The notes under the pieces are model-generated. The model worked only from the letters and a program-made list of their open reading frames with translations, did no database searches and was not told where the DNA came from. From Kiloniellaceae bacterium (GTDB lineage Bacteria > Pseudomonadota > Alphaproteobacteria > Kiloniellales > J153): a DNA stretch of 40,811 nt. The translations under genes were made by a program, and so were the position numbers. This document shows positions 1-40,811 of the stretch, piece after piece; within the stretch, counting starts at the first letter, position 1; each line of letters begins with the position of its first letter. The stretch spans positions 1-40,811 of the forward strand of contig JAJFGP010000023.1 in the NCBI GenBank assembly GCA_021776055.1. The letters run 5' to 3'.

Positions 1-1
1 T

Positions 2-757
2 TCGTATGTGAGCTACCTGGAAGGCTGCACGGCGCCCATGCGCGACGAGAACCAGTTACACGCGGCGGTGGTCGAGTTGATCGCGCTGGACGACGCCGAG
101 ATCAAGTACTCCACCGTGCAGAACTGGTATCCCGGCGATGCCGAGGGGCGCGGCGGCATCTACAACTTCGTCACCAAGCGCGGCGCCTGCCGTGGGGTGA
201 ACTCCAAGATTTCGTGGACCCAGGTGGAGACCGGCTCGGCCATCACTTGGAAGTACCCGAGCTGCATCCTGCAGGGCGACAACTCGGTGGGCGAGTTCTA
301 TTCCATCGCCATCACCAACAACTGCCAGCAAGCGGATACCGGCACCAAGATGATCCACCTGGGCCGCAACACCCGCTCGCGCATCGTCTCCAAGGGTATC
401 TCGGCGGGCCGCGCGCAGCAGACATATCGCGGCCTGGTGCGCATCTCGGCCAAGGCGGCGGGTGCGCGCAATCACACGCAATGCGATTCCTTGCTCATCG
501 GCGACGCCTGCGGCGCCCATACGGTACCTTACATCGAGAGCAAGAATCGCTCGGCCACCGTCGAGCACGAGGCGACCACCTCGAAGATCAGCGAGGACCA
601 ACTTTTCTATTGCCGCCAGCGCGGCATCAGCGAAGAGGACGCGGTGGCCCTGGTGGTCAACGGCTTCTGCCGCGAGGTGTTGCAGCAACTCCCAATGGAA
701 TTCGCCGTCGAGGCACAAAAGCTCGTCGGTATCAGTCTGGAAGGCAGTGTCGGGTGA
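2..757 (+). CDS. sufB: SufB, Fe-S cluster assembly scaffold (5' truncated)
   Basis: C-terminal part of SufB, the scaffold subunit of the cytosolic SufBCD complex that builds Fe-S clusters. The reading frame is open from base 2, so the real start lies upstream of the window. Family landmarks include [20 protein letters not shown] near the start, the [12 protein letters not shown] stretch, the conserved [14 protein letters not shown] segment and the C-terminal [17 protein letters not shown] helix typical of SufB/SufD. About 250 of the usual 470-490 residues are present. The stop overlaps a possible GTG start of sufC, so the two genes are almost certainly co-transcribed and translationally coupled. 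It is the first visible gene of a seven-gene suf run; whether a regulator such as IscR/SufR lies upstream cannot be seen. Confidence 0.97.
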
Positions 758-768
758 GTACTGAATTT

Positions 769-1515
769 ATGCTTGAAATCAAGAGCCTACACGCCACCAT
801 CGATGGCAAGGAGATCCTTCGAGGTCTCGATCTGTCGATTGCCGCCGGTGAAGTGCACGCCATCATGGGGCCTAACGGATCGGGCAAGAGCACGCTCGCT
901 TACGTCATGACCGGCCGCGAGGGCTATCAGGTTACGGACGGCGAAATCCTGTTCAAGGGTCGCGACATTCTGGCAATGACGCCGGAGGAGCGCGCCGGCG
1001 AGGGTCTGTTCCTGGCCTTTCAGTACCCGGTCGAGATTCCCGGCGTGCCGAATACAACCTTCCTGAAAGAGGCACTCAACGCCGTGCGCCAATACCGCGG
1101 CGAGCCGCCGCTGGATGCCATGCAATCCCTGCGCCTGGTGCGTCAAAAAATGAAAGAGCTTGGCGTTACCGAGGAATTGCTGAAGCGCGCCGTGAACGTC
1201 GGCTTCTCCGGTGGTGAAAAGAAGCGCAACGAGGTGCTGCAGATGGCGGTCCTCGATCCGGCCCTGGCCGTGCTCGACGAAACCGACAGCGGCCTCGACA
1301 TCGATGCCTTGAAGACCGTGGCCGATGGCGTGAACGCCTTGCGCGGACCGGAACGCTCGGCCTTGGTCATCACCCATTACCAACGCTTGCTCGACTACAT
1401 CGTGCCGGACAAAGTGCACGTATTGGCCGCTGGGCGCATCGTCCGCTCGGGCGGCAAGGAGCTGGCTCAGGAACTGGAGCAAAGCGGCTATGCCGCCTTT
1501 GCCGGCGCGGCTTAG
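769..1515 (+). CDS. sufC: SufC, Fe-S assembly ATPase
   Basis: ABC-type ATPase of the SufBCD complex, 248 residues, the usual SufC length. Walker A is GPNGSGKST (residues 34-42), the ABC signature is FSGGEKKRNE, and Walker B is LAVLDETDSGLD. SufC binds SufB and SufD in the cytosol and drives the conformational change needed for cluster assembly; it is not a transporter. I chose the ATG at 769 because MLEIKSLH matches the usual SufC N-terminus. A GTG at 754, in frame, overlaps the sufB stop and has GGAAGG about 9 bases upstream, so a five-residue longer form is possible. The gene is followed within a few bases by sufD. Confidence 0.97.
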   Translation: MLEIKSLHATIDGKEILRGLDLSIAAGEVHAIMGPNGSGKSTLAYVMTGREGYQVTDGEILFKGRDILAMTPEERAGEGLFLAFQYPVEIPGVPNTTFLKEALNAVRQYRGEPPLDAMQSLRLVRQKMKELGVTEELLKRAVNVGFSGGEKKRNEVLQMAVLDPALAVLDETDSGLDIDALKTVADGVNALRGPERSALVITHYQRLLDYIVPDKVHVLAAGRIVRSGGKELAQELEQSGYAAFAGAA

Positions 1516-1519
1516 AATT

Positions 1520-2797
1520 ATGGACGCGCCTGCCCCAGCCCTATCCTTCGTCGATCAGTACGGCGCTAGCCGTGACGACTTGCCCGGCAGCGCCCTGCCC
1601 TGGCTCAGCGCTTTGCGTGAAACGGCGATTGCCGATTTCGCCGCCGACGGCCTGCCGACACCGCGCGCCGAAGCGTGGAAATACACGAGCTTGCGGCCCC
1701 TTGAGAAGCTGGCGTTCGAGCCGGTGGTCAACGAGACGATTAGTATCGACAAGCTGCCTACCCTGCTGCCCCATGGCCAGGGTGGCCACCGTCTGGTCTT
1801 CGTCAACGGCACCTTCCGGGCGGATTTATCGCTGCTCGGCGATTTCCCCGATGGCGTGGAGGTCAACAGTCTGGCCGACCTATTGACCCACGATCCGGAG
1901 ACGTTGGAGGCACATTTAGGGCGCTTCGGCGTCGGCGAAGGACAGCCGATGTTGGCCCTCAACACGGCCCTGATGCGCGACGGCTTGGTCCTGCACATCG
2001 GCGCCGGTGTTATGGTGCCCATGCCTATCGAGGTGATTTACATCGGCGCCACGCCGGATACGCCACGCGCTTTTCACCCGCGCAATTTGATCGTTCTCGA
2101 GCCGGGCAGCCGCGCCACCGTCATCGAACACCACGCGGGTCTGGGTACCGGCGGCTATCTGGCCAATAGCGTTAGCGAAGTCTTGGTCGAGGCCGGGGCG
2201 GCACTACATCACTACAAGGTGCAGGCCGATGACATTGACGCTTTTCATATCGCCACCAGCCACGTGCGCCTGGAAAAGGACGCCGTCTACGACAGCTTCA
2301 CGCTATCGACCGGCGCCCGCCTGTCGCGCCAGGAGATCAGCGTGCGCATGGTTGGCGCGGGCGCCGAGTGCCACCTGAACGGGGCCTACATGCTGCGCGG
2401 CGCGCAGCACTGCGACATCACCACGGCCATCGAGCACGAAGCGCCAAACACTTCCAGCCGCGAGGTCTTCAAGGGAGTCATCGACGATACCGCCCGCGCC
2501 GTCTTCCAAGGACGCATCGTCGTCCATCCGAAGGCGCAAAAATCAGACGGGCATCAGCTCAGCAGAGCCCTGTTGCTTTCCGACCGGGCCGAGATCGATG
2601 CCAAGCCGGAGTTGGAGATCTACGCCGATGACGTGAAGTGCAGTCACGGCGCCACGGCCGGTGATCTGGATCATGCGGCGCTGTTCTACCTGCGCTCGCG
2701 CGGTATTCCGGAGGCCACAGCACGGCACCTGCTGATCGAGGCGTTCCTGACCGACACGATTCACAAGATCGCCGCCGAGGGCCTGTGCCCGGCCTGA
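1520..2797 (+). CDS. sufD: SufD, Fe-S assembly scaffold subunit
   Basis: SufD partner of SufB in the SufBC2D scaffold, 425 residues. The N-terminal half contains the family stretch RAEAWKYTSLRPLEKL. The C-terminal half forms the SufB/SufD beta-helix core, with the signature SDRAEIDAKPELEIYADDVK followed by CSHGATAGDLDHAALFYLRS. The start at ATG 1520 lies 5 bases after the sufC stop; the frame is open further upstream, but that would overlap sufC. The C-terminus (RHLLIEAFLTDTIHKI) is complete. It sits between sufC and sufS as in most alphaproteobacterial suf operons. Confidence 0.96.
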   Translation: MDAPAPALSFVDQYGASRDDLPGSALPWLSALRETAIADFAADGLPTPRAEAWKYTSLRPLEKLAFEPVVNETISIDKLPTLLPHGQGGHRLVFVNGTFRADLSLLGDFPDGVEVNSLADLLTHDPETLEAHLGRFGVGEGQPMLALNTALMRDGLVLHIGAGVMVPMPIEVIYIGATPDTPRAFHPRNLIVLEPGSRATVIEHHAGLGTGGYLANSVSEVLVEAGAALHHYKVQADDIDAFHIATSHVRLEKDAVYDSFTLSTGARLSRQEISVRMVGAGAECHLNGAYMLRGAQHCDITTAIEHEAPNTSSREVFKGVIDDTARAVFQGRIVVHPKAQKSDGHQLSRALLLSDRAEIDAKPELEIYADDVKCSHGATAGDLDHAALFYLRSRGIPEATARHLLIEAFLTDTIHKIAAEGLCPA

Positions 2798-2846
2798 TGG
2801 CCAGCGTGGGCGCTTGGCTGTCGCATGCGGCACTGCGAGACGTACC

Positions 2847-4121
2847 ATGAGCAAGGCCACCGCAAAGCGCGTTGCCGCCGCACCCGGCGACAACTCCGCC
2901 GCCGCTTTCGATGTCGCGCGGGTGCGTGCCGATTTTCCCATCCTGACGCAGGAGGTCTTTGGACACCCCCTGGTCTATCTGGATACCGCGGCCAGCGCGC
3001 AAAAGCCCCGGCAGGTGATCGAGGCCATGAGCCACGCCTACGAAACCTGCTATGCCAACGTGCATCGTGGCGTGCACCGGATGAGCCAACTCACCACCGA
3101 CGCCTTCGAATCCGGGCGCGAGACGGTGGCCCGCTTCCTCAACGCCGGCAGCGCCGACGAAATCGTTTTCACCCGCAACGCCACCGAGGCTTTCAACCTG
3201 CTTGCCACTTGCTTTGCCAGTGTCAATCTGGGGCACGGCGACGAGGTGGTCATCTCCACCATGGAGCACCATGCCAATATCGTTCCCTGGCAGCTGGTGC
3301 GCGACCGGCTGGGTATCGTCTTACGTATCGTGCCCATCGACGACGACGGCAATTTCCTGCTCGACGAGTATGAGGCGTTGCTTGGACCCCGTACCAAGCT
3401 GGTGGCGGTCACCCATGTCTCCAATGCCCTGGGGACGGTGGTCCCGCTCAAGCAGGTGATCGAACGGGCGCACGCCCGCAACATCCCCGTGCTGGTCGAT
3501 GGGTGCCAGGCGGTGCCGCACATCAAGGTGGACGTGCAAGCCCTAGACGCCGATTTCTATGTCTTCACCGGACACAAGCTGTATGGGCCAACCGGCATCG
3601 GCGTGTTTTACGGCAAGAGCGAGTTGCTGAAGGACCTGCCACCCTATCAAGGCGGTGGCGAAATGATCGCCTCCGTCACCTTCGAGAAAACCACCTTCAA
3701 GGACCCGCCGCACCGCTTCGAGGCGGGTACGCCGCCCATCGTCGAGGTCATCGGTCTGAGCGCGGCCATCGACTATGTGCAGGCCCTGGGACAGGATGCC
3801 ATCGCGGCGCACGAAAACGGCCTGCGAACCTATGCCGAAACGCGGCTGGCTCAAGTGCCGGGCCTGAACCTCATCGGCACGGCGCGCGAGAAGGCGAGCA
3901 TCGTCAGCTTTACGATGGACAGCGCCCATCCGCACGATATCGGCACCATCGTCGATCGATCCGGCGTGGCCTTGCGCACCGGACATCACTGCGCCCAACC
4001 CTTGATGCAACGCCTGGGCGTTGCGGCGACGGCGCGGGCATCTTTCGGCATCTACAATACTCGGGACGAGGTCGACGTCCTGGCCCGGGCTTTAGAGTCT
4101 GTCCACGAGATATTTGGTTGA
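2847..4121 (+). CDS. sufS: SufS, class II cysteine desulfurase
   Basis: PLP-dependent cysteine desulfurase, 424 residues. It removes sulfur from L-cysteine as an enzyme-bound persulfide, giving L-alanine, and feeds the SUF scaffold. The PLP lysine is K244 in FTGHKLYGPTG. The persulfide cysteine is C382 in RTGHHCAQPLM, with the short loop typical of the SufS/CsdA (class II) group. The N-terminal extension is slightly longer than in E. coli SufS. The ATG at 2847 was chosen because the codons upstream (from a TTG at 2814) encode an unconserved tail. The stop is 5 bases before the SufU-like gene, which fits a SufS-SufU pair; no sufE is present in the window. Confidence 0.97.
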   Translation: MSKATAKRVAAAPGDNSAAAFDVARVRADFPILTQEVFGHPLVYLDTAASAQKPRQVIEAMSHAYETCYANVHRGVHRMSQLTTDAFESGRETVARFLNAGSADEIVFTRNATEAFNLLATCFASVNLGHGDEVVISTMEHHANIVPWQLVRDRLGIVLRIVPIDDDGNFLLDEYEALLGPRTKLVAVTHVSNALGTVVPLKQVIERAHARNIPVLVDGCQAVPHIKVDVQALDADFYVFTGHKLYGPTGIGVFYGKSELLKDLPPYQGGGEMIASVTFEKTTFKDPPHRFEAGTPPIVEVIGLSAAIDYVQALGQDAIAAHENGLRTYAETRLAQVPGLNLIGTAREKASIVSFTMDSAHPHDIGTIVDRSGVALRTGHHCAQPLMQRLGVAATARASFGIYNTRDEVDVLARALESVHEIFG

Positions 4122-4126
4122 GCGGC

Positions 4127-4588
4127 ATGTTGGACGATCTGCGCGAGCTTTATCAGGAAGTGATCCTCGATCACGGCCGGAACCCACGGAACCACCGGAA
4201 CCCGCCGGAGGCGAACCGGCACGCGCATGGGCACAACCCCATGTGCGGCGATTCCGTCGTGGTGTACGCGACCGTGGATGACGCCGGGGTCATTCGCGAC
4301 GTGGCATTCGAAGGCAAGGGCTGCGCCATCTCGGTCGCCTCCGCCTCGCTCATGACCGAGGTGCTGAAGGGCAAGACCGAGGCCGAGGCCAAGGTTTTGT
4401 TCGGGCAGTTCCATGACATGTGCACAAAGGAGGGCGCCCAGGGCGGCGACCCGGACAACGAGGAATTGGAGCGTTTGCAGGTCCTGGCCGGGGTGCGTGA
4501 ATTTCCCATGCGGGTCAAATGCGCCACCTTGGCCTGGCATACCTTGAGCGCCGCCATGGCCGGCACCGACGACGCGACCACCGAGTAG
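4127..4588 (+). CDS. sufU: SufU-like (NifU N-terminal family) Fe-S assembly protein
   Basis: A 153-residue protein of the NifU_N/SufU family. The three conserved cysteines are visible: C40 (NPMCGDSV), C66 (GKGCAIS) and C132 (VKCATLAW). The aspartate after C40, also typical of the family, is present. The segment between C66 and C132 is longer than in IscU, as expected for SufU. In Gram-positive bacteria SufU is a zinc-dependent sulfur acceptor that relays sulfur from SufS. The same role is inferred here because it directly follows sufS and there is no sufE. A scaffold role like that of IscU cannot be excluded from sequence alone. Confidence 0.92.
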   Translation: MLDDLRELYQEVILDHGRNPRNHRNPPEANRHAHGHNPMCGDSVVVYATVDDAGVIRDVAFEGKGCAISVASASLMTEVLKGKTEAEAKVLFGQFHDMCTKEGAQGGDPDNEELERLQVLAGVREFPMRVKCATLAWHTLSAAMAGTDDATTE

Positions 4589-4601
4589 GACGGCAAAGCG
4601 C

Positions 4602-5000
4602 ATGGCATACGACGACGGTTTCAGCGGATTTGGGTCCGCCCCTCCGCCAGAATTCTCCGCAACGGCGGGCACACCCATTGACCCGGTGGCGACGCCGGTC
4701 GCGGCGGAATCGGCCGTAATCGCCGCCCTGGAGACGGTCTACGACCCGGAAATCCCGGTAAACCTTTATGAATTGGGCCTGATCTACAATATCACTATTG
4801 CCCAGGACGGCTCGGTGGACATCGAGATGTCGCTTACCGCGCCGGGCTGCCCGGTGGCCGGAGAGATGCCGGGCCAGGTCGCCGAGGCGGTGGCCGCGGT
4901 TCCCGGAATAGGCGAGGTTTCGGTCCGCCTGGTCTGGGATCCGCCGTGGACCCCGGAGCGAATGTCGGAGGACGCTAGGCTCGCTTTAGGGATGTTCTGA
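4602..5000 (+). CDS. sufT: SufT-like Fe-S maturation protein (MIP18/DUF59 family)
   Basis: A 132-residue protein of the MIP18 (DUF59) family, which helps deliver Fe-S clusters to client proteins. The core begins near residue 40 with the family motif DPEIPVNLYELGLIYNI. The conserved cysteine region APGCPVAGEMP follows, and the end is VRLVWDPPWTPERMSEDARLALGMF-like. The first 38 residues are Ala/Pro/Ser-rich and look disordered. It lies 13 bases after the sufU-like gene, in the place where SufT is usually found in alphaproteobacterial suf operons. The symbol rests on context plus family. Confidence 0.9.
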   Translation: MAYDDGFSGFGSAPPPEFSATAGTPIDPVATPVAAESAVIAALETVYDPEIPVNLYELGLIYNITIAQDGSVDIEMSLTAPGCPVAGEMPGQVAEAVAAVPGIGEVSVRLVWDPPWTPERMSEDARLALGMF

Positions 5001-5003
5001 GAC

Positions 5004-5009
5004 TATAAT
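5004..5009 (+). promoter_or_regulatory. Perfect TATAAT hexamer before sufA (possible internal -10)
   Basis: A perfect TATAAT hexamer lies 4 bases after the sufT stop and about 60 bases before the sufA start. No good -35 is seen 16-18 bases upstream (TCGCTT), and there is no TGn extension, so this may be chance. If active, it would allow sufA and the following genes to be transcribed separately from sufBCDSUT. Confidence 0.25.
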
Positions 5010-5014
5010 AGGGA

Positions 5015-5040
5015 GGTGCCCTGCCTTCGGGTCGGGCGCC
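5015..5040 (+). other. Strong intergenic hairpin with C(UUCG)G tetraloop before sufA
   Basis: An 11-position stem, GGTGCCCTGCC (5015-5025) against GGTCGGGCGCC (5030-5040), with 8 Watson-Crick pairs, two G-U pairs and one mismatch. It is closed by the very stable C(UUCG)G loop (5026-5029). There is no U-tract after it, so a simple intrinsic terminator is unlikely. It sits in the sufT-sufA gap just before the ribosome-binding region GGAAAGGA (5046-5053), where it could stabilise or process the mRNA, or modulate sufA translation. Confidence 0.6.
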
Positions 5041-5069
5041 AACGTGGAAAGGATATAGGCAATACCGCC

Positions 5070-5405
5070 ATGCTAGGCCAAATGATCACGATCACGGATG
5101 CGGCCGCCGAACGGGTGCGGCAGCTCATGTCGCGCAGCGAAAAGCCTGTTCTCGGATTGCGCGTCGGCGTGAACTCGCGCGGCTGCTCCGGCATGAGCTA
5201 CGTTGTCGAGTATGCGGAGGAACAGCGTAAGTTCGAGGATGTGGTGGAAAGCAAGGGGATCAAGATTTTCATCGACCCGACGGCGGTCATGTTCCTGATC
5301 GGCTCCGAGATGGACTACGTCGAGGACAAGTTCCAAACCGGGTTCGTCTTCACGAACCCGAATGAGAAGGGCCGCTGTGGCTGCGGCGAGAGTTTCCACG
5401 TCTGA
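5070..5405 (+). CDS. sufA: SufA/IscA-type Fe-S carrier
   Basis: A-type Fe-S carrier, 111 residues. It has the three conserved cluster-binding cysteines: C39 in NSRGCSGMSY, and C103 and C105 in GRCGCGESF. This family accepts clusters from the SUF scaffold and passes them to apo-proteins in the cytosol. The start ATG at 5070 was chosen because MLGQMITITDAAAERV fits the family N-terminus; an ATG at 5082 is also in frame. GGAAAGGA lies 16 bases upstream, a rather long spacing. The gene ends the suf run, and its last 44 bases overlap a different frame of the next gene. SufA, ErpA and IscA are hard to tell apart by sequence; the operon context favours SufA. Confidence 0.93.
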   Translation: MLGQMITITDAAAERVRQLMSRSEKPVLGLRVGVNSRGCSGMSYVVEYAEEQRKFEDVVESKGIKIFIDPTAVMFLIGSEMDYVEDKFQTGFVFTNPNEKGRCGCGESFHV

Positions 5406-6132
5406 TCCGGCGCGCACTCTCGACGACCCTTCGCGCCGTCCGAAACCAGCAACGGCGCCATTCGTCCCATTCGAGCTATTCGAAACGCTGCGCTGGAGCA
5501 CCGGCGAGGGATTTTATCTTCTCGATTTGCATCTGGCGCGCCTAGCCGCGTCCGCCGCGCACCTTGGTTTTCAGTGCGATTTGGACGCCGCGCGACAGAT
5601 GCTGGCCACCTGCTCGGAGGGCTTGGGCGACGGTGTTTTTCGTGTGCGCCTATGGCTAAACCCGGCGGGACATCTGCGCACGACAGCGGTGACCACAAAC
5701 CCACCTTCGCCGGACGCCATATTCCGCTTCATTCTCTCCGAGCAGCGGATCGAGTCCGGCGACGACTTCGTCTATCACAAGACCACGCGGCGGGAGGTCT
5801 TTGAAGGGGAGCTAACGCGGCTGTCCGCGGCCACGGGCTGTGATGAGGTCATCTTCTGTAACGAGCGCGGAGAATTGACGGAGGGGAGCCGGACAAACAT
5901 CTTTGTTGAACGGGCCGGGTGCTTGTTAACGCCGCCCGTCGCGTGCGGCTTGTTGAACGGTACCCTGCGCCAGGCCTTACTCAACGATCCTGAGGTCGCC
6001 ATTGAAGAGTGCGTTCTGTTTCCCAGCGACCTCGCAACAGCCGACTGTGCGTTCCTGGGCAACTCTCTCCGGGGCCTGGTGCGCGCGCTGCCGGTCGCTG
6101 AAACATCGCCGCAACGCTTGACGAAGGGATAG
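5362..6132 (+). CDS. Class IV aminotransferase / aminodeoxychorismate lyase-like protein
   Basis: A PLP fold-type IV protein, up to 256 residues. The core starts near residue 34 with PFELFETLRW and continues with FYLLDLHLARLAASAAHLGF. The PLP lysine is K140 in FVYHKTTRREVFE. The cofactor-binding EVIFCNERGELTEGSRTNIF region follows. It most resembles the PabC-like half of bacterial PabB-PabC fusions, which releases pyruvate from 4-amino-4-deoxychorismate to give p-aminobenzoate for folate. A branched-chain or D-amino acid transaminase is possible. No pabB is in the window. The first start codons (ATG 5362, GTG 5377) both lie inside sufA; no later ATG precedes the conserved core, so the overlap seems real. 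The first 30 residues are unlikely to be conserved. Confidence 0.8.
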   Translation: MRRAAVAAARVSTSDPARTLDDPSRRPKPATAPFVPFELFETLRWSTGEGFYLLDLHLARLAASAAHLGFQCDLDAARQMLATCSEGLGDGVFRVRLWLNPAGHLRTTAVTTNPPSPDAIFRFILSEQRIESGDDFVYHKTTRREVFEGELTRLSAATGCDEVIFCNERGELTEGSRTNIFVERAGCLLTPPVACGLLNGTLRQALLNDPEVAIEECVLFPSDLATADCAFLGNSLRGLVRALPVAETSPQRLTKG

Positions 6133-6137
6133 AGGCA

Positions 6138-6857
6138 TTGAGCGGTTACGTCATCGCCCCCTGGGCACTTCCGTCGCTACCGGTCGTTGGCGATAGCCGC
6201 CGCTTTCCCGTGCGGCGCATCTTTTGCGTCGGCCGCAACTACGCGGCACACACCCGAGAGATGGGCGCCGACCCTGCCCGCGAGCCGCCCTTCTTTTTCA
6301 TGAAACCCGCCGGAGCCATCGTCGCCGAGGGGGGCGAGGTCCCCTTCCCGCTCGCTACGAATGACCTGCATCACGAGGTCGAGTTGGTGGTCGCCTTGAG
6401 CGGCGGCGGAAGCAACATCGCCCCGGCAACCGCCGAGTCCCATATTTTCGGCTATGCCGTTGGCATCGATTTGACCCGGCGTGATGTTCAGGCCATCGCC
6501 AAGCAGCGGTCCTGGCCGTGGGAGGCCGCCAAAGGCCTTGATCACGGCGCTCCCTGCGGTGCCCTGCATGCCGCGGCCGAGGTTGGCCATCCAAAACGCG
6601 GCGCCATCACCCTCGACGTGGACGGTGCTCGCCGGCAGGAAGGCGATTTGGCGCAGATGATTTGGTCGGTGCCCGAGGTCATCGGGTATCTATCCCGGCT
6701 TTTCACGTTGCAACCGGGAGACCTGATTTTCACCGGCACCCCAGCCGGAGTCGGACCGGTCGTCACCGGCAACCGCCTAAATGCGGAGGTCGCCGGTCTG
6801 AGCCCCTTGATCGTAACGCTTACCAACGCAGCTTCTACAGCAGTCCCATATTCTTGA
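6138..6857 (+). CDS. Fumarylacetoacetate hydrolase (FAH) family protein
   Basis: A 239-residue FAH-fold hydrolase. Family motifs include RRIFCVGRNYAAHTREMG, the metal-binding acids E80 and E82 in HHEVELVV, D111 in GIDLTRRDVQ, and the C-terminal PGDLIFTGTPAGVGPV. Members cleave C-C bonds in beta-dicarbonyl compounds; the closest forms are fumarylpyruvate/acylpyruvate hydrolases. The exact substrate cannot be told from sequence. The start is a TTG at 6138, five bases after the previous stop, with a purine-rich AGAGG just upstream. It is probably co-transcribed with the aminotransferase gene. Its last 23 bases overlap the convergent radC gene. Confidence 0.9.
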   Translation: MSGYVIAPWALPSLPVVGDSRRFPVRRIFCVGRNYAAHTREMGADPAREPPFFFMKPAGAIVAEGGEVPFPLATNDLHHEVELVVALSGGGSNIAPATAESHIFGYAVGIDLTRRDVQAIAKQRSWPWEAAKGLDHGAPCGALHAAAEVGHPKRGAITLDVDGARRQEGDLAQMIWSVPEVIGYLSRLFTLQPGDLIFTGTPAGVGPVVTGNRLNAEVAGLSPLIVTLTNAASTAVPYS

Positions 6858-7536
6858 AGCTGTTGTGCCCGGAGCGGCTGATCACGATGTGATCGTGGAC
6901 GGCGATATCGACGGTGGCCGCGGCCAATTGGACCGCCTCCGTAATGGCGACATCGGCTTTCGATGGGGTCGGATCGCCGGAAGGATGATTGTGCACCATA
7001 ATGAGGGCCGAGGCGTCCAGTTCCAGGGCTCGCTTGACCACCTCACGCGGATATACCGGAGTGTGGTTCACGGTTCCCTGTTGCTGCTTTTCGTCGGCAA
7101 TCAAGTGGTTCTTGGTATCAAGAAATAGCAGACGGAATTGCTCTGTCTTCTTACGGCCCTGAGCGATCCGGCAATACGCCAGAACTTTGTCACACGAACT
7201 TAGGACAGGGCAGTCGGTAATCTGCTCGAGCGCCATGCGCCGAGCCACCTCGGGCACGATCTTGAGAATCGCGACCGTCGATTTGCCAAGGTCGCCCGTT
7301 CGGAAAAGCTGTACGGCGGTCGAATCCAGCACATCAGCCAAGCTACCGAATCGTTGAACAAGCCGTTCCGACAGCAGAGTAAGTTCCTGAGCGGGATCGA
7401 TCGTCAACAACAGGTACTCAAGCAACTCTTCGTCGGTAAGCGATTCGGGGCCCGAGTTGAGAATTCGCAACCTCAAGCGCCGATAGTTACCTGACCGGGT
7501 GTCCCGATGTTGAACACAGGGCGCTGGGGTTGGCAT
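6835..7536 (-). CDS. radC: RadC family JAB1/MPN domain protein
   Basis: A 233-residue RadC-family protein. It has an N-terminal UPF0758/HhH-type region (residues 20-100, containing ESLTDEELLEYLL) and a JAMM metalloprotease-like core with MVHNHPSGDPTPSKAD, supplying H182, H184 and D195 as metal ligands. RadC was once linked to DNA repair, but its biochemical role is unsettled. It lies downstream of the FixJ-like regulator on the same strand, separated by 143 bases that carry two TACGTAT elements, and converges on the FAH gene with a 23-base overlap. Confidence 0.95.
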   Translation of the reverse strand: MPTPAPCVQHRDTRSGNYRRLRLRILNSGPESLTDEELLEYLLLTIDPAQELTLLSERLVQRFGSLADVLDSTAVQLFRTGDLGKSTVAILKIVPEVARRMALEQITDCPVLSSCDKVLAYCRIAQGRKKTEQFRLLFLDTKNHLIADEKQQQGTVNHTPVYPREVVKRALELDASALIMVHNHPSGDPTPSKADVAITEAVQLAAATVDIAVHDHIVISRSGHNSFKNMGLL

Positions 7537-7632
7537 GAGAGGCCTACGATCTTTGGCTGTTTTGCTCGAATTTGAAGCAGCTGAATATGATCGTATGTAC
7601 CGAGAGCCACGTGCCGCGTATATGCGGAACAG

Positions 7633-7659
7633 TACGTATGCATAAGTAGAGATACGTAT
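7633..7659. promoter_or_regulatory. Pair of TACGTAT elements upstream of radC
   Basis: Two copies of TACGTAT (7633-7639 and 7653-7659), each with a self-complementary TACGTA core, are spaced exactly 20 bases apart, about two helical turns. They lie in the 143-base gap between the end of the FixJ-like regulator gene and the start of radC. A dimeric LuxR-type regulator such as the neighbour could bind here, but which protein does so is unknown. Confidence 0.4.
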
Positions 7660-7679
7660 TTCGGGTGAGGTGCAGCGTG

Positions 7680-8312
7680 CTAGAGAGGCGCCAAATCGGT
7701 TCGCAAATCGAGCTTGCTGGCCATGGCCATTCGCACTAGCTCGGCCAAGTTGCGGGCCCGAATCTTCTGCATGACCCGGGCGCGGTGAATCTCGACTGTT
7801 CGGGGGCTGATGCCAAGTTTGGCTGCAATGCCTTTGTTCGACAGACCCGAGACAAGATGGTCGAAAACCTGGCGTTCTCTTTCCGTGAGTTGAGATGCGC
7901 GCTCCCTGATATGTCGCGCCGATGTCTCGCCTTGCACTTTCCCACCCTCGACATCCATGGCGAGTTGGACACTGGCGAGAATTGTCTTGTCCGTGTACGG
8001 CTTTTCAATGAAATCGACAGCACCAGCCCTCAAGGCTTTTACCGCCAAGGGAATATCGCCATGACCAGTGACGATGACGATGGGCAGCGCAAATTCCGAG
8101 GACGCAACGTGCCGGAGGACCTCCAGACCGTTTAGTCCCGGCATGAGTATGTCTACAACCGCGCATCCGAAGATTGCCAGATCGGCGGCAAGAAAATCCT
8201 GGCCGGACTTGAAGGTCTTGACCGTGTGACCGGCCGAGCGAAGCAAGGCCGCGAGGGAATCGCGGGCCGCCTCGTTGTCGTCCACGATAGCAATCGTACG
8301 TTCATTCTGCAT
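7680..8312 (-). CDS. FixJ-like response regulator (receiver + LuxR HTH)
   Basis: A 210-residue two-component regulator. The receiver domain (residues 5-120) has the acidic pair VDDNE, the phospho-acceptor D54 in AVVDILMPGLNG, and the conserved lysine in FIEKPYTDK. A LuxR/FixJ-type helix-turn-helix follows (LTERERQVFDHLVSGLSNK, then IAAKLGISPRTVEIHR). The start at 8312 gives the standard MQNERTIAIVDDNE N-terminus and overlaps the kinase gene by 11 bases, so kinase and regulator are coupled. Targets are unknown; radC and the TACGTAT pair just downstream are candidates. Similar regulators act in microaerobic or quinoprotein regulation, but nothing here identifies the stimulus. Confidence 0.93.
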   Translation of the reverse strand: MQNERTIAIVDDNEAARDSLAALLRSAGHTVKTFKSGQDFLAADLAIFGCAVVDILMPGLNGLEVLRHVASSEFALPIVIVTGHGDIPLAVKALRAGAVDFIEKPYTDKTILASVQLAMDVEGGKVQGETSARHIRERASQLTERERQVFDHLVSGLSNKGIAAKLGISPRTVEIHRARVMQKIRARNLAELVRMAMASKLDLRTDLAPL

Positions 8313-9780
8313 GTTCGTTGCCGTTTGTGGCGGCGACCGGAACCGTGAATCGGAACACACTGCCGCCGCCCGGTTTCGGCTCGGTCCACAACTGCCCGCC
8401 GTGCGCGAGGACAATCGAGCGGCTGATCGCCAGGCCGACGCCCAGGCCGCCGGTCTTGGTTGTCGCGAACGGCTTGAAGAGCGTGTCTGCAATCTCCGGC
8501 GAAATACCGGAGCCGGAATCGGAAACCGCCACCTCGACGAAACCGTCCTTGACGAGCGACGTTTCGATAGTCAATTCGCGATCGTCCCGTGCCTCCATAG
8601 CCTCCATAGCGTTTCTGAACAGGTTTTCGACGACCTGTTGAACCTGCAAGCAATCGATCAGGACCGAAGGCAGGTCCGCGCCGGGACGAAACCGGAAATT
8701 CACGCCCCGCTGCCCCATCTCCGGGAGGCTGGCCGCACTGATTTCTCCCACAACCAAATTTAGGTCGACGATGGCGTATTCCGTCTCTCCGCGCTCAACA
8801 AACTGCCGCAGGTTCTGGACGATTTTCCCGGCGACATCCGCCTGCTCGATGGCCTTCGTCATTAAGTCCAAAGACTCCTTGGGAACTCGGTCGCCATGGG
8901 CTTCCAGAATCCGCTGGCTTGCCCGCACATAATTCATCACCGCGGTCATGGGTTGATTGAGCTCGTGCGCAAGCGTCGCACCCAACATACCCATCATGCT
9001 CCAACGGGAGGCTTGGTTCAGCTCACTCTGCAGTTCTTGCAACCTACGCTCCGCGGCCTTGCGCTCCGTAACGTCGCGTATCGCGGCAGAAATGAACGTG
9101 CCCTCACCGGTTTCGATCGGGCTGAGGCTCACCTCCGCCGCGAATTCGGTCCCGTCGCCACGCAGGCCATGGAGTTCCATGTTGCCACCCATGAGCCGAG
9201 TTCGCGGTTTATTCGTATACGCCACGCGAAACGCCAGGTGCCCAGCCCGCGCGTGCGCTGGGATCAGATCCTCGATTTTCTTGGAGAGAAGCTCCTTCCG
9301 TGAATACCCGAACAGGGATAACGCTTGCGCATTGACCAAGATGATCGAACCATCGCCGTCCACCACGATCGTAGCGTCCGGCGCAGCTTCCAGAAGAGTC
9401 CGAAACAAATTCTCGGTCTGTTTCCGCGCCGTTACATCGATATTCGTTCCCACATGCCCTAGGAACTGATCATTTTCAGCGAAATTCGCGGTGGCTAAAC
9501 CCTGTATCCATACGACTTCACCATCCGGCCTCAAGAACCGATATTCGGCCTCGAAGTTCGTTCGGTTTTTCACGGCCTCCTGCCACATCGACACAACAAC
9601 ATCACGGTCATCGGGGTGGAGAGCATCTCTCCACCCGTCTCCCATTGTGCTATCGCCCCATAGGCCGGTGAATTCGCTCCATTTCTCGTTCACGTAAATG
9701 CAAGCGCCCGAAGAATCCGTTAGGTATTCCCCGACTGGCACTAGGCGTCCGACTTTCCCAACTCGTTCTTTTCTTTCCAT
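8302..9780 (-). CDS. PAS-PAS sensor histidine kinase, FixL-like architecture
   Basis: A soluble 492-residue histidine kinase with no membrane segments. Two PAS domains (about residues 10-120 and 122-245) are followed by a HisKA dimerisation helix, with phospho-histidine H272 in TLAHELNQPMTAVMNYV, and a HATPase domain with the N box QVVENLFRNAMEAM and the G-box SDSGSGIS. The layout is that of FixL/TodS-like kinases. The second PAS keeps a histidine at the FixL haem-ligand position (GHLAF), but the oxygen-sensing arginine positions are changed, so oxygen sensing is not supported. The ATG at 9780 was used; a GTG at 9795 is also in frame. It is the partner of the adjacent response regulator. Confidence 0.93.
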   Translation of the reverse strand: MERKERVGKVGRLVPVGEYLTDSSGACIYVNEKWSEFTGLWGDSTMGDGWRDALHPDDRDVVVSMWQEAVKNRTNFEAEYRFLRPDGEVVWIQGLATANFAENDQFLGHVGTNIDVTARKQTENLFRTLLEAAPDATIVVDGDGSIILVNAQALSLFGYSRKELLSKKIEDLIPAHARAGHLAFRVAYTNKPRTRLMGGNMELHGLRGDGTEFAAEVSLSPIETGEGTFISAAIRDVTERKAAERRLQELQSELNQASRWSMMGMLGATLAHELNQPMTAVMNYVRASQRILEAHGDRVPKESLDLMTKAIEQADVAGKIVQNLRQFVERGETEYAIVDLNLVVGEISAASLPEMGQRGVNFRFRPGADLPSVLIDCLQVQQVVENLFRNAMEAMEARDDRELTIETSLVKDGFVEVAVSDSGSGISPEIADTLFKPFATTKTGGLGVGLAISRSIVLAHGGQLWTEPKPGGGSVFRFTVPVAATNGNEHAE

Positions 9781-9795
9781 GAGAGCGTCTGTCAC

Positions 9796-10454
9796 GGCCT
9801 TGCGTCTCTCAACATCTACCTCAGGATGACGATGGCAACTGCCGTCCTAGAAGCGATTGCAAACGACCACGAGTTCGGCACCTGTATCGGCACGCGTTTG
9901 TAAGGCGCCCACACGTGCGATGTGATAGGTGCACGATTTCGCTTTAGTCTTTATCCCCCCAAGTAGTCATCAACTACACGCCATCATATTCACTTTTCGC
10001 GATCAATGGAATAGCTTCACCTCCGCCGCTGTCTGCCATTCCAGATTTGGAAACAGGAATGTGTTTGGAGATCTCCCTTTTTCCCAGTTTTTCGCCATTT
10101 AGTTGCACCTCGACCATTGATTTTCGCGCCACCGCAGCTTGCCTCGGTCCGCACCAAGCGGATGTTGAGTACGGATCGTTGATCCCATGCATGATTTCTC
10201 GAATCAGTTATACAGGAATTTACTTGTATTTTGTCAAATAAAAGACAAATCATCGACGAGTATACAATGCTATCTACTTTGATCTATTAATTAATTTAGT
10301 TTTAACCGTTCACCGCTAACTTGTTGGTGTCGCAGTGGGCGATGTATCTGTTTGTCACAGCACCGAAATCCACCGACAGGCATGCAGTGGATATCGCAGC
10401 TTCGGTGCAGTGCTTTGGCGCGCGCGAGTTACATAGATTGGGAGCGAGACACAC
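9796..10454. other. 659-base divergent intergenic region
   Basis: This gap separates the kinase gene (minus) from the parA operon (plus). The right-hand third (about 10200-10310) is much richer in A+T than the genes on either side. It holds a CtrA box at 10291-10305 and an inverted repeat TTTGTC/GACAAA (10230-10235 and 10244-10249, 8-base loop). A weaker CAAACG/CGTTTG pair lies at 9860-9865 and 9895-9900. Short open frames on both strands (about 65-75 codons) have no recognisable product, and I do not call them genes. Confidence 0.6.
10291..10306 (+). promoter_or_regulatory. Complete CtrA-type box upstream of the parA-mipZ gene run
   Basis: The sequence TTAATTTAGTTTTAAC matches the CtrA consensus TTAA-N7-TTAAC without a mismatch (half-sites 10291-10294 and 10302-10305). 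It lies 149 bases before the parA start, in the A+T-rich part of the gap. In alphaproteobacteria, CtrA binds such sites to activate or repress cell-cycle, division and pilus genes. A local A+T-rich background raises the chance of a random match, so this is a prediction. Confidence 0.55.
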
Positions 10455-11165
10455 ATGCGTATAGTGGCCTTTGCTTCGCAGAAAGGTGGATCCGGCAAGA
10501 CCACCATTGCCGGCCACATTGCCGTTCAGGCTGAGCGGGCCGGTGCCGGTCCGGTGGCGATTATCGATACGGACCCACAGGGTAGCCTTTCGGATTGGTG
10601 GAACGCGCGCCAATCGGAAACTCCGGTCTTCGCCCAGACATTCATTTCCCGCCTCGGCGAGGATCTCCAGAAGATGCGTGATCTGGGTGTCGAACTGGTT
10701 ATCTTCGATACGCCGCCCGCGATTACCGCGACCATTGAGCAGGTCATCCGCGTTTGCGATCTGGTCGTTATTCCGACTCGCCCGAGCCCGCACGATTTGC
10801 GCGCCGCCGGGGCGACCGTCGATCTGGTCGAGAATCTGGGCAAGCCTCTTGTCTTTGTCGTCAATGGCGCGACCCCGCGGGCACGAATCACCGCCGAGGC
10901 AGCTATCGCGCTCTCCCAGCATGGCACCGTGGCCCCGGTAACGGTCCATCATCGTACGGAATTCGCCGCCAGTATGATCGATGGTCGCACGGTGATGGAA
11001 CTGGCGTGTAATCCACGCTCTGCCGAGGAGATTACACAGCTCTGGGACTATTTGGCGGACCGCCTGGCGCGCTATGCCCGGCCAGCAACGGCGGAATCGG
11101 CTGCTGACCACGCCGCGCCGCGGCCAGGAGCCGCATACGCGGGCCCGCGTAGCGAATCCGCCTAA
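10455..11165 (+). CDS. ParA-family (deviant Walker) ATPase
   Basis: A 236-residue ParA/Soj/MinD-superfamily ATPase. The deviant Walker A is QKGGSGKTT with signature lysine K10, followed by IIDTDPQGSLSDWW (Walker A' / switch I) and VIFDTPP (Walker B). It ends in an Ala/Pro-rich tail of about 30 residues. It lacks the N-terminal helix-turn-helix of P1-type ParA, so it resembles small ParA/ParF or polar-positioning ATPases. It is the first gene of a six-gene plus-strand run; the next gene, 9 bases on, encodes a ribbon-helix-helix protein, as in ParF-ParG type pairs. No chromosomal parB or parS is visible, so it is more likely an orphan cargo-positioning ATPase than the main chromosome partitioner. 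Confidence 0.9.
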   Translation: MRIVAFASQKGGSGKTTIAGHIAVQAERAGAGPVAIIDTDPQGSLSDWWNARQSETPVFAQTFISRLGEDLQKMRDLGVELVIFDTPPAITATIEQVIRVCDLVVIPTRPSPHDLRAAGATVDLVENLGKPLVFVVNGATPRARITAEAAIALSQHGTVAPVTVHHRTEFAASMIDGRTVMELACNPRSAEEITQLWDYLADRLARYARPATAESAADHAAPRPGAAYAGPRSESA

Positions 11166-11174
11166 AGGCCCGCC

Positions 11175-11648
11175 ATGAAGCCCGCCAACCTCACGAGCAC
11201 CCTGCTCACGCGCAAGGGTCAGGCTTCACCAACCCTGGTGGGGCCCTCCCGAACGGCTATGCCGATGCCGGCACTGCCGTTGTCGTCAGCCGCACCGCTT
11301 TTGCGCCTCAAGGATTTATCACCGGCCGAGGTGCGACACGACAACGTCGAGAACAATCGTTTTGCCAGCGCACCGCGTGCTGCCGTCGACCGCCGTGTCC
11401 ACATGTCGCTTCGCGTCGATCCGGGCCGGCATCTGCGTCTACGCCTTGAGGCTTCGCGCACCGGACGGTCCATGCAAAGTCTACTCATTCAGGCGCTTGA
11501 CGAGTTCCTGGAGCGCGATGGGCCCGGCACCAGCGATCCGGAATTCGCAGAAAACCTTCGCAACGACGGCCCCGAGGTCGGCAGTCGGCGCGAACCATCG
11601 CAACCTGTTGGCGTGGAGGCGGGCGGTGGATCCACACGATCCCAGTAG
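11175..11648 (+). CDS. Small ribbon-helix-helix protein, likely ParA partner
   Basis: A 157-residue protein with an unstructured N-terminus and a ribbon-helix-helix core at about residues 75-113. Its strand is RVHMSLRVDP; the helices include RHLRLRLEASRTGRSMQSLL and IQALDEFLE. The C-terminal 40 residues look disordered. RHH proteins bind DNA as dimers and often serve as the DNA- or ATPase-stimulating partner of ParA-like ATPases; that role is inferred from the adjacency. It starts 9 bases after the ParA gene, and its end overlaps the GTG start of the next gene by 23 bases, so the three are probably co-translated. No specific named family is recognised. Confidence 0.72.
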   Translation: MKPANLTSTLLTRKGQASPTLVGPSRTAMPMPALPLSSAAPLLRLKDLSPAEVRHDNVENNRFASAPRAAVDRRVHMSLRVDPGRHLRLRLEASRTGRSMQSLLIQALDEFLERDGPGTSDPEFAENLRNDGPEVGSRREPSQPVGVEAGGGSTRSQ

Positions 11649-12717
11649 CGGCCCCAATAACGGGCCCAGCAGCAACCTGGAGAGCGATCTGGCTGCCAGC
11701 CCGCTAAGTGCCCCGCGTGGGCCGGCACAGACACCGGCTGGATCGCTCATGTCCATCCAGATTCGCCGCCGCACACCGCCCCGGGACAGATTGCCAGTGC
11801 CCCCGGCCCCCAAGGCGGCGCGCCCAGAAACCTCGCCTGTGCCACCAACGCCGGCCGTGGCCGCGCCACCACCCGTTGCCCCCGAACCAGATATCCCGGC
11901 GCCAGAAGTCCCGGCGCCAGAGAAGGCAGCACCGGCAGCTCCCTTCCCTGCCAGCGATCCTGGCCGCCGGATGCAGAGCGTTACGCCCCAACCGGCTGCC
12001 CCTTCGGAACCACCCCCGGCCGAAGCTGCCGCGGCGCCGCCGACTGCTCCGACTGCTCCCGCTGCTCGGGCGCCTCTTACCGCACCGGGAATCGCGCGTT
12101 ACGCCCGCACCGGCGGTGACGACCAGAATGTCGAGAGCAAGCCACAACTGGCCATCCCAGCCACGAAACCAGCAGCTCCGAGACCAGTAGCTCCGAGACC
12201 GGCGGCTCCGAGACCGGCCCCCGCGCAGAGGCCGACCACACCACCCCCGCCAGAGGTGCGACGGGAATCGCCCGCGCCGACAGCCGAGACCAGCCGGCCG
12301 GAGGGCATTGTCTCCTATTGGCTACGCTTGCGCGGAAGTCGCCGGTTTCCATCCAAGGCGGATCTTGATCAGAACCGCATCATTGCCGACTGGCCCAACA
12401 GCATCCTGATGCGCTGCCGTAGCGGCTCCAAGGCCCTTGAGCCCGAGAAGGTCTTTGCCGGCCCAGGCCAGGCATCTTTGGCCGATTCCACGACCCCTGC
12501 CGATACATCGCAGGCGGCCATGGAGTTGTCGCCCATGATGCTGCAATGGCTGCTGACCCTAGCCGGAGACGCCGCTAAGGACCGGCGGCCAATGCAAGAC
12601 ACCGAGGCCTTTCCGTCGCGCAACCAAAGCGTTCGATATGGAGCATTTGCACTACCGTTCAGCGAGGACCAGAGCCAGATAGACCACGTTCTGTGTCACG
12701 TCTACCGCGCCGATTAG
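11626..12717 (+). CDS. Pro-rich protein with C-terminal PAS_5-like domain
   Basis: A protein of about 363 residues in two parts. Residues 1-225 are extremely rich in Pro and Ala, including three APRP(V/A) repeats, and are probably a disordered linker. Residues 226-363 resemble the PAS_5 domain common in alphaproteobacteria: VSYWLRLRGSRRFPSKADLD, then IIADWPNSILMRC, and a terminal ALPFSEDQSQIDHVLCHVYR. The GTG at 11626 was chosen because GGAGG (11615-11619) sits 6 bases before it; an ATG at 11749 would give 322 residues. PAS_5 proteins are poorly understood and may bind a small ligand or mediate protein contacts. Position between the ParA/RHH pair and the Tad-like lipoprotein suggests an adaptor role. 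Confidence 0.75.
   Translation: MDPHDPSSGPNNGPSSNLESDLAASPLSAPRGPAQTPAGSLMSIQIRRRTPPRDRLPVPPAPKAARPETSPVPPTPAVAAPPPVAPEPDIPAPEVPAPEKAAPAAPFPASDPGRRMQSVTPQPAAPSEPPPAEAAAAPPTAPTAPAARAPLTAPGIARYARTGGDDQNVESKPQLAIPATKPAAPRPVAPRPAAPRPAPAQRPTTPPPPEVRRESPAPTAETSRPEGIVSYWLRLRGSRRFPSKADLDQNRIIADWPNSILMRCRSGSKALEPEKVFAGPGQASLADSTTPADTSQAAMELSPMMLQWLLTLAGDAAKDRRPMQDTEAFPSRNQSVRYGAFALPFSEDQSQIDHVLCHVYRAD
12174..12218 (+). repeat. Three tandem 15-base repeats coding APRP(V/A)
   Basis: Three consecutive near-identical 15-base units (AGCTCCGAGACCAGT, AGCTCCGAGACCGGC, GGCTCCGAGACCGGC). They encode part of the Pro-rich linker of the PAS_5-like protein, and copy number could vary between strains. Confidence 0.85.
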
Positions 12718-12802
12718 GAAATAGCCCCTAAACACCGACAAGTTAACGAATTCTCATGAATAACGAGCTTTTATGTCACTCAGGTTCAAAAGGCAGGAAG
12801 TC

Positions 12803-14398
12803 ATGAAACGGACGCATACCCGAAAGCGGCCGCAGAAGGTAGCCATAGCATTCAGCGCGGTACTCGCAACAGCGGGTTGCGCCACCGCGTCTACACAGGA
12901 TGGGGCCACGCCGACCGACCAAAGTAGCCGGTATGACGGCGGCGTCGAGCAGCTCCTGATCTACTGCGGCAAGTTACGCGACAGCGGTGAATTGTCGACG
13001 GCTGCCGGCATCTGCCAACGCGCGTCCAATTTGGCGCCGTCCGACCCGCGGCCGCTCATGGCGTTGGCCGAAATCTTTGCGCAGATGGAACAGTTGCCGC
13101 AGGCCGCGAACACCTACCTCGCCGTGCTCGAGCAAACACCGCACGATGTCGACGCGCGGTACCTTCTGGGCAAGACCTATATTGCCATGAGCCGACATGA
13201 CTTGGCGTTACAGGAATTGAAGTTCGCACTCACGCAGAACCCGAAAGATGCGCGAATCTACAACGCCCTAGGTATCGCCAACGGTATGCTCGGCAACCAG
13301 GTTGCTGCCCGACAAGCTTTCGAGAGTGGCTTGAAGGTAGCCCCCGACGACGTTCCGCTACGCAACAACCTTGGCCTGGCCATGGTACTCGGCGGCCAAC
13401 ACGACGAGGGCATCGCGGTGCTTCAGGCCGTCGCCATCGATCCGGCCGCAAGCGCCACGACCATTCGCAACCTGCGGCTTGCGGAAGGCATCGCCCAAAC
13501 CGCGAAGAACGACCAGGCGATAGCCGACGCCGCGACACCTGGAGCCTCGCAAACCGCGAGCACGGGGACCATCCCGGCCGAATTCGGCAGTGACCCCGAG
13601 CCGATCCTATCCGAGCCGCAAGAGGAGACTCTGGCGGCCGCGGTTATCCCGGACCCACAACCATCAGATGCCACGCCGACGCCGGTCCCGAGAGAGCCCG
13701 TCATGCTGACCGAGGCTCTAACGCCCCCGATAGACAATATTCAGATGGCCGACGGCGGAGCACCGGTGTACCTGGATAGCGACCCGAACGCCGTGGACGA
13801 TGCCGACGGGCCGGCCATGGATGATCAGGGCGCGGATGCGCAGTCCGAGAAGACCGACAGCGCTGACCCCGACGAGATGGCGGTTGCCGAAGGCCAAAGT
13901 GGCAGCGCCGACGATACCTCCGCAGGTCTTAGTCTGAATTCCATGCCACGCCCGGTTCTGACACCCGTCACCGAGCCGCCAGCGGGCGATGCGCCGGCAC
14001 CAACGGCCGAGATGCAGCCCATTGTCACCGCCGACGTCAGCCCGGCTAAGCCGCCCATGGCGGACCCGGCCATGACACAAACGGCGGCCCTTGGTGGCGA
14101 AAATATCTATTCCGTCCAACTCGCCTCGTACCGCAGTGCCGATCGGGCGCAGGACGGTTGGCGACAAATTCGCGCCGGTGCGTTGGATCTGCTTCAGGAT
14201 ATCGATCCGGTGATTCGACGCAGCGATTTAGGGCCGGAGAAAGGCGTCTATTTCCGGCTACGCACAAAGCCTTCGTCGAAGGCGGCTGCGAACCTGCTTT
14301 GCTCCGCTTTGCAGGCGCGTGGCCTCAGTTGCCTGACAATTCAGGAAGATCCCGCTGCCGTCGAGGAGACCGCCATGCCCACGGCGGCGAAGTCGTAA
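12803..14398 (+). CDS. TadD-like TPR lipoprotein with C-terminal SPOR domain
   Basis: A 531-residue predicted lipoprotein. The signal sequence ends in the lipobox LATAGC (C26). Residues 45-235 carry about five TPR-like repeats (for example ARYLLGKTYIAMSRHDLAL and ARIYNALGIANGMLGNQVAA), as in TadD pilotin-like proteins of Tad pili. Residues 245-430 are acidic, Pro-rich and probably disordered. Residues 434-512 form a SPOR-type domain (IYSVQLASYRSADRAQ, then GVYFRLRTKP), a fold that binds denuded septal peptidoglycan. The ATG at 12803 follows AGGAAG at a good distance. TadD proteins usually lack SPOR, so this fusion could localise a Tad or division component to the septum. The true Tad cluster is 6 kb downstream. 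Confidence 0.85.
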   Translation: MKRTHTRKRPQKVAIAFSAVLATAGCATASTQDGATPTDQSSRYDGGVEQLLIYCGKLRDSGELSTAAGICQRASNLAPSDPRPLMALAEIFAQMEQLPQAANTYLAVLEQTPHDVDARYLLGKTYIAMSRHDLALQELKFALTQNPKDARIYNALGIANGMLGNQVAARQAFESGLKVAPDDVPLRNNLGLAMVLGGQHDEGIAVLQAVAIDPAASATTIRNLRLAEGIAQTAKNDQAIADAATPGASQTASTGTIPAEFGSDPEPILSEPQEETLAAAVIPDPQPSDATPTPVPREPVMLTEALTPPIDNIQMADGGAPVYLDSDPNAVDDADGPAMDDQGADAQSEKTDSADPDEMAVAEGQSGSADDTSAGLSLNSMPRPVLTPVTEPPAGDAPAPTAEMQPIVTADVSPAKPPMADPAMTQTAALGGENIYSVQLASYRSADRAQDGWRQIRAGALDLLQDIDPVIRRSDLGPEKGVYFRLRTKPSSKAAANLLCSALQARGLSCLTIQEDPAAVEETAMPTAAKS

Positions 14399-14462
14399 CC
14401 AGCTAGGTACGCTCGCCAGTGCCCCAGGTGCGCGCCCGCAACTGACCCGAAAGCTCAACACT

Positions 14463-15257
14463 ATGCCCGCACCCGCTTACACAACTAACCCAGAAGGCGC
14501 CACACCCGACACCCCGCGGTCCGACAGTTCGTGGTACAGCGCCTTTGCAACGGAGGCCGACGGCAGTGCCAAGGCACGGCCAGCCGCTTCGGCAAGTCCA
14601 GCTAGCGAGAACGCGATACCGGATGCGCTGGACACCCTGACAGCTTCCGACATCCCTGGCCCGCACACCCGTAACAACGTCGATGGCGCGACATTGCCCG
14701 CGCTCTTGCACCTGCAGCATGCAGAGCTTGAACGTCTGGTAAGGGACAACGAGCGGTTGATGGACCGAATTGAGACGTTACTGCAGATTCAAGGGCGCGA
14801 GCAGATCCTCCGCCAGCAAATGCAAAATCAGGTGGACCGTATCGGCGAACAGATAAAGCTTGCCCCGCCCACCGAGGCGTTGGAAGCCGTCCGCCGCGAA
14901 GCCCGCGCTGGCGTGACCGAAGAGATCAAGCCAGTCCTTATGGCCATCCTCGACGCCCTTGAGCGCTTCGCCGATAAATCGGCCAGCAAAGCGCCCGCGA
15001 TGACCGCAGAGCCCGACGACGACCCATACCAGGGCGAGGACTATGGCAATCTGCCGGCCATTCTCACGCGCCCCCTCCATGAATTGATGGACGACGGCCG
15101 CGACCCCGGGCGCTTCAATAGCAGCGCTTCGCAACACCGGCCTCGCAAGCCGTTGTTTCATAACAGAAAACGCACACGCACAGAGGGACACAACGATCGC
15201 GAGAGCGCGGCCGGTACGACCAGCCCCTTCACCTGGACCACGGTCTTTTCATCCTAG
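14463..15257 (+). CDS. Hypothetical coiled-coil protein
   Basis: A 264-residue protein that I do not recognise. Residues 1-75 are Ala/Ser/Pro-rich and likely disordered. Residues 78-175 form long charged helices with coiled-coil character (HAELERLVRDNERLMDRIE, then EQILRQQMQNQVDRIGEQ). The C-terminal third is acidic, then basic (HRPRKPLFHNRKRTRTE), and it ends in FTWTTVFSS. There is no signal peptide or membrane segment. It lies between the TPR-SPOR lipoprotein gene and the receiver-MipZ fusion gene in the same orientation (64- and 51-base gaps). A cytoplasmic scaffold or ATPase regulator is conceivable but unproven. Confidence 0.7.
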   Translation: MPAPAYTTNPEGATPDTPRSDSSWYSAFATEADGSAKARPAASASPASENAIPDALDTLTASDIPGPHTRNNVDGATLPALLHLQHAELERLVRDNERLMDRIETLLQIQGREQILRQQMQNQVDRIGEQIKLAPPTEALEAVRREARAGVTEEIKPVLMAILDALERFADKSASKAPAMTAEPDDDPYQGEDYGNLPAILTRPLHELMDDGRDPGRFNSSASQHRPRKPLFHNRKRTRTEGHNDRESAAGTTSPFTWTTVFSS

Positions 15258-15308
15258 GATCTGACGCCGAACAGAGGCGCGGAGACGCCCCCTGCGGCGA
15301 ATGCTGCC

Positions 15309-16706
15309 ATGCACGCACACGCACTTGTCATTGAGGATGACCCATCGGTCGGTAAGAGTATCGAGTTAATCCTCGACTCGCAGAGCTACACTTGCGTCCG
15401 TGCGGATTCCGGTGACAGCGGCCTCGAGATCGCACGCCGAGAGCGCTTCGACATCATCCTTCTCGATTTGAGCCTGCCCGATATGGACGGGCACGAAGTG
15501 CTGCGCGCGCTGCGCGCCGCCAAGGTCCTAACGCCGGTACTCATCCTCTCCGGCAGCGACCGTAAGGAAGACAAGATCAAGGGTCTGGGCATCGGCGCCG
15601 ACGACTACGTTACGAAACCGTTCGACAAGGGCGAGTTGATTGCTCGCATTCAAGCCATCCTACGGCGCGCTCGAGGTCCATCGCCCTCGTTGAAGGCATC
15701 GGCGCTCCAGGGTAGCTTGCTTGCCCGTGGTGGTCACGCGGCACCATGGGATTTCGCGATCGCTTACGCGCCGCCGGGGACGACACTGCCAACCGCCCCA
15801 GCCGTCGATCCAGGCACCCAACCTCCCCGCGCCCCGGCCAACCAGTTGGAGGTTCCTCGGGCGCCCGTACGGCGAGCCGGTGGGGCCCGAATCATCGTTC
15901 TGGGCAATGCCAAGGGGGGCACCGGCAAGTCGACCACGGCGATGCACCTGATCGTCGGACTGATGTGCGAGGGCCGCAAGGTCGGCAGTCTGGACCTTGA
16001 CGTGCCTCAAGGCACGCTGAGCCGGTATATCGAAAACCGACGCGCCTTTGCCGCCAGCAAGTCCTTGGACCTGCCCATCCCCGATCATCATACGGTTACC
16101 CCAGGTGCTGGCGCGGCCGTCGATTTCGAGGCGGCATTGGCGCGACTGGTCGGTTCCTGCGACGACGTCGTCATCGACACGCCCGGCCACGACAACGAGC
16201 TATCGCGGCTGGCGCATGCCACGGCCGATCTTCTTATTACGCCGATCAACGACAGTTTTCTCGACTTAGACGTCCTGGCGCAGATCGAGGCGGATAGCCT
16301 GCGCATCGTGCGCCTGAGTCATTACAGCGAGATGGTGATGGAAGCCCGGCGGCGACGGCGCGAAACCAGCGGCGGTACCATCGAATGGTTTGTCTTGCGC
16401 AACCGCCTGTCGCACCTGGATGCCCGCAACAAACGCAACATGGGCACGATCTTACACAAGCTGGCGGAGAAGATCGGATTCCGCGACGGCCTTGGGCTAA
16501 GCGAACGAGTCATCTTCCGCGAGTTGTTTCTTTCCGGCCTAACCTTGCTGGATATGCGGGATAAGAAAACAGGGCAGAACCTCACAATGTCGCACGTGGC
16601 GGCCCGGCAAGAACTGCTCAAGCTCCTGGCGGTCGTTCAGCCGCCGGCACGCAAGAAGAGCACAAAAGGAAAGTCGGCACCTCGACAAGGCGGCCGCGCG
16701 GCATAG
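15309..16706 (+). CDS. CtrA-like receiver domain fused to MipZ-type ATPase
   Basis: A 465-residue fusion. Residues 1-122 are a response-regulator receiver very like that of CtrA: LVIEDDPSVGKSIELIL, then IILLDLSLPDMDGHEVLRAL with phospho-acceptor D53, then LILSG, then GIGADDYVTKPFDKGELIAR with K103. There is no DNA-binding domain. A Pro/Ala linker (123-192) leads to a MipZ-type ATPase (193-450). Its deviant Walker A is NAKGGTGKSTTAMHL (K202, K207), switch I is SLDLDVPQGTLSRYIENRRA, Walker B is VVIDTPGHDNELSRLAH, and MipZ-specific stretches such as TPINDSFLDLDVLAQ, FVLRNRLSHLDARNKR and RVIFRELFLSGLTLLDM are present. The tail is basic. MipZ forms gradients that inhibit FtsZ away from midcell. 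Phosphorylation could switch this one, but that is inference. It may differ from canonical MipZ around switch I (PQGT). Confidence 0.88.
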   Translation: MHAHALVIEDDPSVGKSIELILDSQSYTCVRADSGDSGLEIARRERFDIILLDLSLPDMDGHEVLRALRAAKVLTPVLILSGSDRKEDKIKGLGIGADDYVTKPFDKGELIARIQAILRRARGPSPSLKASALQGSLLARGGHAAPWDFAIAYAPPGTTLPTAPAVDPGTQPPRAPANQLEVPRAPVRRAGGARIIVLGNAKGGTGKSTTAMHLIVGLMCEGRKVGSLDLDVPQGTLSRYIENRRAFAASKSLDLPIPDHHTVTPGAGAAVDFEAALARLVGSCDDVVIDTPGHDNELSRLAHATADLLITPINDSFLDLDVLAQIEADSLRIVRLSHYSEMVMEARRRRRETSGGTIEWFVLRNRLSHLDARNKRNMGTILHKLAEKIGFRDGLGLSERVIFRELFLSGLTLLDMRDKKTGQNLTMSHVAARQELLKLLAVVQPPARKKSTKGKSAPRQGGRAA

Positions 16707-16711
16707 TCTGC

Positions 16712-18619
16712 CTAAGAGCTTGGCCGGACTTCGAAAACTCTAAACCCGCCAACATCTTCCGGCAGAGGAACAGGGGTCAAGAACGCTGGCGGCGCCCCGT
16801 CGCTAAGCGCCTGATAGAGCGTGCGGCCGCCGGCATCGGTTTTGTAGAACCAGGACTCGTTTGACCCGAGACAGATGGCAACCAGATCGACCTGCCCCTT
16901 CGTTAGCAACCCTTGCGCCACATCGAAATCTTCCGCCGCCATGATGCCATAGCTCGCGGTAAAGCCGGGCTGCGGACGATGATTTGGAATCGACAGAACG
17001 GCATGACCGGTGCGGTAAAGAATCTCCGGACCAAAATCGATCAAGGCAAGGATCAACCTCGGACTATCCCCCAATCCGGTCGGATCGTTTAGAACAGTCG
17101 ATAAAGATTTGATTGGGCACGTCTCTCTGCCCTTCACTACAGCTCCTGCGTCCTCGTCCGAGGCCCCCGCTATGGCGCCCGGTACAAAAACCCAGGTACA
17201 CATCGCCGCAAACAAGAACGGTCGAATCACGCCCAAGGCTTGCTCCGAGAATCGAGCCGCGAAGCGCGCGGCAATCGTTGCCGCCAAATCGGCATAGGGC
17301 AAAACCAAAACCGTTTCCGCGTATGATGCCCAACGCACCTGATAAAGCGTCAACGGCACATAGGCTAAGGAAGCAATGGCGACCAAAAGCCAAAGCCGGC
17401 GTGCGACACCCTGGCTATGCCACAATCGATAGGCGAGCCACGGCATTGCAGGAATTGCGATGCCAAGCCACAAGATCGCACTCCCCGCGGCCTTGGCCCA
17501 CCGGTCGCCCTGCACGTCGGCCACACCGATAAGTGGCTGAATTTCGGCGATATTAGCGAAATGGATACGCAGATATAGATCTCCACCCGCGCCCATTGGG
17601 TCCGCGAAGGCATGCGGGAATTGCGACCAAAACAAGAGCAGCGATACGGCCATCGCACAGCCAGCCCAAATCGCCCGCCGCATTGGCCCTACACCAAGCC
17701 ACCCGCGTTTTTCAACGACGAACAATACCCAGCACGTCAGGGCGTTCAGTGCGAACAGCGCAAGATGCAGAATGGAAATCTTGTCAATTTCAACGACCAA
17801 CAGGTCGGACGGCCCACGCTCTACCAACAAGGCCAGAGCCAGGCCAGCACACAGGGCAGTCGAATAGAATAGGAGAACGCGCAGCATTCGCCGGTCGCCA
17901 AGCAGCCAACATAAACCAAGGGTAGCAACCACGGTGACCACCGCGACAAGAGACTCGATGCTGACCCAGATCGCCAAGGCCCCGGCTAGACCGGACGCCA
18001 TTGCGTTAAGTTTGCGCTCGGGGTTGGCGAGAACACGAAGGGCGAACCCCAGCGATAGTATGAACAGGAGTATGAGGAGACCATGGTGGTCGGGGCGGCC
18101 AACCATGAACCGCACCAAGTCGCCGGGTTGGGCAACGAAAATGAAGGCGACAAGCGGCAACCATGCGCGCGGAAAAATCGGCGCGGCAGCCCAGACGATC
18201 GCACAAAGCGAGACGACCAGCAGCACCGGGCTAACCAGAGCACCCCACCAGAACAACGCCGCTTGAAAACCCAGAAATGGGGTCGCCACCCCTGCCCCGG
18301 CAAGAAGTAAAAGGTCCATCGGCCGGGTCCAGTGCAGCGTCAAGCCGTTCGGCGGGCCGATCCGTGGAATAACGGCATCGAACCAGGCACCCGACTGCCA
18401 CAGGTGCTCCACCCGGACCAGGCGCATGTAGTCGTCGGTATCGACAAGGCCACCGGCGAGGATCGGGGAAATGCCGTTCAATGCCATGCCGATTTGCACG
18501 AACACCGCGAGTAGGGCGGAAATGGCAATCGCAAGTGCAATGTCGCGGCTACCGGCTTGGAAGGAGAGTCCCTCTCGCGCGGTGCCCCGCACCCAAGTGT
18601 GATCGACGATCTGCGGCAA
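16712..18619 (-). CDS. GT-C type membrane glycosyltransferase, STT3/PglB-like N-terminus
   Basis: A 635-residue protein with about ten or more membrane segments followed by a soluble C-terminal part (about residue 480 on). The first extracytoplasmic loop holds the acidic motif DTDDYMRLVRVEHL (D60, D62, D63) and then IGPPNGLTLHWTRPMDLLLL, a pattern seen in GT-C lipid-linked sugar transferases related to STT3/PglB. Such enzymes sit in the inner membrane and transfer sugars from polyprenyl phosphates to proteins or lipids; the acceptor is unknown. Convergent with the receiver-MipZ gene (5-base gap) and divergent from the PAP2 gene. Context next to Tad pilus genes raises the possibility of surface or pilin glycosylation. 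Confidence 0.72.
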   Translation of the reverse strand: MPQIVDHTWVRGTAREGLSFQAGSRDIALAIAISALLAVFVQIGMALNGISPILAGGLVDTDDYMRLVRVEHLWQSGAWFDAVIPRIGPPNGLTLHWTRPMDLLLLAGAGVATPFLGFQAALFWWGALVSPVLLVVSLCAIVWAAAPIFPRAWLPLVAFIFVAQPGDLVRFMVGRPDHHGLLILLFILSLGFALRVLANPERKLNAMASGLAGALAIWVSIESLVAVVTVVATLGLCWLLGDRRMLRVLLFYSTALCAGLALALLVERGPSDLLVVEIDKISILHLALFALNALTCWVLFVVEKRGWLGVGPMRRAIWAGCAMAVSLLLFWSQFPHAFADPMGAGGDLYLRIHFANIAEIQPLIGVADVQGDRWAKAAGSAILWLGIAIPAMPWLAYRLWHSQGVARRLWLLVAIASLAYVPLTLYQVRWASYAETVLVLPYADLAATIAARFAARFSEQALGVIRPFLFAAMCTWVFVPGAIAGASDEDAGAVVKGRETCPIKSLSTVLNDPTGLGDSPRLILALIDFGPEILYRTGHAVLSIPNHRPQPGFTASYGIMAAEDFDVAQGLLTKGQVDLVAICLGSNESWFYKTDAGGRTLYQALSDGAPPAFLTPVPLPEDVGGFRVFEVRPSS

Positions 18620-18822
18620 TTCTTAAGTCTTTCTGGACGCGAAGGAGGCGAAAAACGACTGAGTGCCGCACTCTGCCGCATCGGAATTAAAGCTTTCTTA
18701 TGAACAACTCCCATGCCCTGCGTGTCGGCCCACAGCGAACCTGCCGCTCTTTAATAAGATACAAACCGGGCAGCGCTATATATGCCTGTACTCGCAGGAC
18801 GCGGATATTTCAGTGACAACCA
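18620..18822. other. Divergent promoter region between GT-C and PAP2 genes
   Basis: A 203-base gap between divergent genes, probably carrying both promoters. It contains TTAA-AGCTTTC-TTAT (18687-18701), which matches 7 of 8 half-site bases of a CtrA box, and a lone TTAA near 18751. No clear -35/-10 pair or terminator is seen. Confidence 0.35.
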
Positions 18823-19998
18823 ATGGCAATCAGCGTGCACCAAACCGCCTGGACCAACGATTCGTCGGTCGATATAGCGGAACCGGCACGGACAGATATA
18901 ACTCGCGTTGGTTGGCAGGCATTCACGTCGGGGCCAGGTCCATGGCTTGTTTTGTGCCGGCATGTTTGGGTTACACAAAGCTGGTTTATTGCCGCAGCGA
19001 TTCTTTATTTGCTCGTGGGTTTCTCGTTAGGCGCGGCCTACGATCAGTCGATTAACCTTCAGATATACGACGATGTTCATCTTGTGCTGTACGGCAACTT
19101 CCTGCTCGCCGTCGTTGTCTGGAGAATGGCCCAGCAACTCTATCTGCATAGGCCCGCGAAGCCGCTTCGCTTCGTTTGGCAGGATCTGACGCATGAACTC
19201 ATCACGCCCTGGCGGATTTTTAGCGCTCTGCCGGCCCTGATCCTTTTGCCCCTTGTTCTCTCCATGGTTTCTTCCTTGAAGAGAATGATCCCGCTGATCG
19301 CGCCATTCTCGTGGGACCCCGCGCTCGCTAATTTCGACCGCCTTCTCCATGGCGGTTATCACCCATGGGAACTATTGCAACCTTTGCTCGGCTACCCGCT
19401 GGTGACGTACACCCTCTCGATTGCCTATTCTCTTCCCTGGTTTTCGCTAACTCTCCTGATGCAGTTCTGGCTGACATTCAGCGTCAACCCTCGGCGAATG
19501 CGATTCCTTCTTACGTATTTGCTTTGCTGGACTCTGCTTGGCACTGGGTTGGCCATTCTGTTTTCTTCAGCCGGGCCGGTGTACTACGGTCAGGTAGCCA
19601 CCGGACCGGATCCATTCGCTCCCTTGCTGGCTTATCTTGCCGATGTCGGACAAGCATATGAGCTGCCGTCATCGATGGCGCAGACGTACCTCTGGGACAG
19701 CTACGAAAAGGACTTCCTTCGCTTCGGCAGCGGCATCTCGGCCATGCCCAGTCTTCACCTGGCCACCACTTTCGTGCTGGTCCTGGTATGTTGGCGAATG
19801 CATTGGAGCATCCGGCTAGCGACTATTTTATATCTGGCCGTCCTGCTGGCCGGATCCGTCCACTTGGCCTGGCACTATGCGATCGACGGTTATGTTGGAA
19901 TTGCCGCCACCGGCCTGATCTATCTGATAGTCACCTGGGCTCTGGCGCGACATGAAGAACGCGTGCGGCTAGCCGTCCCGGCCCAACGTAGGCATTAA
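18823..19998 (+). CDS. PAP2/AUR1-like membrane phosphatase
   Basis: A 391-residue integral membrane protein of the PAP2 superfamily, nearest in pattern to the AUR1/inositol phosphorylceramide synthase-like branch. About seven membrane segments are visible. The PAP2 motifs are SAMPSLHLATTF (PSLH at 309-312) and HLAWHYAIDGYVG (HYAID at 351-355). These supply the two catalytic histidines and an aspartate, which act on lipid phosphates at the outer face of the inner membrane. The usual first motif (KxxxxxxRP) is not obvious, as in AUR1-type members. The role may be lipid or lipid-carrier dephosphorylation, or phosphosphingolipid synthesis. It is divergent from the GT-C gene and upstream of the Flp pilin gene. 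Confidence 0.83.
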   Translation: MAISVHQTAWTNDSSVDIAEPARTDITRVGWQAFTSGPGPWLVLCRHVWVTQSWFIAAAILYLLVGFSLGAAYDQSINLQIYDDVHLVLYGNFLLAVVVWRMAQQLYLHRPAKPLRFVWQDLTHELITPWRIFSALPALILLPLVLSMVSSLKRMIPLIAPFSWDPALANFDRLLHGGYHPWELLQPLLGYPLVTYTLSIAYSLPWFSLTLLMQFWLTFSVNPRRMRFLLTYLLCWTLLGTGLAILFSSAGPVYYGQVATGPDPFAPLLAYLADVGQAYELPSSMAQTYLWDSYEKDFLRFGSGISAMPSLHLATTFVLVLVCWRMHWSIRLATILYLAVLLAGSVHLAWHYAIDGYVGIAATGLIYLIVTWALARHEERVRLAVPAQRRH

Positions 19999-20267
19999 CT
20001 ACCCTATCCGCCTAGTCGAGGGCGAATTATCGAAGCATCCGCTTCGATTCCGATAAGAAAACAGAATTGACAACCTTTATAATTCTAATTTTATTTTAAT
20101 CATTAAATATTACAACGAATTTTTCCTAAATTTATTTCAACCAATAAAATGTATACATTATTTTATACTATTTTAACAGAATTGAATTAGAAGAAAATTT
20201 ACAATTCATTAACTCATGTAGTCTAAATACTTACGCTTGATGAGGCGCTTTATAGGGAGATTGTACC
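19999..20267 (+). promoter_or_regulatory. Very A+T-rich upstream region of the Flp pilin gene
   Basis: A 269-base gap with an exceptionally A+T-rich stretch (about 20060-20220) in an otherwise G+C-rich window. It offers several -10-like hexamers (for example TATACT 20164-20169), a TTGACA at 20067-20072, and TTTA-CAATTCA-TTAAC (20198-20213), one base short of a full CtrA box. A strong ribosome-binding site, AGGGAGA (20254-20260), precedes the pilin ATG. The composition fits a strong, nucleoid-protein-regulated pilin promoter; the exact start cannot be placed. Confidence 0.45.
20029..20048 (+). terminator. Perfect hairpin downstream of the PAP2 gene
   Basis: ATCGAAGC and GCTTCGAT form a perfect 8-base-pair stem with a 4-base loop (ATCC), 30 bases after the PAP2 stop codon. 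It lacks a following T-run, so termination may need Rho or the hairpin may protect the 3' end. Confidence 0.4.
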
Positions 20268-20444
20268 ATGCTGAAGCATGTGAAGCTCTTTTGCAGTGAC
20301 GAGGAAGGTGCAACGGCCATCGAGTACGGCCTCATCGCCGCGCTCGTTTCTGTTGCCGCGATCGGCGCGCTTGGCGCCATGGGTAATTCGCTGAAAACAA
20401 TGTTCAACTCGGTCTCTAGTTCGTTGAACACTGCTACTCCGTAA
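20268..20444 (+). CDS. flp: Flp/Fap-type pilin subunit
   Basis: A 58-residue type IVb pilin, the major subunit of Tad pili. It has a short basic leader (MLKHVKLFCSDEEG), then the prepilin cleavage site G14/A15 followed by ATAIEYGLIAALVSVAAIG. E19, the fifth mature residue, and Y20 are conserved across Flp pilins and are processed by TadV. The hydrophobic helix runs to about residue 38, and a short Ser/Asn-rich tail follows. The AGGGAGA ribosome-binding site is well placed. The gene has its own A+T-rich upstream region and a strong terminator behind it, so it is likely expressed at a higher level than the assembly genes that follow. A match to the Tad cluster makes the assignment firm. Confidence 0.95.
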   Translation: MLKHVKLFCSDEEGATAIEYGLIAALVSVAAIGALGAMGNSLKTMFNSVSSSLNTATP

Positions 20445-20516
20445 ACAGAGTCAGCGACCTAAGAATCAATGAGGCGGCCCCGCCTAGGGGAACCGTCTTT
20501 AAAAAATACGAACAAA

Positions 20517-20554
20517 TGGGGCCGGGGAGCATATTGCCCCCGGCCCCAATTTTT
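20517..20554 (+). terminator. Intrinsic terminator after the Flp pilin gene
   Basis: A G+C-rich stem, TGGGGCCGGGG (20517-20527) against CCCCGGCCCCA (20538-20548), is extended inward by GCA/TGC with a one-base bulge and a TAT loop. It is followed by AATTTTT. This is a classic Rho-independent terminator 73 bases after the pilin stop and 20 bases before the prepilin peptidase gene, so it should limit read-through from pilin into the assembly genes. Confidence 0.9.
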
Positions 20555-20574
20555 GTGCCGGTGTGAGAAATTGA

Positions 20575-21081
20575 ATGCCTACGATAACGTTCATTGGCGA
20601 TTTCGTGGTTGTATGCTTTGCGGCGCTGGTCTTTTCGGCGGCGGTAAGCGACATATTGACTTTTCGCATTCCAAACCGCCTACCCTTGGCCGTGGCATTG
20701 CTATACCCCGCCTACGTCCTTGCAGCGCCGCAGCCCGTGGATTGGCTATTCGCGATTAGCCTCGCTAGCGCATTCCTTGCCATCGGATTTGCCCTATTTT
20801 CAGCCAAAATCTGTGGTGCCGGAGATGCTAAGTTGTTCGCGGCAATAGCTCTTTGGAGCGGCCCGGAGCTTATCCTTCCGTTCACATTCATCACGACGCT
20901 GGCCGGCGGCGTGATCGCCATATTCTTGTGGCTACAGAACTATTTTGCACGGGCAGCCACACCGCTTTTGGTCTTTCAAACACCCGCCGACCCGACAATC
21001 GGCAAACAGCAGATGCCCTATGGGGCGGCTATCGCCGTGGCGGCTCTTTACGTAGCATTTACACTACTTCGGATAAGCTAA
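20575..21081 (+). CDS. cpaA: TadV/CpaA prepilin peptidase
   Basis: A 168-residue type IV prepilin peptidase of the short (TadV/CpaA) type, with about five membrane segments and no methylase domain. The two catalytic aspartates are D26 in AVSDILTFRIPN and D84 in CGAGDAKLFAAI. It cleaves the leader of the Flp pilin at the inner membrane. The start ATG at 20575 lies directly after the pilin terminator, so the assembly operon must start there by read-through or from a promoter not evident here. The next gene (cpaB) starts 4 bases after its stop. Confidence 0.94.
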   Translation: MPTITFIGDFVVVCFAALVFSAAVSDILTFRIPNRLPLAVALLYPAYVLAAPQPVDWLFAISLASAFLAIGFALFSAKICGAGDAKLFAAIALWSGPELILPFTFITTLAGGVIAIFLWLQNYFARAATPLLVFQTPADPTIGKQQMPYGAAIAVAALYVAFTLLRIS

Positions 21082-21085
21082 GGCT

Positions 21086-21979
21086 ATGTCAGTAAGGAAT
21101 ATTCTCCTTGTGGTGGCGGCCCTGCTCATCACCGTGGGTACGGGCCTGCTTGCACGCAGTTGGCTGAACGGCCAGCGCGTGGAAACGGCTGCGCCGGCGC
21201 CGGAGCAGACCCGGGTCAGCGCCTATGTTTTGGTGGCCGAGATCGACGTCCCGGCCGGCACGTTCCTTAAGAAGGAGCACATACGCTGGCAGGCATGGCC
21301 GGACGAGATCCTGCCCGAAACCTACATCGTCAGGCAAGATGGCGAAGCCGAAGAGGTTGCGGACCAGGAGGTCTTGGGTGCCGTGGTTCGCCGTGGAATC
21401 AGTGCCGGCGAGCCAGTTGCCCGCGGCCGGATTATCAAGTCAGAGGATCGCGGCTTTTTAGCGGCTGTCCTGAGACCGGGATTTCGCGCCATGGCGGTTC
21501 GCATCGACGCGACCTCAAGCATCGCCGGCCTTGTTTTTCCTGGCGATCGGGTTGACGTCATTATGACCCATGAAATTAAGCGGGGAAAAACCGTCCGACG
21601 CGCCAGTGAGACAGTACTCAGCAACGTTCGGATATTGGCGATCGACCAATCAGTTAACGACCAAGGCGGTGAAGCACGTGTCGGTAAGAACGCGACATTC
21701 GAATTGACGCCGAAGCAGACCGAGATGCTGGCGATCGTCAGCGATTTGGGAAAGCTATCGCTGGCGCTACGCAGCCTCGCTAAGGATGAAGAAGAACTCG
21801 ACCGCCTCGCCAACTCTGATGAACCACTGGCCGAATCCGACCCGGAGCGAGGCAAAACATATACCTGGGATTCAGAGGTTAGCCGTTTGATCTGGCGGCC
21901 ATCGAGCGCCAGCAAGGACATTGTCCAGGTCAATCGCGGCAACGAAAGCAAAGAACAACGCTTCAACAAGAGGCAATGA
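21086..21979 (+). CDS. cpaB: CpaB/RcpC pilus assembly protein
   Basis: A 297-residue Tad assembly protein. It has a single N-terminal membrane anchor (NILLVVAALLITVGTGLLAR) followed by a SAF-like domain (residues 45-110, YVLVAEIDVPAGTFLKKEHI) and the CpaB/RcpC core with AMAVRIDATSSIAGLVFPGD and RVDVIMTHE. It works in the periplasm, probably linking the secretin to the inner membrane machinery. A charged C-terminal tail of about 60 residues is unlikely to be conserved. The stop overlaps the start of cpaC by 4 bases (ATGA), so the two are translationally coupled. Confidence 0.94.
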   Translation: MSVRNILLVVAALLITVGTGLLARSWLNGQRVETAAPAPEQTRVSAYVLVAEIDVPAGTFLKKEHIRWQAWPDEILPETYIVRQDGEAEEVADQEVLGAVVRRGISAGEPVARGRIIKSEDRGFLAAVLRPGFRAMAVRIDATSSIAGLVFPGDRVDVIMTHEIKRGKTVRRASETVLSNVRILAIDQSVNDQGGEARVGKNATFELTPKQTEMLAIVSDLGKLSLALRSLAKDEEELDRLANSDEPLAESDPERGKTYTWDSEVSRLIWRPSSASKDIVQVNRGNESKEQRFNKRQ

Positions 21980-23334
21980 TGTTCGCTCAGCGTTTCAATC
22001 TGATTGCCGGTATCGCGCTCACCTTGGCCGTTCTTTGCCCGGCGCCGGCGCCGGCCCAGACATCCGCGGCACCGCTCGGCGGGCGGCTGACGGTCGAGAT
22101 GAACGAGGGCCGCTTGGTGCGCCTGGCGTCACCGGCCGTATCCGTCTTTATCGCCAATCCGAAGGTCGCCGATGTGAACGTCAAGTCGGCACGCATGGTC
22201 TATGTCTTCGGCATAGTCCCGGGCCAGACCACATTGTTCGCTGTCGACAAAAACGAAAATGTCGTCGCCAACATACAGATTGTCGTCGAACACAATATCG
22301 GGCGGCTGCAAGAAAACATAGACCGTCTGTTGCCAGCCGGTGACGTCCAGGCATCGTCGGTTACCGGCGGTATCGTGCTAAGCGGTAAAGTGGCAAATGC
22401 AACTGATTCCGAAAACGCTCGTCGACTAGCCGCTCGATTTATCGCCCCAAACGAGGACGTGATCAACCGGCTACAGGTCACCGAGCCGAACCAGATTAAC
22501 CTGCGGGTACGGATCGCCGAAGTATCGCGCCAGATCATCAATCGCTTTGGCTTCAACTGGAGCACGCTTTATTCCCAGGCCAATTTCATGATCGGTTTGT
22601 CTACATTCAACCCGACTCTGGAATCGAGCACTCTGGTCACGCCAACATTCAACAATGGCACATTCAACATAAACGCCATTATCGATACGCTTGCCGACGA
22701 CGGGCTTATCACTTTGCTGGCCGAGCCGAACCTGACCGCTTTGTCTGGAGAAACCGCGAGTTTTCTGGCAGGCGGTGAATTTCCAATTCCCGTCGCCCAG
22801 GACAAAGATACGATTACAATCGCCTTTAAGGAATTCGGCGTCAGCCTGGCCTTCACGCCGACACTCATCGGCGAGAGCCGCATTAGCCTCAAGGTCAAAC
22901 CGGAGGTCAGCCAGCTGACTACCACCGGCGCCGTGACCATCGGTAGCGTCCAGGTGCCTGGCCTGTCAACACGGCGCGCCGAGACGACGGTGGAGCTTGC
23001 CTCGGGACAAAGTTTCGCCATCGCCGGTTTGCTCTCGGACAACTCACAGGAGTTGATCAAGGACACCCCTGGGATTGGCGACCTTCCGATTCTCGGTGCC
23101 CTGTTCAAAAGCGAGCGTTTCGAGCGCAACGAGACCGAATTGGTTATTATCGTCACGCCATATCTTGTGAATCCGGTGTCCGACGACAGTCTGGTCTTGC
23201 CCACCGATCCGTATCGCAATGCGCCGACCACACGGTCACCCCAGAGGCCGATTGCCCAGACGCGTACCATCCCGCTTTCCGGCGCCGAGGCTGCTAACAG
23301 CGGCACCGGTGGGACCGGGTATTTGCTGGATTGA
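21976..23334 (+). CDS. cpaC: CpaC/RcpA outer membrane secretin
   Basis: A 452-residue secretin that forms the outer membrane channel for the Tad pilus. A signal peptide ends near ALTLAVLCPAPAPAQ. Residues 35-180 hold the N-terminal BON/N0-like domains (SVFIANPKVADVNVKS; VTGGIVLSGKVANA). The secretin core (about 235-400) includes LITLLAEPNLTALSGETASF, FPIPVAQ, VPGLSTRRAETTVEL and the terminal ELVIIVTPYLVNPV. The C-terminal 50 residues are Pro/Thr-rich. It overlaps cpaB by 4 bases and is followed 10 bases later by cpaD. Confidence 0.95.
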   Translation: MMFAQRFNLIAGIALTLAVLCPAPAPAQTSAAPLGGRLTVEMNEGRLVRLASPAVSVFIANPKVADVNVKSARMVYVFGIVPGQTTLFAVDKNENVVANIQIVVEHNIGRLQENIDRLLPAGDVQASSVTGGIVLSGKVANATDSENARRLAARFIAPNEDVINRLQVTEPNQINLRVRIAEVSRQIINRFGFNWSTLYSQANFMIGLSTFNPTLESSTLVTPTFNNGTFNINAIIDTLADDGLITLLAEPNLTALSGETASFLAGGEFPIPVAQDKDTITIAFKEFGVSLAFTPTLIGESRISLKVKPEVSQLTTTGAVTIGSVQVPGLSTRRAETTVELASGQSFAIAGLLSDNSQELIKDTPGIGDLPILGALFKSERFERNETELVIIVTPYLVNPVSDDSLVLPTDPYRNAPTTRSPQRPIAQTRTIPLSGAEAANSGTGGTGYLLD

Positions 23335-23344
23335 GGAGGGCAGG

Positions 23345-24052
23345 ATGCCGGACGTAAAAGAAACTCTCCGTACCGCCAGATTGGCCGCGTTGCTGCCCAT
23401 GCTGGTGCTTGTTGGCTGTCATATCGAGCAAGGCCAGGACAACCCGATCGAGGTCGTTACCAGCCATACCTTCGATTCCGCAAACTGGCAGCAAGGCGAA
23501 GCGAAGATTGCCACGCAGGTTGAGCCGATTACCCTGGTGCACGTGCTGAACTTTATGCCCGGCGACGCTAGTCTGAGCGACACCGAGCTCGCCAACCTAC
23601 AAGAGTTCTTGCAGACCAGCGGCGGACAAGATGGCGCTCGCATCGAGGTGGACGGCCCTCGCCTCTCGGGTGGATACTTCGACGCGTTGACCAAAGCTCG
23701 AGTCGAGGAAATTCGCACCGAGCTCTCCGGCCTTGGATTGCGCAGCCAGATTCCCGTGAAGCCGGTGGCGCTACTCGCTAAACCGCCGGAGGGGATCGCT
23801 GTAACGGTAACACGGGCGATGGTCATCCCGCCGGATTGCTCCGCGCCACAACCGGAGTTCGCCACGCGCCCGGATTATGCCTGGAGTTGCGCGAACGCCG
23901 CCAACCTCGGCCACATGATCGTTGATCCGGTCGATCTCGTACAAGGCCGGACGCTCAGCCCCGCGGACGGCGAAGCGACCGCCAAGTCCATTGAGGTCTA
24001 TCGCGAGCGCGAAGTTGAGGATCCCACTGCCGAAAAGACGTCAGAGCAATGA
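23345..24052 (+). CDS. cpaD: CpaD-like pilus assembly lipoprotein
   Basis: A 235-residue Tad assembly protein of the CpaD type. The lipobox is LVLVGCH (C25), so it is probably an outer-membrane-associated lipoprotein. CpaD signatures include an OmpA-like/FXXL-type region (NFMPGDASLSDTELANLQEF), and the C-terminal CSAPQPEFATRPDYAWSCAN, then NLGHMIVDPVDLVQGR. The start at ATG 23345 has a strong GAGGAGGGCAGG just upstream; the open frame before it overlaps the secretin gene and is not coding. The stop overlaps the cpaE start (ATGA). Confidence 0.92.
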   Translation: MPDVKETLRTARLAALLPMLVLVGCHIEQGQDNPIEVVTSHTFDSANWQQGEAKIATQVEPITLVHVLNFMPGDASLSDTELANLQEFLQTSGGQDGARIEVDGPRLSGGYFDALTKARVEEIRTELSGLGLRSQIPVKPVALLAKPPEGIAVTVTRAMVIPPDCSAPQPEFATRPDYAWSCANAANLGHMIVDPVDLVQGRTLSPADGEATAKSIEVYREREVEDPTAEKTSEQ

Positions 24053-25284
24053 GTGCAATCGAAAATACATTGGAAGCTGAGCTGCCGGAGGTCGAAACCG
24101 CGGAGTGTGTCGCTTTCGTCAGCGACAACCAGACGCATGGTGTCATCGCCTCTGTCGCCAGCCAGTTCTTCGATTCCCCAATGGTGCGTGATGGCGGCAC
24201 GCAGCAGGCTCTGGAGTACCTGGCGGACAACGCACCGCCAAAGGTCCTGATCGTTGATATCGGCGACGCCTCGGCACCGTTGACCGCTATGCTATCGCTA
24301 ACGGCGGCCTTCTCGGAAGACACACGCCTGATCGGGATCGGCACCATCAACGATATCAACCTGTACCGCGAGATGGTTGGTGCTGGAATTACCGACTACC
24401 TGGTCAAACCGGTGACGGAGAAGGCCCTGGCGGCGGCCCTATGTCGCACAGAGGAACCGGTTAGTGACCCCGCAGGCGAGCAAAATCCAACGAAAAAGGC
24501 GAACAGAATCGCCGTGGTCGGGTCCCGCGGCGGCGTTGGCGCGAGCTCAATTGCCGTTAATTTGGCTTGGGTCTTGAGCCAGGAACGTAAGCTAAGCACC
24601 GCTTTGATCGATCTTGATCTTGAGTTTGGTACTGTGGCCCTCTCATTGGATCTTGAGCCGACCCGAGGGTTACGCGAAGCCTTGGAAAGCCCAGCGCGCA
24701 TCGACAGCCTGTTCATCGAAAGCGCCACCGCCCGGCTATCGGAGAAGCTGGCGATTATGGCCACCGAGGAGACCCTCGCCCAGGAAATTGCCTTCAACCC
24801 GGACGCCATCGACGTACTACTCGAGGCCGTGGGACGCGCCAGCGATCAAATCATTATCGATATGCCACGTTCGGCTTTTGCCGTACGGCAGCGTGTATTC
24901 GAAGCCGCGTCCAAGATTGTTTTGGTCACGGAACTTAGCCTGCCGGGCCTGCGTGACTCCATGCGTTTGCTGACCGGTATCGAGGAAGTCTCGGTCGGCA
25001 AGCCGGTTACAGTCGTCGCTAATCGCACCGGTGGTGCACAGCAAGCCATGCAACCCAGGGACTTCCAAAAAGCCCTCGGCCACAAGATTGATTTTGTGAT
25101 TCCCGAGGACCGCAAATCATTCATCGAGGCGGCCAACAACGGCAAACCCCTTGTCAGCAGCAACCAACGCAGCGCCGCAACCAAAGCACTGCGTAAGGTC
25201 GCCGAAAAGCTTGTCGATGGCCAATCTGGCGACGAACAGGGTGCCAAGAAGAAAAAGTCGTGGCGATTCGGAAAAAAGGGATAG
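24049..25284 (+). CDS. cpaE: CpaE/TadZ pilus localisation ATPase-like protein
   Basis: A 411-residue protein with an atypical receiver-like domain (residues 18-130, VLIVDIGDAS with D70, LVKPVTEKAL) and a ParA/MinD-type domain (152-400). Its Walker A is GSRGGVGASS (158-167), in which the usual catalytic lysine of GKT/GKS is Ala165, as in many TadZ/CpaE proteins. TadZ/CpaE positions the Tad machine, often at a cell pole. The receiver + ParA-like layout is parallel to the receiver-MipZ fusion 8 kb upstream but the two are not close paralogues in their receiver domains. The C-terminus is basic (KKKKSWRFGKKG). Overlaps cpaD by 4 bases; 6 bases before cpaF. Confidence 0.95.
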   Translation: MSAIENTLEAELPEVETAECVAFVSDNQTHGVIASVASQFFDSPMVRDGGTQQALEYLADNAPPKVLIVDIGDASAPLTAMLSLTAAFSEDTRLIGIGTINDINLYREMVGAGITDYLVKPVTEKALAAALCRTEEPVSDPAGEQNPTKKANRIAVVGSRGGVGASSIAVNLAWVLSQERKLSTALIDLDLEFGTVALSLDLEPTRGLREALESPARIDSLFIESATARLSEKLAIMATEETLAQEIAFNPDAIDVLLEAVGRASDQIIIDMPRSAFAVRQRVFEAASKIVLVTELSLPGLRDSMRLLTGIEEVSVGKPVTVVANRTGGAQQAMQPRDFQKALGHKIDFVIPEDRKSFIEAANNGKPLVSSNQRSAATKALRKVAEKLVDGQSGDEQGAKKKKSWRFGKKG

Positions 25285-25290
25285 TGCCGC

Positions 25291-26967
25291 ATGGACAGTG
25301 CAGCCGCCAGCACTGGGCCGGCCGCGAACAAGGACCGCGGAAGTAAGAACGCAAATCTGCGCGACAGAGGAGCGGTCCTAGCCCAATATCTTGAACAACT
25401 AAAGCCCAAGGTTCTCGCAGCCTTCGAGAACGATAACGTCGCGGTGCTGCCACGGCCCGAACTTGCCGTGCGTATCGGCCACATCGTTACCACCGAGACC
25501 GACGAGGACTCGAACAACTTAAATTTGCTCGACCGCCGTAATCTGGTGGCCGACCTGATCCGCTGGTTGCTTCACAGCAGTCCCATGGCACCGCCCAAGA
25601 CGGCGCCAGCCGTGCCTCTTGCAACCCCAGCGGCGGCCGAGTCCGAATCCGCAGCCGAAGACATGCTGTCACCAAACCGCGACCCGAAGAAACCCGCGGA
25701 GGCGCAGGTTTCTAAAACTGTGGAAACGACGAAAGCGCGCATCGAGCCGCTGGTAATGGACCGGCTGGACGTCTCTGCCGCGTCTCGATTGCCACGTGCG
25801 GATCTTGCAATCCAACTCCGCGATATCGTCAATGAGGTTTTAGCGGAACAGAAAATTCGACTGAATTCTTCTGAGCAGACGTCGCTTGTCGAGCTACTGC
25901 TCGACGATATGCTTGGCCTTGGACCGCTGGAGCCCTTGCTGGCTGACGAAGCCCTCACCGACATAATGATCAATGGTCCGGCGCAAGTTTATGTCGAACG
26001 CCGCGGTAAGCTTGAGTTAAGTAACGTCACCTTCCGCGATAACGAGCATGTGCTCAACATTGCGCGCCGCATCGTTTCGGTGATCGGCCGGCGTGTCGAC
26101 GAGACCGTGCCGTTGGTCGATGCTCGTTTGCAAGACGGCAGTCGTGTTAACATCATCATTCCGCCCCTGGCGATCGACGGTCCTTCGATCTCGATCCGTA
26201 AATTCGCCAAGAAGTCGATCACGCTCGACATAATGAAGCAGCAGAACAACATCTCCGAGCAGATGGCGACGGTGCTGAAGATCGCATCGCGCAGCCAGTT
26301 GAATATTCTTATTTCCGGGGGTACCGGCTCCGGTAAGACGACGCTTCTGAACGCTCTGTCGCAAATGATCGACGAGCGCGAACGCATCGTTACCATTGAG
26401 GATGCCGCCGAGCTTCAATTGCAGCAGCCGCATGTGGTGCGTTTGGAGACACGACCGCCCAATCTGGAGGGCACCGGCGAAATCACCATGCGCGATCTGG
26501 TGAAAAACTCGCTACGTATGCGCCCCGATCGCATCATCCTCGGCGAGGTACGTGGCTCCGAGGCCGTCGATATGTTGCAGGCCATGAACACCGGCCATGA
26601 TGGCTCGCTGGGCACGGTCCATGCCAACCGCCCGCGTGAAGCGCTTACACGTCTGGAGAACATGGTCGGCATGGCTGGTATCAACCTGCCGGCCAAGGCA
26701 GTCCGAACGCAAATCGCGGCGGCCCTGGATATGATCGTCCAGGTTTCGCGTATGCGCGACGGTATGCGCCGCGTGACCCATATCACTGAAGTCATCGGCA
26801 TGGAAGGTGACATCATCACCACGCAGGACCTATTCACATACGAATTTGAGAGCGAAGGTTTGGACGGCTTGCTGAAGGGGCACTTCAAGTCGACCGGACT
26901 GCGCCCGCACTTCGCGGCAAAGGCTGCTTATTTCGGCCTCGATCGCCGGTTGCTGGAGTGCATGTGA
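25291..26967 (+). CDS. cpaF: CpaF/TadA secretion ATPase with duplicated N-terminal domain
   Basis: A 558-residue hexameric GspE/VirB11-superfamily ATPase that powers Tad pilus assembly at the inner membrane. Walker A is [16 protein letters not shown]; other conserved parts are [40 protein letters not shown] and [16 protein letters not shown]. The N-terminus is longer than in typical CpaF (about 450-500 residues): residues 37-94 and 151-208 align without gaps as two copies of one helical domain (for example [15 protein letters not shown] and [15 protein letters not shown]), joined by a Pro/Ala linker. Usually only one copy is seen. The stop overlaps the tadB start. Confidence 0.95.
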
Positions 26968-27977
26968 TGGACTTTGCAGCCATCTTCGGCATCAACGGAG
27001 CCGACCCCTCGCTCTTGCTCTACATGATTCTGCCTCTAGGCATGATCATGCTGTTGTTCGGTCTTTTCGGCGGCAGCGGCGCCCGGCGTGTTTTTGCGCG
27101 CAGGGTTGCTCAGATCAAGGTCAATCACGACCCAGCCCCTACAGTTGACCAGGTGATCACCGCCCGCCGAAAAACCAACAACAGTGCCATCCCCGGTCTG
27201 GATGAATTACTAAAGCGGCTCGTGCCGCGCCAGGACGTGCTGCGTCTTCGTCTCGCCCGCGCGGGTATGAATGTCGCCGTTGCCGTCTACGTGCTTGCGG
27301 GTATCTTGGTAGCGGCGATGGCGTTCATCTTGGCCCGCACGATAGGTGATATGCCGATTGTCGTTTCTATACTTTCAGCCATCGGCGCTGGTCTTGGTTT
27401 GCCACATGCGTTTGTTGGTTTTCGAATCAAGCGGCGGCAAACGAAATTCATCGACTATTTCCCCGAAGCCATCGATCTAATGGTCCGAGGCATCAAAGCC
27501 GGATTGCCAATCGGCGAATCTATTCGAACTGCGGCAGAAGAAGTGCCGAATCCCGTTGGCGAGGAACTCATGCGCGTTACCGACGGCGTGCGTATTGGTC
27601 GAAAAATGGATGAAGTTTTGTGGGAAACCTCAAATCGTTTGGATTTGCAGGAGTTCAAGTTCTTTACGATTGCCTTGTCGATCCAAAACGAGACCGGTGG
27701 CAATCTAGCGGAAACCTTGATGAATCTATCAGATGTTCTGCGAGGCCGACGCCAATTAAAACGCAAAGTGAAAGCTCTGTCGTCGGAGGCAAAAGCCAGC
27801 GCCTATATCATCGGTTCTTTGCCTTTTATCATGACCGGTATGATTTATCTTGTTAATCCCCATTACATAACGGGATTGTTTATTGACCCACGCGGCCAAG
27901 TTCTCATTGGATTCGGTCTTGCGATGATCGCCAGTGGCGTGGGAGTCATGTATCGCATGGTGAAATTCGAGATATGA
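26967..27977 (+). CDS. tadB: TadB inner-membrane platform protein
   Basis: A 336-residue GspF-family membrane protein. An N-terminal membrane segment (LLLYMILPLGMIMLLFGLFG) is followed by a soluble part. Further hydrophobic pairs lie around residues 100-145, and a T2SSF domain has YFPEAIDLMVRGIKAGLPIG and IALSIQNETGGNLAETLMNL. A final pair of membrane helices ends the protein. TadB and TadC form the platform on which the ATPase CpaF acts. The ATG at 26967 overlaps the cpaF stop (TGATG) and has GGAG 9 bases upstream; a GTG at 26958 is also in frame. Its end overlaps tadC by 4 bases (ATGA). Confidence 0.94.
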   Translation: MDFAAIFGINGADPSLLLYMILPLGMIMLLFGLFGGSGARRVFARRVAQIKVNHDPAPTVDQVITARRKTNNSAIPGLDELLKRLVPRQDVLRLRLARAGMNVAVAVYVLAGILVAAMAFILARTIGDMPIVVSILSAIGAGLGLPHAFVGFRIKRRQTKFIDYFPEAIDLMVRGIKAGLPIGESIRTAAEEVPNPVGEELMRVTDGVRIGRKMDEVLWETSNRLDLQEFKFFTIALSIQNETGGNLAETLMNLSDVLRGRRQLKRKVKALSSEAKASAYIIGSLPFIMTGMIYLVNPHYITGLFIDPRGQVLIGFGLAMIASGVGVMYRMVKFEI

Positions 27978-28954
27978 ATTTCGACGCTTACCTTCCAGCC
28001 GGAATAACGCCAGAGGACCTGATCGTCCTCATGTCTGCGTTGTCTGCCGGCAGTGTTGCGTTTGCGGTTTGGCTTGCATTGTTACATCGCGATCCGGCTA
28101 CTAAGCGGGCAAAGCTTATCGCTCACCAGCGCAGCGAAATGCGCGCCGGCGTCGTTGGCCCGCGCCGCCGGCAGGAGCGTCTACCGACAATCGGTATGAT
28201 GCGCAAAGTCGTGGACCGTTTGAATTTGCTACGGTCGGGTCAGGCGAACAAGATTTCGCTGAAGCTAATGCGTGCCGGGTGGCGGTCGAAGGATGCGATC
28301 ATCCGGTATTTGTTCAGTAGACTTGCCTTGCCATTCGCCTTCGGAGGAACCGTCGCATTCCTGCTCCATGGCTTGGACCTCTATGACCTCGATACAACGC
28401 AAAAGCTTATCGCTACGCTGGCTAGCGTTATCGTTGGTGCCTATGCGCCTGACATATACATCCGAAACGCAGCAAAAAAGCGCCGCGAGAAGATCCGCAA
28501 GTCCCTGCCCGATGCGCTTGATCTCATGGTGATCTGCGCCGAAGCGGGCTTGAGCCTCGATGCGACTCTGATGCGGGTATCGCAGGAAATGGAGCAGGCA
28601 GCTCCCGAGTTGGCCGATGAATTTAGCCTCACGGGCCTGGAGTTGGGTTTCCTCTCGGACCGCCGAAAAGCAATGCAAAACCTTGCGTTGCGGGTCGATC
28701 TGACGTCCATGCGCGGCGTCGCCAATACATTGATGCAGGCCGAACGCTACGGCACACCACTAGCCCAATCGCTACGCGTAATGGCCGGTGAGTCCAGACA
28801 GGAGCGCGTAATGAAGGCGGAAGAAAAGGCTGCCCGTCTGCCGGCCGTTATGACCATCCCCATGGTCGTCTTTATTTTGCCGCCGCTATTTATCGTCCTC
28901 CTGGGTAAGGCAATCCTGAACACCATAGATGCGTTCAAAGATTTGGCATTCTAG
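27974..28954 (+). CDS. tadC: TadC inner-membrane platform protein
   Basis: A 326-residue GspF-family partner of TadB. It has an N-terminal membrane helix (LIVLMSALSAGSVAFAVWLA), a central hydrophobic pair (residues 112-157), and a T2SSF domain with LPDALDLMVICAEAGLSLD, QEMEQAAPELADEFSL and QAERYGTPLAQSLRVMAGES. The final helix is AVMTIPMVVFILPPLFIVLL. It ends the Tad run; an inverted repeat TTGACC/GGTCAA (28962-28967 and 28985-28990) lies just after it but lacks a T-run. TadD-like protein is encoded far upstream; TadE and TadG pseudopilins are not in the window. Confidence 0.94.
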   Translation: MNFDAYLPAGITPEDLIVLMSALSAGSVAFAVWLALLHRDPATKRAKLIAHQRSEMRAGVVGPRRRQERLPTIGMMRKVVDRLNLLRSGQANKISLKLMRAGWRSKDAIIRYLFSRLALPFAFGGTVAFLLHGLDLYDLDTTQKLIATLASVIVGAYAPDIYIRNAAKKRREKIRKSLPDALDLMVICAEAGLSLDATLMRVSQEMEQAAPELADEFSLTGLELGFLSDRRKAMQNLALRVDLTSMRGVANTLMQAERYGTPLAQSLRVMAGESRQERVMKAEEKAARLPAVMTIPMVVFILPPLFIVLLGKAILNTIDAFKDLAF

Positions 28955-29111
28955 ATCAATCTTGACCACATCGACGACGTTACCGGTCAATTTCTCACAC
29001 TTAGCGGTTGTACCGAGCGCTCTCCACACGTAGAACCTGCGTCCGCGACATACCGAACCACGTTCGGCATATCGCATTCGTTGGGACGAAGTCATTGTGG
29101 AGGGATATCCG

Positions 29112-29555
29112 ATGTTGAAGGAATTCAAGGAATTCGCCCTGCGCGGCAATGTGGTCGACATGGCCGTCGGCATTGTCATTGGCGCCGCGTTCGGCAAGAT
29201 CGTGAGCTCACTGGTCACCGATATCGTCATGCCCCCTATCGGCGTGTTGATGGGCAATGTCAACTTCAGCGGGTTATTCATCAATCTATCGAACCAGACC
29301 TATGCCTCTCTTGCGCAGGCCAAGGAAGCTGGCGCGGCGACAATCAATTATGGTGTTTTCATCAACACCGTTCTCGACTTTGTTATCGTTGCCTTTGCCA
29401 TATTCATGGTCATTCGCATGATGAACCGCATGAAGCGCCAGGAGACACCGGCGCCGGCCGCGCCGACGACCAAGGAGTGTCCGCACTGCCTGTCGACGGT
29501 TCCGCTCAAGGCTTCTCGGTGCGCGCACTGCACCTCGGAGATGCAGACCGCCTAA
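29112..29555 (+). CDS. mscL: MscL large-conductance mechanosensitive channel with zinc ribbon
   Basis: A 147-residue MscL, the inner membrane channel that opens under osmotic downshock. The N-terminal [20 protein letters not shown] and TM1 ([20 protein letters not shown]) followed by PPIG are typical; TM2 is [20 protein letters not shown]. After a Pro/Ala linker the C-terminus carries two CxxC pairs, C123/C126 (ECPHC) and C137/C140 (RCAHC), which form a probable zinc ribbon in place of the usual C-terminal helical bundle. The ATG at 29112 follows GGAGGGA (29099-29105). It stands alone between the tad genes and a convergent gene. Confidence 0.96.
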
Positions 29556-29558
29556 AAA

Positions 29559-31832
29559 TCAGCGTGTCGCGGCGATCTCGGTGCGGAGAAGCGTTGCATG
29601 CATCCAGCCGAGCGGCTTATCGGTTCCCGGGGACGCGATCTGCACCCAGTCACCGCGCCGCTGCACTTCCTGGACTGCCGTATTCCGCGACAAGCTGCTC
29701 AGGGCAGTTGACTGGGGCGACGCCTTGGCACGGACAACCGCAGAGTTCGCACGGACGTAAAGAAGGTTCTGACTTGCCGAATTCCGGGCCGAGGCAACCC
29801 GGTCTAGCACCGCTTTCGGGTCGGTGCCGGTACGGACCAGTTGGACACCTCCGGCCACCGCGAGCGCCACACAGAACACCACAGCGGCCGCCCGCCATCG
29901 GTTGGGGCGCGGCCCGGCGATCCGCTTTTTTACCTGCGCCGTTGTTTGCCGGTGCCGCTCTTCGGTCTGCTGCCAAACCTGTATTTTGGCCTGCTTACGC
30001 CGTGCCTTGATTTCCTTCTTGGCGACTTCGATCTCGTTCTTGGCATCCGCGGTCGCGCGGCGCGCACTGACCTCCCTCTCCCACTCGGGATCGGGCGCGG
30101 GCTCGTCCTTCGGTGTTTCAGCGATCTTGTTTACCGCAGATGGTTCTCGCGCTGGCTCAGGTGCCGGCTTTGCGTGTTCCTTGGCTGCGGCTTGCTTGAC
30201 GATTTTGGCTTCCGCCTGCCAGGCCTCCTGGGCCGCTTCTAACCGCGCTTTTTCATCCGCTTTCCACCTCTTCTCGGCCTTTTTCAAGCTCCCCCGGGCT
30301 TCATTGTCAAAGGCAGCACGGATTTCACTAACACGCCGCTCCACGTCGATGCGCCACTGCGCTTCCACCTCGTTCAGCCGCTGCTCCGCCTCGGCCTCCC
30401 AGACCGCGCGCGCGGCAGCCAGGGCGTCCTCGATGCCCGCTGTGGATTGAGATGCCGCGGCAGTATCTTTGCAGTTACGCTCTTTCTCCCAGGCCGCGCG
30501 GGCCGCCGATAACCGCTTTTTCTCTTCCGCGTGCCAGCGCGCCTTGGTTTCATTCTGCTGCTGCTCCGCCTCGGCCTCCCAAACGGTCCGTGCGGTGGCT
30601 AGGGCGTCCTCGATGTTCTCTGTGGATTGAGATTGAGGTGCCGCGGCCGCGTCTTTGTGATCACGCTCCCCCTCCCAAGCCGTGCGTGCCGCCGCTATCT
30701 GCTTTTCCTCTTCCGCGCACCAACGCGCCTGGGCCTCGGTTAGCTTCTGTTCCAGTTGGGCCTTCCAGCCAGTCTCGGCCGTCGCGATTCTTTGTTCGAC
30801 CAGCGGTTCCCAAGCTGCCTTGGCTGCCGCCAGCCGGTCCGCGGCTTGCTTATCCCAGGCTGTTTTCTCGACCGCTAATTGGCGCTCTTCTTGCTCTCGC
30901 CAAGCGGCCTTGTCAGTGGCCAGGCGCTTTTGGACGGTCGCCTGCCAATCTGCCTTCAGATCGCTTACGCGCGCCTCGGCCTCAGCCTCCCAGGTTGCCT
31001 TGAGAGCGGACTGCTGCTGCGCCGCCTCTTCCCGCCACGCGGCTTTGGCCGTGGCGGTGCCTTCGTTTTCGGCGGCTTGCCACTGTGCCTTGGCACGGCT
31101 TAAGCGCTTTGCCGCCTCAGATTCCCATTTTTTTTGGGCCGTCGTAAGCTGGCGGGTTGTTTCGTTTTCCCAAGCGCTGTGCGCGGTCGCCAGCGACTGT
31201 TCCGCTTTATGATTCCATTTTTTCTGGGCCGTCGTAAGTTGACGGGCTGTTTCGCTTTCCCAGGCGCTGTGCGCGGCCGCGAGCGACTGTTCCGCTTCTT
31301 CATCCCACTTGGCCTTCGCCTCGGCCAGGCGCTGGGCGACCGCCGCCTCCCATTCCGCTGTTGCCGCCGCCAACTGCTCCTGCTCAATCCGCTGGGCATC
31401 GGCGGGGCTAGCCCCGGTCTTGGGGGCTTGCACGGCCATATCGAAGAGGGCCACCGTATTAGCCCCCTCGTAACCGTCGTCATCGAAGCGCAGAACCCTG
31501 ACGGCTAGAACGTGTTCACCGACGCTGCCCTCGGGGGGGTAGAATTTCAGGCCACCCAAATCGTCTGCCGAGAGCGACCAGGTATTGTCCCAGTTGTTGG
31601 TTCCAACCGAAAGCTTGGTGCCCACGGGCATACCCTCGACAATGACGGATAGCTGCCCCGAGATGCTACGCCTGGAGAGTTCCGCCTCGATGTCGAGGGC
31701 GACTGATTTACGTTTGCGACCTTTGGCTGTCACGCCTGGCGGCTCCGTCTTTGGGTATGACACGTCTTTGCCCGGGCCAAATGTTGGCCCTCCCCGCGGC
31801 CTGGCAGGCCGTGGGTTCCGATACTGGATCAT
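29559..31832 (-). CDS. Large Trp-repeat coiled-coil membrane protein with C-terminal SH3-like domain
   Basis: A 757-residue protein of unknown role, in five parts. Residues 1-45 are basic. Residues 45-135 look like a single beta-sandwich of the VCBS/cadherin type (LSVIVEGMPVGTKLSVG; NTWSLSADDLGGLKFYPPEG). Residues 161-552 are a long, highly charged helix made of 24 units with Trp (once Phe) every 15 residues, such as WESETARQLTTAQKKW. Residues 552-645 are a charged linker, 648-666 one membrane helix (AAAVVFCVALAVAGGVQLV), and 689-757 an SH3-like domain (YVRANSAVVRAKASPQS; GDWVQIAS; LGWMHATLL). Positive residues before the helix predict a cytoplasmic N-terminus and a periplasmic SH3-like domain, which may bind peptidoglycan. 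No known name fits. A cytoplasmic rod tethered to the envelope is plausible. Confidence 0.82.
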   Translation of the reverse strand: MIQYRNPRPARPRGGPTFGPGKDVSYPKTEPPGVTAKGRKRKSVALDIEAELSRRSISGQLSVIVEGMPVGTKLSVGTNNWDNTWSLSADDLGGLKFYPPEGSVGEHVLAVRVLRFDDDGYEGANTVALFDMAVQAPKTGASPADAQRIEQEQLAAATAEWEAAVAQRLAEAKAKWDEEAEQSLAAAHSAWESETARQLTTAQKKWNHKAEQSLATAHSAWENETTRQLTTAQKKWESEAAKRLSRAKAQWQAAENEGTATAKAAWREEAAQQQSALKATWEAEAEARVSDLKADWQATVQKRLATDKAAWREQEERQLAVEKTAWDKQAADRLAAAKAAWEPLVEQRIATAETGWKAQLEQKLTEAQARWCAEEEKQIAAARTAWEGERDHKDAAAAPQSQSTENIEDALATARTVWEAEAEQQQNETKARWHAEEKKRLSAARAAWEKERNCKDTAAASQSTAGIEDALAAARAVWEAEAEQRLNEVEAQWRIDVERRVSEIRAAFDNEARGSLKKAEKRWKADEKARLEAAQEAWQAEAKIVKQAAAKEHAKPAPEPAREPSAVNKIAETPKDEPAPDPEWEREVSARRATADAKNEIEVAKKEIKARRKQAKIQVWQQTEERHRQTTAQVKKRIAGPRPNRWRAAAVVFCVALAVAGGVQLVRTGTDPKAVLDRVASARNSASQNLLYVRANSAVVRAKASPQSTALSSLSRNTAVQEVQRRGDWVQIASPGTDKPLGWMHATLLRTEIAATR
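30361..30726 (-). repeat. Tandem duplication of about 180-186 bases
   Basis: Two consecutive copies begin at 30361 and 30541. CTGCTCCGCCTCGGCCTCCC occurs at 30381 and 30561 (offset 180); further on the offset becomes 186, a two-codon difference. Each copy encodes a W-repeat block with a non-helical insert containing STxxIEDALA. Confidence 0.75.
31122..31301 (-). repeat. Two tandem 90-base near-identical units
   Basis: Bases 31122-31211 and 31212-31301 are near-identical with an exact 90-base offset (for example GGGCCGTCGTAAG occurs at the same place in each). Each encodes two 15-residue units, and the pair marks a recent duplication. Confidence 0.8.
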
Positions 31833-31923
31833 GCCCAGTTCGTTGCTATATTATTAAGGGCAATGGTGAAGGATTGGTTGCCGAGGCCCCGGTCCTGGGG
31901 CTCATATCGGCTGTAAACGGCGC

Positions 31924-32262
31924 CTAGACGGGGTCAGAATCGCCCTGGGAGGGCTCGTGTAGGGCCTTCTCCATCTTCTTGGCCACAACCTGCTCGCTGT
32001 CCTGGAACTCGATCCCCAGCTCCTTGTCCTGGCGCCAGGTAATCTCACCTGATAGCTCGCCAAATCGAGGGCAGCGCAGAACCACCGACTTCTTGCATGC
32101 CGCGGGGTTTTCGACACGCACTAAGGCGCCGCCCGACGAAACATTCACGATCACGCAGTCGATATCCTGGCTCTCGCAGACCAGGCTGCCCGACCACAAT
32201 ACGGCGGTGCGCTCCAACTTCCGGCGATCCGCCCCGCCCTTATCGTCCGGCTTGTCCACCAT
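31924..32262 (-). CDS. PilZ-domain protein (probable c-di-GMP receptor)
   Basis: A small PilZ protein, 112 residues from ATG 32262. The PilZ signatures are the arginine pair near the start (DRRKLERTAVLW) and the following IVNVSSGGALVRV, which matches the (D/N)xSxxG motif that binds c-di-GMP. There is no partner domain. A start at 32364 would add 34 residues and overlap the CoA-transferase gene by 17 bases; the extra part has no family look. PilZ proteins often control motility, pili or polysaccharide; its place near the tad and coiled-coil genes is suggestive but not proof. Just upstream, a short AGGCGA/TCGCCT hairpin (32316-32329) may end the catabolic operon transcript. Confidence 0.82.
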   Translation of the reverse strand: MVDKPDDKGGADRRKLERTAVLWSGSLVCESQDIDCVIVNVSSGGALVRVENPAACKKSVVLRCPRFGELSGEITWRQDKELGIEFQDSEQVVAKKMEKALHEPSQGDSDPV

Positions 32263-32347
32263 CGAGCCGCAAACCCCCAAATCCCAATCTCTTGCGCGAT
32301 TCGTGGCGGAGACTTTAGGCGATTTCGCCTGATTGCACACCTCATTC

Positions 32348-33568
32348 TCAGTCAGGCGGATCACAGCACGCTATCGCACCGGCGGCCAGCATATGGTCGA
32401 TGGCGGCCGCCGCGAAGCCATGTTCCTCCAGAACCTCACGGGTATGCTGGCCAAGCACCGGCGCCCCGGTCGCGACTTTGCCGGGAGTCTCCGAAAACTT
32501 GACCGGCAGGCCAATGGCATTTACCGGGCCGAGGCCGATGTGTTCGGGCGCCACCACCATATCGCGAGCGACCGTTTGCGGGTCGGCGTGCATTTGCGCC
32601 ACGTTGAGCACCGGACCGGCCGGCACGCCGGCAGCCTCCAGCCGGCCCAGCCAATCCACGGTGGTGTGCGTCCCAAAAATTTCATTCAGCTTTGTCGCTA
32701 ACGCCGGTAGATGGGCGATACGCCCGGCGTTGTCGGCGAAACGCGGGTCATCGGCCAATTCCGGCGCCTCGATCACATCGAGCAGGCGCAACCAGTTGGT
32801 CTGATTTGCGGCGCCGACAGTGAGCCAGCCGTCGGCGGTGCGAAAAGCTTGATAGGGCGCATTGAGCGGATGCGCCGAGCCCATGGGTCCCGGCGAATGG
32901 CCACTGGCGAAGGCGATGGCCGATTGCCAGTAGGTGTGCACGATGCCGGCCTCGAAGAGCGATGTATCGACGCGTTGGCCACGGCCGGTTCGCTGGCGCT
33001 CCATAGTGGCGGCGAGGATGCCCATGGCCGCCAGAATCCCGGCGGTGATATCCGTTACCGGCGCCCCAACCTTGACCGGTGGCCGCCCCTCGCCCTCGCC
33101 GGTGATGCTCATCAACCCGCTCATGCCTTGGGCAATGAGGTCGAAACCACCACGGTCGGCGTAAGGACCAGTGCGACCAAAGCCGGAAATCTCGCAATAG
33201 ATGAGGCCCGGATTCGCCTCCCGCAGGCTCTCGTAGCCGAGGCCCAGGCGCTCCATGGTACCGCGCCGATAATTCTCGATCACCACGTCGGCATCGCTCA
33301 GCAAGCGGCGCACCACCTCTCGTCCGGCCTCGCTCTTCAGGTCGACGGCGACGCCTCGCTTGTTGCGGTTCATCATCATGAAGGCAGCGGATTCACCACC
33401 TATGTCAGGCGGCAGGAAGCGGCGCGAGTCGTCGCCGCCGGTGATCTTCTCCACCTTGATCACATCGGCGCCCATGTCCGCCAACATCAGGCCACACACC
33501 GGACCGGCCATGATATGCGCCAACTCGATTACCTTCAGCCCGGCAAGCGGGCCTTGCCGGTGGGTCAT
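32348..33568 (-). CDS. Class III CoA-transferase (CaiB/BaiF/Frc family)
   Basis: A 406-residue family III CoA-transferase. Family features include PLAGLKVIELAHIMAGPVCG at the start, the nucleotide-binding DMGADVIKVE, NRNKRGVAVDLKSEAGR and the catalytic aspartate D173 in GAPVTDITAG. These enzymes move CoA between carboxylic acids through an aspartyl-CoA mixed anhydride; the substrate cannot be told from sequence. It lies last in a minus-strand run with a crotonase (3-base gap) and a TRAP transporter, which suggests activation of an imported organic acid to its CoA ester. Formyl-CoA:oxalate, carnitine, citramalate and hydroxyacid CoA-transferases belong to the same family. Confidence 0.93.
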   Translation of the reverse strand: MTHRQGPLAGLKVIELAHIMAGPVCGLMLADMGADVIKVEKITGGDDSRRFLPPDIGGESAAFMMMNRNKRGVAVDLKSEAGREVVRRLLSDADVVIENYRRGTMERLGLGYESLREANPGLIYCEISGFGRTGPYADRGGFDLIAQGMSGLMSITGEGEGRPPVKVGAPVTDITAGILAAMGILAATMERQRTGRGQRVDTSLFEAGIVHTYWQSAIAFASGHSPGPMGSAHPLNAPYQAFRTADGWLTVGAANQTNWLRLLDVIEAPELADDPRFADNAGRIAHLPALATKLNEIFGTHTTVDWLGRLEAAGVPAGPVLNVAQMHADPQTVARDMVVAPEHIGLGPVNAIGLPVKFSETPGKVATGAPVLGQHTREVLEEHGFAAAAIDHMLAAGAIACCDPPD

Positions 33569-33571
33569 GGC

Positions 33572-34351
33572 TTAACGGCCCTTGAACACCGGAGGCTTTT
33601 TTTCCAGGAACGAGCGGTAGCCAATCTGGAAGTCCTCCGTCGCGTAGCAGTCATAACCCTCGTCCAACTCCGCGGCGCTCAGGGGTTCGGTTTGGGCCAG
33701 GCGGTTGACGAACTTCTTGTGCCAGCGCGCCACGAGCGGCGCGCCCTCGGCAATCCGCCGCGCCGTCGCCATGGCCTCGGCTTCGACGTCACTGTCTGGT
33801 ACCACGCGGGTGACCAGACCTTTCTCCTTGGCCTCGGCGGCGCCGAAGACACGGCCTTCCAGCAAGATTTCCAAGGTCACCGCACGCCCGACGAGCGCGA
33901 GCAAGCCCTCGATCTCCGGATACGCCATGACCAGGCCAAGGCGTTTGATAGGCACGCCGAAGCGGCTGGATTCACCGCAAATTCGGAGATCGCAGAGGGC
34001 CGCCAGTTCAAGGCCGCCGCCCACGCAGATGCCCTCGATCAAGGCCACGGTCGGATGCGGTGAGTTTTTTATCGCGTTGAGCGCAAGGTAGAGGTCCTCG
34101 CCGTAGGCCTTGGCCTGCTCCGGTGTCGAGCGCACGCTTTCGAATTCGCCGATGTCGTTGCCCGGCGAGAACGCCTTGCCCCCTGCCCCCCGGATAACGA
34201 TGCAGCGCGAGTCGGTATCGGCCGAGAGGGCGTGCATTACCTCACCCAATTGCCGCCACATGGGCTTGCTCATGGCATTCAGGCGATCCGGCCGGTTGAG
34301 GACGATGGTGGCGATCGGTCCGTCGCGCTGAATTAAAATGAGATCGGTCAT
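33572..34351 (-). CDS. Enoyl-CoA hydratase/isomerase (crotonase) family protein
   Basis: A 259-residue crotonase-fold enzyme. The oxyanion-hole segments are AFSPGNDIGEF and IEGICVGGGLELA. By alignment to rat enoyl-CoA hydratase, the first catalytic glutamate is kept (E115, GGGLE) but the second is Ile135 (FGVPIKRLG). That argues against ordinary two-Glu hydration and points to another crotonase reaction, such as isomerisation, decarboxylation or hydrolysis. It is encoded between the TRAP DctM gene (18-base gap) and the class III CoA-transferase, so it probably acts on the CoA ester of the imported acid. Confidence 0.92.
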   Translation of the reverse strand: MTDLILIQRDGPIATIVLNRPDRLNAMSKPMWRQLGEVMHALSADTDSRCIVIRGAGGKAFSPGNDIGEFESVRSTPEQAKAYGEDLYLALNAIKNSPHPTVALIEGICVGGGLELAALCDLRICGESSRFGVPIKRLGLVMAYPEIEGLLALVGRAVTLEILLEGRVFGAAEAKEKGLVTRVVPDSDVEAEAMATARRIAEGAPLVARWHKKFVNRLAQTEPLSAAELDEGYDCYATEDFQIGYRSFLEKKPPVFKGR

Positions 34352-34369
34352 GAAAATGTATCCTGCATG

Positions 34370-35653
34370 CTAACGATAGAAATACTCGACCAGGCTCATC
34401 GGCACCGCTGGGACATACGTGACCAGTATCAGGATCGCGACAAGAACGCCGATAAAATGCACGTTCACCTTGCTAACCTCCCAGATGTCCGCCTTGGCCA
34501 CCGAGCAAGCGGTGATCAGAACGCTAGCGACCGGCGGCGTCTGTTGGCCGATACCGAGATTGAGGGTGACCACCAGGCCGAAGTGCACCGGATCGATGCC
34601 TACCGCATTGACCAGCGGCATGACAATGGGCACCACCAGAATGATCGCCGCAGCGGAATGCAGGAACAGGCCGATGGCTAGGAAAAAAAAGTTCAGCAAG
34701 GCCAACACCGCGTACCGGTTGTCGGTCCAGCCGATGATGGCCGCCGCCAGTTTCTGCGGCACTTGCTGCTCAGTCAGATAGACGCCGATCAGAGCGGAAG
34801 CGGCGACCAGGAGCATGACCACGGCCGTCTGCACGGCACCGTCGATCATCGCGGTGCGCAGGATCGTCCAGCTGAGCTCACGATAGATGATCCCGCCAAT
34901 GAGCAAGGCGGCTACGACGGCGAGGCCGGCGCCCTCGGTGGCGGTGACGATGCCGCCGAAAATACCGCCCAGGATGATGACCGGCAGGATCAGCGCCCAG
35001 GCCGCCTCGCGGAAGGTCCTCCAGACACGGCGCAACTGAAAAACTTCCGCGACGGGCCAGTTGTGGCGCACCGCCATCCAATAGGCCACACCCATCATGC
35101 CGAAGCCGCCGAGCAGGCCGGGAATGATCCCGGCGACGAAAAGCTGCACCACGGAACTGTCGGACATGACCGCATAAAGGATCATGGGAATGGACGGCGG
35201 GATGATCACCGCCAGGGTCGCGGACGACGATGTGACTGCCGCGGCAAAGGCGCGCGGATAGCCCTTCTTACGCATCGCCGGAATGAGGATCGAGCCCAGG
35301 GCCGCCACATCCGCCACCGCCGAGCCTGAAATCTCGGCGAAAAACAGCGAGGTGCCGATATTCACCATGGCGAGGCCACCGCGCACAAAGCCCAGCAAGG
35401 CCGAGGCAAAGGCAATCAGCCGCCGCGACAGACCTGACGAGTTCATGATCGCCCCGGCGAAGATGAACAGCGGAATCGCCAGCAAAGGAAATTTGGTGGC
35501 ACCGTCGAACATCACCAGGGCCACATTGGGCAGTATGGCCGGTCCCTGGCTAAGGACCATGGCAACAACGGCGACGGCACCCAGCGCCACCGCTATCGGC
35601 ACGTTTATGAGGATCAGAGCAAAGAGCCCCAGGATCATGAGCACAAGAATCAT
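34370..35653 (-). CDS. dctM: TRAP transporter large membrane subunit DctM
   Basis: A 427-residue TRAP transporter large permease, the usual length, with about 12 membrane helices. Family signatures include LALINVPIAVALG-like at the start, MFDGATKFPLLAIPLFIFAG, SSATLAVIIPPSIPMILYAV and the C-terminal LGIGQQTPPVASVL. It couples solute uptake to the Na+ gradient together with DctQ and DctP. The ATG at 35653 overlaps the dctQ stop (ATGA), and the upstream open frame is inside dctQ. It is in an operon with the binding protein, the aminotransferase and the CoA-linked enzymes. Confidence 0.94.
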   Translation of the reverse strand: MILVLMILGLFALILINVPIAVALGAVAVVAMVLSQGPAILPNVALVMFDGATKFPLLAIPLFIFAGAIMNSSGLSRRLIAFASALLGFVRGGLAMVNIGTSLFFAEISGSAVADVAALGSILIPAMRKKGYPRAFAAAVTSSSATLAVIIPPSIPMILYAVMSDSSVVQLFVAGIIPGLLGGFGMMGVAYWMAVRHNWPVAEVFQLRRVWRTFREAAWALILPVIILGGIFGGIVTATEGAGLAVVAALLIGGIIYRELSWTILRTAMIDGAVQTAVVMLLVAASALIGVYLTEQQVPQKLAAAIIGWTDNRYAVLALLNFFFLAIGLFLHSAAAIILVVPIVMPLVNAVGIDPVHFGLVVTLNLGIGQQTPPVASVLITACSVAKADIWEVSKVNVHFIGVLVAILILVTYVPAVPMSLVEYFYR

Positions 35654-36156
35654 GGCGCTGTCCCAGCGGACTCCTGAGCAGAACCATCGCGCAAACTTTG
35701 CCACTGCCCGGGCAGACTGAGGGCTTGGCAAACGATGATGAGGACGGCGCCAATTGGGATCACCGACTGAGTTACCTGAACCGGTACCCAGGTCAGGCTC
35801 ACCAACGTATCGCCGGCGAGAACCTGCAAGACGACCCAGCCGGTCCAGGCCAGGGCCGCGAAAAAGGCGAAGACGCAAAATTCAGCGAACAGGAAGGCGG
35901 CAAACCGCAACCCCGGCGGCATGACGCGCACCAGGCCGTCGAAGCCGATGTGCGCCCGATTAAGCGCCGCCAGCGCCGCGCCGTAATAGGTAAGCCAAGC
36001 CAGCAGAACGGAGGCGACCTCGTCGTACCAGACGAGTGACGAGCCGCCCTTGCGATAGATCACCGCCACCACGACCACGACGGTTAAGGTAATCATCAGG
36101 ACGATGACGAACGCCTGTAGCGCGCGCTCAAGCACCGCGGATATCCGCGTCAACAT
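35650..36156 (-). CDS. dctQ: TRAP transporter small membrane subunit DctQ
   Basis: A 168-residue TRAP small permease with four hydrophobic helices (for example FVIVLMITLTVVVVVAVIY). The family motif VWYDEVASVLLAWLTYYGAA is followed by NRAHIGFDGLV. It bridges DctM and the periplasmic binding protein. I used the ATG at 36156; a GTG at 36201 is in frame and would add 15 residues. The gene follows dctP by about 80 bases and overlaps dctM by 4 bases. Confidence 0.9.
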   Translation of the reverse strand: MLTRISAVLERALQAFVIVLMITLTVVVVVAVIYRKGGSSLVWYDEVASVLLAWLTYYGAALAALNRAHIGFDGLVRVMPPGLRFAAFLFAEFCVFAFFAALAWTGWVVLQVLAGDTLVSLTWVPVQVTQSVIPIGAVLIIVCQALSLPGQWQSLRDGSAQESAGTAP

Positions 36157-36234
36157 CGTCACCCGGTATCCCCCCAGAGCGGCACCCGCGCTCAAGGCCA
36201 CATGTTAGGGCGGCCCAGAGCGCAGGGTTTGGTC

Positions 36235-37218
36235 TTACGATCCTTCGGCGAGGCGCAATGCCGTCTCGACCATTTCGCCACCGCCGGACACCGTGGTCGC
36301 GAACTCGTCATAGATGCCCTTGCTGGCGGCAACAAAAGCGGCCTTGTCGGCCTCGTTGACCTTGATGCCGCCATCCTTGAGCTTCTGCAACAGATCGGTT
36401 TCGAGAGCCGCGGCGGTCTTGTAAACGAAAGCTTGAGTCTCGACCGCGGTTTCTTCCAGCACCTTGCGGATATCGCTCGGCAGGCCTTCCCACGTCTCCT
36501 TGCCGACGGCAACATAGGCCGGCGTGTAAACGTGCCCTGTTAACGAGAGGTACTTCTGAACCTCCTGGAATTTGGCACTGTAGATCTGGGCGAAGGGATT
36601 TTCCTGCCCGTCGATGACGCCGGTCTGCAACGCGGTGAAGACCTCGGAGAACGACATCGGCGTTGGATTAGCGCCGTAGGACTTGAACATCTTCACCCGC
36701 CAGGAGCCCTTGGGCGTGCGCAGCTTGATACCCTTGAGATCCTCAGGCGTGTTGATCGGCCGGGCATTGTTGGTGATGTGCCGGAAACCGTTCTCCCAGA
36801 CCGCCAGGATTTTGTATCCCTTGGCTTCGGCCGCCGGGGCCAGCTTCGACCAGAACAACTCTTTCTCGATGCGAGCCATATGGTCGCGGCTTTTGACCAG
36901 ATACGGCATCTCGAATAAGCCGAACTCGTCCGCCACGGTCGACATCACGGTCGACGGCAAGGCGAAGTTCACGGTGCCGAGCTTCAGCTTCTGCAGCAAC
37001 TCCTTGTCCTTGCCGAGCTGGCTGGAGCCGAAGGTATGCACCACCGCTTTGCCTTTTAACTTCTCGTTGGCGCGCTTGGCGAATTCGTTGACTGAAATGT
37101 CGAACAGCGAGCCAGGCGCGCCGACATGGCCGAATTTCAGTTCAATCTCGGCGGCCATGGCCTGACCGGCAAACGTCGCGGCGATGGCCGCAACGGCGAA
37201 TGTTTTGAGCAGTCTCAT
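36235..37218 (-). CDS. dctP: TRAP transporter periplasmic substrate-binding protein DctP
   Basis: A 327-residue DctP-type binding protein with a clear signal peptide (LLKTFAVAAIAATFAGQAMA). Family features include IELKFGHVGAPGSLFD, LVKSRDHMARIE, the ligand-arginine region LKGIKLRTPKGSW, the ALQTGVIDGQENPFAQIYSA motif and the C-terminal LPSDIRKVLEETA. Members bind C4-dicarboxylates, 2-oxo or 2-hydroxy acids and similar anions; the substrate here is unknown but is likely the acid used by the neighbouring enzymes. The start overlaps the aminotransferase stop by 4 bases (ATGA), so binding protein and enzyme are co-translated. Confidence 0.95.
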   Translation of the reverse strand: MRLLKTFAVAAIAATFAGQAMAAEIELKFGHVGAPGSLFDISVNEFAKRANEKLKGKAVVHTFGSSQLGKDKELLQKLKLGTVNFALPSTVMSTVADEFGLFEMPYLVKSRDHMARIEKELFWSKLAPAAEAKGYKILAVWENGFRHITNNARPINTPEDLKGIKLRTPKGSWRVKMFKSYGANPTPMSFSEVFTALQTGVIDGQENPFAQIYSAKFQEVQKYLSLTGHVYTPAYVAVGKETWEGLPSDIRKVLEETAVETQAFVYKTAAALETDLLQKLKDGGIKVNEADKAAFVAASKGIYDEFATTVSGGGEMVETALRLAEGS

Positions 37219-38438
37219 GGGTTCCTCCTTGCGTCGTATGTTTTTGTTGTCGTTTCGTCTACGTCTCTTGCCTCACCATGCGTCAGATAGTCGAGAGCCG
37301 CGAGCACGCCACCGGCGGTGTGGGGTATCTCCGCCAAAGCCAAGCCCATTTCGACCCCGGCGAGAGTTCCCGCCAGCATTAAATCATTGAAATCGCCGAG
37401 ATGTCCGATGCGGAAGACCTTGCCCTGCACCTTGCCAAGGCCGCTGCCCAGCGACATGTCGAAATTCTCCAGGACAACCCGGCGGAAGGCGTCCGCATCG
37501 CAGTCGGCGGGCACGAGAACCGCCGTCAGTGAGTTGCTGTGCTCGCGCGGCTCCACGCACAGGATTTCCAGGCCCCAGGCGCGCACCGTCCGGCGTGTCG
37601 CCTCGGCCAGCCGGGCGTGCCGGGCAAAGACCGCGTCCAGCCCCTCCTCGCGCAGCATAGCCAGCGCTTCGCGCAGACCGAACAGCAGATTGGTCGCCGG
37701 CGTATAGGGAAAGAAACCACCAGCGTTAGCCGCCAGCATCTCATCCCAGGCCCAATAGGAACGCGGCAATCGAGCATTGGCGGAGGCAGCGATTGCCTTC
37801 TTGCTGATGGCATTGAAACTAAGGCCCGGCGGCAGCATCAGGCCTTTCTGAGAGCCGGCGACGGTCACATCGACCCGCCATTCGTCGTGCCGGTAATCGA
37901 TGGAGGCCAGCGACGAGATGGTATCCACGAAGAACAGCGCCGGGTGGTCCGCCCGGTCCATGGCCGCCCGCACCTCGGGCACTCGGGTGGTCACCCCCGT
38001 CGACGTCTCGTTGTGGACGATGCAGACCGCCTTGATACGGTGGTCGCGGTCCTCGCGCAGGCACGCCTCCACGGCTTCCGGATCGACACCGCGCCGCCAA
38101 TCGCCCGGCACAAAATCGATCTCCAGGCCCAGCCGTTCCGCCAGTCGTCGCCACAACGCCGCGAAGTGCCCGGTCTCGTACATCAGGACCCGGTCGCCGG
38201 GCGAGAGGGTATTCACCAGGGCCGCTTCCCAGGCTCCGGTCCCGGAGGCCGGGTAAATCACCACGTCGCCGTCGGTGCGAAAAACCTCTCGTAGACCCGC
38301 CAGGACCTCACTGCCCAGGGCGCCGAACGTGGGCCCGCGATGGTCGATGGTCGGCCGGTCCATTGCCCGTAGAATACGGTCGGGCACATTCGTCGGACCT
38401 GGAATCTGCAGAAAATGGCGCCCGCTGGGTTGCCGCAT
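37215..38438 (-). CDS. Class V aminotransferase, serine/alanine-glyoxylate type
   Basis: A 407-residue PLP fold-type I class V aminotransferase. It starts with GRHFLQIPGPTNVPDRILRA and MDRPTIDHRGP, features of serine-glyoxylate, alanine-glyoxylate and aspartate-glyoxylate aminotransferases. The PLP lysine is in AGSQKGLMLPPGLSF, preceded by FFVDTISSLASIDY. It probably transfers an amino group to glyoxylate, a step in C2 assimilation or photorespiration-like pathways. The ATG at 38438 follows AAGGG closely; upstream in-frame ATGs (38483) are possible. It heads the minus-strand operon with the TRAP genes and is divergent from the 2-hydroxyacid dehydrogenase gene. Confidence 0.9.
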   Translation of the reverse strand: MRQPSGRHFLQIPGPTNVPDRILRAMDRPTIDHRGPTFGALGSEVLAGLREVFRTDGDVVIYPASGTGAWEAALVNTLSPGDRVLMYETGHFAALWRRLAERLGLEIDFVPGDWRRGVDPEAVEACLREDRDHRIKAVCIVHNETSTGVTTRVPEVRAAMDRADHPALFFVDTISSLASIDYRHDEWRVDVTVAGSQKGLMLPPGLSFNAISKKAIAASANARLPRSYWAWDEMLAANAGGFFPYTPATNLLFGLREALAMLREEGLDAVFARHARLAEATRRTVRAWGLEILCVEPREHSNSLTAVLVPADCDADAFRRVVLENFDMSLGSGLGKVQGKVFRIGHLGDFNDLMLAGTLAGVEMGLALAEIPHTAGGVLAALDYLTHGEARDVDETTTKTYDARRNP

Positions 38439-38551
38439 TGCCGCCCTTGTCCCTCGTGCCGTGGCTTTAGTCGCGTTTGGCATTATGCATGCACAAACGC
38501 CCCTAATCAACGGGCTTGGTAAATGACGATAGTAGGCCATGTTTTGTGTGT

Positions 38552-38566
38552 TATCATAATGTGATA
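38552..38566. promoter_or_regulatory. TATCA-N5-TGATA inverted repeat
   Basis: An interrupted palindrome, TATCATAATGTGATA, in the divergent region between the aminotransferase and dehydrogenase genes. On the minus strand it includes TATGAT, a near-perfect -10, so a bound protein could block the aminotransferase-TRAP operon. The regulator is not in the window. Confidence 0.4.
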
Positions 38567-38637
38567 CATTATTTTTCTTAGGTCGATAGTAGGTTGAGTG
38601 CTCGACCTTGCATTTTGTATTCAAACTGGTACGGTAC

Positions 38638-38652
38638 ATGCGTCAGACGCAT
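38638..38652. promoter_or_regulatory. Perfect 15-base palindrome ATGCGTCAGACGCAT, likely operator
   Basis: Two 7-base arms around a single central A lie 20 bases before the dehydrogenase ATG (38673). The GTC-A-GAC core resembles the operator core of FadR/GlcC/LldR-type GntR regulators (GTCnGAC), which control glycolate and lactate use. The site is in the right place to block transcription or initiation. The regulator gene itself is not in the window. Confidence 0.55.
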
Positions 38653-38672
38653 CAAAAAGCCATTTGGCCCGC

Positions 38673-40811
38673 ATGACCACCTCCCCTCCTGCCGTCGCAG
38701 TTCCGCCCCGCGCGCCATGCCGTGCGGGGACGAACGATGGCGCCCTCGCCGCCCGGTTGGGCCGTGAGATCGAGGGCGAGGTGCTGTTCGATACCTTCAG
38801 CCGTGGCCGCTACAGCACCGATGCCTCGATCTATCAGATCACGCCCATCGGCATCGTGGTGCCGCGCCACACCGAGGATGTCATCCGCACAATCGAGATC
38901 GCGCGGGACGTGGGCGTGCCCCTGTTGCCGCGCGGCGGCGGTACGTCCCAGTGCGGGCAGACCGTCGGCGAGGCGCTGATCATCGACGTGAGCAAGCACC
39001 TGGACCGGGTCCTGAATTTTGACGCGGAGGCGCGCCGGGTGACGGTGCAGCCGGGCATGGTTCTCGACCGACTCAATGCCTTTCTCCGGCCGCACGGCCT
39101 GATGTTCCCGGTAGACGTCTCGACCGGTAGCCGGGCAACGATTGGCGGGATGACGGGTAATAACAGTTGCGGCGCCCGCTCGCTCCGCTACGGCACCATG
39201 CGGCATAACGTGCATGCCATCGACGCCGTGCTTGCCGATGGGACCAGCGCGCACTTCGGGCCTGTGCCCGCCAATGGTGGTGGCGATGATGCGACGGCCG
39301 ACTTGCGGCAACGTCTGCTGGACTTGGGCCGCCGCGAGGCGGAGGAGATCGCGGCCCGGTTCCCCAAGCTGCAACGCCGCGTGGGCGGCTACAACATCGA
39401 TGCCTTGACCGGTAACGAGCCGATCAACTTGGCGCACCTGCTGGTCGGGTCCGAGGGCACCTTGGCCGTCTCCTCGGCGATCGAGTTGGAGCTCCAGCCG
39501 ATCCCGCCGCATACGGTGCTGGGCGTTTGTCATTTCCCGACCTTCCACGCGGCCATGGACGCGACCCAACACATTGTCACGCTGGGGCCATCAGCCGTCG
39601 AATTGGTGGACCGCAGCATGATCGAGATGGCCGGCGATATCGCGCTTTACCGCGATACCGTGGCCCGCTTCGTCCGCGGCACTCCCGAGGCGTTGTTGCT
39701 GGTCGAGTTCGCCGGCGAAACTCAGGCCGACCAATTGCGCGACCTCAAGCGGCTGGATGACCTATTGGCCGGGCTCGGCTTTCCAGGTGCCATTGTCGAA
39801 GCGGTGGACCCGGCCTTTCAAAAGGCGATCTGGGAGGTACGCAAGGCCGGCCTGAACATCATGATGTCCATGAAGGGCGACGGCAAACCGATCTCCTTTA
39901 TCGAGGATTGCGCGGTGCCGCTCGCCGATTTGGCCGAATACACCGATCGCCTGACCCAGATATTCCGTAAGCACGGCACCTATGGCACCTGGTATGCGCA
40001 CGCCTCCGAAGGGTGCCTGCATGTCCGTCCGGTGCTGAATATGAAGCTGGAGGCCGACGCCGGCAAAATGCGCGCCATCGCCGAGGAAGCCTTTGCCATG
40101 GTGCGCGCCTACAAAGGCTCGCACTCCGGCGAGCACGGCGACGGCCTGGTCCGCTCGGAATTTCACGAAGCCATGTTCGGCACCCGCATGGTGCGGGCGT
40201 TCGAGGACGTGAAGACCGCGTTCGACCCGGAGAGACGCCTAAATCCAGGCAAAATCGTGCATCCGTCGCGCATGGACGACCGTCGCCTGTTTCGCTATCC
40301 GCCGGACTACCAGCCCATGGCGATCGAAACCGCCCTGGATTGGTCCGCCTGGGATGGCTTCGCCGGCGCCACCGAGATGTGCAACAACAATGGCGCCTGC
40401 CGCAAGTTGGACGCGGGCGTCATGTGCCCCTCCTTCCGGGTCACGCGCGACGAACAGCATGTGACCCGGGGCCGCGCAAACACCTTGCGTCTTGCCCTCT
40501 CCGGCCAGCTTGGCCCCGAGGCGCTGACCTCGGAGGCCATGACCGAAACCATGCGCCTGTGCGTCGGCTGCAAGGGATGCCGCCAGGAGTGCCCGACCGG
40601 CGTCGACATGGCCCGCATGAAAATTGAAGTGGCGCATCACACGGCCAAGCGCCAGGGCGTATCCCTATGCGACCGGCTGATCGCCTATCTGCCCCGCTAT
40701 GCACCAATCGCCCGCCATTTGCGCCTTCTGGCGCGGGCGATGGAGGTTTTACCCGGCGGTGCCTGGGCTGGGGAGACACTGCTGGGCCTGAGCCCCCGCC
40801 GACCGTTACCA
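38673..40811 (+). CDS. FAD/Fe-S 2-hydroxyacid (D-lactate or glycolate-type) dehydrogenase (3' truncated)
   Basis: A long open frame, 713 codons, running off the window end. The first half is an FAD-binding (PCMH) oxidase domain: VVPRHTEDVIRTIEIARDVG, then PLLPRGGGTSQCGQTVGEAL, and ATIGGMTGNNSCGARSLRYG. The FAD-linked oxidase C-terminal domain follows (HSGEHGDGLVRSEFHEAMFG, PERRLNPGKIV). Then comes an Fe-S domain with C570, C576 and C585 (CNNNGACRK and MCPSFR), and C630, C633, C636 and C640 (CVGCKGCRQECPTGVDM). This is the layout of respiratory D-lactate/D-2-hydroxyglutarate dehydrogenases (Dld/YdiJ-like); glycolate is a possible substrate given the neighbouring aminotransferase. A CCG domain may follow beyond the window. 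Start at ATG 38673, divergent from the aminotransferase gene. Confidence 0.93.
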   Translation, partial: MTTSPPAVAVPPRAPCRAGTNDGALAARLGREIEGEVLFDTFSRGRYSTDASIYQITPIGIVVPRHTEDVIRTIEIARDVGVPLLPRGGGTSQCGQTVGEALIIDVSKHLDRVLNFDAEARRVTVQPGMVLDRLNAFLRPHGLMFPVDVSTGSRATIGGMTGNNSCGARSLRYGTMRHNVHAIDAVLADGTSAHFGPVPANGGGDDATADLRQRLLDLGRREAEEIAARFPKLQRRVGGYNIDALTGNEPINLAHLLVGSEGTLAVSSAIELELQPIPPHTVLGVCHFPTFHAAMDATQHIVTLGPSAVELVDRSMIEMAGDIALYRDTVARFVRGTPEALLLVEFAGETQADQLRDLKRLDDLLAGLGFPGAIVEAVDPAFQKAIWEVRKAGLNIMMSMKGDGKPISFIEDCAVPLADLAEYTDRLTQIFRKHGTYGTWYAHASEGCLHVRPVLNMKLEADAGKMRAIAEEAFAMVRAYKGSHSGEHGDGLVRSEFHEAMFGTRMVRAFEDVKTAFDPERRLNPGKIVHPSRMDDRRLFRYPPDYQPMAIETALDWSAWDGFAGATEMCNNNGACRKLDAGVMCPSFRVTRDEQHVTRGRANTLRLALSGQLGPEALTSEAMTETMRLCVGCKGCRQECPTGVDMARMKIEVAHHTAKRQGVSLCDRLIAYLPRYAPIARHLRLLARAMEVLPGGAWAGETLLGLSPRRPLP

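Follow-up and report, generated by a model that had tools for sequence, protein, structure and literature searches.

The Locus and Its Genes

The stretch of DNA analysed here, referred to as the window, comprises the 40,811 nucleotides of contig JAJFGP010000023.1 from a Kiloniellaceae bacterium (assembly GCA_021776055.1). Its minus strand carries, as the initial annotation had reported, an open reading frame of 757 residues, and the features recognized within it and around it are collected in Table 1. In the sister species (genome G001), an in-frame TAG lies just 5′ of the equivalent of the GTG at 31733 and the sequence GGAG stands ahead of that GTG, so this codon, rather than the ATG at 31832, is probably the start.

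Table 1. Features of the rod gene and of other loci in the window (residues numbered from the first ATG)
Feature	Residues	Positions	Strand	Remarks
Whole open reading frame		29559–31832	−	757 residues counted from the first ATG (ATG at 31832)
Probable true start, GTG	34	31731–31733	−	Protein then about 724 residues
Ig-like N-terminal domain, RTX-adhesin type	44–137	31422–31703	−	Alignment, AF2, Foldseek, Azospirillum match
Rod segment 1	146–386	30675–31397	−	16 Trp in exact 15-residue register; single predicted helix to 380
Tandem duplication within rod segment 1		31120–31297	−	90 bp (30 residues, two units); 89% matches
Linker 1	387–406	30615–30674	−	Phase slip of 2 residues
Rod segment 2	407–459	30456–30614	−	Trp 418, 433, 448
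Linker 2	460–463	30444–30455	−	Predicted break; phase kept (30)
Rod segment 3	464–551	30180–30443	−	Trp 478, 493, Phe508, Trp 523, 538
Pro-rich disordered linker	552–581	30090–30179	−	AF2 pLDDT < 50 over 551–581
Basic juxtamembrane helix	582–645	29898–30089	−	Conserved in L003
Membrane segment	about 646–666	29835–29897	−	Kyte-Doolittle maximum, preceding positive charge
Bacterial SH3 domain, SH3_3	698–748	29589–29741	−	Pfam; periplasmic by expectation
Tad/Flp pilus locus		20575–28954	+	Prepilin peptidase, RcpC/CpaB, secretin, CpaE/TadZ-like ATPase, TadA-like ATPase, two TadB/C-like membrane proteins
PilZ-domain gene		31924–32364	−	Directly upstream of the rod gene, co-directional
Open reading frame		11362–12717	+	451 residues; no Pfam match at E ≤ 1e-5
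Open reading frame		16712–18619	−	635 residues; no Pfam match at E ≤ 1e-5

The neighbours of the rod gene in the window are Tad/Flp pilus genes, mscL, the PilZ gene, and a CoA-transferase gene. MscL and CoA-transferase are common to the window and the sister species, in which the interval separating the rod and CoA-transferase genes contains no PilZ gene. Genome G005, like the window, has a PilZ gene directly upstream of the rod gene (L036 7186–7485, 51% identity). No other fetched locus has PilZ beside the rod gene, and none has the Tad ATPases there, several of these contigs ending close by. The neighbours instead vary by group: g3 has cytochrome c and TPR genes, f6 an HTH gene, and f2 a response-regulator gene. 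In the genera g3 and g4, the rod gene is followed on the same strand by a TPR-like gene encoding 461 residues (L038 5706–7091 and L049 2503–3888; 77–92% identity). The fetched loci contain no conserved neighbour that would indicate a partner, and guilt by association is weak here because the neighbours are mostly not common across loci.

A Repeat of 15 Residues Marked by Tryptophan

The most conspicuous property of the encoded protein is the regular spacing of its Trp residues, which from Trp161 and Trp176 through to Trp386 occupy 16 positions in exact register over 226 residues, and continue thereafter in the two later rod segments. The total of 24 units, made up of 23 Trp and Phe508, agrees with the count given in the initial annotation. 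Trp pairs exactly 15 residues apart number 19, whereas 20,000 same-composition shuffles of the region reached 6 at most, and self-identity is 0.26 at a lag of 15 and 0.31 at a lag of 30, the remaining lags up to 39 giving 0.07–0.14; lag identity and the shuffle test thus both demonstrate a sequence period of 15 residues, as in a pentadecad. The phase had been described as kept even across a 30-residue double unit, which is so between Trp448 and Trp478; between Trp386 and Trp418 the distance is 32 residues. Both junctions fall in linkers predicted by AF2 to be non-helical (381–406 and 460–463) and similar slips occur in relatives of the protein (spacings of 29, 27, 34, and 32), so phase across the linkers is apparently unconstrained.

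The average unit has Leu at −7, Ala at −4, Trp at 0, and Arg at +7, and is rich in Glu from +3 to +5. Across 238 units of 11 proteins the core order Leu-x2-Ala-x3-Trp-x7 is followed, with Leu in 79% and Ala in 77%. The full-length AF2 monomer model, built from two sequences and having a mean pLDDT of 61, gives continuous helices over residues 146–380, 407–459, and 464–551, mostly at pLDDT 65–84, in keeping with the helical rod that had been proposed.

A period of 15 residues over four turns, or 3.75 residues per turn, is indeed distinct from the heptad, as was noted at the outset. Since this value exceeds 3.63 residues per turn, right-handed supercoiling is needed, and 15/4 repeats have been found to demand right-handed supercoiling comparable in strength to the left-handed supercoiling of the heptad (PMC4786415; PMC9858780). 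Of the two shapes suggested for the rod, straight or right-handed, the second is accordingly the one that fits; without supercoiling, by geometric estimate, the line of Trp residues would wind around the helix by about 48 degrees per unit. Published pentadecads have their core at positions a, d, h, and l (PMC9858780). Taking Leu as a, the present unit has Ala at d, Trp at h, and a mixture at l, so that three of the four places agree. Position l is hydrophobic in 61% of the units of the window protein as against 31% across the family, where Glu and Ala predominate at this place, and once Trp is masked the 3.75-residue harmonic does not dominate the spectrum; for both reasons the core must be regarded as thin. 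The hydrophobic spectrum has a peak at 3.75, which was not counted as proof of a pentadecad, since any exact repeat of 15 residues necessarily puts spectral power into harmonics of 15. The case for a pentadecad therefore depends on the combination of Leu, Ala, and Trp; on this pattern, the rod is probably a 15/4 coiled coil in which these three residues occupy a, d, and h, respectively.

The initial annotation knew of no named family for the repeat; the class of 15-residue repeats does, however, already bear the name pentadecad. The protein family, judged from its sequences, is real, conserved, and unnamed. Neither the rod nor the head falls within a curated family: the whole protein had no match among NCBIfam, PADLOC, or PHROGs models, and among Pfam models it matched SH3_3 only. 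A sequence search of the PDB returned 0 matches at E ≤ 1 for both the whole protein and the N-terminal domain profile, a Foldseek search with the full-length model found nothing better than E 0.03, and a literature search of partial coverage found no paper on Trp at every 15th residue in coiled coils.

The Terminal Domains

Residues 648–666 have a mean Kyte-Doolittle value of 2.35 and the 20 residues before them a net charge of +7, which supports the membrane anchor that had been proposed. The N-terminus contains no hydrophobic stretch, the Kyte-Doolittle maximum over the first 40 residues being −0.68. Beyond the anchor, the SH3-like end, periplasmic by prediction, is also upheld: SH3_3 is matched at E 7.3e-6 with 26.5 bits, just below the 27-bit Pfam cut-off, and all six SH3-bearing relatives tested score above that cut-off. 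The SH3 domain is present in the window genus, L042, L050, L047, and L084–L086, and absent from members of g3, g4, and g5, whose proteins end soon after the membrane segment, while the membrane segment is absent from families f2 and f6. Because each is missing in some relatives, neither is essential to the family.

The most widely conserved portion of the protein is its N-terminal domain, which had not been remarked upon in the initial annotation. Its alignment has 21 invariant columns in 16 members, and AF2 predicts a beta sandwich (pLDDT 79, pTM 0.69). Foldseek ranks an RTX-like domain, 9cse, first (prob 1.00, E 0.011, 26% identity), and VIA-align superposes 91 residues on it with Z 6.2 and an rmsd of 3.5; as this Z value is tied with those of other Ig-type folds, the Ig fold class is firm and the identification of a particular relative rests on sequence. 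The domain is 41.8% identical over 77 residues to a giant Azospirillum protein annotated as Ig-like, and is in consequence a sandwich related in sequence to the modules of RTX and giant adhesins. The same domain, often repeated, is found in related genomes in open frames of 1340–4103 residues (G013:C19, G013:C58, G018:C6, and G009:C31), which are probably giant adhesins.

Distribution and Evolution of the Family

At the protein level, 25 of 58 related genomes and 27 of 61 in the order gave matches; some of these cover no more than the N-terminal domain, within giant proteins. The Trp-bearing rod is common to eleven relatives. Among relatives, the length of the rod ranges about threefold, from about 240 to 750 residues. 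Those in f2 and f6 retain the N-terminal domain; they have almost no Trp, yet lag 15 is their strongest, with an identity of 0.38–0.44. Six relatives (L039, L040, L041, L044, L045, and L046) show the 15-residue period nearly without Trp, lack a membrane segment, and are rich in Glu, Lys, and Arg in the manner of single alpha helices. Within the genome itself no paralogue was found by search, the second match having E 0.9, and plasmid records gave no full-length match. Two family genes are interrupted by a stop codon (L051 2769–5304 and L047 1–3704, in G029 and G059), through either assembly error or decay.

A search for other proteins with Trp at this spacing had been proposed in the initial annotation. 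In 385 genomes of the class, runs of six TGG codons spaced 45 bases apart were sought by a frame-blind scan, matches being judged by translation only where the locus was fetched. Besides the window, two lineages have open frames with the Leu/Ala/Trp unit, G242 and G363; most other matches were closed or simple-repeat frames without this helical pattern and were rejected. The G242 protein (L084, 727 residues), from a distant lineage of the class, has the Ig-like head, rod, membrane segment, and SH3 domain. Those of G363 (L085, 463 residues, and L086, 1176 residues) have the rod, membrane segment, and SH3 domain behind a different N-terminus; they are paralogues about 20 kb apart on one contig (2801–4192 and 7425–10955, respectively). 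In searches of 25 further genomes around each of these lineages, the full protein was confined to G242 itself in the one case and to the genus of G363 in the other, so the rod is sporadic outside the order. In a phylum sample of 150 genomes, of which 112 lie outside the class, no genuine rod of this kind was found outside the class among the fetched loci, all of which were closed or simple-repeat frames.

Between the window species and its sister, the repeat region has dN 0.209 and dS 1.27, and the ratio of 0.164 is the lowest among four segments; the repeats are thus under purifying selection, with a dN/dS of 0.16 that is approximate because repeat shuffling lowers the certainty of alignment within the rod. 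In the aligned rods, Trp is kept at 14 of 15 positions, Leu at 14 of 14, Arg at 19 of 21, and Phe at its one position, Phe508 being likewise Phe in the sister species, and Thr, Gln, and Lys turn over more. The retention of Trp and Leu implies that the residues that define the unit are those under constraint. The length of the rod differs by 137 residues between the two species: the sister has one linker only, with 62 residues fewer there, and is also without 75 residues (five units) near the rod start. The two linkers of the window protein resemble each other and look like copies of one. The tandem duplication in rod segment 1 shows the rod to be capable of growth by two-unit steps, and unit duplication would seem to alter its length freely.

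A Putative Scaffold or Tether at the Inner Membrane

We judge the chances to be about even that the gene product is a scaffold or tether of the inner membrane, with its head and right-handed pentadecad rod in the cytoplasm and its SH3 domain in the periplasm. We infer its topology, oligomerization, handedness, and role from the features described above, and its localization and partners wholly so. The positive charges N-terminal to the membrane segment and the lack of an N-terminal hydrophobic stretch would place the head and rod in the cytoplasm. The rods of two or more chains would wind together in a right-handed supercoil with Leu (a), Ala (d), and Trp (h) facing the axis, and could hold the Ig-like head up to about 50–60 nm from the membrane, or at most about 57 nm with all helices collinear. 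In the periplasm, the SH3 domain may attach the anchor to cell-wall material. Such an assembly would position or cluster partners bound to the heads, as coiled-coil scaffolds of the PodJ type do. Against this reading count the thin core, the low mean pLDDT of a monomer model built from two sequences, the loss of the SH3 domain or the membrane segment in some relatives, and the lack of a conserved neighbour.

The main rival to the pentadecad coiled coil is a single stiff helix, in which the rod would be a stable alpha helix on its own, or only a weak dimer, serving as a spacer stiffened by charge pairs, and Trp would form no core. Large hydrophobic residues are indeed sparse, at about 2 per 15, and in the Trp-less relatives L044 and L040, with their abundant Glu, Lys, and Arg, opposite charges at i,i+3 and i,i+4 occur at roughly 1.3 to 2.2 times expectation. 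In the window protein, Lys/Arg is followed by Glu/Asp at i+4 in 23 instances where 11 are expected; its other three counts, however, are at or slightly above expectation (16 versus 11; 10 and 10 versus 11), and its best-kept residues are Trp and Leu, which a charge-stabilized single helix would not need. A right-handed coiled coil is favored because a 15-residue core needs a right-handed supercoil and the Trp stripe would otherwise spiral, and we consider the single helix unlikely.

The remaining alternatives concern function and appear considerably less probable. The initial annotation had proposed a cytoplasmic ruler or tether, of which the tether is still a candidate. A molecular ruler, whose reach from the inner membrane would be set by the number of units, would suit their uniformity, their exact register over 226 residues, and the domains at both ends, but is hard to reconcile with a rod that varies so widely among relatives and even between sister species, that is broken by linkers, and that carries a recent duplication; it is therefore given little credence. 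An accessory function, either for the Tad pilus encoded nearby or for the PilZ (c-di-GMP) protein next to it, is suggested by the window and, in the case of PilZ, by G005, but the sister species lacks PilZ at this place, the other fetched loci lack PilZ and Tad ATPases, and neighbours differ between groups, so that this explanation is no more persuasive than the ruler; a Tad-pilus role was set aside, its context not being conserved. Least probable of all is a surface or exported protein akin to the giant RTX adhesins, which the match of the N-terminal domain to RTX-type and giant Ig-like proteins would favor; against it stand an N-terminus unlike a signal peptide, a C-terminal membrane segment with positive charges ahead of it, and the presence of a single Ig domain only.

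Returning to the scaffold or tether, the broader proposition that this is an undescribed family, with dozens of 15-residue units forming a Trp-cored right-handed pentadecad, an adhesin-derived Ig-like head inside the cell, and a 15-residue period that survives the shift from a Trp/Leu/Ala core to a charge-stabilized helix, is put forward tentatively, with somewhat less than even confidence. If true, a long pentadecad marked by Trp would have a built-in spectroscopic label and would show how large aromatics pack in right-handed coiled coils. The family itself provides a natural series that keeps the 15-residue period with and without Trp.

Comparison With Known Systems

Long Ala- and charge-rich helices are familiar from charge-stabilized single alpha helices and from the Ala/Lys/Glu helices of the TolA type, TolA having its membrane segment at the N-terminus. 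The present family resembles them in tying a long helix of this composition to the inner membrane, most closely in its Trp-less relatives, whereas the window protein differs in its strict Trp/Leu/Ala register and in a membrane segment near the C-terminus. Among pentadecads, which are uncommon as long uniform structures, the stalks of trimeric autotransporters such as YadA have a 15-residue assignment. The VASP tetramerization domain is a pentadecad right-handed coiled coil (Kuhnel et al., 2004, PNAS, as cited in PMC4721544). The rod shares with both the 15-residue period and a core at a, d, h, and partly l, but is far longer and more uniform, with Trp at h in nearly every unit and a polar l; it is cytoplasmic by prediction, matches no solved chain in sequence, and is known from sequence and a monomer model.

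Polar scaffolds of the PodJ type, found in Alphaproteobacteria, localize to the pole and recruit PleC. In overall design, the window protein resembles PodJ, which consists of coiled coils, a disordered region, a membrane segment, and a periplasmic wall-binding domain (PMC8980812). It has, by prediction, the same long cytoplasmic coiled coil as PodJ, disordered segment, single membrane segment, and periplasmic domain that may bind the wall, and differs in its Ig-like head, its 15-residue units, and an SH3_3 domain in place of the TPR and peptidoglycan-binding domains. As these periplasmic domains are absent in Pfam searches, the protein is not classed as PodJ, to which no sequence relation was detected. 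The Ig modules of RTX adhesins (9cse, from Aeromonas, and that of Azospirillum) are like the head in sequence and predicted fold; the window protein, however, bears one copy on a coiled-coil rod and no sign of secretion. Should it be a scaffold or tether, it would be one more bacterial example of such proteins, and one in which an adhesin-type Ig module has apparently been reused in the cytoplasm.
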